In this document: piece by piece, positions 1 to 64,000 of the stretch
How positions within the stretch are numbered: position 1 is the stretch's first letter
Layout: every line of letters starts with the position of its first letter
Position numbers and translations under genes: made by a program
Virus record (IMG/VR): IMGVR_UViG_3300042863_000147
Location: 1-64,000 of that record
Source: a virus
Direction: 5' to 3' (one strand)
Length of the DNA: 64,000 nucleotides
Notes under the pieces: model-generated
What the model was told of the DNA's origin: nothing
Database searches by the model: none
Seen by the model: the letters and a program-made list of their open reading frames with translations, nothing else

Positions 1-1290
1 CATTGCAAGAGACAATGTTGCTGTACTGCCAATTGCTAAAGTTTGGCTTGCACCTACATACCAGTTATGTACGTTACCAGCAATAGTATAGGCGCCTCGT
101 GTTAGAGCGAGACCCGAAGAACTAAAGAATGCACCGGTAGCCGTATTACTCGGATATACCCCGTAACCTAATACCGGTCCGCCACTACTGTATTCTGTAC
201 CAAGATTAGTAATAGAACCTGTTCCATATTGGCCTTGAAGAATAATAGAGCCGTTGGTGCTACTTGCACTACCTGCGACAATACTACCTGTCACATTTAA
301 TCTGTTAGTAAAACCAGTGTTTAATTGTGATGATCCACCAGTTAAAAATAATGCAGAGCTGTTGTGAAACATCCAAGTAGTTGCTTGGTCGCCCCATGCC
401 TGACTAGTGGTGTTAGGATCTCGATCCCACCATGTTCTAGTGTCTGTCATCGGAGTAGTAAAACTAGCATCTACCCAAATACCGTCATGAATGTTCTGTG
501 TTGACCAGTCCGTGCCTGCGGCTCTTCTACGGCGCCACTCTGTTCTATAAACATTATTGCCAAGGCCGCCGCTGGCCTGTGTTGTGAGTATCCTCTGAAA
601 ACTGTTAATAGTTCCAGATAAAGTAGATAACGCTCTTACGTTTAATGGAGATGCTCCATCTTGGCTACCAACGCCAACAAAGCCCGTGGCAGGATTAATA
701 GTAAATGTACTTGTTGTATAGACTGCTTCGGCAGTAGACACTGCATTATTGCTGTCAACAAAGGTTAAAAAATGGTTATCACTAGTTGTACGTAATACAG
801 TATTAACTTGACCAGCTGCACCACTAATACTACTATCAGTGAATGCAACGTCTTTAAAAGTTGAATATGCTGTTGCACTTCCCCATGCTTGTTGATAAAT
901 TCTCATACCAATAGCATCTTTTCGGAACATGACTAAATTGTCATTGCCGCCAGTGCCGTCAGCATAACTTCTTAAATGTAGATAATCTGCGTATGGCGAT
1001 GTATTGTTGTTAGCAAGTGATGTAAATCCAAAACGCATTGCACTTGCACTATCATCACTCGGTGCTTTAACCCTATCATCAGAACTTGCTATATATGTTG
1101 CGGTGCCAGCAGCAATACTACTAGCAGCAGCCCATATGGGAGCAGTTCCGCTACTGGTCAATACTGTGCCAGCGGCACCAATAGAAACAAACACTGTTGA
1201 GCTAGTTGCACTCTGATAGGGAATACTGCCCAGTGCGCCGCCTCTTACACTAGTTGCTGTGGAAAACGATAATTGACTAGCTATACCCAT
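1..1290 (-). CDS. Tail fibre/appendage protein, 3' end outside window
   Basis: The minus-strand frame starts at an ATG at 1290 and stays open to base 1 (430 codons visible), so the C-terminus lies beyond the left edge. The visible protein begins MGIASQLSFSTATSVRGG and is rich in Ser, Thr, Ala, Gly and Asn, with no transmembrane or enzymatic motif. A stretch of the GSIPYQSA...GTVLTSSGTAP type recurs in the fibre proteins at 4231-6978 and 7222-10737 (VPYQTSSGV, GTAGNVLVSNGTSAP), so these genes are paralogous in part. A segment around LTFVDSNNAVSTAEAVYTT also matches a segment of the 915-residue protein. It is the last visible gene of a fibre cluster and follows the 961-residue gene after 25 bases. 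The appendage role is inferred from composition, shared modules and position; the receptor is unknown. Confidence 0.8.
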   Translation of the reverse strand, partial: MGIASQLSFSTATSVRGGALGSIPYQSATSSTVFVSIGAAGTVLTSSGTAPIWAAASSIAAGTATYIASSDDRVKAPSDDSASAMRFGFTSLANNNTSPYADYLHLRSYADGTGGNDNLVMFRKDAIGMRIYQQAWGSATAYSTFKDVAFTDSSISGAAGQVNTVLRTTSDNHFLTFVDSNNAVSTAEAVYTTSTFTINPATGFVGVGSQDGASPLNVRALSTLSGTINSFQRILTTQASGGLGNNVYRTEWRRRRAAGTDWSTQNIHDGIWVDASFTTPMTDTRTWWDRDPNTTSQAWGDQATTWMFHNSSALFLTGGSSQLNTGFTNRLNVTGSIVAGSASSTNGSIILQGQYGTGSITNLGTEYSSGGPVLGYGVYPSNTATGAFFSSSGLALTRGAYTIAGNVHNWYVGASQTLAIGSTATLSLAM

Positions 1291-1315
1291 TTAATATTCT
1301 CTATGTTTAATTTCA

Positions 1316-4201
1316 TTAAGCCTGTGCTTCGCCCCAACGTAGTAATACCGATGCTGCGGTGGTACCTGATACAGTTCTAACGTTGATTGCTAAAATATCA
1401 GGACCGTTTGGATATGCACCTACGCCGCCAAACGGGCTGTTAGTAAGTTCTTTCAATGCAGTTAGGTCCAATCTATCATCGCTGTTAGGAGTTGCAGCAA
1501 ACGCAAATACCTGCTCACCCGGCACTGCAAATGTACCACTTGCCCAAGTAACTGATGTTGCCACCTGCGCCAAACTTGGTTGTCCACCTTGACTTTCTAA
1601 GTTAAGTGTTTGCCAAGTTGCAGCGGTAAAGTTTTTAGGATTTAACACGCCTTCAACAATAACGGAACCTTGACTTGCGCCAGGACCGGTACCGTAGGTC
1701 TGAATACCCACAGCGTTTAGTAATAGTTGAGAACGATTTAACAAATCTTTGGCACCTAAGTCACCCACCGCAGCGTTCGAAACACTTGGCGCAAGTCTGA
1801 TCAAGAATGCAGTTACCGCAGTAGTTCCAATTGCTAATGCAGTTCGTTGATAGTTAAAAATGTATCCACGATCTTCGTCAAAACCACCATCACAAATTAA
1901 CGCACTACCCCAGTGACTTAATGTCGGGCTTGCAGTATTTGAAACTAATAATACACCAACGCCAACTGCATGTGTAGCCGCAGTGCTCCCGGTAAAACTT
2001 CTAGTACTTCCACCAGTGTATTGACTTAATGTTGCAGCCCGGCCGCAACCAGTGAACGATGTAGCAGTTTTGCCTGTGTAACTGATTAACTCGTTGTCAA
2101 TATATAATGTTCCTGCTGAAGGAAAATATGTTGTATCATTAACGTTAAGAGTTGTGCCACCTGAACCGGGATCCGCAGTTAAGAAAGTAGTCTGCGGACT
2201 TCCGTCATTATCAATACTATAGCGCACTGGCAAGTTACCAGTTCTCATATGGGCTTCTGTGTTAACGTTGTTATTCTTAATACGGTGTGCATAAACCCAA
2301 TTACCATCTCCGCCTCGAACCATGTAGTCAATAAATCCAGCACCATACCACGTATATTGTAATCCTAACATGTGCATCTTACCAGTATCAATAACAAATC
2401 CACTAGGACCAGTGCCATCTAATTTGTCAATATTGAATTGACTTTGCGGTATTCGAGTTTCTTGAACTAAACTGGCTTTTGCTCCTGCAATATTAGATGT
2501 TCCTCTAAAGTCGGGGTTAACGTTCATAGATGTATTACTCGAAACTTGTGTAACATAATGAGTCATTCCTCGAATAACTATTTTATCACCCGCTCTTACT
2601 TGACTGGTAAATCTAGTGTTAGTGCCTGTCACTGCGTTAGAGTTTGCATTGATAGCAATAGTTCCGCTCAACTGTTGTGTAGCATTTCTACGTACTACTG
2701 CTAGAGTAGTACCGTTAAATTCCCAAAACATTCCATTTTGATCATCAAAACAGCCAGCACGAACAACACCACCGTGCCACGCTGCTATAGTAACTTTTGC
2801 ACTGATGTCTAATACAGGTGATGTTGATCCTAGCACACTGGTTGCTAAGAAAGTAAATGTATAGTCATCTGTAATACCGTTCACAGTATAAGTTCCGTTA
2901 TATCCAGAAGTTGTAACTCCGCTGATAGTAACGCTAGCGCCTACTTGCAAACCGTGATCAACATCATCTGTTTTACAGGTAATAGTTGCACCGACTGTTG
3001 TTGCACCTGCACTCAGTGTTTGTATATCATAACTAGGTCTTAGCAGTGTTCCTGTGGACCATAGTAGACCCTTACCAGATTGATAACGGAAATATTTTTT
3101 ACTTACACGAACTGCACTGGCTCCGAACGCTGGCGATTTACAAGTTAAAAGGACACCGCCGTCAAACGATCTATGAATAACAGACGTATTGGCAATTGCA
3201 TAGACCGTTGCGGTTGCTGGACTTGTTACGGCGGCACCTGTTCTTGCGGTATAAGTCAATGTAGTATCACTGGGCACTGTTTCTGCAAAAAAGGGACCAG
3301 TTGCTAATGCTACGTTTGTGCCAGATGCCACGTTTACATATATAGGAGTTCCTGGAACTAAGCCGTGTTTAGATGCAAAAGTTAATGTTATTACAGAAGG
3401 AGTAGCTCCATTGCTGGCAATGCCGCTTACATTCAAACTAGCACCAGTGTAGAGGTTTCCTCTTTTAAGAACTGTAACATCTGTTAATAAACTCTGTCCG
3501 TTAGTTCCAACTACGCCTGTTGCAAAATATGTTATACTAGTTCCAGATGCAGTTGCAACAATAAAATTACCGTCTGCTCGACTGAATCCGGTAATAGCCG
3601 GACTTAAACTGGTGATGTTAATTGCCTGTCCAGCAGTTATGCCATGATTTGCGGTTGTATTAATTGTAATAGTGCTGTTGGGACTAGCACCGTTAGTGGT
3701 TATGGTGCTGACCGTTAAATCAACACCCGGGAATTCATAGATACTGGGATAGCCACGTAGCAATCCATAGCCTGCCCACTTAGTTGGCTGTAGTCCGTAT
3801 TCAAAGTCAGCGTCAATTAGACTTTGAGGATTACTTACTCGCATACGCTCAATTGCATCTGTGCCGAACTGGTATGGTCGGAATATTACTTCTTTTTCTT
3901 CAGTTAAGATTTGTAATCTATCACCGGCTAGTTGTCCAACAGTACTGACCGCCAGTGTAATTATTGTATATCCATCAACACGTTGGCTAATTCTAGGAAA
4001 GTTAGTAGCATCATCTCCTGCTACAAATGTTGCCGTAGATCCCGCAAATGCAGCATCTGCAAAACTATAAATGATTTGATTTCTAGTGGTGTTGGTAATT
4101 AATAAAATTTGACTAAGATCAAATCTTCCCGGGATTCTAATAGTTCCCACTCCGGCTGCACCGGGTGCAAAAACATATTGTCTAACTAAATTCTTTGCCA
4201 T
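1316..4201 (-). CDS. Large virion structural protein, probable fibre or baseplate appendage (961 aa)
   Basis: Starts MAKNLVRQYVF at 4201, 20 bases below an exact TATAAATA late box. The N-terminal part contains FGTDAIERMRVSNPQSL, a type of segment I associate with large structural proteins of T4-like aquatic phages. The middle holds repeated beta-type modules of the pattern ITxxxxHGLxxGxxVxIxGV (around residues 170-200, 265-295 and 420-450) that resemble small beta-sandwich domains of tail appendages. A further module, LNVNDTTYFPSAGTLYIDNELISYTG, has a relative near the C-terminus of the giant gp7 (VVIIDGERIEYGA). No enzymatic motif is seen. Structural role is well supported by context; exact position in the particle is not. 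Confidence 0.8.
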   Translation of the reverse strand: MAKNLVRQYVFAPGAAGVGTIRIPGRFDLSQILLITNTTRNQIIYSFADAAFAGSTATFVAGDDATNFPRISQRVDGYTIITLAVSTVGQLAGDRLQILTEEKEVIFRPYQFGTDAIERMRVSNPQSLIDADFEYGLQPTKWAGYGLLRGYPSIYEFPGVDLTVSTITTNGASPNSTITINTTANHGITAGQAINITSLSPAITGFSRADGNFIVATASGTSITYFATGVVGTNGQSLLTDVTVLKRGNLYTGASLNVSGIASNGATPSVITLTFASKHGLVPGTPIYVNVASGTNVALATGPFFAETVPSDTTLTYTARTGAAVTSPATATVYAIANTSVIHRSFDGGVLLTCKSPAFGASAVRVSKKYFRYQSGKGLLWSTGTLLRPSYDIQTLSAGATTVGATITCKTDDVDHGLQVGASVTISGVTTSGYNGTYTVNGITDDYTFTFLATSVLGSTSPVLDISAKVTIAAWHGGVVRAGCFDDQNGMFWEFNGTTLAVVRRNATQQLSGTIAINANSNAVTGTNTRFTSQVRAGDKIVIRGMTHYVTQVSSNTSMNVNPDFRGTSNIAGAKASLVQETRIPQSQFNIDKLDGTGPSGFVIDTGKMHMLGLQYTWYGAGFIDYMVRGGDGNWVYAHRIKNNNVNTEAHMRTGNLPVRYSIDNDGSPQTTFLTADPGSGGTTLNVNDTTYFPSAGTLYIDNELISYTGKTATSFTGCGRAATLSQYTGGSTRSFTGSTAATHAVGVGVLLVSNTASPTLSHWGSALICDGGFDEDRGYIFNYQRTALAIGTTAVTAFLIRLAPSVSNAAVGDLGAKDLLNRSQLLLNAVGIQTYGTGPGASQGSVIVEGVLNPKNFTAATWQTLNLESQGGQPSLAQVATSVTWASGTFAVPGEQVFAFAATPNSDDRLDLTALKELTNSPFGGVGAYPNGPDILAINVRTVSGTTAASVLLRWGEAQA

Positions 4202-4220
4202 ATTTGTTTACCTTATCTAG

Positions 4221-4228
4221 TATTTATA
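4221..4228 (-). promoter_or_regulatory. T4-type late promoter box TATAAATA
   Basis: The minus strand reads TATAAATA, an exact match to the T4 late promoter box recognised through gp55, which this window encodes. It lies 19 bases before the ATG of the 961-residue protein and just below the stop of the preceding gene. Confidence 0.65.
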
Positions 4229-4230
4229 GG

Positions 4231-6978
4231 TTACATAGACAGTGCTACGCTCATTGCTATTGAGAAATTCTGTATATTGTTGACTGCTGTACTGCTGCCT
4301 CCTGATACTATTTTAATACGATCATTTACTGCTCTTGGTTCAGCAACTACTACAGTAGTTCCGTTGCTGGCTGCAAAATCAACACTGTCTAAATTAATAC
4401 CGTTAGCAAATACCTGTACTGTTCCCACAGTATATCCACCGCTTATGGTAAAAGTTATCTGTCCAGCAGTGGCAACAAATTCTTGGATATTTAAAGGAAT
4501 AACCCTAGTACCCCTAGTAAATATATCACCGCCAACGTAGACACTGCCACCAATGCCTGCACCGCCGTTAACTACCTGCAGAGCACCTGTATTTGTGCTA
4601 GTAGCCGCAGTACTATTATTGATAACAAACGTACTAGTTGTGCCTGTACCGCTCGCAGATGTTGCTCCGGACCCTGATGTAGCAGTTGTTAATTCTTTAG
4701 TTACTGTATTGTAAAATACGCCCCAGGTTGTTGCACTAGTTGTAGCATCTGCACGTAAATTTCCAATATATAATGTTCCACCAATGCCTACTCCGCCAGC
4801 AACAGTTAATGCGCCAGATAAAGTAGAAGTTGCTACAACAGTCGAACGGACATTAACCTGCCCGTCACCTTCAATTGATAATCTTTCTGTGCTGTTGGTT
4901 GCAAATGATATAGGTTTGGCACCTTGTGCATCAATGTATGCACCGGATAAACTACTACCTCGACCAGTTCGACTAATGTTCTGTGCAACTCCAATAGTTA
5001 AGTTTGTAGAAAGTGTTGCACCTCCATTAACTGTTAGACCTGCAATAGACCCACCTATAACATTGCCAAAATCAACAATAATTCGCCCATCAGTATTAAT
5101 AGCAGTGTTGCTGCCGTTTTTATATACTGTGAGGCCACCTTTAGATTCGCCCGATGTTCCAATTATTGTTGCGCCAGTATTAGGATTAATTGAAAAACTA
5201 CTTGTAGTATAAACTAATTCATATGCATTTGCAGCATTGTTACTGTCAACAAAAGTAGGATAATATACAGCATTGGTATTTTGTGATATTGTTCTAATAT
5301 TATCAGCATTAGTTGCACTACCTGCGCCAATGCCTGCAGAACTGACCCAAGTTGGAGCACTACCAGTACCATTGGTCTGTAATATAAATCCACTTGATCC
5401 AGCTGCTAAGAATGCCGTAGTGTTGGCTGCACTCTGATATACCAAACTCATAGCAGTGCCGCCAGCTAAGTTTGCATCTACAGCTCCTTTTGTACCCGAC
5501 ACTACTTCATTAGTAATAGTAGCAGTTTGTATGTAGGTTAAGAATCCTGTGCTGTCATCATAGCCAAAGAATCCGGTGCTGGTTGTTCCACCGTTATTAA
5601 CCCATTTAAATGCTATACCACGATCTTTATTATCATCAACTGTAGGTGCAGCATTACCTGCGCCGCCGCCTAATGTAATAATAGGATCTGCAATATTAGT
5701 AACAGTGCTATCAACAATGGTAGTCGTACCTTGTACTGTTAAGTTACCTGCTACTGATAGGTTATTTCTAACAGTAGTTGAGCCTGATGTTGCTCCAACG
5801 TTAAGTGTAGTAGCTGCGCCTGCAAAATTAACCGTAGTTGCCGTAGTGTTGATTAAATTGTAAGTAGCAGCCAGTGTTGAATATGTTCCGCCAACTTGAA
5901 CAATATTTTCTTGAACAAACAACGATCTACCAATGCCTACTCCGCCTGCTACTCTTAGCGCACCAGATGAGGTAGAAGATGCCACAGTTGATTGAGGAAT
6001 TACAACTTCGTCAGATGCATTGATCTGAATTTTAGTCGAATTGTGAATTAATTCGAGTAACCCAACAGCCATGCCACTGTTAATATATGCATTTGTATTG
6101 GTATTCCTACCAATTTCCATTGTTCCGAACAAACTCTTAATTGAAATATATTTGTCTGCTCCGTTTGATATACTACCTAAAGATAATAATTCTCCGTTAG
6201 CTAATAGCCCAGTTATTTTTTGTTCTACAAATAAATCTCTTCCAATGCCAACACCACCTACTACCTGAAGAGCTCCAGTTGCAGTTGAAGTAGCTGCTGT
6301 GGTGCCAGTTAATGTCAATGTATTGTTATATGTAGGAGCACTTGTTCCATTACTAACCAGTACGTTGCCGGCGGTGCCTGTACTTACAAAACTGGTAACA
6401 CCTGGTGCAGTTTGATAAGGTATCTGTCCAGCTACTCCACCTGCAAGATTGGTTGCAGTAGTAGCAGTACCAGTTACAGATCCGTTAAACGTTCCATAAA
6501 TTATGCCGCCAACTCGTAAGTCACCACCAATGCCAACACCGCCTACCACTTGCAAAGCGCCTGTGTTAGTAGATGTTGCTGAAGTAGTATTTGTAACTAA
6601 CGCTAATCCAGCTAATGTGCTTGTACCGGTTACTCCTAATGTACCGCTTGCAACAATATTAGTTGCGCTAAGGCCATTAAGCACACTCGTGCCAGTTACA
6701 CCTAGAGTACCACTGAAAGTAGCAGAAGTAGCATTCACAACCCTCAATGTACTAGTGCCAGTAACACCTAGTGTTCCACTTGCGACTATATTAGTCGATT
6801 GTACTCCGTTTAATACAGATATGCCGCCAACAAATAAATTTCCGCCTACGCCAACTCCGCCCACTACTTCCAAAGCACCGGTTGTGGTTGAGGTCGATTG
6901 TTCGGTTCCATTAACAAATAGTTGTGTATCGACGGTTCCAGTGCCGTAGATTCGTGTGCCGGTTAAGAGTTTTGCCAT
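4231..6978 (-). CDS. Repeat-rich tail fibre protein (915 aa)
   Basis: Starts MAKLLTGTRIYG. It is built from about six copies of a 20-odd residue module, TGALQVVGGVGIGGDLxVGG, and a tract of three 22-residue repeats beginning SGTLGVTGT. Such low-complexity beta-rich repeats are typical of trimeric phage fibres. The C-terminal about 70 residues are different: VGTVQVFANGINLDSVDF...DRIKIVSGG is a compact beta-module (VxVxxNGxxLxxxDFxxxxGxxV) that also recurs in the giant gp7. Neighbours on both sides are other fibre genes on the same strand. Fibre identity is inferred from architecture; the receptor is unknown. Confidence 0.85.
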   Translation of the reverse strand: MAKLLTGTRIYGTGTVDTQLFVNGTEQSTSTTTGALEVVGGVGVGGNLFVGGISVLNGVQSTNIVASGTLGVTGTSTLRVVNATSATFSGTLGVTGTSVLNGLSATNIVASGTLGVTGTSTLAGLALVTNTTSATSTNTGALQVVGGVGIGGDLRVGGIIYGTFNGSVTGTATTATNLAGGVAGQIPYQTAPGVTSFVSTGTAGNVLVSNGTSAPTYNNTLTLTGTTAATSTATGALQVVGGVGIGRDLFVEQKITGLLANGELLSLGSISNGADKYISIKSLFGTMEIGRNTNTNAYINSGMAVGLLELIHNSTKIQINASDEVVIPQSTVASSTSSGALRVAGGVGIGRSLFVQENIVQVGGTYSTLAATYNLINTTATTVNFAGAATTLNVGATSGSTTVRNNLSVAGNLTVQGTTTIVDSTVTNIADPIITLGGGAGNAAPTVDDNKDRGIAFKWVNNGGTTSTGFFGYDDSTGFLTYIQTATITNEVVSGTKGAVDANLAGGTAMSLVYQSAANTTAFLAAGSSGFILQTNGTGSAPTWVSSAGIGAGSATNADNIRTISQNTNAVYYPTFVDSNNAANAYELVYTTSSFSINPNTGATIIGTSGESKGGLTVYKNGSNTAINTDGRIIVDFGNVIGGSIAGLTVNGGATLSTNLTIGVAQNISRTGRGSSLSGAYIDAQGAKPISFATNSTERLSIEGDGQVNVRSTVVATSTLSGALTVAGGVGIGGTLYIGNLRADATTSATTWGVFYNTVTKELTTATSGSGATSASGTGTTSTFVINNSTAATSTNTGALQVVNGGAGIGGSVYVGGDIFTRGTRVIPLNIQEFVATAGQITFTISGGYTVGTVQVFANGINLDSVDFAASNGTTVVVAEPRAVNDRIKIVSGGSSTAVNNIQNFSIAMSVALSM
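6611..6810 (-). repeat. 66-bp tandem repeat, three copies, coding
   Basis: Three imperfect units, each encoding 22 residues beginning SGTLGVTGT, lie in register inside the 915-residue fibre gene. The same unit occurs ten more times in two tracts of the neighbouring 1171-residue gene. Boundaries are approximate. Confidence 0.8.
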
Positions 6979-7000
6979 AGTCTTCTATTTATTCAATATT

Positions 7001-7222
7001 TTAAGTTGGCTTATTCACCTCATCAAAGCCGTTTGAGACTAGTAGAGTCCCTGTGTTAGTTTCTCTCTTTGCTACGCCGCCGCCGTATATAGAAACTTCG
7101 TCAAATTGAGCAGCGTATTGCGTAGTAGTTGTAATTCGAATTGTAGAAGTCGTCACTTCATCAAATTCACCACTGATAAAAAGTGTTCCAGTAGAAGTTA
7201 TTCTAGCTGCAATCGTAGGCAT
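7001..7222 (-). CDS. Small virion-associated protein with FDEV repeats (73 aa)
   Basis: A 73-residue protein starting MPTIAARITSTGTLFISG. It contains three copies of an FDEV motif (GEFDEV, AQFDEV, NGFDEV) spaced along the chain, each preceded by a beta-prone stretch, which suggests a small repeated beta structure. Its ATG overlaps the stop of the 1171-residue fibre gene by one base (TAATG), so it is translationally coupled to it. Small proteins of this kind between fibre genes occur in T4-like phages of aquatic bacteria, but I cannot name a function. A minor structural or fibre-assembly role is the likeliest reading. Confidence 0.7.
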   Translation of the reverse strand: MPTIAARITSTGTLFISGEFDEVTTSTIRITTTTQYAAQFDEVSIYGGGVAKRETNTGTLLVSNGFDEVNKPT

Positions 7223-10200
7223 TATGCAAACACCGTATCTAAACTATTTGTTACAGCGTTATATACTTGATACACTGCACTTACATTACCGGTACTAACA
7301 AATCCTACACGGTTCTTAACATAGACGCTATCTCCTACACCAATGCCGCCTACAACCTGTAATGCTCCAGTTGTTGTTGAGATCGACGACGTTGTATTAG
7401 TTATAGATACTGCATTAGAAGTAGCTGCGCCCCTATTAGTGATAGACTGAAGTGTGCTAGTATTCCATATTAGGACTGCACCGGTGCTGGTACTAACTAC
7501 CGTATCGGTGCCAGCAGCAATAGAACTTACACCATAACTGCCAATAGTTGCAGTTGTTAAAATTTCTGCATTATTAATATAACTTGTACGCTGAACATAT
7601 AATGCACCACCAATACCGACTCCGCCTACTACCTGTAGAGCGCCAGTTGTGGTCGAAGTAGCTGACGTATTATTTGTAACAGATGTTAATCCAAAAAATA
7701 CGCTTGTACCAGTAACACCTAATGTTCCACTGAAGGTAGCCGATGTAGCATTCAACACTCCTAATGTGCTTGTACCAGTAACACCTAATGTTCCACTTGC
7801 AACAATATTAGAAGCTTGTAAGCCATTGAGTACCGAAGTACCTGTAACGCCCAGTGTTCCGCTTGCTACAATATTAGTAGCCCGTAATCCATTAAGTACA
7901 GATGTACCAGTTACTCCTAAAGTACCACTTGCAACAATATTAGAAGCTTGCAATCCATTAAGCACACTTGTGCCAGTAACACCTAATGTACCACTGAAAG
8001 TAGCAGAAGTAGCATTTACGACTCCTAATGTACTTGTACCAGTAACACCTAGTGTTCCACTTGCTACTATGTTAGTCGATTGTACTCCAGCTAATACACT
8101 TATTCCGCCAACACGTAGGTCTCCACCAATGCCAACACCACCTACAACTTGTAATGCTCCTGTATTGGTTGCAGTTGCTGTGGTTGTATTTGTAATTACA
8201 ATTTGATTTGTAGTAGTAAATCCGCGATTAGTAATTGACTGAAGCGTGCTAGTATTCCATATAACAACACTGCCAGTAGATGATGATACTACTGTATCAG
8301 TTCCTGCTGTGATAGTGCTTACCCCGTAACTTCCTAGAGTTGAAGTTGTTATAATCTGGGCGCCGTTAATGTAACTAGTCTGCTGAACATATAATGCTCC
8401 GCCAATGCCAACACCTCCGCGGACTTGCAATGCACCTGTACTGGTAGAAGTTGCTGCTGTAGTGTTAGTAACTGTTGTTAAACCAGCTAATGTGCTAGTG
8501 CCAGTTACTCCTAAAGTACCGCTTGCTACAATATTAGTGGCTTGTAATCCATTAAGCACCGAAGTACCAGTTACACCCAATGTACCACTGAAAGTGGCAG
8601 AAGTTGCATTTAATATTCTTAATGTAGTTGTGCCAGTAACACCCAACGTTCCACTTGCTACTATGTTAGAGGCTTGCAATCCATTAAGTACTGAGGTACC
8701 CGTAACACCTAACGTACCGCTGAAAGTAGCAGAAGTAGCATTTAATATTCTTAATACGCTGGTACTGCCAACATGCAAATTCCCACCAATACCAACTCCG
8801 CCTGCAACAACTAATGTCCCTGTGCTAGTTGAAGTTGCTGTAGTGGTGTGTTCTAATAAAATCGATCCAGTTCTAAATACACCAAATGTAGCAGTACTAA
8901 CATCCCACCGTTGTGTCAAGGGAACGAGATCAACTCCGCCCATATACCAACGAAGTTCATCTGATGCATTATGCCAAATTAATGCCCCGTGTTCGTCACC
9001 AGTTGAATCTTTGTAGTGGTGATATATGTGTCCGATATCTTTTCCGTCATCGACAAACCACTCGCCGTCGTCCCCGCTGCCTGCCGGAAAATGAAGTTCA
9101 ATATAGTTGTCGGTATAAACAGTAGTTGTAGAAAAAATACTAGTCGATGTACCGGAGAATACCACATTGTTAGAAAAGTATGCCGGACCCTCAACATATA
9201 AACTACCGTTGATTCCAACGCCACCAACAACCTGGAGTGCATTGCCTGCAACTGTAGTTGTGTTCGATAGTGTGCTGGTTAGAGTTAATGTATTATTATA
9301 AGTAGGCGCACTTGTTCCGTTACTGACCAATACATTGCCAGCTGTCCCGGGTCCGTAAAAATTTGTCACTCCTGACGATGTCTGATAAGGAACTTGTCCG
9401 GCAGTACCTCCAGAGATATTAGTTGCAGTAGTAATACTACCTGCGCCAACTAATGTTCCGTAAATTGTACCACCTACATGTAAGTTACCACCGACTCCAA
9501 CTCCACCTGTAACCTGCAATGCTCCACTGTCTGTAGAAATAGCAGATGTATTATTAGTAATTGAAACAGCGTTACTGGTTACAGATCCTCGATCAGTTAT
9601 GCTCTGTAGCGTACTTTCGTTCCAAACTGTAACAATGCCAGATGATGTATTAACTGCTGTGTCAGTTCCTGCTATAATTATAGTTTTGCTAGCATATAGA
9701 TCTACAGTAGCAGTAGTTAATACTAGAGAATCGTTAATGTATGAAGCAGTGTTAATATATAAAGAAGCTGCGTATAATGTTCCTCCAATTCCAACACCGC
9801 CATCAACAATCAACGCTCCGGTAGTAGTAGAGACCGAAGGCGTAGTATTTGTAATGTGGATAGCATTAGTAGTAGTTGAGCCCCTAGAAGATACAGAATC
9901 TAATGTACTATAATTCCACACAGTGACTGTGCCAGTATTTGAACTTACCGCAGTATCAGTTCCAGCTGTGAGTGTCTGCACACCTAAATTGACTACTGTA
10001 AAAGATGCAGTGGTGCCTGATGAAGTTAAATTAACTATGCCAATGTATGTACTGCCGCTAGCAGCAACAGATGTTACGACTCTATTGTTGCTATCATATA
10101 ATGCATTTGCATATAGCTCTCCACCTACTCCCACACCACCAATTACAGTCAATGCTCCGGTATCAGTAGATATCGCTGATGTAGTATTCAATATAGAAAT

Positions 10201-10737
10201 AGCTACAGTAGTCGATGATCCCTTTTCTGTAACTGCTTGTAATGTACTGGCAATAATAGTTGCAGTAGTTAATACTTCAGATCCGTTTATCCATGCTCGA
10301 CCACCAACCCATAGATCTTTTTGTATTCCTACGCCGCCAGCTACTTGTAATGCACCAGTAGTTGAAGAAGTTGAATTAGTTTGGCTAGCAAGAGTTGCAT
10401 TATTAAATTGACTTAGACCGCCGACCAGTAATCTAGATGCAACATCTAATTGACTTGCAGTTGTTATTCCAGAAGTTAGAGCATTTAGTGTACTAAGACT
10501 AGTGACTGTTAAATCTGTAAATGTACCAGTAGTAATAGTAAGATAAGGTATCGATCCATAAACAGTTAAGTCGCCATAGATTTCTGCATCAGTTCCAACT
10601 ATTAAATTTTTTGCAACGGCGGCTCCGCCATCAACTTGCAATGTACCAGTATTGCCAGTAGATGATGTTACAACAGATGTTCCTAAAACGGTTAACCCGG
10701 AGTTAACAATAAAGTCTTGCGTTGGAGCTTGTGCCAT
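7222..10737 (-). CDS. Long repeat-rich tail fibre protein (1171 aa)
   Basis: Starts MAQAPTQDFIVNSGLTVLG with a Shine-Dalgarno AAGGAAA upstream. It carries about eleven GALxVxGGVGIGGxLxV modules, a linker of the type TLQSITNRGxxTTNAVxITNTT in several variants, and two tracts (four and six copies) of a 22-residue SGTLGVTGT repeat. A non-repeat island around 8910-9110 encodes DNYIELHFPAGSGDDGEWFVDDGKDIGHIYHHYKD and W/Y-rich segments, and may be an inserted globular domain. The C-terminus ends VYQVYNAVTNSLDTVFA. Fibre shaft function is inferred from composition, repeats and neighbours. The repeats are a likely site of recombination with the adjacent fibre genes. Confidence 0.85.
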   Translation of the reverse strand: MAQAPTQDFIVNSGLTVLGTSVVTSSTGNTGTLQVDGGAAVAKNLIVGTDAEIYGDLTVYGSIPYLTITTGTFTDLTVTSLSTLNALTSGITTASQLDVASRLLVGGLSQFNNATLASQTNSTSSTTGALQVAGGVGIQKDLWVGGRAWINGSEVLTTATIIASTLQAVTEKGSSTTVAISILNTTSAISTDTGALTVIGGVGVGGELYANALYDSNNRVVTSVAASGSTYIGIVNLTSSGTTASFTVVNLGVQTLTAGTDTAVSSNTGTVTVWNYSTLDSVSSRGSTTTNAIHITNTTPSVSTTTGALIVDGGVGIGGTLYAASLYINTASYINDSLVLTTATVDLYASKTIIIAGTDTAVNTSSGIVTVWNESTLQSITDRGSVTSNAVSITNNTSAISTDSGALQVTGGVGVGGNLHVGGTIYGTLVGAGSITTATNISGGTAGQVPYQTSSGVTNFYGPGTAGNVLVSNGTSAPTYNNTLTLTSTLSNTTTVAGNALQVVGGVGINGSLYVEGPAYFSNNVVFSGTSTSIFSTTTVYTDNYIELHFPAGSGDDGEWFVDDGKDIGHIYHHYKDSTGDEHGALIWHNASDELRWYMGGVDLVPLTQRWDVSTATFGVFRTGSILLEHTTTATSTSTGTLVVAGGVGIGGNLHVGSTSVLRILNATSATFSGTLGVTGTSVLNGLQASNIVASGTLGVTGTTTLRILNATSATFSGTLGVTGTSVLNGLQATNIVASGTLGVTGTSTLAGLTTVTNTTAATSTSTGALQVRGGVGIGGALYVQQTSYINGAQIITTSTLGSYGVSTITAGTDTVVSSSTGSVVIWNTSTLQSITNRGFTTTNQIVITNTTTATATNTGALQVVGGVGIGGDLRVGGISVLAGVQSTNIVASGTLGVTGTSTLGVVNATSATFSGTLGVTGTSVLNGLQASNIVASGTLGVTGTSVLNGLRATNIVASGTLGVTGTSVLNGLQASNIVASGTLGVTGTSTLGVLNATSATFSGTLGVTGTSVFFGLTSVTNNTSATSTTTGALQVVGGVGIGGALYVQRTSYINNAEILTTATIGSYGVSSIAAGTDTVVSTSTGAVLIWNTSTLQSITNRGAATSNAVSITNTTSSISTTTGALQVVGGIGVGDSVYVKNRVGFVSTGNVSAVYQVYNAVTNSLDTVFA
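7700..8098 (-). repeat. 66-bp tandem repeat, six copies, coding
   Basis: Six consecutive 66-bp units encode 22-residue repeats of two alternating types, SVLNGLQASNIVA and STLGVxNATSATF, each preceded by SGTLGVTGT. The DNA copies differ mainly at third codon positions. Boundaries are approximate. Confidence 0.8.
8490..8760 (-). repeat. 66-bp tandem repeat, four copies, coding
   Basis: A second tract of the same 66-bp unit inside the same gene, with four copies of SGTLGVTGT. It ends in the variant NATSATF next to a GGVGIGG module. Boundaries are approximate. Confidence 0.75.
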
Positions 10738-10751
10738 GCCGTTTTATTTCC

Positions 10752-11585
10752 TTAAGATGCCATGCCGGTTCTGAGAACTTTTATAGTTTTGTTTGTTGCT
10801 GCTGATGCTGTAAAATATAATCGTACTATGCTATCTACAATACTTAAATCTGCCGTGAACGACCCCAAGCTACCGCCGGTACTAACTAGCCCATATTGTG
10901 TAGAATATACTGTGTTACTATGATGAATTAAATTGATTTCAACTGCTGAGAATGCTGTGTTGTCTGATGATATTTGAATAAAATATTTTGCAGATCTAAA
11001 ATCAGTGGATAAGAAACTGTCTATTACTACACTAGCAGTAGTTAACACTGTAATTTGTGATGAATCAAAGATACTGTCTGCAATACGCAAACTTTCGCAA
11101 TTAACTCTTTTACCTACTCCGATTCCACCAGATACAACTAATGCTCCACTATTTGTAGAAGTTGATTCTGTGGTGTTAGAAAATAACAATGCGTTAGTAG
11201 TCGTCTGTCCTCTGTTGGTAACAGTTTGTAGTGTACTGGTATTATCAAATCTTAAGAATGTCGAGCTAGTTGTACCGGTGCTAGTAACAGTAATATCATT
11301 ACCACCAAATATACTAGCACCTAAAGTTGCTGTAGTAATAACTGGTTGACTATTTGAATATAGTGTCCCACCTAGCCACAAGTCTCCCCCAATACCAACT
11401 CCTCCGTAAATTTGCAATGCTCCACTATTAGTGGAAGTTGCGTTAGTGGAAGTTGATATCGTGAGAGAAGTAAAAGTCTGCGACGCTGCTATTACAAGCC
11501 AAGCAGTGCCGCTCCATCTGTAAGTTTTTGAACCTACAACGTGAGTATCTCCAATATTAGGGTTTGGTGGAAAATTTAATGCCAT
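10752..11585 (-). CDS. Tail fibre protein with N-terminal attachment-like domain (277 aa)
   Basis: Starts MALNFPPNPNIGDTHVVGSKTYRWSGTAWLVI. This PxNPxIGDxxxxGxxxYxWxGxxW pattern is common at the N-terminus of phage tail fibres and is thought to help attach or trimerise them. Two GALxVxGGVGIGG-type modules follow (around residues 55 and 145), then a C-terminal beta-domain with no recognised motif (about residues 165-277). Its short length next to the 1171-residue fibre suggests a connector or short fibre. The identification rests on N-terminal pattern and cluster position. Confidence 0.75.
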   Translation of the reverse strand: MALNFPPNPNIGDTHVVGSKTYRWSGTAWLVIAASQTFTSLTISTSTNATSTNSGALQIYGGVGIGGDLWLGGTLYSNSQPVITTATLGASIFGGNDITVTSTGTTSSTFLRFDNTSTLQTVTNRGQTTTNALLFSNTTESTSTNSGALVVSGGIGVGKRVNCESLRIADSIFDSSQITVLTTASVVIDSFLSTDFRSAKYFIQISSDNTAFSAVEINLIHHSNTVYSTQYGLVSTGGSLGSFTADLSIVDSIVRLYFTASAATNKTIKVLRTGMAS

Positions 11586-11604
11586 TTTATTTTACTCGTT
11601 TCAT

Positions 11605-11612
11605 AATTTATA
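11605..11612 (-). promoter_or_regulatory. Probable late promoter box TATAAATT
   Basis: The minus strand reads TATAAATT (7 of 8 matches to TATAAATA), 19 bases before the ATG of the 277-residue fibre gene and overlapping the stop of the previous gene. The spacing equals that of the exact box at 4221-4228. Confidence 0.4.
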
Positions 11613-13005
11613 CTGCACCCACTTGTATCCAGAACGTGCTAGTACCATCTTTGATATATTGTAGGTACGCTGGAACTGTTTCATCAATCCAGATGTCTCC
11701 TATCCTTGCTGAGGTTGGTTGTGTAGAAGTTGTAGTAATTCTAGGAGTGTACAATAGGAAATCTTCTTGAGGATTGCCGCAAAGTTCGCTGTAAACATCT
11801 CCCGCAATACCTACACCGCCTGCTACTATTAATGCACCCGAGCTTGTGCCAGTTGAGTTAGTACCTAATCCAACAGATGTATCGGCTGCAATATAAGAAT
11901 AGCCACGGCCGTCATAATAAAAGACTGAACCAATATTAACTTGATTGTCTAGACCATCAACTAAGTTATCGCCGCCGATACTGATAATTCCAGACCCAGT
12001 ATTGATAAACTTAGCAGTATTCTGTCCGATGATAATGTTGTTGGAACCTGTGGTCCATATTCTGGCTGCTCTGTGTGCAATAAAAATATTATCTTCACCG
12101 TCTATTAATAGTTCGCCTGCACCTGCGCCAATGGCAATATTACTATCTTGATAGTACAATCTATTAACAGTTCCAGTAGTGCCGCTAACATATGGAGTAA
12201 GCCCAGTACCGTCAATTGGTGTTGTTCCTAGAATATCTGAATACAATACAAATGTTGATGTTGTTGGAGTTCCAACATAATACACTACATCATTTAATTC
12301 AGTAGTACCATCAATATTAAATAATTTAATAGAAGTACTAGTAGTTAAATTATGTCCTGGGGCTGTGATTAATACAGGATTTGATAAAGTAATATTTGTA
12401 ATCGTTGCTACAAATACCGTTTGATAAACTCCAGTAAGTTTTAATGCGCTATCACCTATAGCAATAGAATTTGATATTTCTGTTCCAGAACTTAGTGCAT
12501 ATCTACCGATGGCAATAGTTTTATAAGATGTTGCAATGCCCATTAGGGTATCGTGACCAACAGCAATACTTGCCTGTCCAGTTTCAAAATCGTTAGGTAA
12601 AGGTACTGCATCTCCCCTAACAACGATATTGTTTATTCCTTCGTAACCTTGTCCGATAGTAATACCATTGATATTAATATCTTTTCCGATATTCATCGTA
12701 CCCCATACACCGATATCGCCATCAACTACTAATAATCCAGTATTAGTACTTGTTGATGCGATGTCTGTACCGGTAGCAAGAATCCTAATTGTACCTGTAG
12801 TTAAATTACTATAAAGTTTAGCTTGGTTAAATTCAATATTTCCTAAACTAGACCTATAACTTGTTCTTAACAGACTATCAGTTATTAAAGTAAAACCTGT
12901 AGAAGTAGTATCAGTTGGCGGCAACTGCGGCTGAGCGTTGGCGAGATTTAAAAACTCCCCACTGCCTCCCGATCTTAGTAATGATCCACTTAATAAATTA
13001 GGCAT
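11608..13005 (-). CDS. Tail fibre/appendage with YadA-head-like repeats (465 aa)
   Basis: Starts MPNLLSGSLLRSGGSGEFLNLA. The middle contains motifs of the SIAIGxxAL kind (SIAVGHDTL, TIAIGRYAL, SIAIGDSAL, NIAIGAGAG, NIIIGQNTA). These match the short left-handed beta-roll repeats found in YadA-type trimeric adhesin heads and in several phage fibres. Two GGVGIGG-like modules flank this region (around residues 95 and 395). The C-terminus has RIGDIWIDETVPAYLQYIKDG, a motif seen at the ends of fibre proteins. Its start overlaps the end of the 131-residue gene by 8 bases. A trimeric adhesin-like fibre is a reasonable inference. Confidence 0.8.
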   Translation of the reverse strand: MPNLLSGSLLRSGGSGEFLNLANAQPQLPPTDTTSTGFTLITDSLLRTSYRSSLGNIEFNQAKLYSNLTTGTIRILATGTDIASTSTNTGLLVVDGDIGVWGTMNIGKDININGITIGQGYEGINNIVVRGDAVPLPNDFETGQASIAVGHDTLMGIATSYKTIAIGRYALSSGTEISNSIAIGDSALKLTGVYQTVFVATITNITLSNPVLITAPGHNLTTSTSIKLFNIDGTTELNDVVYYVGTPTTSTFVLYSDILGTTPIDGTGLTPYVSGTTGTVNRLYYQDSNIAIGAGAGELLIDGEDNIFIAHRAARIWTTGSNNIIIGQNTAKFINTGSGIISIGGDNLVDGLDNQVNIGSVFYYDGRGYSYIAADTSVGLGTNSTGTSSGALIVAGGVGIAGDVYSELCGNPQEDFLLYTPRITTTSTQPTSARIGDIWIDETVPAYLQYIKDGTSTFWIQVGAV

Positions 13006-13393
13006 TTGCTGTCTCTAATATGCTTAACACTAACTGGCAAGTTGCTGTACTAGATGCGTACACTTGGATACTGTCAAGGCTTTCAATAATCAGTTTGCCA
13101 GACAATACATTACCTGCATCTCCTGCCGGAATTGGAAAATCCCTAACTAGGAAACTAGGAGTATTTGCATCCTGCGCACCATTTCCTTGAGCGTCCCGTA
13201 ACACAGGACGCTTTCTGTAATGTATAAAACTAACTGTTTGAGTTTGAGTACTTAAATTAGCAATCTGCGCCATGAGAACAATTGAAGTAACTCCAATTGG
13301 TGCAGTGTATGCTGTAACTGTTGATGTAGTTGCACTAAAGCTCGGCAACATCTTAGTTTTTGTTTTAAATGTGTTTAATGGAATTAGTGCCAT
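12998..13393 (-). CDS. Small conserved virion protein (131 aa)
   Basis: Starts MALIPLNTFKTKTKMLPSF, with Shine-Dalgarno AAAGGAAA upstream. It is a compact beta-rich protein: VTAYTAPIGVTSIVLMAQIANLS, then a region with HYRKRPVLRD, and GKLIIESLDSIQVYAS near the end. It has no membrane segment or catalytic motif. I recall similar small proteins directly after the giant fibre gene in T4-like cyanophages, where they are annotated only as structural. It sits between the 2202-residue fibre and the adhesin-like gene with overlapping or tight junctions, so coupled expression is likely. A trimeric cap or connector is possible but unproven. Confidence 0.75.
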   Translation of the reverse strand: MALIPLNTFKTKTKMLPSFSATTSTVTAYTAPIGVTSIVLMAQIANLSTQTQTVSFIHYRKRPVLRDAQGNGAQDANTPSFLVRDFPIPAGDAGNVLSGKLIIESLDSIQVYASSTATCQLVLSILETANA

Positions 13394-13404
13394 AAATTTT
13401 CCTT

Positions 13405-16400
13405 TTAACTTGTTTCAATAGCCAAGATGAACGGTGTCATATTGGCAAATAATGATTTCGTAAATGTTCTACCACTTAGAACACCAGTTGCTTGACTAAT
13501 AACTAGTCCCGGCCCAATACGGAAGTCACCGTTCTGGTCTGTACTTGTAAAGAATACTTTACCGCTGTCAAGTTGTACTGTTTCTTTTGTTTGAACAGGA
13601 TCTGCAACACCTCGCTGTGGTAGTGCGCCATAATCAATTCCTGCACCTACATATTCAAACACATACCCAGATGCACTGATGTATGATCGTTGATAGAAGT
13701 TGACTGTTGCACCATCTGGGAATAAATCAGTTCTTGTGACATTTTCTCCCATTTGTACAAGATGATGTGTGCCGTCTCGTTGCCAATAGCTCAATCCAGT
13801 CATGACTGCGTTGTATCTTCCACCAGTTTCTATGTCGTATATTAATCTCTGTAATATCAATGAAGTATCTCTTCGACATTTTAAATCGTTATATACTAAC
13901 AGTGGGAATGTATCCTGTACATACGCACTAATTTCTTCAACACAGAATTGGAAATTTCTTTTAATTAAATTGATAGCAGAACCTGCGCCCTGAACTGGGG
14001 CTCCTTCTTTAGTTCTTAAACTAGGTTTAACTACTGCCTCGGCTCCAGCAAGCGTATCAAGTTGCGGCGGCGTTGCTAGTGTAGGATCAATAATCTGAAT
14101 TATATTATCAAATCTTTGATTAATGAACGTTTCTGCTTGACTTCCGTCAGTTAATAATGGCAATACAATTTGTGTTGCAGTATTGCCGATCGATTTAGTA
14201 ACTTCTTCATTTTTAATTATTTGATTAACAATAGAGTTTAGTCTCTGTAAAGAAGAAATATGTGCAGGACGTTGATCTCCTGTCGGAGAATCTTGTAATA
14301 CATTAGTACCAACTGGAATAGGATTATCTCCAACTTCACTACTTAATACTGTGTAATACGCATTGCCACTAAAATACAAGTTAAAGTAATTGGTATTAAA
14401 TGACGATGTTGTATTCTCCGGATCTTCACCACCGTTAGTTAGTGCCTTACTTAAAGTAACGCTCTCATAACCAATGTCGGTTACAATAGTATCAGTAGCA
14501 GCATATAATATACCGTTAGTGCCAGTTTGATTACCAAATTGGTCTCGAATATGTAACGTGTTTCCTACTGCAATACCGGTAGTATCGATGCCGGTAATAG
14601 TAATAGTTCCAGTTGATAGCCTTCCTAGATTAGGTACTGCATTTAAAAATCCTTTAAATCCTTGTTCGTTTTCATAAGGAACAACATTACCTAGGTAATC
14701 TGTATATAATTCAGGAGGAACAATTTCCATGACTAAAGAAATATGTGGTCGATCACCTAAGTCCGGAATGAACACTCTTGCTCGAGCATTGTTTGGCCAG
14801 TACCCAGTTGGATAATACTGATTAAATTCTTCGTCGTCTGGGTACGATTTGTTAATAGGATTATACACTGTGCCACTAAACTTTCGTTCGCCGTATCCTT
14901 TAGCAACTAAGCAAAGATTACCAAAGTTAGCATTACTGTTAACAATAGATGCAATACCACCATTATCTACTTGAACTCCTGTAGAACAGAAAATTGTGAA
15001 TACAGAAACTAACTGTGCATAACCGTCATTTGTAATTCTAACACCCCGACCACCTTGATTAACCTGTGTAAATGCGTCATAAACAAACGAATTAATTGGG
15101 CTACGGGTACTAATAACTGCACCATCTACTAAACTTCCGCCCATTGATCCGATAGGATCAATCTTACGTTGATTCCATGTGTTGGCATTACCTGTGTATT
15201 CTAAACTTAATTCTTCAATTTCCGAATCTCTCTTAGGAAACACTAATGTATCACCAAAGTACAATGTAGCATTGTTACCAAAGCCAATAGTAGGCGTATC
15301 TAAACTTACCAAATAAGTACCAGTAGTTACAGTAGTTACAGAAGTAACAATTGGTGAAATTTTTACGTCTGCTCCGTTAATTCCAGTTAGCGAAAATAAT
15401 CCTCCGCCTAGATACACAGGAGGAGCATACAACGGTCCCCTAGTGATGATATCACTAATTGTGTTAAATCCTCGTTTTACAGCTTCTTGTGGCATGTAAT
15501 CGCCGCCGTATTGGAAGAAAGTATTAATAACTTGAGCAATCTCAGTGCCAGTTTGCACTGCAACTGGTGTGTTAGCAATAACTTGTAACGCAACATCTCT
15601 TGCGTGTGCAATTGCCATTGTTGTTGTAGTTTCTTGACCGGTTACATAATTGTAATTGCCTATCCAGTAACCTAATCCAGCTTCAATTGATTTAGCATTT
15701 CCGCCAAGCAATATATCTTGACTTACTGCATCAACTAATAGTCCTGTATCTCTAAAACATTTTTCTTCGTCGTAGTCGAAGCTTCCTTGATTGTACGTCC
15801 AATCAACAAATCTCACTACATCATCAACAATAAATGCTCGATTGGCCTTTAATAAATTAAATCCGTTAATTACAGAAGTTGCAGTAGTTGCAGTTAAACC
15901 AATGCTAGTTAAATCAGCTGCTACTCCTGCACCATAGATAATAATGTCAGTGATAGTTGAGATAGATTGTTGTACATACGAAACTTCGGCACTTGTTGCA
16001 GTAGATGTTGATAGTACTTGCACTGCCTTAGTGCCTGTACTTGCTTCAACACGAGCTCCAGTCATAATGTCGGCTACAATGTCTTTAATTCTATTAAATG
16101 CAACAATAGTCTGTGACTCTTGCCCGTGAATAGTGCTTGTTGAACTTGACGATGCATAATAGCTTAAACCCGCTTGAATAGCTTGTCTATTTCCACCGTG
16201 TGTTAAATCAAATGCAATCGAGTTAGTAATTAATCCCACATCTCTAGCACAGGTTGATGTATTAAAAGTGATATCTGGATGGATAGCAACAGTGTAGGCA
16301 ATAACTTCAGCTGCTAAATAATCTTTATTTGCAATTAACAAGTTATAGGCATTTTTAATACCTTGCAAGTTAGTCTCGGTACCGTTTGGAACAATACGAT

Positions 16401-19400
16401 CTGTCCAACCTTTCTTATTGCCTCTTAAAATTTCAAGAACAATATCAAAGTCGGCGGCAATAATAGCAGCTTCTACTGCACTTGCTGGTTCCAATGAAGT
16501 ATCTTGTAGTACGGCAAATTGATATCTATTAACTAAGTCGTCAGCCGGAGTAATGTTTCTAATAACTTTTAAAGACAATTCTTTTAAGTAAGTTACTGCA
16601 TCGATAGTAGGTCCAATTTGTGCAGGAATGTCACCTGTATAGGTGCCTTGCGCCCAGTACTGCAAACCGGAGAATGTACTCTGACTTCTATTAGCTGTTG
16701 GATATAGCAAGTCTTGAGCAATGGAGTCAACAATTAAACCAACATCTCTTTTGCAAGCAATCTTGCTATAAGGGAACGATTTGACCATATTATTAACATA
16801 ATTAATGGTATCTTCTTGAATAAATCGTCTGTTTGCCTGCATCAATATTTCTGCACTGACAAACGCTGCATCAGGACCACCTGATTTATATATAGGAGGT
16901 GCTGCTGCTGGACCATTATTAATAATAGTGACAATCGTGTTAAACAAACTATCGATAGCACTAGATGCAATGTCACCATTTAATAATACTGTATTTCTAA
17001 CTTGAGAGTTAGTACCAAACGGTGCTACTTCTGCAGGGACAGGTAGTATATTGGTCCATGTATTATTAATAATAATAGACTGGACCATTTGATTTAAGTA
17101 ATCAATAGCTGCGGAAGTTTGTGTTTCTTGGCCGGAAATTTTACTAATAACTCCGTCGAAATAAGCAAGACCACTTTCAACAGCTTTTTGGTTACCACCA
17201 AACGCTGCATCGTATGCAATATTTTCAACAATAATTCCCACATCTCTATAGCAGTATTCTCTGCTGTACTCAAAGACGTTTGCAGTTGCATTGATATATG
17301 CTGTTACTTCAGCTTTAATAAAATCTTTATTAACTGCAAGCAAATTAAATGCATGTATTGCTTCTTCAGAAGGATTGATTTCTAGATCAATTGGTTCTTG
17401 GCTAGTTACTGCATCTGGTCCATTTCTAATGATATTAGTAATAATATCAATTTTATCTTGCAATGCATCTGCTTCGTATGTACTTGCAATCGGTTGTCCA
17501 ACAATTACTTGCGTAGTTCCAGTTTGATAGACCGTTGCTAAAAGTTGTCCTCGAACAATGTTAGGAATAATACTCTTTAAGTAACTGTAAGCTGCGGTTG
17601 TCTGAGGAATTTCATTAGGTATAGCAGTATTAGTGGTACTGTAGTTGTAATAATAAACACCTGATTTAACGCTTTGCTTTGTGCCGCCGTGTAATAGGTC
17701 AAATGCAATGCTATCAATAATGTATCCTACATCCCTATAACAAGTAGAAGTATTATAAACAAATGAAGGATGATTTGCTGAAATCCAAGCCAGTGTTTGA
17801 TCTTGCAAACTTTCTTTGTTTGCTAACAATGCATCGTATGCTGCAACAATGCTAGAATTTGTACTTGGTAGCCCGTTAGCTAAAATTTGATCACTAATAT
17901 TAACTGTTCCGTTTGTAATAATATTTGTGATTGTTGAAAATAATGTATTAACAGTAGTTTGAGGTGTTGCACCTCCTGCATTTAATGCAACTGTTGCTGC
18001 TAAACTTTGTAGATTGATAATTGCCGCAGTAGTGGTAGTTTCTTCTCCTGGAATAGCAGAACTACTCTGACTCCAGTATTGAAGACCTGCAAAAATACTA
18101 TCACTATCACTGTTATATAACATATCCATAGAGATAGAATCTACAATTAGTCCTAAATCTCTTCTGCACTTAGATACATCATATGTAAATGATCCGCTAT
18201 TAAATGTTGCATCTACATAGGCAACAACTTGTTCTTGCATGAACGGCTTGTTAGCCAGCATCAATGTACGAGCATTGAAAAATCCTGGATTTTGTTGTCC
18301 AGCATTTACTGAATCACCTTGTGCAATTGTACCTGATCCTACGTTAACGATTATTGAGGTAGTATTAGCAACCCACGTACCGGTGCCCACTGCCCTAGGA
18401 ACTTGCACAGTTTGATTTGGAACAAACATTGTTCCATCTTTTAACCATGGACCACTTTGGTTAGTACAGTTTTGAATGTACGGAGAGTGGAAAAGATCAA
18501 TACGATCCTCACCTTCTAATGGAGGGAAAGATGTAGCATATGCGCCTCTGTTATATTGAGACTCGTAATCGCCTTCGAGTAATCCGCTACGACCATTTAA
18601 AAATGTCATGTAGTTCAGATAACATCCGCTATCTACATGGAATAAATCTTGTGTCTTATTAATCGGTTCAATGAATGTTGTACGAATATCACTACCTCTA
18701 ATAGAAGTATATGGCTTCATACGTAATGGGTTATCTTCTAGATAAAATCCAGCACTAACTAAAATTTGAGTACCAGGTTGGTAGTAAGGACTATTAATTG
18801 CTCCACCAATTGTTCGGCAAGCACGACTTGCGTCCATTGCTCGTCCGTCATTAGTATCATCACCGTCCATAGTAACATATAATGTATTCGAAACTACTGG
18901 AGCAGTACCGATTGGATTTGCTCCTCGGACTCGAATGTCACCATATACGTCAGTAAGGCCGCTAGCTGGTTTAACTTCAATCGTACCGGTAGTGGAAGCA
19001 AGCACTCTAGAGTAGATATCATGAACATATGCTTCTGCCCATTGAGTAGAACTAGTTCCTAGTCCGTGGATTTCAGTAGCAGTGTCTGCATCTTCTGGCG
19101 GAGTAACTTCTTTAGTAACAATGTTTTCACCAACACTAATGCCGCCTTCTACTCTTACTGCACCGTCAGTCGAAGTTGCAGTACTAGTCGATAGTACTTT
19201 TAAAAGATCAGTTCCTAACTTGCCAGTAAATGGATTATATGATAAACCGTTGTCAATACCTTCGTCGTCGATGAATACAAACTGCTCACCCGAAGTTAAA
19301 GCAAAAATAGGATGGAATTCTAAGTCAGCATTCGTAGCAGTAACAACTAACTGGAAAGAAGTATTTGCAATCTCAACTCTTCCGTAAATTCTACCGCCGA

Positions 19401-20013
19401 CGTTTAGATCTTTTTCAATACCAACGCCGCCTCGAACATATACTGCTCCTGTCTGACGGTCAGCTGCGGTTCCATAAACGTCGTTAAGATCATACGGCCG
19501 ACCACCTGCACCAAAATCTAAATACTGGTTTTGTACGTTGTCTTCGCTATAAAATTCACCAGTTAATACATTGAGCTTACCCCATTGATTTCCGTCGTCA
19601 CCTAAATTAAGAGTATCGTTCTCTGGAAGGAAATCTGTATCAACTTTTGATTTAAAAGTAACTGTATTTGCACCTACATCAGTTCCAAGTGTTGTATTTC
19701 CTGTTATCTCAGTTTCTGGAGAATCGGCAAATATTTTTCCATCAGCTGTTAAATTAATATCTTGTCGTGCTTCAACATTAACATCACTAGTGTTTGATAA
19801 AATATTAACTTCGCCGCCGTCTGATTCTACTGCAATATCAGTATCTGCTAATATATCAATAAACGTGTTAGAATCGATTGTTGTACTTTCACCCGTCTTA
19901 ATATTCAATTTTCCGTTTGCAACATTTAAGTAATAGTCGTTAGGAACATTGACAGTATTGGTTGCCGATGATGCAGCAGATGGTGGTAAAGTAGAATAGT
20001 ATGTTGTTGCCAT
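13405..20013 (-). CDS. Giant tail fibre / structural protein with beta-helix and seven CxRDxG modules (2202 aa)
   Basis: Starts MATTYYSTLPPSAASSATN with Shine-Dalgarno TGAGGA. Residues 1-380 are shaft-like, with two GALxVxGG-type modules. Around residue 390 there is a parallel beta-helix entry of the pectate-lyase type: VTMDGDDTNDGR, then ACRTIGGAI, ILVSAGFY and IRGSDIRTT. From about 600 to 1450 come six copies of a 140-170 residue module with the core NKxFxxxExxxY...Y...CxRDVGxIxDSIxxDLxxGG...GLxYY. A seventh, more diverged copy lies near residue 2045. The C-terminus carries GKVFFTSTDQNGDFRIGPG, a segment I associate with large fibres of T4-like cyanophages. The gene takes a tenth of the window. 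It is likely a virion appendage; no receptor can be inferred. Confidence 0.85.
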   Translation of the reverse strand: MATTYYSTLPPSAASSATNTVNVPNDYYLNVANGKLNIKTGESTTIDSNTFIDILADTDIAVESDGGEVNILSNTSDVNVEARQDINLTADGKIFADSPETEITGNTTLGTDVGANTVTFKSKVDTDFLPENDTLNLGDDGNQWGKLNVLTGEFYSEDNVQNQYLDFGAGGRPYDLNDVYGTAADRQTGAVYVRGGVGIEKDLNVGGRIYGRVEIANTSFQLVVTATNADLEFHPIFALTSGEQFVFIDDEGIDNGLSYNPFTGKLGTDLLKVLSTSTATSTDGAVRVEGGISVGENIVTKEVTPPEDADTATEIHGLGTSSTQWAEAYVHDIYSRVLASTTGTIEVKPASGLTDVYGDIRVRGANPIGTAPVVSNTLYVTMDGDDTNDGRAMDASRACRTIGGAINSPYYQPGTQILVSAGFYLEDNPLRMKPYTSIRGSDIRTTFIEPINKTQDLFHVDSGCYLNYMTFLNGRSGLLEGDYESQYNRGAYATSFPPLEGEDRIDLFHSPYIQNCTNQSGPWLKDGTMFVPNQTVQVPRAVGTGTWVANTTSIIVNVGSGTIAQGDSVNAGQQNPGFFNARTLMLANKPFMQEQVVAYVDATFNSGSFTYDVSKCRRDLGLIVDSISMDMLYNSDSDSIFAGLQYWSQSSSAIPGEETTTTAAIINLQSLAATVALNAGGATPQTTVNTLFSTITNIITNGTVNISDQILANGLPSTNSSIVAAYDALLANKESLQDQTLAWISANHPSFVYNTSTCYRDVGYIIDSIAFDLLHGGTKQSVKSGVYYYNYSTTNTAIPNEIPQTTAAYSYLKSIIPNIVRGQLLATVYQTGTTQVIVGQPIASTYEADALQDKIDIITNIIRNGPDAVTSQEPIDLEINPSEEAIHAFNLLAVNKDFIKAEVTAYINATANVFEYSREYCYRDVGIIVENIAYDAAFGGNQKAVESGLAYFDGVISKISGQETQTSAAIDYLNQMVQSIIINNTWTNILPVPAEVAPFGTNSQVRNTVLLNGDIASSAIDSLFNTIVTIINNGPAAAPPIYKSGGPDAAFVSAEILMQANRRFIQEDTINYVNNMVKSFPYSKIACKRDVGLIVDSIAQDLLYPTANRSQSTFSGLQYWAQGTYTGDIPAQIGPTIDAVTYLKELSLKVIRNITPADDLVNRYQFAVLQDTSLEPASAVEAAIIAADFDIVLEILRGNKKGWTDRIVPNGTETNLQGIKNAYNLLIANKDYLAAEVIAYTVAIHPDITFNTSTCARDVGLITNSIAFDLTHGGNRQAIQAGLSYYASSSSTSTIHGQESQTIVAFNRIKDIVADIMTGARVEASTGTKAVQVLSTSTATSAEVSYVQQSISTITDIIIYGAGVAADLTSIGLTATTATSVINGFNLLKANRAFIVDDVVRFVDWTYNQGSFDYDEEKCFRDTGLLVDAVSQDILLGGNAKSIEAGLGYWIGNYNYVTGQETTTTMAIAHARDVALQVIANTPVAVQTGTEIAQVINTFFQYGGDYMPQEAVKRGFNTISDIITRGPLYAPPVYLGGGLFSLTGINGADVKISPIVTSVTTVTTGTYLVSLDTPTIGFGNNATLYFGDTLVFPKRDSEIEELSLEYTGNANTWNQRKIDPIGSMGGSLVDGAVISTRSPINSFVYDAFTQVNQGGRGVRITNDGYAQLVSVFTIFCSTGVQVDNGGIASIVNSNANFGNLCLVAKGYGERKFSGTVYNPINKSYPDDEEFNQYYPTGYWPNNARARVFIPDLGDRPHISLVMEIVPPELYTDYLGNVVPYENEQGFKGFLNAVPNLGRLSTGTITITGIDTTGIAVGNTLHIRDQFGNQTGTNGILYAATDTIVTDIGYESVTLSKALTNGGEDPENTTSSFNTNYFNLYFSGNAYYTVLSSEVGDNPIPVGTNVLQDSPTGDQRPAHISSLQRLNSIVNQIIKNEEVTKSIGNTATQIVLPLLTDGSQAETFINQRFDNIIQIIDPTLATPPQLDTLAGAEAVVKPSLRTKEGAPVQGAGSAINLIKRNFQFCVEEISAYVQDTFPLLVYNDLKCRRDTSLILQRLIYDIETGGRYNAVMTGLSYWQRDGTHHLVQMGENVTRTDLFPDGATVNFYQRSYISASGYVFEYVGAGIDYGALPQRGVADPVQTKETVQLDSGKVFFTSTDQNGDFRIGPGLVISQATGVLSGRTFTKSLFANMTPFILAIETS

Positions 20014-20028
20014 TTTTGATCCTCAGTG

Positions 20029-20036
20029 TATTTATT
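20029..20036 (-). promoter_or_regulatory. Possible late promoter box AATAAATA
   Basis: The minus strand reads AATAAATA (one mismatch to the T4 late box), 15 bases before the ATG of the giant fibre gene, with TGAGGA between. It matches the one-mismatch boxes upstream of gp6 and of the post-capsid gene. Confidence 0.35.
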
Positions 20037-20039
20037 TTT

Positions 20040-20564
20040 TTAATGTATCCTTAGTTCAACAGCATCGATTAATGGGCTACTCTTATGAGGCCAATCAGGA
20101 TGACTTTGAAATCTTAGAACAACTCCGAATAAAGGATCCTGCACAATTTCTTTTGTTATGCTGGTATTCCATAATACACTATCCCCTCCGTATATTTTTT
20201 TTGGACTTAAATCAATAGATGCTAGGTTATCGCCGATTAAATTATCAGATAAGCATAATTGAATAGTATCATCGGTAATTCTACCATGTCTATTCATTGA
20301 TAACATCATCTCTATACCGGTTATATTATCAGGGACCTGTTGAAAGTTAAAACCAGTTAGCTTTAAGTAATAAGTTTTTTGTGTAATATCTCGCCGTGGG
20401 TCTCTAGCTATGTGAATTAAGTCACTTGTCGTTCGCACATGTCTGCCGTCTTTTTCTTTGAGACTATAAAATGAATCTACTTCTAACCAAGTGATATGAG
20501 CGGTTTCTCCGCCAGGTTCAGCATATTGATTTATTTGTGTCGGCAGCGCCCAATTTGTGGTCAT
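20040..20564 (-). CDS. Hypothetical structural-region protein (174 aa)
   Basis: Starts MTTNWALPTQINQYAEPGGETAHITWLEVDSFY. The chain is a single predicted beta-rich domain with conserved-looking segments ITWLEVDSFYSLKEKDG, KTYYLKLTGFNFQQVPDNITGIEMMLSMNRHGR and VLRFQSHPDWPHKSSPLIDAVELRIH. The general look (YLKLTGFNF...ITGIEMML, ending in a strand) resembles galactose-binding or jelly-roll-type virion domains, but I do not recognise a family. It lies between the terminator after the post-capsid gene and the giant fibre gene, with no GGVGIGG module. A fibre-attached or head-decoration role is possible. Unknown function. Confidence 0.7.
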   Translation of the reverse strand: MTTNWALPTQINQYAEPGGETAHITWLEVDSFYSLKEKDGRHVRTTSDLIHIARDPRRDITQKTYYLKLTGFNFQQVPDNITGIEMMLSMNRHGRITDDTIQLCLSDNLIGDNLASIDLSPKKIYGGDSVLWNTSITKEIVQDPLFGVVLRFQSHPDWPHKSSPLIDAVELRIH

Positions 20565-20584
20565 ACCATTATTTACCTAGATAC

Positions 20585-20610
20585 AAAAATAGGGGGACTA
20601 GCCCCCTATT
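20585..20610 (-). terminator. Rho-independent terminator after the post-capsid gene
   Basis: Read on the minus strand, a perfect 9-bp stem (AATAGGGGG / CCCCCTATT, loop CTAGT) runs directly into a run of five T. It lies 19 bases below the stop of the 225-residue gene and isolates it from the next gene. Confidence 0.85.
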
Positions 20611-20628
20611 ATAATTAACTAATTTGAT

Positions 20629-21306
20629 TTAGTTATTAGAAACGCTTACAATACCTGCGGCTGCTGAACCTAATGTCCATCCTGCTGCTGCACCATCTAC
20701 AAATACGAACGAACCAGATGCTGTAGATTGTGTCAATACTGCACGACGAGCAGTTAACTTCTTAACAAAGTATGTGCTACCGTTTGTGTCAGCTGCAATG
20801 ATATTCATTTCACCAGATGCAATAGTTGGAGTTGCAACTAGTTTGCAAATTGCACGACCGTCAGCAGTGTTAACTAGATAACGCTTAGAACCTTCTTGCT
20901 TCTTGATATCAAATAGTTTTGCACTTCCGCCTGGAACCCATGCAAGACCTCTAATAGCATTTTGTAATGTTGTAGTTAGTACTGCAACACCAGTACCAGT
21001 AGTACCGACAGTTGCTGCAAATACTACTGTTGGAGCAGCAGTGTATCCAGTACCAGCAGTATCAATTGTAACGCTGGTTACTGTGTTTCCAGTTTTAACT
21101 GGAGTACCAGCAGCAGTTACGCCGCCTGGAATTTGAGGTGCCGAGAATAGAACTGTTACAGTTCCTGTGCTAACTGTCAAACTAGATGTTGACAATGTGA
21201 TGCTAGCAACGCCTTCGCCGCCTAGGCCTGTTGTACCACCTACGGCTTGGTTAGAATACGGTGAGTTTGTATTACCAAAAAACTTTTCTTTAATTGGACG
21301 TCCCAT
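20629..21306 (-). CDS. Small post-capsid structural protein, possible head decoration (225 aa)
   Basis: Starts MGRPIKEKFFGNTNSPYSNQ with a strong Shine-Dalgarno (AAGGAGA). Residues about 60-105 form a module of the type GGVTAAGTPVKT...IDTAGTGYTAAPTVVF. This GxGYTxxPTV motif recurs twice in the giant gp7 of this window. The C-terminal half (AIRGLAWVPGGSAKLFDIKKQEGSKRYLVNTADG) is a separate beta-rich domain. The gene has its own late-type box and a strong terminator on each side, so it is probably made as a single, abundant message. Position right after gp23 and independent high expression suggest a capsid decoration or other high-copy virion protein. That is inference, not homology. Confidence 0.75.
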   Translation of the reverse strand: MGRPIKEKFFGNTNSPYSNQAVGGTTGLGGEGVASITLSTSSLTVSTGTVTVLFSAPQIPGGVTAAGTPVKTGNTVTSVTIDTAGTGYTAAPTVVFAATVGTTGTGVAVLTTTLQNAIRGLAWVPGGSAKLFDIKKQEGSKRYLVNTADGRAICKLVATPTIASGEMNIIAADTNGSTYFVKKLTARRAVLTQSTASGSFVFVDGAAAGWTLGSAAAGIVSVSNN

Positions 21307-21384
21307 TTTATTTCTCCTTATGTTAAGATCGTTCTATGATCTACGCGGATGGTACCGCATAAAACCCTTACGGGCGAACAATGT

Positions 21385-21392
21385 TATTTATT
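21385..21392 (-). promoter_or_regulatory. Probable late promoter box AATAAATA for the post-capsid gene
   Basis: The minus strand reads AATAAATA immediately below the gp23 terminator and 78 bases above the ATG of the 225-residue gene. A promoter is needed here because the upstream unit is terminated. The leader contains small hairpins, including CCC-GTAA-GGG and GCGG-TACCAT-CCGC. Confidence 0.5.
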
Positions 21393-21403
21393 GAATGGAC
21401 AAC

Positions 21404-21424
21404 AAAAAACCCGCCGAAGCGGGT
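21404..21424 (-). terminator. Rho-independent terminator after gp23
   Basis: On the minus strand the stem ACCCGC / GCGGGT encloses a stable UUCG tetraloop and is followed by six T. It lies 32 bases below the gp23 stop. Strong terminators after the capsid gene are typical of T4-like phages. Confidence 0.9.
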
Positions 21425-21456
21425 CTTTGTTGTGGTTTATAAGACCAAGTAACAGA

Positions 21457-22638
21457 TTACTTGAAGCTTACGCTTGAGCTAGAGATAGCAACTTTACCTA
21501 AGTAGTCAGCTGCATTACCTAGAGACGAAGCAGTGTTGTTCAACTCGACATAGCCGTAGCGTGTCAAGAAGCCAACTACTGGCTCGAATGTTGCTGGGTC
21601 AAGAACAACACCAGAGCTCATTAGAGGAATGTATGGGCAATAGAACGCAGCAGCATCTGCTTCGCTAGTACCTTTGTATCCAATAAGGATTTGGTTGTTG
21701 TCGTTTGTGTCGCTCATGTATGCATCAACATAGATACGCATTGCACCGTTCAATGTACCAACGAACTTAGTGTTTGTTGGAGCTTCGAATGTACCTTCTG
21801 TAGTACGAGCAAAAGCAGAAGTTGTTGCAGACTGAAGGATCGTTAGAGCCTGGTTAGAAACAACAGCCCAGTTACCTGCGCCACGACGTGTGCGTTGAGC
21901 AATCAAGTTGCTTACGCGGTTGATTTGGATAGCCAAAGCAGCGTGTTCGTCACCAACGAATGTAGCAGTACCGCTAACTAAAGATTGGTCATATGTTTCT
22001 TCAACAGATGCCAAGCTACGTAGGGAAGCTAGGATTTCTTGGTCGATTTCAGCTGTGATTTCTTGTGCTAGAGCAGCCATGATTTCTGCTTCGATGTCAA
22101 TACCTTGTTGGGCTTGTGCATCTTGTGCAGCCTCGAATGTCCAACGAGCGCTTAGTTTACGAGACTTAGCTTCGACTGGAGTCTTCAAGATTTGAATGCT
22201 CATACGCTTACCTGGCTGTCCTTCTAGCGCCGCTGTAGTAGCTGCACCAGCTGTAGCACTGTTGTTACCAGAGTAAGCAGCAGCAATCTTGAATGGGCTT
22301 AGAGCTTCTTCACCTGCTGTTACAACATCTCCAGATGCAACACCGTCAGCATAACGAACTCTTAGAGTGTGGATCTGTGCAACAGGTCCAGTCATTGGCT
22401 GAACGCCAATGATTTCGTTAGCAATAACTGTCGGCATAACACGACGAATTACTGGAAGGATAACACGGTTAAGTGTTGCGATATTACCAGCACTTGTAGC
22501 ACCAGCGGTTGCGCTTTCAGCCAAGTGGCGGCGTGTATTTTCTAGGCAAACTGCCATAGAAGACTTACGGGTACCGGATAGGCCTTCAAGCAGAGCTTCT
22601 TTGGTCTCTGACCATCTTTCGTTTAATAGTTGTGACAT
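21457..22638 (-). CDS. 23: Major capsid protein gp23
   Basis: A 393-residue T4-type major head protein with the HK97-like family signature in its N-terminal half: NIATLNRVILPVIRRVMPTVIANEIIGVQPMTGPVAQIHTLRVRY. T4 gp23 has 521 residues, so this one is shorter and probably lacks much of the inserted surface domain. T4 gp23 is cut by gp21 after a Leu/Ile-x-Glu motif; here HLAE at residues 38-41 followed by Ser fits, which would leave about 352 residues. It follows gp22 by 15 bases with AAGGAGA before the ATG, and ends above a strong terminator. Identity is secure from sequence and from the gp20-21-22-23 order; the cleavage site is inferred. Confidence 0.97.
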   Translation of the reverse strand: MSQLLNERWSETKEALLEGLSGTRKSSMAVCLENTRRHLAESATAGATSAGNIATLNRVILPVIRRVMPTVIANEIIGVQPMTGPVAQIHTLRVRYADGVASGDVVTAGEEALSPFKIAAAYSGNNSATAGAATTAALEGQPGKRMSIQILKTPVEAKSRKLSARWTFEAAQDAQAQQGIDIEAEIMAALAQEITAEIDQEILASLRSLASVEETYDQSLVSGTATFVGDEHAALAIQINRVSNLIAQRTRRGAGNWAVVSNQALTILQSATTSAFARTTEGTFEAPTNTKFVGTLNGAMRIYVDAYMSDTNDNNQILIGYKGTSEADAAAFYCPYIPLMSSGVVLDPATFEPVVGFLTRYGYVELNNTASSLGNAADYLGKVAISSSSVSFK

Positions 22639-22653
22639 TTATGTCTCCTTGAA

Positions 22654-23742
22654 TTATTTTGTAAGACCCGCTAACTTGCGGATGTCTACAATATTGTCTA
22701 AGCCTACCTCTGGCTTGCTTTCACGATTTCCAGTAACAGATGTTCCTTCGGCCAACATAGCTTTTTTAGCTACAGGCTTAGCACCGTCCATTACTGCGGG
22801 TAGGTATTTCTCAAATGCAGAATGCAACTTTGGAGTCTGAATTGACTCTAAAAGGTCTTGCATTACTACTCTCTTTTCACCAGCTAGTGGTGATAGCAAT
22901 TCTGCCATAACGTTCTTGCGTTCCATTAGATCTTTAGTAACACGAATTTCGCGTTGTGCAGATTCTACTAGATTTGCTTTTTCCGATACGACTTGATTTG
23001 CTTCTGCTAGTTCTTGATCTTTCTTAGCGATGATCTTTAACAATTTACTTGTTTCAGATTTTTCGTTTAGGAAGGAACCAGAATATTCTTGTGCAAATGC
23101 TTCATACAAACGACGACCAAAGTCATTGTTGCGAGCGCTGTCAATATCTTCTTTTAACTGATGAATTTCAGTTGTTAGTTTCTTAGTAACAGTTGCTTCA
23201 ACAACTTTTGCGGAACGTTTAATGAACGTTTGTTTAATTTCATCAAACTTGCTCTTAGCTTCACGAACTAACTTAACTTTCGTTTCAGCTAGATCCTTCT
23301 TGTCTGATGCAAATTCACTGATTTCTTTTGCAAGAGCATGTACTACAAACTGCTCTAACTTTCCAAAGTTCTCAGAAACTTTCTTACGGTCTCCTTGAAA
23401 TTCGACTAATTCTTTGCCTAGTTGAGTAATAACAAAACCTTCTAACTTCTTAGCGTCGCCAGCAATACGTTGTTGGTATTGTGTCTTTGCTTCGGCTAGT
23501 GCCTTCTTATCATTGTACAACTCGGCCATTTCTGCGGCCAATCTGTCGCTTAACATCTTGTCGATTGCTTCAACCATAACACTCTTGTCATGATTGTACT
23601 TCTGTGCAAATTCTTCTCGAAGTTGAGCGGTAACTTGGTCGCGATTCTCTTGAATCTTTTGAGTGAAGGCAGCTTCGACAGCAGACTTAACGTCTTCTGA
23701 CATAACTCCTGACTCTACTAATTGTTTGAATGCGTCCAACAT
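22654..23742 (-). CDS. 22: Prohead core scaffolding protein gp22
   Basis: A 362-residue, highly charged protein, long alpha-helical and coiled-coil in its first 280 residues (many KxxLAEAK / EFASDKKDLAET heptads). The C-terminal segment includes VMAELLSPLAGEKRVVMQDLLESIQTPKLHSAFEKYLPAVM, which is the recognisable part of the T4 gp22 family. It forms the temporary core of the prohead with gp67 and gp68 and is degraded by gp21. An LAE site near the C-terminus (MLAEGTS) fits the protease motif. T4 gp22 is 269 residues, so this core protein is longer. Shine-Dalgarno GAGGAGA precedes the ATG. Confidence 0.93.
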   Translation of the reverse strand: MLDAFKQLVESGVMSEDVKSAVEAAFTQKIQENRDQVTAQLREEFAQKYNHDKSVMVEAIDKMLSDRLAAEMAELYNDKKALAEAKTQYQQRIAGDAKKLEGFVITQLGKELVEFQGDRKKVSENFGKLEQFVVHALAKEISEFASDKKDLAETKVKLVREAKSKFDEIKQTFIKRSAKVVEATVTKKLTTEIHQLKEDIDSARNNDFGRRLYEAFAQEYSGSFLNEKSETSKLLKIIAKKDQELAEANQVVSEKANLVESAQREIRVTKDLMERKNVMAELLSPLAGEKRVVMQDLLESIQTPKLHSAFEKYLPAVMDGAKPVAKKAMLAEGTSVTGNRESKPEVGLDNIVDIRKLAGLTK

Positions 23743-23758
23743 TTATTTCTCCTCGGGC

Positions 23759-24388
23759 TTATTTTAGACCTTTAATAATTTGCAAGAGAGACTCCTGCAA
23801 ATATTTCTGGGCCTTTGGATCTTCTTTTACTTCTTGTGCAACTTTAAATGCTTTCATTCCACCACGAGCATTCATTAAATGTTCGTAAACAGGTGTAGGG
23901 TAAGCTCCAGGTGCGCTTGGTTGTGCAACTATATCAACGGTAATGATTTCAAAGTCGGAAACTTTACCGCTCATCTCGTCAACGTTTCCGCTGCCACGTG
24001 AGCTTACGCCAAGTTTCACACCGGCTTCGAGCATTGTACGAATTAAGTTGCCCATTGGTGTTGGCAAGATTTTAAACTTACCATAACCGTTAGGACCTTC
24101 CATCCACATGTTTGTAATCATGTGACTGACACGGTCCAAATTTACTTTAAGGTCATCTGGGTGATCAACTTCACCTAAAACAGAATAACCGTTCTGAATC
24201 TGATCGTTAAGTGTTTTCACAGCACGTTCAATTTCATCTACAGGATAGACTCGTTGATTAGCATTGCGAATGCCACCTTGAATAGCAATACCCTTCAAAT
24301 GAAGGTTCTTGCCATCCTTGTCGTCCGACTCAAGAATGATGCCGGACTGATCAAAACTTAGGTGTTCTCTTAGATAAGAATGTTTCAT
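23759..24388 (-). CDS. 21: Prohead maturation protease gp21
   Basis: A 209-residue serine protease of the T4 prohead protease family (T4 gp21 about 212). Catalytic elements are visible: the His motif GEVDHP with His76, followed by VNLDRVSHMI, the Ser motif GVSSRGSG at residues 127-134, and ITVDIVAQPSAPGA at about 149-161. The enzyme cuts head proteins after Leu/Ile-x-Glu once the shell is assembled, then digests itself and the core. It lies between the gp67-like core gene and gp22, the T4 order. A compatible site exists in gp23 and in the N-terminus of the 179-residue protein at 30841-31380. Confidence 0.95.
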   Translation of the reverse strand: MKHSYLREHLSFDQSGIILESDDKDGKNLHLKGIAIQGGIRNANQRVYPVDEIERAVKTLNDQIQNGYSVLGEVDHPDDLKVNLDRVSHMITNMWMEGPNGYGKFKILPTPMGNLIRTMLEAGVKLGVSSRGSGNVDEMSGKVSDFEIITVDIVAQPSAPGAYPTPVYEHLMNARGGMKAFKVAQEVKEDPKAQKYLQESLLQIIKGLK

Positions 24389-24401
24389 CCAGATTCTCTA
24401 A

Positions 24402-25406
24402 TTATAGCTTCTTCAAGAACTGAGGGATGTTAGCGATACTAGTTTGACCAGCTTTGTCGCCTGTACCGGAACCAACTGGTCCAGGACCTGCACCTTTCTT
24501 CTCAGCGCCATGGCCACCGGCAACTTTACCTAGTGTCTTAACACCAGACTTTTTGCCTTCAACATTGTGAATTCCGGCTGCAAATTTTTCGCTGCTTTCT
24601 GGGTTAATCCCTTTGTTAACTTTACCCGGACTTGTACCTTTGTCAGTTCCGCCTTCTGTGTGGCTTTGTGCAAGATTCTTTGCAGATGCACCACTTGTTG
24701 GCTTACCAGAACCACTGCTAATTGGGCTACGACCTTCTACAGGTGCGCCTTCTTTATCACCAGAACCAGAACCGATATATTGTCCTTGAGTTTTTTGTGT
24801 GCTACCTTTGTCCCAGTTTGTTCCAACTGTTTCGGTATATTCACGTGTCATACGACGACCTTCTTGGAAACCCATTTTCATAGGCTCTTCTTCGCCGCCC
24901 ATGTCATCCATTCCACCTTCGTCATCAAACTCGTCGCCACCCATGTCGCCACCTTGAGATGCTTCAAGTTCAGCAAATGCAGCTTCTAGGTCAGCGATTG
25001 CATTCTTGATGTCAAAAATTGCACTTTCTTCGCCACCTTCGGCTCCGTCCATTTCGTCGTCGGCTGCGCCAACTTCTGCTCCGAAGTCACCAGTTTCTTC
25101 TTCTCCTGGCATACCTTCTTCGTCGTCAGCTTCCATGCTGTAAGAATCTTCTAGATCAACGGACTCGTCCATATCGTCATCGACTGCTTCTTCAACATCA
25201 TCGTCCATACTTTCTTCGACATCGTCGTCGGCGGACTCGTCCATATCGTCATCGACTGCTTCTTCAACGTCAGCTTCTGCTTCTTCAGCAATTAAATTCT
25301 CATAGATATCTCTTGACTTCTCAACAACGATTTCATGGAATAGCTCGTTAGCTTTATCCATTTCTTCATTGACGATTAAGTCTAATAGTTGTTCAAACTT
25401 AGACAT
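24402..25406 (-). CDS. Acidic prohead core protein, gp67-like position (334 aa)
   Basis: Starts MSKFEQLLDLIVNEEMDKANELFHEIVVEKSRDIYENLIAEE, an amphipathic N-terminus like that of small T4-type prohead core proteins. It then runs into an extremely acidic region (residues about 45-180, dominated by DDDMDES and DDDVEES repeats) and a Gly/Ser/Lys-rich C-terminal half with HxEGGTDKG-type segments. T4 gp67 is only about 80 residues and acidic, so if this is the counterpart it is greatly extended. It sits exactly where gp67/gp68 are found, between gp20 and gp21. Shine-Dalgarno TAGGAGA precedes the ATG. A core or internal-protein role is inferred from place and charge. Confidence 0.75.
   Translation of the reverse strand: MSKFEQLLDLIVNEEMDKANELFHEIVVEKSRDIYENLIAEEAEADVEEAVDDDMDESADDDVEESMDDDVEEAVDDDMDESVDLEDSYSMEADDEEGMPGEEETGDFGAEVGAADDEMDGAEGGEESAIFDIKNAIADLEAAFAELEASQGGDMGGDEFDDEGGMDDMGGEEEPMKMGFQEGRRMTREYTETVGTNWDKGSTQKTQGQYIGSGSGDKEGAPVEGRSPISSGSGKPTSGASAKNLAQSHTEGGTDKGTSPGKVNKGINPESSEKFAAGIHNVEGKKSGVKTLGKVAGGHGAEKKGAGPGPVGSGTGDKAGQTSIANIPQFLKKL
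25161..25268 (-). repeat. Direct repeat, 36 bp identical, 72-bp period, in the acidic core gene
   Basis: Bases 25161-25196 and 25233-25268 are identical. The 72-bp offset is 24 codons, so gain or loss keeps the frame. The unit encodes the Asp/Glu block VEEAVDDDMDES. Confidence 0.85.
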
Positions 25407-25582
25407 GCGGTTATCTCCTATATTAGTTTAGCGGCAAGGCTTTGTGTTGTTATTTACATGAGATTGTAGATAGGCATACGAAATAGGCCTAAAATAGGCT
25501 ATTTCGAACAAAATCAGAAAGATTTTTTGCAAATGTGTTAAAAATATTTAAACTTTTTATAATAAATTTAAATTATGAGTTA
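25407..25582 (-). other. AT-rich intergenic leader with a 12-bp hairpin
   Basis: This 176-base gap lies between the gp68-like and gp67-like genes. Bases 25479-25506 form a near-perfect stem (CGAAATA and GCCTA paired with TAGGC and TATTTCG, loop AAA, one bulged G). No T run follows on either strand, so it is not a simple terminator. A box reading TGTAAATA on the minus strand (25450-25457, one mismatch to TATAAATA) lies 44 bases above the ATG of the acidic core gene. The hairpin may be an RNA-stability or processing element. Confidence 0.5.
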
Positions 25583-25828
25583 TTATACTGCTGCGGCATC
25601 AGGGGGAGGAGCAGCGTACATTTTTCGAACTAATGCCAATTCTTCTTTTTGTTCTAACTCTCGTGCATCACCTGCTTTGCGCAAATCATTTAACATTCGG
25701 AGAGTTAATCGAGTTTTTCTAGTGTCGCCAGATTTTAAAACGCTAGTATCATTGTGCGAGTTATATCGATTGTCGTCAGCCATTTCAGCTTGATTCTTAT
25801 CAAAATAAATAAATTCTCTTAAAAACAT
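25583..25828 (-). CDS. Small prohead core protein, gp68-like position (81 aa)
   Basis: Starts MFLREFIYFDKNQAEMADDNRY. The second half is DTSVLKSGDTRKTRLTLRMLNDLRKAGDARELEQKEELALVRKMYAAP, a charged single helix that recurs, as I recall it, in small proteins beside the portal gene of T4-like phages from aquatic bacteria. It starts 8 bases below the gp20 stop and precedes the acidic core gene. T4 places gp67 and gp68, both small core components, between gp20 and gp21, so a core role is likely. Which of the two it corresponds to cannot be decided by eye. Confidence 0.75.
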   Translation of the reverse strand: MFLREFIYFDKNQAEMADDNRYNSHNDTSVLKSGDTRKTRLTLRMLNDLRKAGDARELEQKEELALVRKMYAAPPPDAAAV

Positions 25829-25836
25829 AGTAGTAT

Positions 25837-27552
25837 TTATGCTGGAGGCGGAGTTGCGCTTGGTTGTGCTTCAGCACTACCTTCTTCACCCGGTAACGGT
25901 GCAGAAGTTGCACCCGATATTGCACTAAGGTCTGCTCCCATTCCGTTTGCTGTAATACCTACACTGCGTAGTTCAGCAGTAGCAGGCAGCTCAGTATCGG
26001 CATCTATATTTTCTTCTTTCCACATATTTTCGTTTTCTGCCATTTCTTCTGCTGTTAAGCCTAAGAAACGTTTCAATGCAAATCGCTTACTTAAATGAGG
26101 AATTGCAGCAACTGCGCCGTATGTTCCTACTCTTGCAGTGTCCATTTCAGTCTGACGATATGCTGCAAAGTTCTGCGGAGGATTAAATTTAACATCGAAA
26201 ATATTGCTATCAACGTTAATGCCTTTATTGTGTAGATACAATTTAAATTCTGTATCAAAGTGCTCATTCATTAGACTTTGTAGTCGCTCGCAGTATTTGT
26301 TGAATCGCAATTCTTGGATGTAGGCTGTTCCAACTCGACCATCATTGAAGCTAGATCCTCCGTCGTCAGCGCCGGTCGGAAGATAACTGCTAGGTATGCG
26401 TAAAGCCCTAAACAACTTATTAGTAAAATATCTAAGATCATCAATTTCTCCTAGGTTAGTACCGCCTGGTAAGACTTCAACTTTACTGCCACGGCCTTCT
26501 GCTGTTTGTGGAAAAAAGTAATCTTCATTGATGCTTAACGGATTGTATCCAGCATCGATTACTGTTTGACCACCGCCCGTTACACTTGGAATACGGCGTT
26601 GATTAACTTCGTTTTTAACACGTTCGACAAAACCCATTGCCAAGTGACTTGGCATGTTACCTACGTCAATATAGAATACACGACGTTCTGGCGCACGTTG
26701 AATACGATAGATAATGATAGCATCTTCTAGCAATTCTTTTTGCTTATATACTTTAAAGATAGACTCTAATAAACTAGTTCCGAACGGAAAATTATTGTCT
26801 AATCCTTCACTTAGGCTAATATGAATAACGTGTCTTGCATCGATATTGTATTGATTTTCTGTTTTAGAAAATCTATTTCCGTTTAAATTTGTAGGAAATG
26901 CGCCAGTCATTCCTCTTGATCCGCCTGCACCGCCTTGGCCAGCAGCGTAACTACTGGCATATTGACTTCCGCCACCTGTAACATTACTAGGACTAATAGC
27001 AGTAGTTGCAAGTGTTTCTAAATTAGGATTAAAATCACGAATGACATATTGCTCAGGTTTCTTTCCTTCGCTTTCATTAACAATAATTCTATCAACTTTT
27101 TGCGGATCTACGTACATCCATGATTGTGTTTCGGGGTCACGAACGAAAAATACGTCACCATATTTGAATACATTGCGTACAACTTTGAAAATTCGTTTGT
27201 CAAATTTATTAAGTTTAGTCCATTGTTGCATGAACTTTTTAATAATTTTTACTTCGGTAGAAGTTGCTTGTTCTTTAAAAAATATCCGAAACGGGGTCCC
27301 ATTTTCGTCATTAGTCTGACTGCAAAATTCAGCCAATATGTCAAGTGCGGCATTTACTTCACTGTCTGCATCCATAGTGTCGTACTGCCCGTAACGTTCT
27401 AATCGGTTAGGATGACCTGAATAGACATCTGGAAGGTAACTAGAATAATTTCGATGTGTGGGATTAGCTCGGCTATCTGCATTAACAGACCCGCTTACAG
27501 GACTTAATTGTCCTGAAGTATCAACTAAAGTGAAGTATTTTTTCCATGCCAT
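25837..27552 (-). CDS. 20: Portal vertex protein gp20
   Basis: A 571-residue T4-type portal (T4 gp20 524 residues). Recognisable segments are RLERYGQYDTMDADSEVNAALDILAEFC near residues 50-78, the core KVVRNVFKYGDVFFVRDPETQSWMYVDP at about 123-150, RNVLxRIQRAPERRVFYIDVGNMP-type residues near 285-300, and GGSSFNDGRVGTAYIQELRFNKY near 395. Twelve copies form the ring through which DNA enters and leaves and on which the core and shell assemble. It follows the tape measure gene by three bases and precedes the core genes. The C-terminus ends in a Pro/Ala-rich tail of about 25 residues. Confidence 0.95.
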   Translation of the reverse strand: MAWKKYFTLVDTSGQLSPVSGSVNADSRANPTHRNYSSYLPDVYSGHPNRLERYGQYDTMDADSEVNAALDILAEFCSQTNDENGTPFRIFFKEQATSTEVKIIKKFMQQWTKLNKFDKRIFKVVRNVFKYGDVFFVRDPETQSWMYVDPQKVDRIIVNESEGKKPEQYVIRDFNPNLETLATTAISPSNVTGGGSQYASSYAAGQGGAGGSRGMTGAFPTNLNGNRFSKTENQYNIDARHVIHISLSEGLDNNFPFGTSLLESIFKVYKQKELLEDAIIIYRIQRAPERRVFYIDVGNMPSHLAMGFVERVKNEVNQRRIPSVTGGGQTVIDAGYNPLSINEDYFFPQTAEGRGSKVEVLPGGTNLGEIDDLRYFTNKLFRALRIPSSYLPTGADDGGSSFNDGRVGTAYIQELRFNKYCERLQSLMNEHFDTEFKLYLHNKGINVDSNIFDVKFNPPQNFAAYRQTEMDTARVGTYGAVAAIPHLSKRFALKRFLGLTAEEMAENENMWKEENIDADTELPATAELRSVGITANGMGADLSAISGATSAPLPGEEGSAEAQPSATPPPA

Positions 27553-27555
27553 AAT

Positions 27556-29676
27556 TTAAAATTTGAATAAGTCCCCGCTCAAAGATCTTGTAGCATCGTA
27601 GTTTCTTCTACTAAACTCTGCTGTCTCTTTCAAGTACGTTATTACATCCGCTGTTTGTTTATTTAATGTCTGTAGCTCAGTCTTTAAACTTTCTAAATGA
27701 TACAATGGTATAATAGCTTCAGATCCTGCTTCACCTGCTTCGACTATTGTTGGTTGTGTAACAACGCCGCCACTGGCCATCTTTTGCGGGCCCGCAATTG
27801 CTTCACCGCCCATTCTTCCGGCAGTTCCTCCACCGTAGCCACCAATTAAGCCACCAATTAACGCACCAATTGGTCCAAACATTGCTCCAGCTGCTGCACC
27901 TGCAACTGCACCGGCTAGTCCGCCTGCGGTTTCTCCAACTGCGCCGCCTCTCTGTTTTGATGCTTCTTCTTTAGATATAGATCCTGCTTTTTCTTGTTCA
28001 GATACATTGCTTAATTCACCAGCTAACATTAGTCCGCCTAGTACAGTACCTGCAAGTCCTAGCTTTTTAACAAGACTACCTGCTCCTTTTCTGCCCCCGC
28101 CACCGCCTGCTCCTCCGGCAGCATCTTTTAGAGCTTCAGCTGTCTTGGCAGCGGTAAATTGCTTAATAGCAAGGACGGCTGCACCTAATGCAATTGCTAA
28201 TCCACCAAATCCAAAAGTTAATGTATCAAATCCTTTAACTACTTTAGACAGTGCTGTTGCTAACCCATTAACAACAGGAGTTAATAATGATACAATAGGA
28301 CCGAGTAAATTGTTAATTGCTTGTCCAAATTCTTGCATTGATTTTTGAGAAGCTACTGCTCGGGCAGCTTCGCTTGCTGCAAGTTCTTTCTTCTTTGCTT
28401 CAGTATCTAATGCTCTAGCATATGATTCATCGTCTTGCTTTGCAGATCTGTTGGCTCGACCTTGGCTTTCCTGAATTTGTTTTGCAGTCTCACTGCCCAT
28501 TGCACCCATAGCGTATTGCATTGCTAACGGGAATTTCTTGACATCTTGCTCGTTTGCTCGTATTCCTTTTACTAACTCTTTATTTTGATCTTGTACTGTC
28601 TTTGTACTATCTGTAACGTTCTTTGCAGATCGCATCACAGACTCGTTAGTCTTTCCCATAGTAGCAGTAAATGCTTGAGCTTCTTTTGTTATAGGAGGAA
28701 CGCCCATAACTTTAGATTGGAAAGCATCTGCTGCACCTTTACCGCCCACTGCTAATGCATTTGCTAGGCCCGCAATTGCTTTTTTCTTTTCTTCCTCACT
28801 CATGCCTGCTAGTTTAGCTTCCCATGCAGAGTTCTTGGCTTTTTCTTTTAATTCGTTTTCAGCTTCTGTTCTACTTTTTCCAGTTATTTCAGCTAGCATA
28901 TCTAACTGAGTTAAGTATTCTCCAGAACTTTTAATAATTGCAGCTGAATTTTGTAGCTCTGCTTTACTGCGACCACCAGTCATCGAAATGTAGTTTGCCA
29001 TTCCTTGATTGACTTGTTCGGTAGTATAACCCAAGTTTCGCAGATCATTACCTAACTGACTCTTGTTTAACGTATTAGACAATGCTACAAATGCCTTAGC
29101 TCCGTCATTTGTAGTACCACCCATTCTTGCAAATGTATCACTATTAGTCTTCATTAGATTTTGAAATTGATCTAATGTCAAATAAGTGTTAAGTGCTGCT
29201 TGACGCATCTGAGTCAAACTTCCGCCAAAATTTACTCCTGCAGAAGTAATATCCTGATACATTGACAAGTTCTTTTCTTGGAACTCAGCAAGGCGTCTTA
29301 GACCGGTAGCTACTACACCTAATATTCCAGGCAGCTGTTCAAATGCACTAAAAACGTTGCTTACTTGTGCAGTACCGTCTGTTAAACTTTTAATCAGCGG
29401 GCTAATACTACCATCTAGTACTCTGATCTTAATTGCAGTTTCTGTACCAGCTGTTGCTAACTTACTGAATACACTAGTCGATTGCTTTACATTTGTATTC
29501 ATTGCAGCAACTGCCGCTGGATCTAACCCGGCCTTAGTTGCTAATTCTTTGATTGCATCTTTTTGTGCTTTAGTAGTTGATAACGTAGCCTGGAGAATTA
29601 ACCGTAAGGTTGCTTCTGTAGCTGCGTTGTTTAACTCTACATAGTCATTACCAATCGATCCGGTGACGTCTGCCAT
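27556..29676 (-). CDS. Tail tape measure protein, gp29-like (706 aa)
   Basis: I chose the ATG at 29676 (MADVTGSIGNDYVELNN). An in-frame GTG at 29745 with AGAAGGAA upstream would add 23 residues. The protein is long and helical, with coiled-coil stretches (residues about 240-330 and 420-480), then hydrophobic segments: GPIVSLLTPVVNGLATAL, GFGGLAIALGAAVLAI, and a glycine-zipper block rich in GGLAG and GPIGALIGG. Near the C-terminus ASGGVVTQPTIVEAGEAGSEAIIPL is the signature end of many tape measure proteins. T4 gp29 is 590 residues; by the usual helical ruler the tail would be somewhat longer than T4's. The divergently placed gp26/gp51 pair supports the assignment. Confidence 0.85.
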   Translation of the reverse strand: MADVTGSIGNDYVELNNAATEATLRLILQATLSTTKAQKDAIKELATKAGLDPAAVAAMNTNVKQSTSVFSKLATAGTETAIKIRVLDGSISPLIKSLTDGTAQVSNVFSAFEQLPGILGVVATGLRRLAEFQEKNLSMYQDITSAGVNFGGSLTQMRQAALNTYLTLDQFQNLMKTNSDTFARMGGTTNDGAKAFVALSNTLNKSQLGNDLRNLGYTTEQVNQGMANYISMTGGRSKAELQNSAAIIKSSGEYLTQLDMLAEITGKSRTEAENELKEKAKNSAWEAKLAGMSEEEKKKAIAGLANALAVGGKGAADAFQSKVMGVPPITKEAQAFTATMGKTNESVMRSAKNVTDSTKTVQDQNKELVKGIRANEQDVKKFPLAMQYAMGAMGSETAKQIQESQGRANRSAKQDDESYARALDTEAKKKELAASEAARAVASQKSMQEFGQAINNLLGPIVSLLTPVVNGLATALSKVVKGFDTLTFGFGGLAIALGAAVLAIKQFTAAKTAEALKDAAGGAGGGGGRKGAGSLVKKLGLAGTVLGGLMLAGELSNVSEQEKAGSISKEEASKQRGGAVGETAGGLAGAVAGAAAGAMFGPIGALIGGLIGGYGGGTAGRMGGEAIAGPQKMASGGVVTQPTIVEAGEAGSEAIIPLYHLESLKTELQTLNKQTADVITYLKETAEFSRRNYDATRSLSGDLFKF

Positions 29677-29700
29677 TGTATATTCGGGGTTATCTGCGTA

Positions 29701-29708
29701 GATAAATA
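29701..29708 (+). promoter_or_regulatory. Possible late box GATAAATA for the gp26/gp51 unit
   Basis: The plus strand reads GATAAATA, one mismatch to TATAAATA, 39 bases before the gp26 ATG. It faces a matching box on the other strand at 29730-29737, forming a divergent pair. Confidence 0.45.
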
Positions 29709-29729
29709 AGTCATCTATTCCACAATGTT

Positions 29730-29737
29730 TATTTATC
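29730..29737 (-). promoter_or_regulatory. Possible late box GATAAATA for the tape measure/head unit
   Basis: The minus strand reads GATAAATA, 53 bases before the ATG at 29676. It would start a transcript inside the region that excludes the upstream GTG alternative, which supports the ATG start. Confidence 0.45.
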
Positions 29738-29747
29738 GGAGACACAA

Positions 29748-30620
29748 ATGGTTCCTTCTACACCGTCAAATCAATCAAATCCACTTGTTGGATTTATGCG
29801 CCAGCCAAAAATTTATATTCGGTTGCCTAGCGGCGGAGAGTTTTGGCCAGCTGGTAGCATAGTGCCGTCTGAGACTGGTGATATTCCAGTTTATTCAATG
29901 ACTGCCAAAGACGAACTAATGTTAAAAATTCCAGACGCTGTGATGAGCGGACAGGCAGTAGTAGATGTTATACAACATTGCATCCCAAATATTAAAAACG
30001 CTTGGGACATTCCTAGTATCGACCTGGATGTTATCCTAATCGCTATTCGATTAGCAACCTACGGTGAAAAAATGACAACTCCTATTACATTCGGAGAAGA
30101 TCTCGAAATGGAATACACCGTTGATCTACGACAAGTAATGGATACTCTAATGTATCAAATTAAATGGGATCCAGTAGTACCTATTAATGAAGATTTAACT
30201 GTATTCGTTCAACCGATGAATTATAAACAACTTAGTGAAAGTGCTGTTAAAACATTTGAGACTCAGAAAATTTTACAAATTGCCAATGATTCAGCAATGA
30301 GTGAAAATGATAAAGTTGCAGCATTTAAGGAAAGTTTTACAAAATTAACAGATGTTACAATAGGTATTGTTGAAAAAAGTATCTACAAAATTGACAGCGC
30401 CAACGGCAGCACTGATAACCCACGACATATTAAGGAATTTATCGAGAACGCCGATAAGGATCTCTTTAATATTATTCAATCACACATTGATTCTCTCAAA
30501 GAAAACAATTCATTAAAACCAATAACTATAACCGTTACAGATGAAATGAGAGAAAAGGGTATCACTGGAGATACCGTTGATGTACCGCTAGTGTTTGATC
30601 CTTCAACTTTTTTCGTATAA
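29748..30620 (+). CDS. 26: Baseplate hub / tail assembly protein gp26
   Basis: A 290-residue protein with GGAG six bases before the ATG. The N-terminal KIYIRLPSGGEFW and the following PVYSMTAKDELMLKIPDAVMSGQAVVDVIQHCIPNIKNAWDIPSIDLDVILIAIRLATYG are characteristic of the T4 gp26-type baseplate hub family. A helical region follows (residues 150-250). T4 gp26 is about 208 residues and is needed to assemble the central hub. The gene lies divergently beside the tape measure gene and is followed directly by the gp51-like frame. Its last codons contain an in-register T TTT TTC heptamer followed by a long stem, so part of its translation may shift into the next frame (see 30608-30691). Confidence 0.88.
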   Translation: MVPSTPSNQSNPLVGFMRQPKIYIRLPSGGEFWPAGSIVPSETGDIPVYSMTAKDELMLKIPDAVMSGQAVVDVIQHCIPNIKNAWDIPSIDLDVILIAIRLATYGEKMTTPITFGEDLEMEYTVDLRQVMDTLMYQIKWDPVVPINEDLTVFVQPMNYKQLSESAVKTFETQKILQIANDSAMSENDKVAAFKESFTKLTDVTIGIVEKSIYKIDSANGSTDNPRHIKEFIENADKDLFNIIQSHIDSLKENNSLKPITITVTDEMREKGITGDTVDVPLVFDPSTFFV

Positions 30621-30691
30621 GGCTTTTGTATCTTGATACTGACGGTATCAACAAGCTAGTAACTGAGTACGAAGTCGATACAAAAGCCTTA
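30608..30691 (+). promoter_or_regulatory. Programmed -1 ribosomal frameshift signal at the gp26/gp51 junction
   Basis: Bases 30608-30614 are TTTTTTC, in the 0-frame register T TTT TTC, a classical slippery heptamer. The gp26 stop TAA is at 30618-30620. A perfect 15-bp stem, 30618-30632 with 30677-30691, starts three bases after the heptamer; its loop holds a second perfect stem of 7 bp (30633-30639 with 30645-30651). The -1 frame is open from 30599, just upstream of the heptamer, through the gp51-like ORF. The shift would give a 365-residue fusion. The gp51-like frame has no ATG near its start. Confidence 0.75.
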
Positions 30692-30844
30692 AGAGAAGAA
30701 TTGTTTAAATTTAGTTGGTATATGAGAGGTGGTCTATCATTCTCAGAAGCATTTTTACTCACTCCAGAAGACCGAGACTTGTTGAATAAGATTATTGAAA
30801 GTAACTTAGAGATAACAAAAGAATCTCAATTACCGTTCTTTTAA
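30626..30844 (+). CDS. 51: gp51-like protein, probably made as a -1 frameshift fusion to gp26
   Basis: A 72-residue frame if begun at the TTG at 30626; there is no ATG until WYMRGG. The conserved part is FKFSWYMRGGLSFSEAFLLTPEDRDLLNKIIESNLEITKESQLPFF, a short helical segment I recall as the T4-like cyanophage version of gp51, the hub assembly factor (T4 gp51 is about 249 residues). The frame is open back to 30599, across the slippery heptamer in gp26, and its nominal start and Shine-Dalgarno (AAGG) are buried in the 15-bp stem. So it is more likely expressed as the C-terminal part of a gp26-51 fusion than by independent initiation. Its stop overlaps that of the opposite-strand gene by four bases. 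Confidence 0.7.
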   Translation: MYLDTDGINKLVTEYEVDTKALREELFKFSWYMRGGLSFSEAFLLTPEDRDLLNKIIESNLEITKESQLPFF

Positions 30845-31380
30845 ATTTCTATTCCTAAGAAATTACTCTGTAATCCTACTTTAGTTTCTTTGATTGCACC
30901 TAATTTTTGCAGACCGTATGCAACAACTTGGGGTCTACGATCTCCACGAACTGCGTTGATGGTAGCTACTGCCTTATCAATTGCCTGACGACCTGCTGGA
31001 ATCCCTAACCTGCCTTCGGGTGCAGCAGGAGCAGTAGCAGGTGTAGTGCCTGTTGGGGGAGTAACAGGAGCAGTAGCAGGTGTAGTGCCTGTTGGGGGAG
31101 TAACAGGAGCAGTAGCAGGTGTAGTGCCTGTTGGGGGAGTAACAGGAGCAGTAGCAGGTGTAGGTTGTGGTGCTTTATATCCGCCTGCTCTTTGAACATT
31201 CCGTTGTGCAACATTGGCAACTCTACCTGCTTGCTGATTATATACATCTTTAGCACCTGCCCATGCGCCTTTAGCACCTCCAACAACATTTGCAGCACCT
31301 TTTGCTGCTGAACCTAGAGCCCCGGCTAGGCTTAACTCATCTATTTGTTGAGATTCAACGATTAATTCATTTATACGCAT
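30841..31380 (-). CDS. Candidate head-internal protein with capsid-targeting-like N-terminus (179 aa)
   Basis: Starts MRINELIVESQQIDELSLAG. The first ten residues resemble the capsid-targeting peptides of T4 internal proteins (MKTYQEFIAEA), and IVE before Ser fits the gp21 cleavage rule (Leu/Ile-x-Glu). Next comes an Ala/Gly/Lys-rich helix (SAAKGAANVVGGAKGAWAGAKDVY). It is followed by a linker of three and a half identical copies of TPATAPVTPPTGT, then a C-terminal region with AVATINAVRGDRRPQVVAYGLQKLGAI. An exact TATAAATA lies 28 bases upstream, and AGGA precedes the ATG, so late expression is likely. I do not recognise a family; an injected internal protein is an inference from the N-terminus and timing. 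Confidence 0.75.
   Translation of the reverse strand: MRINELIVESQQIDELSLAGALGSAAKGAANVVGGAKGAWAGAKDVYNQQAGRVANVAQRNVQRAGGYKAPQPTPATAPVTPPTGTTPATAPVTPPTGTTPATAPVTPPTGTTPATAPAAPEGRLGIPAGRQAIDKAVATINAVRGDRRPQVVAYGLQKLGAIKETKVGLQSNFLGIEI
31027..31163 (-). repeat. 39-bp tandem repeat, 3.5 identical copies, coding
   Basis: Units at 31027-31065, 31066-31104 and 31105-31143 are identical, with a 20-base partial copy to 31163. Each encodes 13 residues, a Pro/Thr/Ala linker. Perfect identity, including third codon positions, points to recent slippage or expansion; copy change keeps the frame. Confidence 0.95.
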
Positions 31381-31408
31381 AACAGGAAAGTCCTAAAAGT
31401 ATTTCTTT

Positions 31409-31416
31409 TATTTATA
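31409..31416 (-). promoter_or_regulatory. T4-type late promoter box TATAAATA
   Basis: Exact TATAAATA on the minus strand, 28 bases before the ATG of the 179-residue protein. The same bases read on the plus strand contain a perfect TATAAT at 31413-31418, which could be a -10 element for the RNA to its right, though no good -35 is seen. Confidence 0.65.
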
Positions 31417-31880
31417 ATGAGCTGACGCTCATTTGCTTCTTCGTAATCGCTAACGCTCTTACTTGAAGCAATGTTTCGTCAAAGACGAGAATAATATTAT
31501 CTAGATTAATCGGTCACACTTAGCCCAGACTAGGGCTAAGAAAAAACTGCATTATCTGAGTAGCACAGTCACATAGTGTTAGAACTACAAGCATTTCTGC
31601 TAGCGTAGGCGGTTGACCGATACCTACTCATTCTGTCTTAACAACGGCGGCTTACAAATATACACTATCATATTTGTAAAGCGTGGAGTTTCTGTTATTA
31701 CTCCATCCTTGGGCCTATTTTTTAACTCTATTCAAACAATCAAACCGCAGGCATTTTGCGATCGTGGTCCGGTTAGGATACTGATTGAGTGCTCACTTCA
31801 GCGGTGAGTCTTCGGATCCCTGCGATGTTAGTCCAGGTTTCTACTGTTCGGCACACGATATTAGCCTGTGCGAGCTTTAA
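31416..31880 (+). ncRNA. Candidate large structured RNA in the only long non-coding gap
   Basis: The 515-base gap 31381-31895 has no credible gene but is dense in complementary segments. Stems are 31416-31422/31427-31433 (7 bp), 31474-31480/31484-31490 (7), 31519-31526/31533-31540 (8), 31561-31566/31576-31581 (6), 31585-31588/31605-31608, 31650-31661/31670-31682 (12 with one bulge), 31684-31689/31700-31705 (6), 31743-31747/31770-31774, 31792-31796/31804-31808 and 31852-31855/31867-31870. An 8-bp helix, 31509-31516/31614-31621, encloses three of the hairpins as a multibranch junction. Several stems contain or extend by G-U pairs only when read as plus-strand RNA, so I favour plus, but the flanking genes are minus. 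No tRNA, tmRNA or RNase P signature was found. Confidence 0.5.
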
Positions 31881-31895
31881 CTGAATTAAGTTGCC

Positions 31896-32327
31896 TTAAA
31901 GTTTGGATTTAATGTGTGAGCCATGTACACGGACTTGTATGTGTCCGTTATAGTATTCATCGGATTCTAATACTTTGCGGTCGAATTGTTCGCGGGCCTC
32001 AACGTAAGATGTTTCTGCTTTAGATTTACAGTAATATAATATTTCGCGGGAGAAGTTTTCTTTGCCTAGGGTGTCTATGTCTTTTGTCAGCTCAACACTG
32101 GAGCCGTAATATTCTTGCCAGTCGCTATCTATTTTGCTTCTGATCTTCTTTTTCTTTTTTGTGCCGTTCTTTAACTTTACAGTCTTGTAGGTCGTTTTAC
32201 TAAATTTTGCTAATTTTTTGCCAATATACTTGCGACCCGAGACTGTATTGGTAATGCAATATACAAAACCAATACAGTCATCGGGTAGCTCTTCAACTAC
32301 TGAACCTTGATAAGTCCAGTTAGTCAA
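31896..32327 (-). CDS. GIY-YIG nuclease-domain protein (143 aa)
   Basis: The N-terminal GIY-YIG domain is visible: GFVYCITN (residues 20-27, the GIY element) and RKYIGKK (32-38, the YIG element). A Lys-rich stretch follows, then WQEYYGSSVELTKDIDTLGKENFSREILYYCKSKAE with the typical downstream Glu and Tyr positions. GIY-YIG proteins are metal-dependent single- or double-strand nucleases; in T4-like phages they occur as free-standing homing endonucleases (Seg type) or repair enzymes. Length and compact domain fit a free-standing version. The start is a TTG directly after the stop of the upstream gene, so translation is probably coupled. It sits at the border of the candidate RNA region. Biological target unknown. 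Confidence 0.85.
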   Translation of the reverse strand: MTNWTYQGSVVEELPDDCIGFVYCITNTVSGRKYIGKKLAKFSKTTYKTVKLKNGTKKKKKIRSKIDSDWQEYYGSSVELTKDIDTLGKENFSREILYYCKSKAETSYVEAREQFDRKVLESDEYYNGHIQVRVHGSHIKSKL

Positions 32328-32525
32328 TTATTTTGCTGCCTTGGCTTCTTTGCGAGCGTTCTTTTCTGCTGTAATTTCATTGCGTCTTGCTTTTACTAGC
32401 TTACTTAACTCTCCAAGAGCCTTGCGACTGCGAGTTCCGGCTGCACTATTGCCGCCCGTAAATTTTGCATCCTCTGCTAGAAATTCTGCAAATTGTGCTT
32501 GTAATTGTTCATTGGTTGTTGTCAT
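32328..32525 (-). CDS. Small basic protein, Hc1/histone H1-like pattern (65 aa)
   Basis: The start is the ATG at 32525 (MTTTNEQLQAQFAEFLAED), with AAGGAAA seven bases before it; an upstream in-frame start is not supported. The protein is a helical Lys/Arg/Ala-rich chain with SAAGTRSRKALGELSKLVKARRNEI. That resembles the KALxEIKKLAKExRxEI pattern of the Hc1 histone H1-like family often found in phages. It overlaps the end of the 105-residue gene by 17 bases and abuts the GIY-YIG gene. DNA binding is plausible from charge but not shown. Confidence 0.7.
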   Translation of the reverse strand: MTTTNEQLQAQFAEFLAEDAKFTGGNSAAGTRSRKALGELSKLVKARRNEITAEKNARKEAKAAK

Positions 32526-32826
32526 TTTTATTTCCTTTTGGTTTCGGTCCCCGTTTTTTAGGGATTGCTTTGAGTCTTGCTTTCTCTGCCTTTGCATTTT
32601 TTAGCTCTGCTCTTTTATTTTCCATACTTTCTTTGCAAACTTTTTGTCCCTGACGTTTCATCTCGTTTGCAATGTTAGCAATGGCTCTTAGGTGCCTCCT
32701 AGTATCCCAGCCTGAATCTCTGCCTACATATTTGATAAATTTCAAATGTGTATTATGCAGTCCCACAAGCTCAGCTACTAGCTGTGAATACAGTTCCTTA
32801 TATTTGTTTATCTCTTCATTCGACAT
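32509..32826 (-). CDS. Small basic protein with AT-hook-like tail (105 aa)
   Basis: Starts MSNEEINKYKELYSQLVAELVG, overlapping the end of gp46 by 11 bases. The first half is an amphipathic helix; IKYVGRDSGWDTRRHLRAIANIANEMKRQG is the best conserved-looking part. The C-terminus is Lys-rich and contains KKRGPKPKG, which matches the core of an AT-hook (GRP flanked by basic residues, here RGPKPKG), suggesting minor-groove DNA contact. The position in the gp47-gp46 operon fits a role in DNA metabolism. I do not recognise a named family. Confidence 0.65.
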   Translation of the reverse strand: MSNEEINKYKELYSQLVAELVGLHNTHLKFIKYVGRDSGWDTRRHLRAIANIANEMKRQGQKVCKESMENKRAELKNAKAEKARLKAIPKKRGPKPKGNKNDNNQ

Positions 32827-34594
32827 AATCTACATCGTTTGAGTAAGAAGTAAAACCGTTCTCTTTAACAACTCTGAGTACGTTATTAACACGACCTACT
32901 AATTCGTCCTTATGACTTATTAAGTATATATTCTTATTGCGTTCCCGTGCCATCTTTTTTAGGACCGCAAGTCCTGCTTCAACGCCTGCTGCATCCATAC
33001 CTGCATCCATAAGTTCATCGACAAATAGTAAGTTAATATTCTGATACAGTCCTTCCCATACATCACGGAATGCAAAGCTCATAGAAAGAATTAATCGATT
33101 GCGCTCACCTCTAGATAAGTTGTCAAAGTCTAGATCCTGCCCTAGCTGAGTAATCTCAATAGTAAGATCATTTAAGAATACAACCTTATGAGGCAACCCT
33201 AACTTGTCAATATAGTAAGTCAGCCTCTTGTTTAAGTAGGTTAAATTCTGATCAATAATCTTCTTACGAACAAAACTGTCCTTGTTTGTTAGCAATTTGT
33301 AAAGGAATTCTTGATGATCTCTGACCTTAGCAAGAGCATTTACTTGATCCCAATTGATTTCTTGAATCGCAGTGTTCTTTAAGTCTTCAATTTGCTCTTC
33401 ATAAGGATTAGCTTCGTCGATCTTTTGTGTCAATGTACGCTCTAAGCTGGCAAGATTGTTTTTATGACCTAGTGCTTCTGCTTCTGTATCATAATATGTG
33501 TTGGGCCTATGCGGTTGCTCACCAATTCCTATCTCTTCTACAATTTTAGTGTAGTCAGCACTTACTTTATCAAAGTAAGTTTGTGCATCTAATAGGTTGT
33601 TAGCAGCAGTTGCTAGCATTTCGTCATGCTTGTGATCATGTAGATCCTGTTCACAAGCGGGGCACTTCTTATCATCGAGTGATTTAATCTCTTTGATGTA
33701 TTTGTTTAAAGCACGTTCTGCTTGAATTACTGCTGACTCTAGAGTAGCACGTTGTTTGTTAAGACTGCGAATACGAGCATCCTCCTCGTCCCATGCTTTT
33801 AATGCAACATGAGCGGCTAGTTCTGCTTCTATATCAACTGATTCTAGATTAACAATGGCTTTACCTAGCCCTTCTATTTCAGTTTCTTTCTTAGATTCCC
33901 AGGCACTGCTCTTGAGTTGTAGGCTGTTAATGCTCTTTTGAACGTTTTCGTTAGCACTCTTAATACCTTCAATTTTAAACTGTGCAGCAGTGATGCTGTC
34001 TTTAGTTTCTTTAATCAATAGCTTTAGTGCTTCTGCCTTTTCACTCAGTTGTGTGATGCCCAGTAACTGTTCGATAACTTCTCGTTGTTCAGCCGCCTTC
34101 ATACTTAAGAAGGGTTCTGTGTAGGTATTGAGTGCAACTAGGTGTTTGAACATAGTATGAGACATTGCCAGCATCTGCTCAATGCTCTTCTGCGTCTCGC
34201 GACTGTCACCTTGTGCTTCATCTTCGTCTTTGCTCTTTAATTCTTGGTCATTGACGAACAATTTCAGTACATTAGGCTTACGACCTCGTTCAATACGATA
34301 CTTGACACTAGATTTTTCAAACTCAACAGTAACCAACATGCCCTTGCCGTTAGTCTTGTTGATTAAGTTCTCTTTCTTAATGTTGGTCAGTGCTTGCCCG
34401 TACAGTGCGTAGCTCAATGCATTAACAATAGTAGTCTTGCCTGTACCGTTTCTTGATCCAGTATCGTCACCGCCTAGATCCTGATTTGAACCTAGTACAA
34501 GAGTTAAGTGTTCTTTATCGAAATCAACTGCTTGAGTCTGGTTGCCCACACTCATAAAATTTTTAACGGTTATATTTTTTAACTTAAATGTCAT
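32816..34594 (-). CDS. 46: Recombination endonuclease subunit gp46 (Rad50/SbcC-like ATPase)
   Basis: A 592-residue SMC-like ATPase (T4 gp46 560). Walker A is GSRNGTGKT at residues 47-55. Two long coiled coils flank a zinc hook CPAC near residue 311, the ABC signature is LSRGERNRL near 497, and Walker B NLLFVDELMDAGMD is near 527. A D-loop and switch His (LISHKDE) follow. With gp47 it forms a complex that resects DNA ends for recombination-dependent replication, repair and host DNA breakdown. Its ATG overlaps the gp47 stop (ATGA), so the two subunits are translationally coupled. Confidence 0.97.
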   Translation of the reverse strand: MTFKLKNITVKNFMSVGNQTQAVDFDKEHLTLVLGSNQDLGGDDTGSRNGTGKTTIVNALSYALYGQALTNIKKENLINKTNGKGMLVTVEFEKSSVKYRIERGRKPNVLKLFVNDQELKSKDEDEAQGDSRETQKSIEQMLAMSHTMFKHLVALNTYTEPFLSMKAAEQREVIEQLLGITQLSEKAEALKLLIKETKDSITAAQFKIEGIKSANENVQKSINSLQLKSSAWESKKETEIEGLGKAIVNLESVDIEAELAAHVALKAWDEEDARIRSLNKQRATLESAVIQAERALNKYIKEIKSLDDKKCPACEQDLHDHKHDEMLATAANNLLDAQTYFDKVSADYTKIVEEIGIGEQPHRPNTYYDTEAEALGHKNNLASLERTLTQKIDEANPYEEQIEDLKNTAIQEINWDQVNALAKVRDHQEFLYKLLTNKDSFVRKKIIDQNLTYLNKRLTYYIDKLGLPHKVVFLNDLTIEITQLGQDLDFDNLSRGERNRLILSMSFAFRDVWEGLYQNINLLFVDELMDAGMDAAGVEAGLAVLKKMARERNKNIYLISHKDELVGRVNNVLRVVKENGFTSYSNDVDYVE

Positions 34595-35604
34595 AGATTA
34601 TTATAGATGTCCAACAGGACTTTTTTATCAAACTGTTCTGATTCGATATTGATCAGCTGTTCGGAAACAATTTGATCGACACTTTCAAACTTTGTGTCAG
34701 GATTGTCTTCATAAGTTCCTTCAAGATTAATTTTATCTTGTATAAGACTAATTTCTCTAATGTCGTAATCATTAGTAAAAGTCTCCTTGATAAAGTTAGC
34801 CTCTTCAAAGCTGATATCGATGTCTAAATTGACCTTTAGATGCATCTTTGACTGCATAATCGTGTCTTTTTTATCGATTAGGTCGCTTAGTTTAACATGT
34901 CTATACTTAGGGCAGTTGTCCCAGTTAATGTATTGGGGCTCACTGCCCCAATCCATAATCATCATGCCTCGCTCGTCGTCCCACGAGTCTGCAAAGTTAT
35001 GTGGGAAAGCATTTCCAATGTAGTGGATCTTACCTCGGTTCTGTCTCTTGTGGAAATGCCCACTGAATACATAGTCTTGGTGTGTAAAGTGATTAGCCTG
35101 TAACTCACCGTGATCAGGCATCTGTACCATGGCGTTCATGTAGAACAAGGGCAATTCAAAGTGCCCAAACATGTATTTGCTCTTAACTTGACTGATAGTT
35201 TTCCACTCATCACCTACAAGCCAAGGGACTAAGGTAACATCGCCTATAGTGGTCACACCTTCAACGACAGTTACTCCGGGAATATGTTTTCCAAATGCGC
35301 TGCTATGGATGTCACGCTTGTCTTTGTAGAACAGATCATGATTGCCCGGAAACCAAAAGAATTGCTCAAAAGCAGCACCTAGTTTTTCCAAGCATCGGAT
35401 ACTGGTATCCAGCGTGATCAAGTTGAGACTGTTTCGATTATGCGACCAGTCACCTAAAAATATTCCAGTATCGCAACCTTGTTTTTTAGCGTTTTCAATA
35501 TACCAATCTACAAATTCTTCGCAATCTCTTAAATGGGTGCCACTGTTAGATTTAAGTCCAAAATGAATATCAGTGAAGCAGGCTACCTTTTTAAAAAGGT
35601 TCAT
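34591..35604 (-). CDS. 47: Recombination endonuclease subunit gp47 (Mre11/SbcD-like nuclease)
   Basis: A 337-residue calcineurin-like phosphoesterase (T4 gp47 339). The metal-binding motifs are in order: TDIH (Asp12, His14), GDWSHNR (Asp52, His55), PGNHD (Asn88, His89), GHFELP near residue 148 and the final GHFH near 182. The enzyme supplies the nuclease activity of the gp46/47 complex. Shine-Dalgarno TTAGGAGAA precedes the ATG, 46 bases below gp55. No motif residue is missing, so it should be active. Confidence 0.97.
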   Translation of the reverse strand: MNLFKKVACFTDIHFGLKSNSGTHLRDCEEFVDWYIENAKKQGCDTGIFLGDWSHNRNSLNLITLDTSIRCLEKLGAAFEQFFWFPGNHDLFYKDKRDIHSSAFGKHIPGVTVVEGVTTIGDVTLVPWLVGDEWKTISQVKSKYMFGHFELPLFYMNAMVQMPDHGELQANHFTHQDYVFSGHFHKRQNRGKIHYIGNAFPHNFADSWDDERGMMIMDWGSEPQYINWDNCPKYRHVKLSDLIDKKDTIMQSKMHLKVNLDIDISFEEANFIKETFTNDYDIREISLIQDKINLEGTYEDNPDTKFESVDQIVSEQLINIESEQFDKKVLLDIYNNL

Positions 35605-35650
35605 ATTATTGTTCTCCTAACTAACAGTGTATAGATCTGTTTAAGCAAAG

Positions 35651-36565
35651 TCAAACATCAGTTTCTTCAGATTCGTCCTCGATAGGATCTTCTTCGCTCT
35701 TGGGCATCCTAAAGTTTTTATACAATTCTGCTTGCCGCGCATTTTCTTCTGCGTATTCTTGTTGATTCTGTCTAGTTAAACTAGGAGTTAGTCCGTGTGA
35801 CTCTAACATGTCGTCTCTAATATTTTGATTTTTCTTTTCGATATTGAGCACACGAGTAAAGCTGTTGGTCACTGCGGCTGTATAGTAAGCAAATGGATTT
35901 TCAGATTTTGATTCATCAAACTGTAATCCAATTTGACTTAGCTGTAGTACCGCTTGCCCGCGCATTTCTTCAACGTAGGTATAACCGCGCCAATTGCTAC
36001 GTTGTGCATAACGTTCGCTTAGTTTGATAAACATTTTACCGAGATTTTCAGTAATACGTCCGTGGTCCTTGCTAAATTTACCAGTGTCAATTGGACCTTT
36101 CCAGTGACTCTTGCCTACGCAAATTAATTCGTTATTGTCGTCAAATTTCCAATGTTGAAAAGGAGGAAAATTAACTTTGTCGTGGCTATCGGCAGTTGTT
36201 TTGGTTGTCTTCTTACGACCTGGTGCAAGTGGAATATGATCAAACGTCATGATCCTAAATACTACATCCGTCTTAGCAATAGTGGTATAGTCCGGAGTAC
36301 ATTCGATAAGTCTAGTTTTCTTGTCTCCTGCTAATCTAGCAGCAGCAAATGCCGCAATTCCGATCCTTTTTGCCTGTGCCCTTTTTGCGTCTGCAATTGT
36401 TCTAATATTAATTTTGTCTAAATTAGTCAATATTATATCGTGCTGACTATATTCAGGTTTGTTAAAACTTGAAAACGAACATTTACTCTTGTGTATTTCT
36501 GCTAGTAAATCTCTATTATTTAGGTATTTTACTTTTCTTCCTGTGGGAATTAAACTTACGGTCAT
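35651..36565 (-). CDS. 55: Late transcription sigma factor gp55
   Basis: A 304-residue protein whose middle resembles sigma region 2: RSNWRGYTYVEEMRGQAVLQLSQIGLQFD near residues 188-216, then NPFAYYTAAVTNSFTRVLNIEKKNQNIRDDML at about 222-255. This matches T4-type gp55. T4 gp55 has 185 residues; the extra length is mainly an N-terminal extension of about 90 residues containing AKRIGIAAFAAARLAGDKKTRLIECTPDYTTIAKTD. The C-terminus is very acidic. gp55 redirects host RNA polymerase to TATAAATA-type late promoters, several of which are visible here. It is the first gene of the minus-strand unit and has a good host-type promoter (36589-36618). Confidence 0.92.
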   Translation of the reverse strand: MTVSLIPTGRKVKYLNNRDLLAEIHKSKCSFSSFNKPEYSQHDIILTNLDKINIRTIADAKRAQAKRIGIAAFAAARLAGDKKTRLIECTPDYTTIAKTDVVFRIMTFDHIPLAPGRKKTTKTTADSHDKVNFPPFQHWKFDDNNELICVGKSHWKGPIDTGKFSKDHGRITENLGKMFIKLSERYAQRSNWRGYTYVEEMRGQAVLQLSQIGLQFDESKSENPFAYYTAAVTNSFTRVLNIEKKNQNIRDDMLESHGLTPSLTRQNQQEYAEENARQAELYKNFRMPKSEEDPIEDESEETDV

Positions 36566-36588
36566 TATTGTTATTGTCCTTTAATGAC

Positions 36589-36618
36589 ATTGTAGCAGGG
36601 TGGAAATGGCAATGTCAA
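36589..36618 (-). promoter_or_regulatory. Sigma70-type promoter of gp55
   Basis: On the minus strand a perfect -35 TTGACA (36613-36618) is separated by 18 bases from TACAAT (36589-36594, one mismatch to TATAAT), 23 bases above the ATG of gp55. A host-type promoter is what the late sigma gene needs, since it must be made before late transcription. Confidence 0.75.
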
Positions 36619-36669
36619 CCATTATAAGAGCGTTTTATTTATTGGTTAAATACACTATAGGAAAATAAC

Positions 36670-37737
36670 ATGGCTCTCTCATATACCGAATACCAAATGG
36701 CTCAGCAGGACTTGATGACTTTGCAAAGCAGAGAAGCAAGCCAACAGATCTCTATTATACAGGCATATAAGGAACGAGATGCTGCTCTTGCAGCAGGAGA
36801 TCAAGCTGCGGCTGATAGAGCAATTGCAAAAGCAGCCACCCGAGAAGAAAATTTAGAATTTACTAGGCAAGACATTGCTAAAACTCAAGCTACAATTAAT
36901 GAATTCAATGGAACTCCTACAGTTAAACCGGCATCAACGGTTGCAACTGAACAGAAGTATGCTAATCCAGCAAACATTGTGAGTAACAGTGGTCCTGTAG
37001 AAGACGATAGCGAAGCACCTAAAGTTACAATGGATCCTCTAGGAGAGAGATCAGTTCCAGGAGTACCGCCTGGCGCAGAGAAAGTTAGTCAGCAAAAAGC
37101 ACAGGTTATTTTTCAAGACGCAAATGGAAATTCAGAGCCGGAAGATATGCGTGTTCGAATCTTAGTACCTCCAAAGTACATAACACCTGAATTATCTGGA
37201 CCTAATGATGAATTGGCCAAAGCAGGCGGGATTATTTTTCCATATACACCTACTATCAGCTTTGATGCAAAGTCTGATTATGCAGCCTCGCAGCCACTAC
37301 ACTCTAACTTTGCAATAAATTTTTATCAACGTAGTAGTATAGGTTCTATATCTATTTCTGGAAAATTTTCAGTAGCTAGTGCAGACGATGCAGACATATA
37401 CATTTGTACAATGCACCTTTTAAAATCTCTTACACGGATGCGAAGCGGAGGTTTGGGCGGAGACCCTGACAGTGGAGCACCACCTCCGGTGTGTAGATTA
37501 TATGGTCATGGTGATATGATGCTTAGTAATGTACCTGTGGCAATTAGTAATTTTCGACTAGAGCTACCTGATAATGTAGATTATTTTACGTTAAAGTCTA
37601 AAATTTTTGGAACAACTGCGGTTCCGACCTTATCTACTTTTTCTATAACTTGCATACCAATGTACAGCAGAGCAGAAATGTTACGATTCTCTGTAACAGA
37701 CTACAATAGCAATTTCAATAAAAAGGGGTATATCTAA
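36670..37737 (+). CDS. Baseplate/tail-tube initiator-like protein, gp48/gp54 type (355 aa)
   Basis: Starts MALSYTEYQMAQQDLMTLQSRE. Residues 1-90 are a coiled coil, and 90-155 a Pro-rich linker. The C-terminal 200 residues are a beta-rich domain with VRILVPPKYITP, IIFPYTPTISFDAKSDYAASQPLHSNFAINFYQR and SISISGKFSVASADDADIYICTMHLLKSL. The last two are like the tube-type fold of tail tube and tube-initiator proteins. It is the first gene of the plus-strand baseplate operon, AGGA lies before the ATG, and its stop directly abuts the next ATG. In T4 gp48 and gp54 cap the baseplate and start the tube. The assignment is by fold-like features and place, so moderate. Confidence 0.65.
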   Translation: MALSYTEYQMAQQDLMTLQSREASQQISIIQAYKERDAALAAGDQAAADRAIAKAATREENLEFTRQDIAKTQATINEFNGTPTVKPASTVATEQKYANPANIVSNSGPVEDDSEAPKVTMDPLGERSVPGVPPGAEKVSQQKAQVIFQDANGNSEPEDMRVRILVPPKYITPELSGPNDELAKAGGIIFPYTPTISFDAKSDYAASQPLHSNFAINFYQRSSIGSISISGKFSVASADDADIYICTMHLLKSLTRMRSGGLGGDPDSGAPPPVCRLYGHGDMMLSNVPVAISNFRLELPDNVDYFTLKSKIFGTTAVPTLSTFSITCIPMYSRAEMLRFSVTDYNSNFNKKGYI

Positions 37738-38034
37738 ATGACAGTTTATAGTAAATCGAGCCCGTATTACAACACTGAAATTGTAAACAATTATCTTGAT
37801 GTTATTAATTTTAGAGACATTCCAAAAGAACGAGATGATATTTTGTTTGAAGTCACTGCTACTTATGAACATCGTCCAGATTTGTTAGCCTATGATTTAT
37901 ACAAAGATCATAAGTTATGGTGGGTATTTGCAGTAAGAAATAGATCAGTTATTAAAGATCCTGTATATGATTTAATTACCGGTGTTAAAATATACCTACC
38001 TAAAGCATCTACACTACAAAGAGTATTGAGTTAA
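37738..38034 (+). CDS. Baseplate wedge protein, gp53-like (98 aa)
   Basis: A 98-residue protein (T4 gp53 196). The core DILFEVTATYEHRPDLLAYDLYKDHKLWWVFAVRNRSVIKDPVYDLITGVKIYLP is the LysM-like baseplate pattern (RPDxLAxxxYxDxxLWWVxxxxN...DPxxDLxxGxxIxIP) seen in gp53-type wedge components of many myoviruses. The ATG abuts the upstream stop and the next gene starts one base after its stop, so the three genes are one coupled unit. It is shorter than T4 gp53 and may represent only that domain. Confidence 0.75.
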   Translation: MTVYSKSSPYYNTEIVNNYLDVINFRDIPKERDDILFEVTATYEHRPDLLAYDLYKDHKLWWVFAVRNRSVIKDPVYDLITGVKIYLPKASTLQRVLS

Positions 38035-38035
38035 T

Positions 38036-41000
38036 ATGAACGAACGGCAAATGGATGCGGTGCTTCGAAAGAATTACCCTTTTACGGATTCTTCTAAAGC
38101 AGATAATGATGCTAAATTAAAAATTAAAAGTTTAGGGCAGGCTAATGCCTTGAATTCTTATAGGTCAGTAACTTATAATTTCACATTAGCTGCACTTAAA
38201 AAGAACTATTTAGATGATCCTACTGCATACAGAACTAGTGAATTAGATTTAATTATCTTAAAGTCTGGCGGAAAAGGAAATGCTACTCTAACAACCAGTG
38301 GTGGTGCAAATACTGACGGGATATATAAACAGGCTCGGTCTGATTTTGCAGCTAGTGATCCTAGAAGATCAGATTTAACGCCCGAACAAAAGAATGTACC
38401 ATTGCGCGATTATGGCGGAGAATTAATAAACGGATTTAACACTGAGAGTCCTGGTCGATTTGACATGTTTATTGAAAACGTTGAAGTTGATACGTTGATG
38501 TCTTTTACTGAGTCGAGCGGCGCAACATTACCTACACAGATTAAGTTTGAAGTTATCGAACCTTACAGTGTTAATGGTTTTATCGAAGCCCTGCATGTCT
38601 CGGCAATTGCAGCAGGTTATCCTACTTACTTAGAAGCTAGCTTTGTTTTAAAAATGGAATTTTGGGGATACCCTGATAACGATCTTACTTCTTTTAAGGA
38701 TCCTGAAAAGATTGAAAAGACAGAAAGATTTTTTCCTATTGGATTAACCGGAATAGAAGTAGATATAAGTGAGAAAGGTACTCGATATCGATGCACTGCG
38801 GTTCCGTACAATGAGCGTGCGTTTGGAGAACCAAATGTAATTAAAAAGCCAATTAAAATGTCAGGTTTAACAATTAAAGAAATTTTAACTGACTTAATTA
38901 AAAATGTTAACGAACAAGTTAAGACATCTAACAAGGAAGGAAAAGTAGTTTCTCTTGGGAACAAGCATAATACATATGCTATTAAATTTCCTTCTCGAGA
39001 TGACACAGTTGGCTGGAAAGACACTCCTGAAAATAATATTGCTAGTTCGAAATTAGTAGAAATTCTAAAAGATAATGTGCTATATAAGATGGCCGATCCT
39101 GCTACTACTGAAAAAGCCACTGCTTATAAGAAAGACGGCAAAGCTCAGCCTAGCGCGAATCAACAAGCTAAAGAACCAGAAGCAATCAAATATACTCCGG
39201 GAAAGACTGTTGTTCAATTTTCAGAAAATATGAATATTCACGATGCAATTACATCAGTAATTCGAGACAGTGAATATTGTAGAAACATTTTAAAAGATGT
39301 AAAAAAGAACATTGACGAATTTGGAATGATAGACTATTTCATGGTGAGGATTGAAACTAAAAATCTAAATGAAATGGACGAAACTACTAAGAAGCCTTTT
39401 CAGAATTTTACGTTTATTGTAAGTCCTTATAAATTGCACTACACAAGAATTCCTACCTATGGTCAAGAACAAATAGATGATACGCGATTGACAAAACTTT
39501 GCAATCGAGAATACAACTACATGTATACTGGTAATAATATCGATATAACAAGTTTTAAATTAAATTTTAATCATCTATATTTTGAAGCTGTTCCATCTTC
39601 GTTTGGAAATCAAGATACTCCGTCGGCAAAGACCGGTGCCGGACCAAACAACGGAGCAGCACCTAAGCAATCTGCAACTCCTACAGAAGTAGTTGAAAAA
39701 CAGCAAGTTCCTACTTCTCCCACAAAAGTAGAACCAACACCGGTGCAATCTAATATTTCTAATGCCGGCCAACCACCTAACGATGCCTACAGTGTATTAG
39801 CAAGAAAGATGCACGATGCAATTGTTGATTCTAAAGCTAGCATGATTACCGGAGACATGGAGATTTTAGGAGACCCGTTTTATATAGCAACAGGGGGCGT
39901 GGGAAATTTTAACCCTAAACCAGACGGAAGAGGAAAAACAATAACAGGTGAAGTTGATCACCTAACTGGTGAAGTATTAATAAGAATAAATTTTAGAAAT
40001 CCTATAGATATAAATTCAGCTACCGGCATGATGGACTTTAGTCCTAAACTTGTACCGTTCAGTGGAGTGTATAGGATTATTAAAGCAACTAGTACATTTA
40101 AGAACGGTGAATTTAAACAACGATTAGAAATTTTAAGATTGCCTGGACAAATTTTAGATCTAAATGCTCAGGAAAGTGATCCTGCTGATAGAGTCATAAC
40201 GGTACCTAACTCACTTAATCGTGTTTCCCCAGATACAACTAGAGCATTTAATCCTAGTCAAAGATTGGACTCTTCAACTGCATTGGAACAACTCAATCGA
40301 GGTCTTCCTAGTCCAGGATTACCAGGAGCACTAAGTAATTTTACAGCAGCTACAGGCGGTCTAGGCGGACAAGCTGGTGCATTGCTTATGCAGAATCCTG
40401 GGCGAGTTTTAAAAACAGGAGCATTAGCAGCGGGCTCATCTGTTATTGGACAAGCCCTTCCTACTGATATATCTTCTAACATTAGGTTAAATTCTTCTGG
40501 ACTTGCTAACATAAATCAAACAGGGTTAGGTTCAGCTGCTCTAATTGCTGTTGCGACAAACGTATTGACAGGAAACATTCCTGCCAAACGAGCAGTTACT
40601 ACCGTTGCAGGGACGATTGCAGGAGCTGCTTTAGTAAATGCACTTAAAAAACCTAATGTTGGATCGGGCATAGGTGAAGGTGCAACTAATGTTCTGTCTA
40701 AAGCAGTAACTGATTCTCCTACTGCACAGGATATTAAATTTGGTACCACTATTAATCCATCTAAAATTGCATCAGACACGGTTAATAGTGTAGTTGGCGC
40801 AACTAAAGAATTAGGTACCGCTGCAATAGGTGCAGTTAATAGCTTAGGAAAAGAAGTATCAGGTTTTGTTAAAGGTGTCGGAGAAAAAATATCTTCGTTC
40901 AACAGCAGCCCTGCTGATCCCAAAGCTATCGGAGCTCAGGTTGGCTTAGACGTTTCTAAGCTATCCGGGTTGTCTCCTGATTTTCAAAGTAAAGCATTAA

Positions 41001-41587
41001 ATCAGATTGCAAGTTTTAGCAAAAATTTACCTCCGGATGTTAATCTTAACCAAGCTGCTAGTGCTGGGGTAGTTTTGGATTACCTATCACCAAGCAAAAT
41101 TAAAAATATTCCTCCGACTGCACCGTACTCTACTGCGCCTGCTGCACCAGTTGATGTAGCATACCTGACTCAAGTTGCTGCAAAAGGAGGAGCAACTGCG
41201 GTTGCAAATCTCTATGGAGTTACTAGTATTAAAGATCTGTCTGGAAATTTAGTACCAAGTGATGTGCTCTCTTCAACATTGAAAAGTCTTCCGCCCGGTC
41301 AAGTTAATCCTTTTGCAAATTTATCAGGACAATTTAATGCAATTGATGCAAACGTATTAAAAGACAAATTTGGTACAGCTGGTTCTCAGCTTTCTCAATT
41401 AACAGGTAAAGTTCCTGTATTAGATAAGAATATTGCAGGAGCAGTATCTTCTAAGTATGGAAGTTCCGCTGGTCCGAGTCCGTTGGATAAATTAGTTAAC
41501 AATTTGGGGGATCCGAACGCTCCTCCCTATACTGGCAACGACCCTATAGTTAGGGCAAGACTAGGTTTGCCGCCAGCCACTGTTTAG
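38036..41587 (+). CDS. Baseplate hub protein, gp27-like, with long C-terminal extension (1183 aa)
   Basis: Residues about 140-260 (PGRFDMFIENVEVDTLMSF, PTQIKFEVIEPYSVNGFIEAL, ASFVLKMEFWGY) and about 660-710 (GEVLIRINFRNPIDINSATGMMDF, FSGVYRIIKATSTFKNGEFKQRLEILRLPGQIL) match the layout of hub proteins in this phage group. The VYRIxxxxSTFxxGxFxQxLExxRxPGQ end is especially characteristic. The last 450 residues are Ala/Gly/Ser-rich with hydrophobic stretches (AGSSVIGQALP, ALIAVATNVLTGNIP) and no recognised fold. T4 gp27 has 391 residues. The gp5-like spike gene follows after 11 bases, the expected partner of a hub trimer. The extension is unusual. Confidence 0.75.
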   Translation: MNERQMDAVLRKNYPFTDSSKADNDAKLKIKSLGQANALNSYRSVTYNFTLAALKKNYLDDPTAYRTSELDLIILKSGGKGNATLTTSGGANTDGIYKQARSDFAASDPRRSDLTPEQKNVPLRDYGGELINGFNTESPGRFDMFIENVEVDTLMSFTESSGATLPTQIKFEVIEPYSVNGFIEALHVSAIAAGYPTYLEASFVLKMEFWGYPDNDLTSFKDPEKIEKTERFFPIGLTGIEVDISEKGTRYRCTAVPYNERAFGEPNVIKKPIKMSGLTIKEILTDLIKNVNEQVKTSNKEGKVVSLGNKHNTYAIKFPSRDDTVGWKDTPENNIASSKLVEILKDNVLYKMADPATTEKATAYKKDGKAQPSANQQAKEPEAIKYTPGKTVVQFSENMNIHDAITSVIRDSEYCRNILKDVKKNIDEFGMIDYFMVRIETKNLNEMDETTKKPFQNFTFIVSPYKLHYTRIPTYGQEQIDDTRLTKLCNREYNYMYTGNNIDITSFKLNFNHLYFEAVPSSFGNQDTPSAKTGAGPNNGAAPKQSATPTEVVEKQQVPTSPTKVEPTPVQSNISNAGQPPNDAYSVLARKMHDAIVDSKASMITGDMEILGDPFYIATGGVGNFNPKPDGRGKTITGEVDHLTGEVLIRINFRNPIDINSATGMMDFSPKLVPFSGVYRIIKATSTFKNGEFKQRLEILRLPGQILDLNAQESDPADRVITVPNSLNRVSPDTTRAFNPSQRLDSSTALEQLNRGLPSPGLPGALSNFTAATGGLGGQAGALLMQNPGRVLKTGALAAGSSVIGQALPTDISSNIRLNSSGLANINQTGLGSAALIAVATNVLTGNIPAKRAVTTVAGTIAGAALVNALKKPNVGSGIGEGATNVLSKAVTDSPTAQDIKFGTTINPSKIASDTVNSVVGATKELGTAAIGAVNSLGKEVSGFVKGVGEKISSFNSSPADPKAIGAQVGLDVSKLSGLSPDFQSKALNQIASFSKNLPPDVNLNQAASAGVVLDYLSPSKIKNIPPTAPYSTAPAAPVDVAYLTQVAAKGGATAVANLYGVTSIKDLSGNLVPSDVLSSTLKSLPPGQVNPFANLSGQFNAIDANVLKDKFGTAGSQLSQLTGKVPVLDKNIAGAVSSKYGSSAGPSPLDKLVNNLGDPNAPPYTGNDPIVRARLGLPPATV

Positions 41588-41598
41588 GATTATATCAT

Positions 41599-43893
41599 AT
41601 GGCATTTGAAACAAGAAAACGATCAGTACTCCCATCTCCTGGACCATTTCTTGCGGAAGTAACTAACCATCTAGACCCAACTTACATGGGCAGTTTAGAA
41701 GTTGCATTAATGAAAGGTATTGCTAATTCTACAAAAACTCAAGGCGAGACTTATGTAGTTCGATACCTAAGTCCGTTTGCAGGAAATACTTCAATTCGTC
41801 ACGAAGGTACGAACAGTAGTTCTTTCAACGATGTACAAAAGAGTTACGGATTTTGGGCAATTCCTCCCGATGTCGGTACAACAGTTATGGTCATTTTTAT
41901 TGATGGTGATCCTAATCAGGGATACTGGATGGGATGCGTTAGCGATTCGTTTCAAAATCATATGATACCTGGTATCGCGGCTAGTAAGCAAGTAGCAGTA
42001 ACGGAAGAACAGAGAAGAAAATACGGCACTGATTATCTGCCAGTTGCGGAGTTTCATAAGGGGTCTAAAAAATTAGACTCTCCCAACGTCGATCGATATG
42101 CAAAACCAGTACATCCATTTGCTGACAGACTAGTTCAACAAGGTCTGCTCCTCGACACAGTTCGAGGAGTCACGTCGAGCGGTGCAAGACGAGAAGTCCC
42201 TAGTCAAGTGTTTGGTATCAGTACCCCTGGACCTCTTGATGACAGTCCTGGCGCAAAGCGAGGAAAATTGGGATACGAGGAGAATGCTCGAGCACCTGTG
42301 AGCCGATTAGGCGGTAGCACATTTGTAATGGACGACGGTGATGTAAATGGCCAGAACGAATTAGTAAGACTTCGTACTAGGACAGGTCATCAGATCCTAA
42401 TGCACAACAGTCAAGATCTTATCTATATTGCTAATAGTAAAGGCACAGCTTGGATTGAGATGACAAGCAACGGCAAGATTGATATCTATGCAGCAGATAG
42501 TGTTAGTATCCACAGCGAACAAGATTTTAACTTCCGTGCAGACCGTGATATTAACTTTGAAGCAGGAAGAAACATTCATGTTCGAGCAGGAAAGAACATG
42601 GAAACAAATATTACAGGGTACAATTATCTTACTGTTGATCAAGATCAGAAAATTTTTGTACGTGGCACACATGACGAAACTATAGGAGGAGTAACAAAAG
42701 TAAGTGTTGCTAATACCTATCATTTAAATGTGTCAAATGATATTAAACAGTCAGCAGGTGCAACTATAAACTTTGCATCTGAAGGAAATATTAATTTAGG
42801 AACTGCCTCACAAATAAACTTAGGTGCAAATGGAAATGTATTAGTATCTGGTGCAGCAATACATCTAAACGGGCCTGCCGCGCTTGCACCTTCAGCTGCT
42901 GAAAATGCAGAACAACCACCTGATTTACCTTTGTTCAGCTTACCTGATAAGCAAGTGTCCTACGGTTGGAGTGACGGTAAATTTTATAATACCGGTACTA
43001 TTAAGACAATCATGCAACGTGTGCCAACACATGAACCTTGGCCACAACATGAGAATGTTAATCCTACAAAATTTAGCGCACAGGCTACTGATGTGACTCT
43101 TGCAAATGCTCCAGGCTCTGCTCGCACCGCTGCAGGAGTTCCGCCAAACGAAGCTGCCGGAACACAGGAACCTGCAAATCAAGAAGAAGTAGTTGCAGGT
43201 ACATGTAGTCCAGAGTATGCTAAAGATGTTAATGCAAGCTCGGCAGCTCCGGGCATTGCTGCATTAAAAGCAGCTTGTGCCAAATACGGATTAACAAGTC
43301 CCTATGCCGTTGCTGCCTTGTTAGGTATTGCTGGTGGCGAATGCCGCTGGAAGTTAGTAGAAGAAGGATTTAAATATTCAGCAGACAGATTGTTGCAAGT
43401 TTTCCCTAGCGTATTCAAAGGGGATAAAGAACTTGCCAACAAGTATGCAGGCAACCCTAATAACAGCTTGCCAGAATTGCTGTACGGTTATAATACTCCT
43501 AAAGGAAAAGGTCTAGGAAATACACAACCCGGAGACGGTAGTAAGTATATTGGCCGAGGCTATATTCAATTAACTGGTCGGGGTAACTATGCCAAGTATG
43601 GGCAAATGGTTGGCAAAGACCTGTTAGGTAATCCAGATTTATTGTCAGACCCTGCTACTGCGGCAGAAGTTAGTGTTAAGTATCTTCTTGATAGATGTAA
43701 GGTTGCACAGACTGACGCGGCCTACTTTGAAGCGGCTTGCAAGTCTATCGGATTTAACACACCTGATATTAAAGCTAAGAAAAAAGGATATTATGAATGT
43801 TTCTTAGGCCAGCTACAGGGTAAAACTGTAAGTACTGGATCGGGCGGAATTTTATCAGACAGCAGCGGTAACCCTGTAAAAACTGGTTCTTAA
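41599..43893 (+). CDS. 5: Baseplate spike gp5 with C-terminal GH19-type glycoside hydrolase domain (764 aa)
   Basis: Residues 1-130 form the gp5 OB-fold (PGPFLAEVTNHLDPTYMGSLEVAL, GFWAIPPDVGTTVMVIFIDGDPNQGYWMGC). Residues 290-420 are a triple-stranded beta-helix with the short VxVxxxxD repeats (SVSIHSEQDFNFRADRDINFEAGRNIHVRAG). The C-terminal about 200 residues resemble a GH19 chitinase-like lysozyme. Glu581 in AGGECRW and Glu588/589 in EEGFKYSADRLLQVFPSVF match the two acidic positions, and YIGRGYIQLTGRGNYAKYG lies near 650-668. T4 gp5 carries its GH24 lysozyme between OB and helix, so here a different enzyme sits at the other end. It should locally digest peptidoglycan during tail penetration. 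Confidence 0.88.
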   Translation: MAFETRKRSVLPSPGPFLAEVTNHLDPTYMGSLEVALMKGIANSTKTQGETYVVRYLSPFAGNTSIRHEGTNSSSFNDVQKSYGFWAIPPDVGTTVMVIFIDGDPNQGYWMGCVSDSFQNHMIPGIAASKQVAVTEEQRRKYGTDYLPVAEFHKGSKKLDSPNVDRYAKPVHPFADRLVQQGLLLDTVRGVTSSGARREVPSQVFGISTPGPLDDSPGAKRGKLGYEENARAPVSRLGGSTFVMDDGDVNGQNELVRLRTRTGHQILMHNSQDLIYIANSKGTAWIEMTSNGKIDIYAADSVSIHSEQDFNFRADRDINFEAGRNIHVRAGKNMETNITGYNYLTVDQDQKIFVRGTHDETIGGVTKVSVANTYHLNVSNDIKQSAGATINFASEGNINLGTASQINLGANGNVLVSGAAIHLNGPAALAPSAAENAEQPPDLPLFSLPDKQVSYGWSDGKFYNTGTIKTIMQRVPTHEPWPQHENVNPTKFSAQATDVTLANAPGSARTAAGVPPNEAAGTQEPANQEEVVAGTCSPEYAKDVNASSAAPGIAALKAACAKYGLTSPYAVAALLGIAGGECRWKLVEEGFKYSADRLLQVFPSVFKGDKELANKYAGNPNNSLPELLYGYNTPKGKGLGNTQPGDGSKYIGRGYIQLTGRGNYAKYGQMVGKDLLGNPDLLSDPATAAEVSVKYLLDRCKVAQTDAAYFEAACKSIGFNTPDIKAKKKGYYECFLGQLQGKTVSTGSGGILSDSSGNPVKTGS

Positions 43894-43911
43894 GCGTGTA
43901 ATAAATACATC

Positions 43912-44349
43912 ATGCCATATAAGAATCTAGAAATCAATGTTTCAAATTATAATAGTCAGCACACTAATGTACTGACTCATTATTACAGAGGATTTAGCAC
44001 TGTTAATCCAGATAACACTAGTGCCAAGTTATACGATTTTGATATAATCAAACAGAACATCCTTAATCATTTTAACACCCGCAAAGGGCAGCGAGTAATG
44101 AATCCTAACTTTGGGACTATTATCTGGGATGTCCTAATGGAACCATTGACGCCACAAATTAAATTAGCATTAACTAAAGATATTGAAGAAATTTGTAATT
44201 TTGATCCCAGAGTATATCCTACACAGATAAACATCAATGAATACGAAAGAGGATTCCTAATTGATGTAGCATTGTCTTTAAAAGACACGGATCAATCTTC
44301 AACACTTCGTTTAGCATTCGATCAAAAAGTTGGATTAGTGCTGCAATAA
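43912..44349 (+). CDS. 25: Baseplate wedge protein gp25
   Basis: A 145-residue member of the gp25/GPW family (T4 gp25 132). Features are DFDIIKQNILNHFNTRKGQRVMNPNFGTIIWDVLMEPLTPQIKLALTKDIEEICNFDPRV and the closing beta-strands YERGFLIDVALSLKDT. gp25 links the wedge to the first sheath ring and triggers contraction. The ATG has no clear Shine-Dalgarno; AATAAATA lies only four bases above it, which is too close to serve as a usual promoter and leader for this gene. It lies between gp5 and gp6, as in related phages. Confidence 0.95.
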   Translation: MPYKNLEINVSNYNSQHTNVLTHYYRGFSTVNPDNTSAKLYDFDIIKQNILNHFNTRKGQRVMNPNFGTIIWDVLMEPLTPQIKLALTKDIEEICNFDPRVYPTQININEYERGFLIDVALSLKDTDQSSTLRLAFDQKVGLVLQ

Positions 44350-44368
44350 TATACGCAGTTAATTTTTT
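44341..44368 (+). terminator. Weak rho-independent terminator after gp25
   Basis: A 4-bp stem (CTGC 44341-44344 / GCAG 44355-44358) is followed within four bases by TTTTTT. It is weak on its own, but a promoter-like box follows directly, as seen after gp23. Confidence 0.3.
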
Positions 44369-44369
44369 C

Positions 44370-44377
44370 AATAAATA
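44370..44377 (+). promoter_or_regulatory. Probable late promoter box AATAAATA for gp6
   Basis: The plus strand reads AATAAATA, one mismatch to the T4 late box, 18 bases before the gp6 ATG, similar in spacing to the exact box at 4221-4228. The short leader is AT-only-rich and has no clear Shine-Dalgarno. Confidence 0.45.
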
Positions 44378-44395
44378 TGGTATAAACATAAAATT

Positions 44396-47300
44396 ATGAT
44401 ACCTTCAACCAATACCCAATTACTAGTCGGCGAAGACTGGAAAAAGATTTATCAATCTTTTCGAAATGCTGACTTCAAAAGTTACGACTTTGAAACATTA
44501 AAAAGAACAATGATTGCGTACCTTCAGGAAAACTATCCTGAAGACTTTAACGATTTTATTGATAGCAGTGAATATATTGCTCTTATTGATATCATTGCGT
44601 ATCTGGGACAAAATTTAAGTTTTCGTGTCGATCTTAATGCTCGTGAGAATTTTTTAGAAACTGCACAACGTCGTGATAGCATCCTTCGATTGGCACAATT
44701 AATTAGTTACCGACCAAGACGCAACACGCCAGCAAACGGGCTTTTAAAAGTTACTGCAATATCAACCACAGACAGTGTAATTGATTCTAATGGTGTTAAT
44801 CTAGCAAATACTACCATTGCATGGAATGATTCTACGAATCCAAATTGGTATCAACAATTTATTAATATTATGAATTCTGCTATGAGTTCAGCATTTGGAA
44901 TACCTGCTGCTAGGACTACAATTAGCGGAGTATTAACTGAGCAATACAATTTCAATAGTGTAACAGCAGATGTTCCATTGTTTAATTACAATAAAAGTAT
45001 TGACGGTATTAACATGGGCTTTGAAGTAGCACCTTGTACCTTTGAAGGTAAAGATGTTATATACGAAGCGCCACCGAAGCCTGCTAGAAATTTTAGTATC
45101 GTTTATAAAAATGATAATCAAGGATCTGGAAGTGCTGAAACAGGATTCTTCACTCTGTTCAAGCAAGGCGCTATTAGCATGGTGCAATTCTCGTTAGATA
45201 ATCCAGTACCTAACGAAATTGTTGGTATTAACACTCCGGAGATTAATGACACCGATGTGTGGCTATGGCAGTTGGATAAGAACGGTAACTTTTCGACCTT
45301 ATGGACAGATGTTCCTTCTGTAACTGGAAATAATAACGTTATCTACAATAGTCTGAATAAAAATTTAAGAACGATATATGCAGTTACTCCTAGAGAAGAC
45401 GACCAGATTGATTTAAATTTTGCTGATGGAGTATTTGGAGATTTGCCAAAAGGTAACTTCAGATTATTTTATAGACAAAGCAATGGAAAGAATTATGTAA
45501 TTAAGCCTGAACAAATGAGTGGTATTGTAATTCAGATTCCATATACTAATTCTTCTAATCAAGAACACACGCTACAATTAACGTTAAGCCTACAATATAC
45601 AGTTAGCAACAGTTCTGGTCCTGAAACTAACGCTAGTATTCAGCAAAAAGCACCACAAACATACTATACACAAAATAGGATGATTACAGGTGAAGATTAC
45701 AATATTGCACCGTTAAATGCTGGTGCAGACATTCTTAAAATTAAAAGCATTAACAGATCTAGTAGTGGTCTAAGTAAGTATTTTGATATTTCAGATGTTA
45801 CTGGTAGTTATAGTAAAACTAACATTTTTGCAAACGACGGAATATTGTATCAGGAAGATGTTGAAGAATACTTCGAGTTTGAATTTACTAGCAGGAATCA
45901 AGTACTTGCGGTTATTAAAAATAAACTTGCACCGGTAGTTCTATCAAATTCAGTAAAGTCGTTTTATATTGACAAATATAGCAAACCTGATCTTACATCG
46001 ATGTCTCTAACATGGAACGAAGTCAATAAGACTCCCGGTCAGAGCAGGGGATATTTTTCTAGTACTTCGGGTGTTATGCCAGTTGGACCGTATTCGGAGC
46101 ACAATTTACGATATGTAGCCCCCGGTGCCCTTGTTAAATTTAATCCTACTTCTGGAAAATATTTTGACAAAAATAACAACTTAGTACCAATACAATCTTC
46201 TGGTGTTATACCAGACGGTGGAAAGGATTACCTATGGGCCATGGTATATCAGGTTATTGGAGATGGAGGAAATGGTGGTAGTGGTGCCCTTGATGATGGG
46301 ACAGGACCGATTATCTTTGCTGCTACAGTACCTCAAGGTGCGGTTGCAGTTGAAGTAGTTCCTGCATATGTACATTCATTGCCGTACTCGATTGAGAACG
46401 AGATTGCTAATCTCTGTATGAGTCAAAGAAATTTTGGTCTAACTGTATCTGCAGATTTTAGAAATTGGGATTTAATTTTAAATTCTAATTTAGATTTAAC
46501 TAGCGCCTTTAGCCTCGATAACCAAGGTAACGTAGAAGATGCAGGACTTGATGCTAGTTGGGTAATTGCGTTTATTTGGACAGGAAAGAACTATAAAGTT
46601 AGATACAGGAACTTGAATTTTATTTTTGAAAGTGAATCAGAAACAGGATTCTTTATCGATTCATCAGCAGTTAATTACGATTTTACCACGAACTCAGTTA
46701 TAAAAGATAAAATTGACATTTTGGCAGTTAATGCAGAGCCAGAATCTAATAGGCAGTGGTTTGTTGGAGCAGGAGCGCCTGGTGCTATTACTACTGCTAC
46801 TAACGGAGATTACTATCTTAACACTACTTCTAAGGTAGTATTTAGAAGAGTATCAAACACTTGGTTACAAGGCAATAACTTCACAGGGAAGTTAGTAGCT
46901 GACCATTCTTGGCAAATTGACGGTCCCGTAATTGAATCAGACGGGTATGTTGAACCTAAAAAAATAAAAGTTAGTTTCTACGATTACAATAATACAGGAC
47001 AAATACAAGACCCTGATTCATTCGCAACTGTTGTATATCCTAATTATATAGATCCTACTACAGGGTTTAGGAAGAATTTTGTTTATTTCAAAAGATCGGC
47101 AGACGGATTACGATATACTCTTACTACGGGTATAACACCATTGGCAACAGAAGCTGATTTTTTTGCTACTAAGTTTAGCACAGTTAGCGACGGCGACTTA
47201 TTTTATTTTTACGATAAGTCCGTTAATGTTGTAAAATTTTGGGACAGTGCAAACAATCGTCTAACATATACTGACGAATACTTTGCTAGAGTAGGAAGAT

Positions 47301-47944
47301 CTGGTTTGAAATTTCAATATACTCATAACAGTGGAAGCAATAGAAGGATTGATCCTAGTAAATCTAACTTTATTGATATCTATGTATTAACTACTGGGTA
47401 TGATAATGATATTAGAAGCTGGTTATCGGGAAGTGCTACTACAGAACCGCTTGCTCCTACTAGTTTTAATTTAGAGCAAAACTATTTTAGTTACTTAGAA
47501 CCTATTAAAGCAATTAGTGATGAAATTATTTTCCACCCTATAAAATATAAAATACTGTTTGGTAGCAAAGCACATACAAGTCTTCAGGCAAAATTTAAAG
47601 CAGTTAAAAACTCAAATAAGATTACAAGTGACAATGATTTAAAGACAAGAATATTAATTGCAATCAATGAATTTTTTGCTTTACAAAATTGGGATTTTGG
47701 GCAATCTTTCTATTTTAGTGAGTTGTCAACTTATGTTATGAATCAACTAAGTCCCGACATAACTAACTTTGTTATTACTCCTAAAAGCACTGGCAGTTTT
47801 GGCAGCTTATATGAAATAGCATGTCAGCCGAACGAAATTTTTATTAGCGGCACTGAAATTGCAGACATAGAAATAATTGATGCTATTACTGCATCACAGT
47901 TAAAAACAGCATCGTCAATCGTAACAACAACTAGCGGAACCTAA
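44396..47944 (+). CDS. 6: Baseplate wedge protein gp6
   Basis: A 1182-residue T4-type gp6 (T4 660 residues). The N-terminus GEDWKKIYQSFRNADFKSYDFETLKRTMIAYLQENYPEDFNDFIDSSEYIALIDIIAYLGQNLSFRVDLNARENFLETAQRRDSILRLAQLISYRPRR is the family signature. The C-terminal DLKTRILIAINEFFALQNWDFGQSFYFSELSTYVMNQLSPDI is the gp6/gpJ core helix-strand region. Between them lie several hundred residues of extra beta-rich material. gp6 dimers form the ring that joins the wedges. It overlaps nothing; the gp7-like gene starts one base after its stop. The extra size matches the general enlargement of the wedge proteins in this phage. Confidence 0.93.
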   Translation: MIPSTNTQLLVGEDWKKIYQSFRNADFKSYDFETLKRTMIAYLQENYPEDFNDFIDSSEYIALIDIIAYLGQNLSFRVDLNARENFLETAQRRDSILRLAQLISYRPRRNTPANGLLKVTAISTTDSVIDSNGVNLANTTIAWNDSTNPNWYQQFINIMNSAMSSAFGIPAARTTISGVLTEQYNFNSVTADVPLFNYNKSIDGINMGFEVAPCTFEGKDVIYEAPPKPARNFSIVYKNDNQGSGSAETGFFTLFKQGAISMVQFSLDNPVPNEIVGINTPEINDTDVWLWQLDKNGNFSTLWTDVPSVTGNNNVIYNSLNKNLRTIYAVTPREDDQIDLNFADGVFGDLPKGNFRLFYRQSNGKNYVIKPEQMSGIVIQIPYTNSSNQEHTLQLTLSLQYTVSNSSGPETNASIQQKAPQTYYTQNRMITGEDYNIAPLNAGADILKIKSINRSSSGLSKYFDISDVTGSYSKTNIFANDGILYQEDVEEYFEFEFTSRNQVLAVIKNKLAPVVLSNSVKSFYIDKYSKPDLTSMSLTWNEVNKTPGQSRGYFSSTSGVMPVGPYSEHNLRYVAPGALVKFNPTSGKYFDKNNNLVPIQSSGVIPDGGKDYLWAMVYQVIGDGGNGGSGALDDGTGPIIFAATVPQGAVAVEVVPAYVHSLPYSIENEIANLCMSQRNFGLTVSADFRNWDLILNSNLDLTSAFSLDNQGNVEDAGLDASWVIAFIWTGKNYKVRYRNLNFIFESESETGFFIDSSAVNYDFTTNSVIKDKIDILAVNAEPESNRQWFVGAGAPGAITTATNGDYYLNTTSKVVFRRVSNTWLQGNNFTGKLVADHSWQIDGPVIESDGYVEPKKIKVSFYDYNNTGQIQDPDSFATVVYPNYIDPTTGFRKNFVYFKRSADGLRYTLTTGITPLATEADFFATKFSTVSDGDLFYFYDKSVNVVKFWDSANNRLTYTDEYFARVGRSGLKFQYTHNSGSNRRIDPSKSNFIDIYVLTTGYDNDIRSWLSGSATTEPLAPTSFNLEQNYFSYLEPIKAISDEIIFHPIKYKILFGSKAHTSLQAKFKAVKNSNKITSDNDLKTRILIAINEFFALQNWDFGQSFYFSELSTYVMNQLSPDITNFVITPKSTGSFGSLYEIACQPNEIFISGTEIADIEIIDAITASQLKTASSIVTTTSGT

Positions 47945-47945
47945 C

Positions 47946-50900
47946 ATGGCGGATATTAAAAAATCAGTTAATCTATTACCCGAGTATCTAAGAACTAGTA
48001 AGAATTCTAAATTTTTATCTAGTACAATTGATCAGCTTATTCAAACTCCGAGAGTTGAAAGAGTTGATGGGTATGTTGGATCTAAACTAACGCCTAACTA
48101 TAATCCTTCTACAGATTTTTATATTAAACAAGCGTCACTATTAAGACAAAATTATAGTTTAGAACCTGCCGCCATATTCAATGATCAAGCAGGCAACGTG
48201 ACTGATGTAGTGTCGTATGACGATTTAATTAACGAGCTGTCAATTCAAGGAGCAAAGACTGACAATTTAGATACTTTACTTAGATCAAAGTTCTATGCCT
48301 ACGACCCATTAATTGACTGGGACAAAATAGTTAATTACACGGACTACTATTGGGTTCCGTTAGGACCCGATGCTATTATTTTATTTGATGAAAATTTAGA
48401 TGTCACCGATATTATAGGTAACCAGACTTACACAATGAGTAATGGTTATCCATTGTCTAATGGAATGAAGATTGCATTTTTTGATAATACAATTCAAGCC
48501 GAATATAGGAGAAAAGAATTTATAGTAGAAGGAGTCGGTTCATCGATTAAATTACTTGATTTTTCATTGTTGAGTTCAAATGACAGAATATCTCGAGTGT
48601 TTGATGAAGAGTTCGATTCGACTATTTTTGATAGTTACCCATTTGATAGTGATAGAAAGTTTCCTATCACTCCAGATTACATCACTATTAATAGGTCAAG
48701 TAATGATTTAAACCCATGGTCGAAGTATAATAGATGGTTTCATAGAGATGTAATTCAAGCCACTGCAGAAATTAATAAAGTTCCAGTGATTTATCCGTTA
48801 GCGGCTAGAGCTCGACGACCTATTATTGAATTTAAGCCTAACATTCAGTTATTCAATTTTGGAAAAGTAGGCATCAGAGATGTCGATGTTATTGATGTGA
48901 CTACTAAAGATGCCTTTAATGAAGTTGATGGCACGTATGGGTATTATGTTGATGGGGTGTTATTGCAAAAAGGACATCGTGTAATTTTTAATGCAGATTC
49001 TAATAACGATGTTAGAGGTCGCATATACGAAGTTAATTTTGATGTTACCGGCCCTGTTCCTGTACTAAGATTAGTCGTTCCTTCCGACAATCTTCCGTCT
49101 GAGCTAGATTCAGTGGGAGTAAATTTTGGTACAGATTATTACGGAACAAATTGGTTCTTTGACTCGTCGATAAATCAATGGAAATATGCACAACAACACA
49201 ATGCAGTGAATCAGCCTCCGCTGTTTGATCTGTTCACGAATGACGGAATTAGTATTTCTAAGATCACAGATGCTAGTAATTTTACAGGAAATCAAATTTT
49301 TGGTTATGAGGTAGGCACCGGAGTAGTTGATGAAGTTTTAGGATTTCCATTAAAATATAAAAACAATATTAAAGTAGGAACAGGAAGTTTTCCTTTTAGA
49401 ACATATTTTTTAACTGATGTTATTTCGATTATTTCTAATAATCAAAGTAGCAGTCTGTCTGCTTCTACTACCTTTTTAAAATTAAATGATTCGTTAGTTA
49501 ATATTTGGGTAGAGGCAGAAGATTATCAAATTCCTATAATTGAAGTTCAGACTATATCAGAATCTACGTCTTCTCTAGTACTGACTTGTTTAGATAAACC
49601 TATTAACACTAATATTTCAGTTACTGCATCTGTTAATGATGTAATAGTTCCTGTGACAATCACTGCAACTCCATCTAGCGTTACAGTGAATACAGAAGAT
49701 ATTCTGCCAGCAGGCTCTACAATACAGTTAAAAATTGAAACAGATCAGTTGCCTAACAGCAACGGGTTTTATGAAAGTCCAGTGGGCCTTACAAAGAATC
49801 CACTAAATGAAATTATATCATCTATAACTCTTAGTGAGTTAGGTGATCATTTGTCTTCAATGACAGGAAAATTAACTGGATTTACAGGAAAGAATTTAAG
49901 GGATTTATCTAACTATACCAAATATGGATCTAGGCTAGTAGCTAACGCTAATCCTATTGTATTTTCACAGATATTTTTAGGAAAGAAAGAACATAATGTA
50001 ATTGATGCAATTAGACAAGCAGGTACGTTCTATGATCAATTTAAGATGAACTTTCTAAGATTACTTACTACAGTGGATGATCAATTGTCCGCTGCGGATG
50101 CATTAGATGAAGTTTTAAAAACTATTAACAAAGCCAGAGATGTTAAGTCGCCGTATCAGAGATCTGATATGTTAGGTTACGGTGATGATAAAATAGTAAG
50201 AACATTTACGGTTACGAGTAGAGGCAATGTAGAGTATCCTACTGGAATTGAATTTGATTTAACTAGATTGAGTTTTAACTCTGTGTTAGTTTATCTAAAC
50301 AGTGTGCAATTAATTGCCAATCGAGATTATACATTTGACTACATTAACGGTTCAGTTACACTACTGACTGCATTAAACATAGATGATGTTATTTCTATTA
50401 ATTATTATCCTAACACCCTAGGAACATATATACCTCCTACTCCTAGTAAATTAGGATTGTATCCAGCATATGTACCTGAGTTATTTACAGATACTTCTTA
50501 TGTAACACCTTCGTTGTCTATTAGAGGACACGACGGAAGTATTATAAAGGCATACGGTGACTACCGAGATGCGATAATTCTTGAATATGAAACTAGAGTC
50601 TATAACAATATTAAAACACAGTATCGAAAAGAAGTATTCGACATCATCGGAATTCAACCTTCGGCATTTAGAATGTCAAAGTATGATATTGATGACTTGA
50701 ATAATATTCTAGTTAATGACTTTTCTAGGTGGTCTGGTATTAACAATATTGATGCATCTGCCAATACAGTTTTTGATGAAGGAAATCCTTTTACTTGGAA
50801 CTATAAAGGTAGCGTCGATAATGTATTAGATTCCGTTGTATCTGGGTACTGGAGAAGTTTGTTTAAGTATTTCTATGACACTGATTGTCCCAACACCAGA

Positions 50901-53900
50901 CCTTGGGAAATGTTAGGGTATTCTATCAGACCTGAATGGTGGATCGATACTTACGGAACCGCTCCTTATGCATCTACTAATACATTATTATGGAATGATT
51001 TAAAGAATGGATATTCGAGAGGAGAAAATGCAGTATTCTCTAAATATGTGCGTCCTGACTTATTATCAATTATTCCTGTAGATTCGACTGGTAATCTAAA
51101 GAGTCCAAACTTGTTCTTAGTGTCCCCTAACGGATACCAAGATAAAATTGCAAAATGGACATTTGGCGATCAGTCACCTGCAGAAACCGCATGGCGCAGA
51201 AGTAGTAACTGGCCTTTTGCAATTAACGCAGCCGCTGCTTTATTAGATCCTTGCGGGTACTGTTCTGCATTATATGATGTTAGTAGAACTTCTGTAAATG
51301 CACTAAATCAAATTACATATCAAACAGATGGTCTCTATTTAAATCCTAAAAATCTATTGATAGAAGGCGAGGATAATACTCAAGTTGCAGGATTCGGAAC
51401 GTATCTTGTTGAAAAGGGAAAACAAAAAGATCAAAATTATGTCAATACACTACGGCAAGATTTAACAAATCTTAAAGTAAGTCTGTTTCATAAATTAGGC
51501 GGATTTGCTAGCAAGGAAAAATTGCAAATTATTATTGATTCAATTGATCCTACATCGACTAGTCCAGGGGTTGTCTTACCACCAGAAGACTATTCATTGA
51601 TTTTAAACGTAAGTAACCCTATTAAGGTTGCAAGAGTTTCTGGAATTATAGTACAAAAATCAGAAGGAAAGTTTATAATCAAAGGTTACGATGTTGCTAA
51701 TCCTTATTTTGAAATACTACGTCCTTTAAAAACTGCAATTTCAGGAGTAGTTAAAGTAGGAGGTGTGTCAGAGCAATTCAGCGACTGGTCTAATGTCGTT
51801 AATAACGGCAACAAAGGTCTAAGTTCAGTAGATACAACTTCTGCCAATTCAACAACTAGTCGGTATTATAAGCAAGGTCAGTTAGTAAGATATAACAGCC
51901 GATTTTATAGAGTTAAAGTAGGACACGAAGCACAATCAACATTTGATTCTTCGTTGTATCAGGCTCTTCCTGAATTGCCAATAGTTGGCGGTGCAGTTGC
52001 ACAACTACCTGCAAGATATGAAACTGAAGTTACTAAAGTTCCCTATGGCACTGAAATGACATCAGTTCAAGAAGTGTATGATCTGATTGTTGGATACGGT
52101 GCATTTCTTGAAAAAGAAGGATTTGTGTTTGATGAATTTAGTACTGAGCTAAATGAAATATTAAATTGGAAATTCACAGGTAAAGAATTTTTGTACTGGA
52201 CAACTCAGAACTGGGCTGATAATAGTCTAATTACATTGAGCCCTTTTGCGAATTATTTAAAATATAGTTTCCCTAATTCTGTTACTGACAACATTACTTC
52301 TAGCAAATACGAATACAGTCTGTTGAAGGCTGATGGAAAACCTTATCCTATTGAACGAGTGACAACAGATAGAGAGGATACTGTATGTACAATTAGAACA
52401 AATGATCCTAATGAAGGATTATTTTTCGCAACATTAAATTCTGTGCAAAAAGAACATGGCATGGTGTTTAATAATTTTACAATTTTTAACGACACAATTT
52501 ATGACACCCCGACTGGGTATAAACAACGAAGAATTAAACTTTCTGGATTTAGAACTAAAGACTGGAACGGTGATTTGTTTAGTCCAGGGTTTGTTTTTGA
52601 CAACGTCAAAATCACTGACTGGAAGTCGTACGAAAATTATTTGCCAGGTGCAGTAGTAAGATACAATGGAAAATATTATGAATCATTAGTAAGGATTACT
52701 GCCGATTCAACATTTGATTTTACTAAGTGGAGCCAGTTGGCCGATAAACCTGAATCACAACTTCTTCCAAACTTCGATTACAAAATAAATCAATTTGAAG
52801 ATTTTTACAGTTTAGACATTGATAATTTTGATTACGGACAGCAACAACTAGCCCAACGCTTGACAGGATATACTCCTAGAACATATCTAAATAATATTTT
52901 TACAAACCCTATTAGTCAGTATAAATTTTATCAAGGACTGATCAAAGATAAGGGTACTAAGAATGCAGTTGATAAATTATCAAAGGCTAGTGAATTTACT
53001 AACAAAGGTGATATTACTTTTAAAGAAGAGTGGGCATTTAGAATAGGTCACTATGGAAGTTATGAAACATTTAAAGAAATTGAATTTCCTTTAACAGAAG
53101 GTTCTTCTTTAGAAAATCCTTATATAGTTAAGTTTGACAACACTAGTCCTTTCGATGCTAATCCTTTAATTAACTATGTGACTCCTGCAGATCTGTTAAT
53201 AACATCAACGGACTATAATCCAGCATCTACATTTTCGTCGTATCCTAGCACTTGGTTAGATAATAACATAAAATTATCCACGGCTGGATATGTACGCCCT
53301 GATGATATAACTTCTACGGCATACAATAAAAATAGCTTATTAGACATTGCTAATAATTCCATTATAAAAAATGGAGATACCATTTGGCTCGGGTTCCAAG
53401 AAAATGGCGATTGGACAGTTTATAGGTATATTAATCAGTTAGCAAAGATTACTGGAGTATTTGTTAGTGCGCCTGGTAGTGAAATTACATTTGTATCAGA
53501 CAGTCATCACGGTCTACAAATTGGAGATATTATTTCTATAGTCCGATTTAATGAACAAGTCGATGGTGTATATGTTGTTAATAATGTAACTGAATTAAAT
53601 CAATTTACAGTTTCTTCGGAACTTGCAAGTATAGAAAATGCCGAACTATTAAATTACGGATCTTTATACAAGTTTGAAAATGCCAGGTACAGTAATTTAA
53701 CAGAACTGTCTCAGGTCACTGATTTATTAAAATTAAATGCAGGCGACAAAGTTTGGATTGACGAAGGCCTTGCAGGCAAGTGGCAAGTATATGAGAAAGT
53801 TAAAAATTATCTCACAACGGCCATTGAGCCTGCTAACTTTCCAATGGGTCAAAAATTTGGATACACTATTTTTGCAACCGATGATAGCCTTGTAATGTTA

Positions 53901-56900
53901 GTGTCTTCTCCTAGTTGGAGAATCGACGGAGCATTTAGCCAAGGTCGAGTTAAAGTTTTAAATAAAGTTAATAATAAGTGGGTTAATCGATACGACTACA
54001 TGTTAAACAATAGTCGAGATGTCTATTGTAGCCCAACTAGCTCAACTCAGTTCGGATATTCTCTAAACTATGATTTAAATAAAAAATTATATTTTACAGG
54101 TGCTCCTGAAGCAACATACGTTCGTGCTCCTTTGACTACTGGAACAGTTATTTTAAGTACTGGTTCCGGAGTGGCAAAAACATTCATTAACGAAGGCTTG
54201 GTTAAAATTAACAGCAGGTCTGAGGACTTTGGTATTATTAACGTTGATCTAGTATTAGTTAATCCTAATGCCGGAACCGAATTGACTGCAAATAATTCTA
54301 GATTTGGTCACTCGATATATATTGATCAGGTTGAAAAAACTTCTGCTACTACTGTCCTGGTGAGCGCCCCCGGTACCTCTACTTTTGCAGGAGTGGGATC
54401 AGTATATGCATATAGATTGACACCGGACACCGTGGATAGTATTACAACTGCAACACTTAGCGTACATCCTTCCGGATTAAGTGTTGAATCTACTTCTTCA
54501 ATTGTGTTATCTAATGGATCACAATGGGGTTATAAAATTGCAGGATCTAATGACGGGTTGTTAATTGCAATTAGCGCACCTGGATATTCTACAGCTACTG
54601 GTGTAGTTCAATTATTTGATAGTAATTTGCAGCATGTGCAAACGATCCTCTCACCGTTCGGTGAAAAAGGAAAATTTGGGTACGATATTACTGTATCATC
54701 TTCAAAACAATATTTGATTATCTCTGCACCTGAAGTTAAAAGTTCAAATGTGCCATTTGGAAAAGTTGTAATATATACATTAACTGATGACGGTACATAT
54801 GAGTTGTACCAAATGATTAATAATCCCTTACCCGGAGTAGATTTAAAATTTGGATATTCTATCTCGATTAGCGATGATGAATCAACTATTGCAATCGGGT
54901 CGTTAGGTAAGAGCCGTTCAAAAGAACAAGTATATGACAGTAACAGCAACATACCTAGTACTGTATTTGACAGCGGCTCGACTACATTCTTTGAATCACT
55001 ACCTGATGCTGGTACAGTTTATGTCTATAATAAATTAGGAGACTATTTTGTTCAGGCAGATGAACTAAACGATGTTCTGATTGTACCGGGCAGCAGATAC
55101 GGTAGTGCGGTTATTGCAACAAATGACGAAATTTTTGTAGGATCCCCTACGTCTCAAAATAATGTTGGATCTACAGAAGACCAATCTAATTTATTCATAT
55201 TTGGTAAAAAAGATAAAGACTCGTTGAGTTGGAAACTGTTAAGAGAGCAAACAGATACTACTGAAATATCTAATATAACTCGAGTCGCATTAATTGACAC
55301 GTTAAATGAGGAAGTAATTGATTACTTAGATGTAATCGATCCACTGAAGGGTAAGATTGCCGGCATTGCAGAACAAGAATTAAAATTTAAAGCAGCATTT
55401 GATCCTGCAGTATATTCTATTGGTTTAGCAGGTGTAATAGTTAATACTACTATTAACTGGATGGACGAACACGTAGGGGAACTATGGTGGGATCTAAGCA
55501 CAGCCAAGTACATGTGGTATGAGCAAGGTGATGAAATTTATAGAAAAAATAACTGGGGTCGAATGTTCCCTGGTGCAAGTATTGATGTCTATGAATGGGT
55601 TAAATCGGATCTATTACCGAATGAATGGGCTGCACAAGCCGATACTACTGAAGGACTAGTGAATAGTATAAGCGGACAGCCAAAGTACCCTGACAATAGT
55701 GTTATTTCTGTTAAGCAATTGTTTAACAACGTAACCGGCTCATTTGAAAATGTATATTATTACTGGGTAAAGAATAAAGTTACCTTGCCAGCAGCAAAAA
55801 ATAGAAGATTGAGCGGATCTCAAGTTACAAGTTACATTGCTGATCCTGTAGCATCGGGGTTAAAGTTCATTGAAGTACTATCTACTAATGCCGTTGCATT
55901 TGCTAACGTTCAGCCTTCTTTAATTAGTGACAGAATTAACGCAAACATTGCCATTGACTTAAATTCAGTTGTGCCCAAGCACACTGAGTGGTTGCTGTTA
56001 AATGAAGGTGATCATACTAGTGTTCCTAATACTCTGTTAGAGAAAAAACTATTTGATAGTTTAATTGGTCAAGATTCACTTGGTAACGCAGTACCAGCAG
56101 ACGAGCTCACTTCGAGGAATAGGTACGGCATTGGTATCCGCCCTCAGCAGACCTTATTTAAAGATCGGCTTGGTGCTCTAAGAAATGCACTAACTTTTGT
56201 AAATTCTGTCCTAGCATCTAATCAAATTGTTGGCATATATTCTTTTGAAACGCTCAACAAGAGAGAAGAAATTCCTAATTTACAATTGTATGAGTATGAT
56301 TTAATTGTCGAAGACTTGGACGTACTTCAGGAAATTTCTACAATAAATTATGTCAGAGCCGAAGTAACCTGTCATGCATTGAATGGAAAATTAAGAAATA
56401 TAGTTATTGATAATCCTGGATTTGGTTATCTTATCGCTCCTAAGCTGACAATACTTTCTTCAAGCCGAACACCTGCTGAAGTAGTTACTGAAATAGATGC
56501 ACAGGGCAGAGTAATCTCTGCTAGCATTGTATCAGCTGGGGCCGGGTATGATGATGGAATATTATCATCATTAATCCGTCCGCATTCTGCTATTGTTGAA
56601 GTTAATAACTTAGCAGGTAATCGTTGGACTAAACACAGTTTTGATTATGATTTGAAAGCATGGACTACTGCACAAACGCAGAAATATAACACGCCACTTT
56701 ATTGGTCAAAGATTGACTGGGTAAGTAAAGATTACGATTCTTACAGGCTAGTTGCATACACGATATCTGATTTATTTGAATTAGGATCTTTGTCATCTGT
56801 TGAGGCAGGTGAGTATGTAAAAGTTAAAAATATCGGTGATGGCAACTACGCAATACTTAAAAAAGTAGAAGACGGCGGAAATTACATTCCGTCTTATGAT

Positions 56901-59900
56901 ATTATATATCGTGAGCAAGGTACTATTCAGATATCTGACTTATTATGGAATTATAATTCTGGAAAAGTGGCATATGATGCTGCAACAATTGAAGAAACAC
57001 TATATGATCAAATTCCTAGTCAAGAATTGCTGTACATATTAACTGCTTTAAAGAATGATATCTTTGTAAATAATTTAAAAGTAAATTGGAATTTATTTTT
57101 CTTCAATGCAGTAAAATATGCCCTAACGGAACAGAAATTATTAGACTGGGCATTCAAAACATCGTTCATTAATGTAAAAAATAAAATAGGCACATTAAAT
57201 CAGCGTTCTGTTTATAACTTAAACAACGAGCAATATTTTGAACAGTACATTAATGAGATTAAACCATATCATACAAAAATAAGAAGTTATACATCTGCCT
57301 ACGACAAAACTGAGCAAGCCGATGTATATACTACCGATTTTGACTTGCCCTCTTATTACAATACCTTAACTGATACGCTTGATGTGGTTCAGTTAGGAGA
57401 TTCATTAATATCTACTGCACCGTGGAAATCTTGGAATGAGAATTACAAGTTGTACGTCGGTGCGATCGAAGTTGGATATACTGGATCAGGTTATACTCAG
57501 CGTCCAACTGTTACTATTACAACTATACCAGGAGATACAGGAACAGGTGCCGCGGCTGAGGCCTATATTAGAAATGGATCAGTATATAAAGTTCTTGTGA
57601 CTAATCCAGGAAGTGGATACACTATGCCGCCTACAGTTACTATTACAGGCGGTGGCCAAGTTACTGATGTTGCTAGGGTATCGGTAGTTATGGCTAACAA
57701 TAATGTTAGAAAAAATATTATAGGAATGAAATTTGACAGGACTTCAGTAGAAGGAGATTTAATTGATTTAACTGTGACTGACGAATTCATTTGCGACGGG
57801 ACACTAGATAAATTTACATTAACTTGGCTAGCAAGTCCGGATAAAAAAACTATAACACCTTTATTGGACGGTAAGTTAATATATGGAACAGATTATACCA
57901 TAGAGTATTATCAAACTAAAGTCTCTGATCGGTATGTAGATGTTGATAAGTCTTTTCCAAAAGGTTCGTGGGAAGGTGAAACGATGGTCGACCATCGTTA
58001 TAGATACTTCGTGAATACTAATAGTACCGATGATGTTGTTGGATCAATTAGACATTATGCTAAATTTGTATTCTTAAAACAAGTCCCTAACGACGGTCAG
58101 GTGTTTAAGATTACATATAAAAAGAGTCTAGATTTATACAATGCAATTGATAGAATTAACAGTTTGTATAATCCTACAGATGACATGCCTGGGAAAGAAT
58201 TACCGTTGCTAATGTCTGGTGCAGAATATCCTGGTACAAGTTTGCAAGGACTAATGTTTAATCAAACACCGCAATGGGATAGTACGGGCACACAGTATGA
58301 CACAGCACCTTGGGGCGATTACATTAGCAGTTATACTACTAAGAAGTTGAAAAGCGATTTGTACATTGGGACACAAAATTTTACCGTTGATTCAACTGAT
58401 GGTATTGCTGTAGGACAAACTGTAAAAGTAGTCGGCACATCGACAGTCGCTCACTTTAAACCAGGCACAGTAGTTACTGATGTCCTTTCCGGATCTAACC
58501 AAGTTATTATAGGTACATTAAGTACTGAAAAAACAATGATCACACATGCAGTATCTACCAATACAGCTATCGGATCCGTTGTTACTTTAGAAACTTCTAA
58601 ATTGTTCCATACTGCAATTAATAAGGATGACTTTATACAGATTAATGGCATTGAAAGTTTATTGGGTCGAGGAATTTCTTTATATGTAAATGTAATATCA
58701 CCTCCGGCGGTATCAACTTCGACTGCAATACCTTCAGTGACTGTAACATTTAGTCCTCCTGATTTCCCAGGAGGAATTCAAGCAACTGGTATTCCAGTAT
58801 TTGACCAAAATACAGCAACTGCGGTTCTAGTCACTAATCCTGGAATGGGATATCGTAATGCACCAACGGTAACATACACAGGTACTAATATGCTATCTAC
58901 TGGATTTGCAGTAGCGTATCTAGATCCAGGTTATAATCAATTTGCACAAGTTACAACTTGTACATCTAATACTTTACAATTTAGAACAGCATTTACTTTA
59001 AGCAGTACTGCAACAATCTTAGAACCCGGAGCAGGATTTTATCTAGCTAGCCAAATTGTGAATGAAATCGGATCGGCTGATAAACTGATAGATCATGTTA
59101 CACTAGTCTCGAGTGGAACTACATCTATTTCAGTTAATACATTTGCACCTCGAAATAATGTTGTTCGTGCAGAAGTTACTTTAAATTCGACGCAAATTAA
59201 TTCAACTAGCACTGACACACTTTGGTACAGTATTTCAAATTCAGTCGATGGATATAATCGAGCAGTCGTAACAATTCAAGATACATTAACTAATACAATC
59301 ATTAACGGTGATGTTGATGTTAAATTGTATGATAACACTGAACTTGAATTTTATACATACGATACTGATTATAATTTAGATAGTATTGTTGATGGATCCA
59401 ACTTAGTTGACACTTCTGTAGGATACAAACCAGAAGATATCGTTATAGACGGAAATACATTCTTAAATGCTTTTGATTCTTATGCACCTGAAGAATGTGT
59501 GCCCGGCCATGTAAGAGATTCAGTGGGTATAAATGTTTATACTGTTTCTGAACCATCAGCTCCTTTGGTAATTTCTGGAGCATTTGCAGCAATTGATTCT
59601 GGAATATCTGCAGCAAAATTAAGTTTTGTGCCAGATACTCCTCTAGGATTCTTAGTATATGCAAATGGAAAATCATTTACACGAGTAGCAAACCAAGCAG
59701 CGTTTAGTTCTTCTACACAATATTGTTTCTATGAAGGCAGCATCGTAGTTCCTGCACAACCAGCAAACACTAGAGTAGGATACACCTATGTTACCGCAGG
59801 TGCAGATGTATTATTTGATAGCAGTTACGTATCTACTGATACTGAACAGTCGGGTAACACAGGTACTGCAATGGCGTCTAGTTTGCTGTTAATTGACGAT

Positions 59901-61661
59901 GTTAGAAGTGTGTATGTATTAGTTGATGGACAAGAGATTCCTGAATCAGTATCTCCTAACTTAGCTGAATTTGGTTATAAACTAGTCCCAACTGGATCTA
60001 ACAATAATCGAGCAGGAGTATTTGTCCAAGGACTTACTACAGGCCAACATGACATAGAAGCTTGGTTCTTTACCAGTCCTTATCCTACTTTTAATAGAGT
60101 TAATGATCAATTCTTTACAATTGAAACTACTGCAACTTCCAGTGTAACACTTCCACTTGCTCCGTCATTAATTGAACCTGCAAGCGAGCAAGTTATTGTT
60201 GAAAAAATAACTTCAACTAGTAGATATAGAATGCTTCCGCCTTGGGCAAGTTATTACAAAGTTCAAAACGGACAGACAACATTTGCAATTGATCCTAAAA
60301 ATTCTAGACCTGCAACATATAGTCTAGATAATGTTAGGGTCTATATGAACGGTAACGAACTTCGTCCAGGATACGACTTCACAGTTAGTGGAATTAACGA
60401 AACAGTAACATTGACCTATCCGTTACTTGCAACGGGCGATGCGATAGCAATTATATCATTAGTTGATTATGATTACATAGTACAAGGCAATACATTAACA
60501 TTTGCAACACCTGTAGCAAATGCAACTATTAAAGTAACATCATTTACTAATCATGATAACATGATGATTAGAACTGAACGATTTGAAGGTAATTATGGCA
60601 GAAGATTTGAATTAACATTCCCTGCAATAAGCGATACATATGTATGGGTAACTGTTAATAGCAAACCTTTAATTGCTGGGTATGATTATAAATTATTTGA
60701 AGACTTAAAGACAATTGAACTTTCTGAATTCGTTGATGTTGGCGACAACGACGACATTGTAGTAGTTGTTGTTAATCCTATATCTTACGGAGATACTGTT
60801 CTTGGATATCGTGTCTTTAAGGATATGTTTGATAGACACCATTTCCATCGACTATCCCGCGAATTTACTACACGACTAAGCCAACCTGTAGAATTTACAA
60901 GTGACAAAATTTTAGTCGAGCAAGGTGACAATCTACTACAACCTAATCCAGGATTAAACATTCCCGGAGTAGTTATTATAGACGGTGAAAGAATTGAATA
61001 CGGTGCAAGGGACGGCAATCAATTAAGTCAATTAAGAAGAAGTACATTAGGAACTGGTCCAGCACGATTCTCCGACGAGGGTACCAAAGTAATTGATGTA
61101 AGTCTTCGTCAAAAAATTGCAACAGTTGATTACAGTTTAATTCAACATATTGCTAGTTCGAATACTACTACTTACATAATAAACACATCATCGAACAATT
61201 CTGTTTTTACAATTAATACAACATCGAACGTGGGTGATGGTATTACTTTATCAACGGGTGTTAATGCAGTTGATCAAGTAGACGTATATTTTGGAGGCCG
61301 CCGACTACGGAAGACTCCTCTAGCAGTTCATGATAAAAACTTAGCATATTATGATTCTGCTGATACAGTGGTAATACACCCACCAGAGTTTAGTATAACT
61401 ACATCTACACAAGAGATTATATTAAATATTGCTGACGAGATTTCTACAGGTACTAGAATAACCATTGTGAAAAAAGTTGGCAAATTATGGACCGGAACAG
61501 AAGCCACATCATTGCTGTCAAGTACCGCAACACAAGCGGGATTCTTAAGGGCACGACCTGCAGAGTTACCGGACATTTATTACTACGGCGGAGACAAAGT
61601 ATTAGTAGAAAACAGCAATGCACTAACAGACGAAACTGGAGAACCTCTAGAAGGATATTAA
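47946..61661 (+). CDS. Giant gp7-like baseplate wedge/appendage protein (4571 aa)
   Basis: Residues 1-120 (FLSSTIDQLIQTPRVERVDGYVGSKLTPNYNP, YIKQASLLRQNYSLEPAAI, PLIDWDKIVNYTDYYWVP) match the N-terminus of the large gp7-type wedge proteins in T4-like phages of aquatic bacteria. T4 gp7 has 1032 residues, so this one, at about 500 kDa, is over four times longer. Within it, residues about 1965-2435 hold FG-GAP-like propeller blades (FGYTIFATDDS, FGYSLNYD, FGHSIYID, WGYKIAGSND, FGYDITVSSS, FGYSISISDD, YGSAVIATND). Two GxGYTxxPTV modules lie near 3190-3245 and one near 3635. Late modules of the VxVYxNGxxLxxxYDF pattern occur near 800, 4135 and 4240. It follows gp6 directly. It probably forms part of the wedge and reaches outward as an appendage. 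Confidence 0.85.
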   Translation: MADIKKSVNLLPEYLRTSKNSKFLSSTIDQLIQTPRVERVDGYVGSKLTPNYNPSTDFYIKQASLLRQNYSLEPAAIFNDQAGNVTDVVSYDDLINELSIQGAKTDNLDTLLRSKFYAYDPLIDWDKIVNYTDYYWVPLGPDAIILFDENLDVTDIIGNQTYTMSNGYPLSNGMKIAFFDNTIQAEYRRKEFIVEGVGSSIKLLDFSLLSSNDRISRVFDEEFDSTIFDSYPFDSDRKFPITPDYITINRSSNDLNPWSKYNRWFHRDVIQATAEINKVPVIYPLAARARRPIIEFKPNIQLFNFGKVGIRDVDVIDVTTKDAFNEVDGTYGYYVDGVLLQKGHRVIFNADSNNDVRGRIYEVNFDVTGPVPVLRLVVPSDNLPSELDSVGVNFGTDYYGTNWFFDSSINQWKYAQQHNAVNQPPLFDLFTNDGISISKITDASNFTGNQIFGYEVGTGVVDEVLGFPLKYKNNIKVGTGSFPFRTYFLTDVISIISNNQSSSLSASTTFLKLNDSLVNIWVEAEDYQIPIIEVQTISESTSSLVLTCLDKPINTNISVTASVNDVIVPVTITATPSSVTVNTEDILPAGSTIQLKIETDQLPNSNGFYESPVGLTKNPLNEIISSITLSELGDHLSSMTGKLTGFTGKNLRDLSNYTKYGSRLVANANPIVFSQIFLGKKEHNVIDAIRQAGTFYDQFKMNFLRLLTTVDDQLSAADALDEVLKTINKARDVKSPYQRSDMLGYGDDKIVRTFTVTSRGNVEYPTGIEFDLTRLSFNSVLVYLNSVQLIANRDYTFDYINGSVTLLTALNIDDVISINYYPNTLGTYIPPTPSKLGLYPAYVPELFTDTSYVTPSLSIRGHDGSIIKAYGDYRDAIILEYETRVYNNIKTQYRKEVFDIIGIQPSAFRMSKYDIDDLNNILVNDFSRWSGINNIDASANTVFDEGNPFTWNYKGSVDNVLDSVVSGYWRSLFKYFYDTDCPNTRPWEMLGYSIRPEWWIDTYGTAPYASTNTLLWNDLKNGYSRGENAVFSKYVRPDLLSIIPVDSTGNLKSPNLFLVSPNGYQDKIAKWTFGDQSPAETAWRRSSNWPFAINAAAALLDPCGYCSALYDVSRTSVNALNQITYQTDGLYLNPKNLLIEGEDNTQVAGFGTYLVEKGKQKDQNYVNTLRQDLTNLKVSLFHKLGGFASKEKLQIIIDSIDPTSTSPGVVLPPEDYSLILNVSNPIKVARVSGIIVQKSEGKFIIKGYDVANPYFEILRPLKTAISGVVKVGGVSEQFSDWSNVVNNGNKGLSSVDTTSANSTTSRYYKQGQLVRYNSRFYRVKVGHEAQSTFDSSLYQALPELPIVGGAVAQLPARYETEVTKVPYGTEMTSVQEVYDLIVGYGAFLEKEGFVFDEFSTELNEILNWKFTGKEFLYWTTQNWADNSLITLSPFANYLKYSFPNSVTDNITSSKYEYSLLKADGKPYPIERVTTDREDTVCTIRTNDPNEGLFFATLNSVQKEHGMVFNNFTIFNDTIYDTPTGYKQRRIKLSGFRTKDWNGDLFSPGFVFDNVKITDWKSYENYLPGAVVRYNGKYYESLVRITADSTFDFTKWSQLADKPESQLLPNFDYKINQFEDFYSLDIDNFDYGQQQLAQRLTGYTPRTYLNNIFTNPISQYKFYQGLIKDKGTKNAVDKLSKASEFTNKGDITFKEEWAFRIGHYGSYETFKEIEFPLTEGSSLENPYIVKFDNTSPFDANPLINYVTPADLLITSTDYNPASTFSSYPSTWLDNNIKLSTAGYVRPDDITSTAYNKNSLLDIANNSIIKNGDTIWLGFQENGDWTVYRYINQLAKITGVFVSAPGSEITFVSDSHHGLQIGDIISIVRFNEQVDGVYVVNNVTELNQFTVSSELASIENAELLNYGSLYKFENARYSNLTELSQVTDLLKLNAGDKVWIDEGLAGKWQVYEKVKNYLTTAIEPANFPMGQKFGYTIFATDDSLVMLVSSPSWRIDGAFSQGRVKVLNKVNNKWVNRYDYMLNNSRDVYCSPTSSTQFGYSLNYDLNKKLYFTGAPEATYVRAPLTTGTVILSTGSGVAKTFINEGLVKINSRSEDFGIINVDLVLVNPNAGTELTANNSRFGHSIYIDQVEKTSATTVLVSAPGTSTFAGVGSVYAYRLTPDTVDSITTATLSVHPSGLSVESTSSIVLSNGSQWGYKIAGSNDGLLIAISAPGYSTATGVVQLFDSNLQHVQTILSPFGEKGKFGYDITVSSSKQYLIISAPEVKSSNVPFGKVVIYTLTDDGTYELYQMINNPLPGVDLKFGYSISISDDESTIAIGSLGKSRSKEQVYDSNSNIPSTVFDSGSTTFFESLPDAGTVYVYNKLGDYFVQADELNDVLIVPGSRYGSAVIATNDEIFVGSPTSQNNVGSTEDQSNLFIFGKKDKDSLSWKLLREQTDTTEISNITRVALIDTLNEEVIDYLDVIDPLKGKIAGIAEQELKFKAAFDPAVYSIGLAGVIVNTTINWMDEHVGELWWDLSTAKYMWYEQGDEIYRKNNWGRMFPGASIDVYEWVKSDLLPNEWAAQADTTEGLVNSISGQPKYPDNSVISVKQLFNNVTGSFENVYYYWVKNKVTLPAAKNRRLSGSQVTSYIADPVASGLKFIEVLSTNAVAFANVQPSLISDRINANIAIDLNSVVPKHTEWLLLNEGDHTSVPNTLLEKKLFDSLIGQDSLGNAVPADELTSRNRYGIGIRPQQTLFKDRLGALRNALTFVNSVLASNQIVGIYSFETLNKREEIPNLQLYEYDLIVEDLDVLQEISTINYVRAEVTCHALNGKLRNIVIDNPGFGYLIAPKLTILSSSRTPAEVVTEIDAQGRVISASIVSAGAGYDDGILSSLIRPHSAIVEVNNLAGNRWTKHSFDYDLKAWTTAQTQKYNTPLYWSKIDWVSKDYDSYRLVAYTISDLFELGSLSSVEAGEYVKVKNIGDGNYAILKKVEDGGNYIPSYDIIYREQGTIQISDLLWNYNSGKVAYDAATIEETLYDQIPSQELLYILTALKNDIFVNNLKVNWNLFFFNAVKYALTEQKLLDWAFKTSFINVKNKIGTLNQRSVYNLNNEQYFEQYINEIKPYHTKIRSYTSAYDKTEQADVYTTDFDLPSYYNTLTDTLDVVQLGDSLISTAPWKSWNENYKLYVGAIEVGYTGSGYTQRPTVTITTIPGDTGTGAAAEAYIRNGSVYKVLVTNPGSGYTMPPTVTITGGGQVTDVARVSVVMANNNVRKNIIGMKFDRTSVEGDLIDLTVTDEFICDGTLDKFTLTWLASPDKKTITPLLDGKLIYGTDYTIEYYQTKVSDRYVDVDKSFPKGSWEGETMVDHRYRYFVNTNSTDDVVGSIRHYAKFVFLKQVPNDGQVFKITYKKSLDLYNAIDRINSLYNPTDDMPGKELPLLMSGAEYPGTSLQGLMFNQTPQWDSTGTQYDTAPWGDYISSYTTKKLKSDLYIGTQNFTVDSTDGIAVGQTVKVVGTSTVAHFKPGTVVTDVLSGSNQVIIGTLSTEKTMITHAVSTNTAIGSVVTLETSKLFHTAINKDDFIQINGIESLLGRGISLYVNVISPPAVSTSTAIPSVTVTFSPPDFPGGIQATGIPVFDQNTATAVLVTNPGMGYRNAPTVTYTGTNMLSTGFAVAYLDPGYNQFAQVTTCTSNTLQFRTAFTLSSTATILEPGAGFYLASQIVNEIGSADKLIDHVTLVSSGTTSISVNTFAPRNNVVRAEVTLNSTQINSTSTDTLWYSISNSVDGYNRAVVTIQDTLTNTIINGDVDVKLYDNTELEFYTYDTDYNLDSIVDGSNLVDTSVGYKPEDIVIDGNTFLNAFDSYAPEECVPGHVRDSVGINVYTVSEPSAPLVISGAFAAIDSGISAAKLSFVPDTPLGFLVYANGKSFTRVANQAAFSSSTQYCFYEGSIVVPAQPANTRVGYTYVTAGADVLFDSSYVSTDTEQSGNTGTAMASSLLLIDDVRSVYVLVDGQEIPESVSPNLAEFGYKLVPTGSNNNRAGVFVQGLTTGQHDIEAWFFTSPYPTFNRVNDQFFTIETTATSSVTLPLAPSLIEPASEQVIVEKITSTSRYRMLPPWASYYKVQNGQTTFAIDPKNSRPATYSLDNVRVYMNGNELRPGYDFTVSGINETVTLTYPLLATGDAIAIISLVDYDYIVQGNTLTFATPVANATIKVTSFTNHDNMMIRTERFEGNYGRRFELTFPAISDTYVWVTVNSKPLIAGYDYKLFEDLKTIELSEFVDVGDNDDIVVVVVNPISYGDTVLGYRVFKDMFDRHHFHRLSREFTTRLSQPVEFTSDKILVEQGDNLLQPNPGLNIPGVVIIDGERIEYGARDGNQLSQLRRSTLGTGPARFSDEGTKVIDVSLRQKIATVDYSLIQHIASSNTTTYIINTSSNNSVFTINTTSNVGDGITLSTGVNAVDQVDVYFGGRRLRKTPLAVHDKNLAYYDSADTVVIHPPEFSITTSTQEIILNIADEISTGTRITIVKKVGKLWTGTEATSLLSSTATQAGFLRARPAELPDIYYYGGDKVLVENSNALTDETGEPLEGY

Positions 61662-61662
61662 A

Positions 61663-62514
61663 ATGCCAAATATTACAATACTACCCACTATTACTACAGC
61701 ATCAAATGAAACAACATTTGTTATTGTTGATAATAGACTCACTAGGAGAATGAGTTATTCAAACTTAAAGATACAAATATCTAGAGATCTTAAAGCTGAA
61801 GGATTTCAGGGCCCAACTGGATCAACTGGTACTAGCGGCACCAATGGTATTAATGGAATCGGTGTTCCGAGTGGCGGAAATACTGGACAAGTTCTTGCTA
61901 AGGCAAGTCAGGCTAATTTCACTACTACCTGGATAACATTAGCAGCGGTATCAACTACCGGAAACTATTCTTCTCTTATTGGGATACCAGCAGCATACAC
62001 TGCCACTAGCATTGATTCTTTCATCGATGTGGATACATCAACAGTTCCGCCGACTAACGGTCAAGCTCTATTATGGAGTTCTGGGAATAATAAATGGCAA
62101 CCGGCATCGGTTGGAGCCGGCATAGGGTTATCCACTAGGACAACGGCAGTTGGTAGTTCTGTATTAAGCCTATCTCCTGGCCAAACTTCAAATGGTCAAA
62201 TAGTAGGGTTTAAGTCTTATCTATTATCTAAAGTGACTACAGATTATCCTGCATGGGTTAGAATTTATACAGATGCTGCAAGTAGAACAAATGATTCAAC
62301 TAGGACAGAAGGTAACGATCCCCTTCCGGGTAGTGGAGTAATTGCAGAAGTGATTACTACAGCTGGATATTTAACTCAATTAATAACTCCGGGTGTGATA
62401 GGATTTAATAATGACACAGTGACTACTTCTACCATTTATGTTGCAGTTACAAATAAAGACTCAACTAGCAGAACTATTTCAACCACCTTGAGCATATTGC
62501 AATTGGAAGCCTAA
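61663..62514 (+). CDS. Fibre protein with short collagen-like segment (283 aa)
   Basis: Starts MPNITILPTITTASNETTFVIVDNRLTRRMSY, with GAAGGA before the ATG, one base after the gp7-like stop. Residues 49-69 are seven Gly-x-y triplets (GFQGPTGSTGTSGTNGING), a collagen-like trimer. Then come GVPSGGNTGQVLAKAS and NGQALLWSSGNNKWQPA, typical of phage fibres, and a C-terminal beta domain with AWVRIYTDAASRTNDSTRTEG. The order (attachment-like N-terminus, trimer stalk, head domain) suggests a small trimeric fibre attached to the baseplate. No receptor can be named. It is followed by the subtilase, with one base between stop and start. Confidence 0.8.
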   Translation: MPNITILPTITTASNETTFVIVDNRLTRRMSYSNLKIQISRDLKAEGFQGPTGSTGTSGTNGINGIGVPSGGNTGQVLAKASQANFTTTWITLAAVSTTGNYSSLIGIPAAYTATSIDSFIDVDTSTVPPTNGQALLWSSGNNKWQPASVGAGIGLSTRTTAVGSSVLSLSPGQTSNGQIVGFKSYLLSKVTTDYPAWVRIYTDAASRTNDSTRTEGNDPLPGSGVIAEVITTAGYLTQLITPGVIGFNNDTVTTSTIYVAVTNKDSTSRTISTTLSILQLEA

Positions 62515-62515
62515 A

Positions 62516-64000
62516 ATGCAAGAACACGAATATATCATAACATTACATAGATTTGAAGATTTAGATTCTTTCTATGAAGATATGGAAACTCCTGGCGGAA
62601 ATTTATATATTCCTAACAGAGCTATTGACGTTTCTGAGAGGAGACCGGTAAGTAGAAATACTCATTATCGACTAACAGACGAGGAAGCAGAATCTATTAG
62701 GATGGATCCTCGGGTAATGGCAGTTGAACTAACACTCGATGCACAAGGTATTATAATAGAACCGTCATGGACGCAGTCGGACACTGATTGGAACAAATCA
62801 GCATCAGTCTCCTCGTCTTATAAAAATTGGGGACTGCTGAGATGTGTTGAGGGACAGCAGAGGCCTAGTTGGGGTCTAAATGGTGTTACTGAGGTATCGG
62901 GAGAAATTAATGTAACTGCAAGCGGCAAAAATGTAGATATTGTAATAGTTGATGGACATATGAATCCTGGTCATCCGGAGTTTGCGGCAAATGTTGATGG
63001 TTCTGGGGGCACTAGAATTAAAGAGTTCAACTGGTTTTCCCTTAATCCTTTAGTAAGAGGTAGCGCACCGGGGACATATGTTTACACTCCGTATATTGAT
63101 GCTACGTATCCGGACGACAACGGTGACGGGTACTCTGATAGAACAATAGACAACGACCATGGCACACATGTTGCAGGGATAGCAGCTGGCAATACACAGG
63201 GCTGGGCACACGATTCTAACATATATAATATAAGTCCTTACAGTAATTCCCCGAGCACTACTCCGTTTTTTTTAGATTATATAAAAGGTTGGCATCAAAC
63301 TAAAGAAGTTAATCCGCTTACTGGAGTTAAGAATCCTACAATAACCAATCATAGTTACGCAATTGTTAGGGAAGTCTCGATAAGCACTATTGCTAGAGTT
63401 AGATATAGAGGTGCAATAATTGACGGACCATTTACATCTTCTCAATTATTAGGGTACGGAATTTATAACACTGGAGGAATTGCAAAAATAGCTGCACGGA
63501 ACACTGCGGTTGAGCAAGATCTAATTGACCTAATGAATGCAGGGATCATAGTTATAGGTGCTGCCGGCAATTTGTATTCTAAGATCAGCACTGAAACAGC
63601 ACTAGTAAATGATGACTATAATAATTACATCGAAACAACTGGCTTAGATTATTATTTCTATCTTAGAGGTACTATTACCGCAGTAACTGGCTCAATTTGC
63701 GTTGGTGCAATTGGAGCATCAATTGATGATTCTAAACTTGATTTTAGTAATTGCGGCCCGCGAGTTGATGTTTATGCACCTGGAAGACACGTCATGAGTG
63801 CTGTAAATTCTGCAATTGGAGTATTCTCAAATGACGCTCGTGACACGTTATACAGGGTATCTAAAAAAACTGGAACATCGATGGCCTCCCCTCAAGTAGC
63901 CGGAATTGTTGCATGTTTGGCAGAAACTTGGCCTACTATGAAACAGTCTCAAGTACTGACGTATGTGCAGTCTCGTGCAAAAACAAATCAAATTACAGCA
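62516..64000 (+). CDS. Subtilisin-like serine protease (S8), 3' end outside window
   Basis: The frame is open from the ATG at 62516 (GGAAG upstream) to the window edge, 495 codons. An N-terminal domain of about 85 residues (EYIITLHRFEDLDSFYED ... LTDEEAESIRMDPRVMAVEL) resembles the inhibitor-I9 propeptide of subtilases. The catalytic triad is complete: Asp146 in VIVDGHMNPGHPEF, His215 in NDHGTHVAGIAAG and Ser455 in GTSMASPQVAG. The oxyanion Asn is Asn352 in GAAGN. No signal peptide is seen, as expected for a virion or cytoplasmic protein. It is the gene after the collagen-like fibre in the baseplate unit, so a virion-borne protease acting on host surface protein or on a virion precursor is plausible. 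The C-terminal domains are unseen. Confidence 0.92.
   Translation, partial: MQEHEYIITLHRFEDLDSFYEDMETPGGNLYIPNRAIDVSERRPVSRNTHYRLTDEEAESIRMDPRVMAVELTLDAQGIIIEPSWTQSDTDWNKSASVSSSYKNWGLLRCVEGQQRPSWGLNGVTEVSGEINVTASGKNVDIVIVDGHMNPGHPEFAANVDGSGGTRIKEFNWFSLNPLVRGSAPGTYVYTPYIDATYPDDNGDGYSDRTIDNDHGTHVAGIAAGNTQGWAHDSNIYNISPYSNSPSTTPFFLDYIKGWHQTKEVNPLTGVKNPTITNHSYAIVREVSISTIARVRYRGAIIDGPFTSSQLLGYGIYNTGGIAKIAARNTAVEQDLIDLMNAGIIVIGAAGNLYSKISTETALVNDDYNNYIETTGLDYYFYLRGTITAVTGSICVGAIGASIDDSKLDFSNCGPRVDVYAPGRHVMSAVNSAIGVFSNDARDTLYRVSKKTGTSMASPQVAGIVACLAETWPTMKQSQVLTYVQSRAKTNQITA

Follow-up and report, generated by a model that had tools for sequence, protein, structure and literature searches.

Phage lambda makes a short tail assembly chaperone, gpG, and a -1 frameshifted long form, gpGT, beside its tape measure gene, in a short:long ratio of ~30:1 (PMC5009743). 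The same 2016 review of recoding describes G-T frameshifting as widely conserved in long-tailed phages 'except T4'. That exception is addressed by work in which tail assembly chaperone (TAC) genes were identified in T4-like phages (Vladimirov, Gautam and Davidson, Virology 2022;566:9-15, as cited in PMC12846349 and PMC10885494). It is cited in PMC12846349 with regard to slippery poly-T sequences of T4-like TAC-N genes, and in PMC10885494 with regard to T4-like phages in which a short gene is accompanied by a long, fused one instead. According to these citing papers, frameshifted T4-like tail chaperones are already published in general. A further system is the TAC locus of the Vandenendeviridae and Andersonviridae (phage Adele, PMC12846349). 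There too, -1 frameshifting occurs at a poly-T motif, located at the 3' end of TAC-N, and the downstream frame is usually missed in annotation.

We analysed a locus of this kind in a 64-kb stretch of viral DNA (the window) and in its relatives. We consider it very probable that the gp26 gene and the -1 frame downstream of it are one tail assembly chaperone gene with a frameshifted fusion product. Like lambda gpG/gpGT, the locus has a short protein and a predicted -1 frameshifted long form beside a tape measure gene, a likeness drawn without sequence similarity. Unlike lambda, the window has the heptamer U UUU UUC, a long downstream stem and a tape measure gene on the other strand. It differs from the Vandenendeviridae and Andersonviridae in motif (GTTTTT in those phages) and in phage family. 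The closest match is to the TAC-N and TAC-NC of T4-like phages, which are also gp26/gp51-type chaperones; some groups have a poly-T site, and the T4 group has a short and a fused copy of the gene. Compared with that work as its citing papers present it, our analysis adds a freshwater clade, a divergent tape measure arrangement and a covarying stem; the clade and its stem are probably new. Our data support the 2022 study and may extend it.

Slippery heptamer, -1 frame and stem

The features of the locus, with positions in the window, are as follows.

27556..29673, minus strand: tape measure protein gene, the divergent neighbour (phrog_794, tail length tape measure protein, E 1.1e-14)
29701..29737 (29701-29708, plus; 29730-29737, minus): facing GATAAATA boxes between the two divergent genes, similar to T4 late promoters
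29748..30620, plus strand: gp26 (TAC-N), zero frame, 290 codons plus TAA (PF12322, phrog_150, model match)
30608..30614, plus strand: slippery heptamer T TTT TTC, in register, invariant in 80/80 window-like and 80/80 cyano-like contigs
30614..30844, plus strand: -1 frame extension (putatively gp51-like, TAC-C), 76 codons plus TAA, for a predicted fusion product of 365 residues
30618..30620, plus strand: zero-frame stop TAA (TAA or TGA here in all relatives)
30618..30632 (conserved core 30621-30630), plus strand: 5' arm of the putative stimulatory stem (fold, covariation, low third-position diversity)
30677..30691 (conserved core 30679-30688), plus strand: 3' arm of the same stem (fold, covariation, low third-position diversity)
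30633..30651 (30633-30639 / 30645-30651), plus strand: inner hairpin in the loop (fold; partly conserved)

The heptamer is read as T|TTT|TTC in the gp26 frame, and the single codon GTA separates it from the TAA. The first-pass annotation of this DNA had noticed the in-register heptamer near the gp26 stop and had given product sizes of 290 and 365 residues, all of which is correct. The heptamer alone is not rare: TTTTTTC occurs 19 times in the window, compared to ~21 expected. An IMG/VR protein scan found 169 relatives, and the best 80 (62-82% identity) were kept. Aligning the junction across relatives, as the first-pass annotation had suggested, gave a clear result. In 80/80 of these best relatives, TTTTTTC (located from the gp26 stop) was followed by one codon and then TAA or TGA, and the -1 frame was open in 80/80. 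Among the Phe codons elsewhere in the gp26 genes of relatives, just 132/733 are TTC; therefore the invariant TTT TTC and the T preceding it are not explained by a Phe-Phe dipeptide.

The -1 frame is open from 30614 to 30841 (stop TAA at 30842-30844), and the residues read after a -1 slip would be RIRLLYLDTDG.... This frame is under coding selection. Its variation falls mostly in third codon positions, and its length is 75-76 codons in all relatives with a long enough contig. It had been described as lacking an ATG, with a TTG in the stem as its only possible start. The frame is indeed open and the first possible start is the TTG at 30626, inside the stem, but there is also an in-frame ATG at 30722, a start that would yield just a 40-residue fragment.

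The stem also covaries among relatives. In the window its arms are perfectly complementary over 15 bp, and a scan of all 64 kb for non-palindromic inverted repeats (arms of 13 nt or more, no more than 100 nt apart) gave no other. The RNA from 30608 to 30700 was predicted to fold with -31.8 kcal/mol (z = -5.6), and 0/200 shuffles were equally stable. Across 56 distinct window-like junctions, 92% of stem cells were paired and 7 of the 15 pairs had two-sided changes. There were 35 two-sided cells compared to a mean of 7 in shuffled alignments, and 0/500 shuffles reached that number; slid versions of the stem gave just 25-55% pairing. Third-codon-position diversity was 0.23 and 0.26 in the arms, compared to 0.62 between the arms and 0.51 after them.

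Two earlier statements about the stem held for the window and less well for its relatives. The stem was said to begin three bases after the heptamer. The perfect repeat does so, but its lowest three pairs are often broken in relatives and the conserved core starts at 30621, that is, after a 6-nt spacer. Similarly, the second 7-bp stem in the loop (TTGATAC paired with GTATCAA) is present in the window but is kept only in part in relatives (74% of cells paired).

The gp26 product is a member of PF12322 (T4_baseplate; E 1.3e-6, 28.7 bits, cut-off 24.5) and matches phrog_150 (baseplate hub; E 4.1e-10). An AlphaFold model of it matched T4-like baseplate hub assembly proteins, and a PDB fold search with the model gave no significant match. 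There was no nucleotide-level match to the window locus among cultured phages.

The extension is predicted to be helical, with moderate confidence. A Pfam/PHROG search with the 76 residues from the window gave no family match, and a Pfam scan of extensions for known TAC families gave chance-level matches only. The extensions of cyanophages and KVP40 match phrog_634 (6e-28 and 3e-20), and for these the term gp51-like is solid, as judged by sequence comparison. A profile of window and jumbo-phage extensions aligned to a cyanophage/T4 profile with 64% probability (hhalign; E 6e-5, 33 columns) and a narrower profile comparison with 4% probability; narrow profiles of the window extension against the cyanophage extension or T4 gp51 alone gave weak or misplaced matches. 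Based on these comparisons, the assignment of the window's own extension as gp51-like is only moderately supported.

Distribution of the site and the T4 genes 26 and 51

The site extends well beyond the freshwater clade. In marine cyano-like contigs, TTTTTTC lies exactly one codon before the stop and the -1 frame is open in 80/80, and the same site was found in ~19 cultured phages. TTTTTTC is present in P-SSM2, S-PM2, Syn9, Phosso, Atu_ph07, PA5oct, BF, RaK2, Vibrio 2.275, KVP40, Aeh1, phiW-14, phiAS5 and DLP6. HTVC008M, phiM12, pf16 and Cr30 have the variant TTTTTTT, and phiM9 has TTTTTTG. That is, the site spans cyanophages, KVP40/Aeh1-type Straboviridae, rhizobial phages and jumbo phages, and the T4 group has two genes. 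The abstract of the 2022 study reportedly describes frameshifting as conserved in several T4-like groups. Wider scans of viral contigs with KVP40 and BF queries gave few loci, and a mixed jumbo-phage alignment was too diverse for scanning. The first-pass annotation had named a conserved ATG without a slippery site as the pattern contrary to its reading; none of the phages with a single overlapping gene pair showed this pattern. Vi01 was the sole phage with an overlapping pair but without the canonical heptamer. In this member of the Ackermannviridae (stop near locus position 2305), an overlapping -1 gp51-like frame is kept and GAAATTTTCATTTAA replaces the heptamer.

The cyano-like stem was only partly supported, with 74% of cells paired compared to 70% in shuffles and 28 two-sided cells compared to 11. 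A strong stem was not found in several of the relatives examined (BF, RaK2, HTVC008M, Syn9). Cyano-like genes have an LEG motif ~15 nt upstream of the heptamer; its Glu codon is GAG in 69/79, compared to 34% elsewhere, and the bias creates a GGAGGG-like stretch. Shine-Dalgarno-like sequences at such a distance upstream stimulate -1 slippage in dnaX. By analogy, the GAG-biased stretch may mark a Shine-Dalgarno-like stimulator in the cyano-like genes.

T4 gp26 and gp51 are both members of PF12322 and phrog_150, the family of the window gp26, and they match each other. In T4 gp51 a gp26-like core is followed by an extension at the C-terminus, to which the -1 frames of cyanophages, KVP40 and others align. 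Unlike in the window, the two are separate genes, divergent in T4, RB49, 44RR and 133 and a tandem pair in RB43, and the heptamer is absent from the gp26 and gp51 genes of all five phages. Genomes with the frameshift site have one full-length phrog_150 gene each, and any second match is the -1 extension. In contrast, the five split genomes, which lack the site, have two phrog_150 genes each. In a protein tree (some long branches, root arbitrary), the duplicated copies grouped together (95/95), and those of gp51 made up a single clade (100/99).

Judging from these sequences, the frameshift site was likely lost once, by duplication in the lineage of the T4 group. A broader history seems to us about evenly balanced between right and wrong. 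It holds that a -1 slip on U UUU UUC is ancestral to the T4-like phages and the RaK2/PA5oct/Atu_ph07-like jumbo phages, that lineages would have acquired their own stimulators (the freshwater clade its covarying stem, two rhizobial jumbo phages a similar one, the cyanophages the GAG-biased stretch), and that slippage would have been lost once, when the duplication in T4, RB49, RB43, 44RR and 133 produced a short copy and a fused copy. The two arrangements permit testing the effect of swapping a fixed frameshift ratio for two independently expressed genes.

Proposed mechanism and alternative explanations

We infer that ribosomes slip at the window heptamer, as follows. Most ribosomes would stop at the UAA at 30618-30620, the product being the 290-residue TAC-N. 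The downstream stem would pause a minority of them, which would slip back one base on U UUU UUC, tRNA-Phe re-pairing in the P site as well as the A site, and go on to make the 365-residue TAC-NC fusion. Homology and the analogy with lambda gpG/gpGT suggest a chaperone role for gp26 and the fusion. By that analogy, both forms would coat the neighbouring tape measure protein, the C-terminal extension of the fusion may recruit tail tube subunits, and neither form would be expected in the finished tail. The conserved site, the covarying stem, the absence of a conserved -1-frame ATG and the adjacent tape measure gene all support the earlier proposal that gp26 and gp26-51 are the G and GT equivalents of this T4-like phage.

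An alternative reading takes the downstream frame as a short gene in its own right, gp51, whose translation would begin past the gp26 stop, at a start of its own or by reinitiation. Cyanophage records annotate it this way: the P-SSM2 record has a separate gp51 CDS, as KVP40 has a separate ORF, and an ATG lies 5 or 14 nt past the stop in 77/79 cyano-like sequences. However, 50 of 62 distinct sequences of the window clade lack a -1-frame ATG within 40 nt of the stop. The first TTG of the frame is in the stem. A separate gene also leaves unexplained the invariant in-register heptamer, the -1 frame that is open across it, and the T4 gp51 in which the extension is fused to a gp26-like core. We consider a separate gene very unlikely, and its appearance in cyanophage records is probably a mis-annotation. 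Annotation of the frame varies across cyanophage records; in S-CAM8 (locus 1508-1687) it is unannotated between gp26 and the next gene. It is also not annotated in PA5oct. Slippage of RNA polymerase on the T run, rather than of the ribosome, could also bring the -1 frame in line, and there are six to seven consecutive T's at the site. This run is short for known cases of transcriptional slippage, in which runs usually have eight or more residues. The third codon position has a conserved C. Ribosomal slippage agrees with the X XXY YYZ register and with a covarying RNA stem that starts 6 nt downstream. We regard a transcriptional origin as extremely doubtful.

The remaining alternative grants the frameshift and differs about the products: gp26 and the fusion would be structural parts of the baseplate hub, and frameshifting would set a structural ratio. 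The database names of PF12322 and phrog_150 say baseplate hub, and earlier genetics quoted in a T4 review puts gp26 in the T4 hub (PMC3004832). However, in a table of that review both gp26 and gp51 appear as hub assembly chaperones, and the review gives gp51 as absent from the particle. The synteny with tube and tape measure genes and the TAC assignment by Vladimirov et al. (2022), as relayed in PMC12846349 and PMC10885494, also argue against structural parts, which we regard as improbable.

Neighbouring genes and candidate promoters

The chaperone reading rests in part on gene order. The gene pair had been described as lying divergently beside the tape measure gene, and the phrog_794 match of the minus-strand neighbour bears this out. 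A divergent long ORF is found beside gp26 in 53/57 relatives. P-SSM2 and KVP40 have the order tail tube (phrog_45), gp26, gp51 and a long uncharacterised protein. This order resembles lambda V-G-T-H, and by that analogy the long protein would be the tape measure.

The two GATAAATA boxes are the only ones in the window, and both are in the intergenic gap that separates gp26 from the tape measure gene. NATAAATA is found on both strands of the gap in 52/57 relatives. By sequence, the pair of boxes looks like a candidate bidirectional T4-type late promoter for the tape measure protein and its chaperone.

On the other side of the locus, an ORF at 30841-31380 (minus strand) converges on the gp51-like frame and overlaps it by 4 nt. 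We found no function for this ORF. It contains 3.5 perfect copies of a 39-bp repeat (31026-31163) that encodes a Pro/Thr-rich repeat. Just upstream of it, at 31409-31416 (minus strand), is an exact TATAAATA, one of just two in the window.
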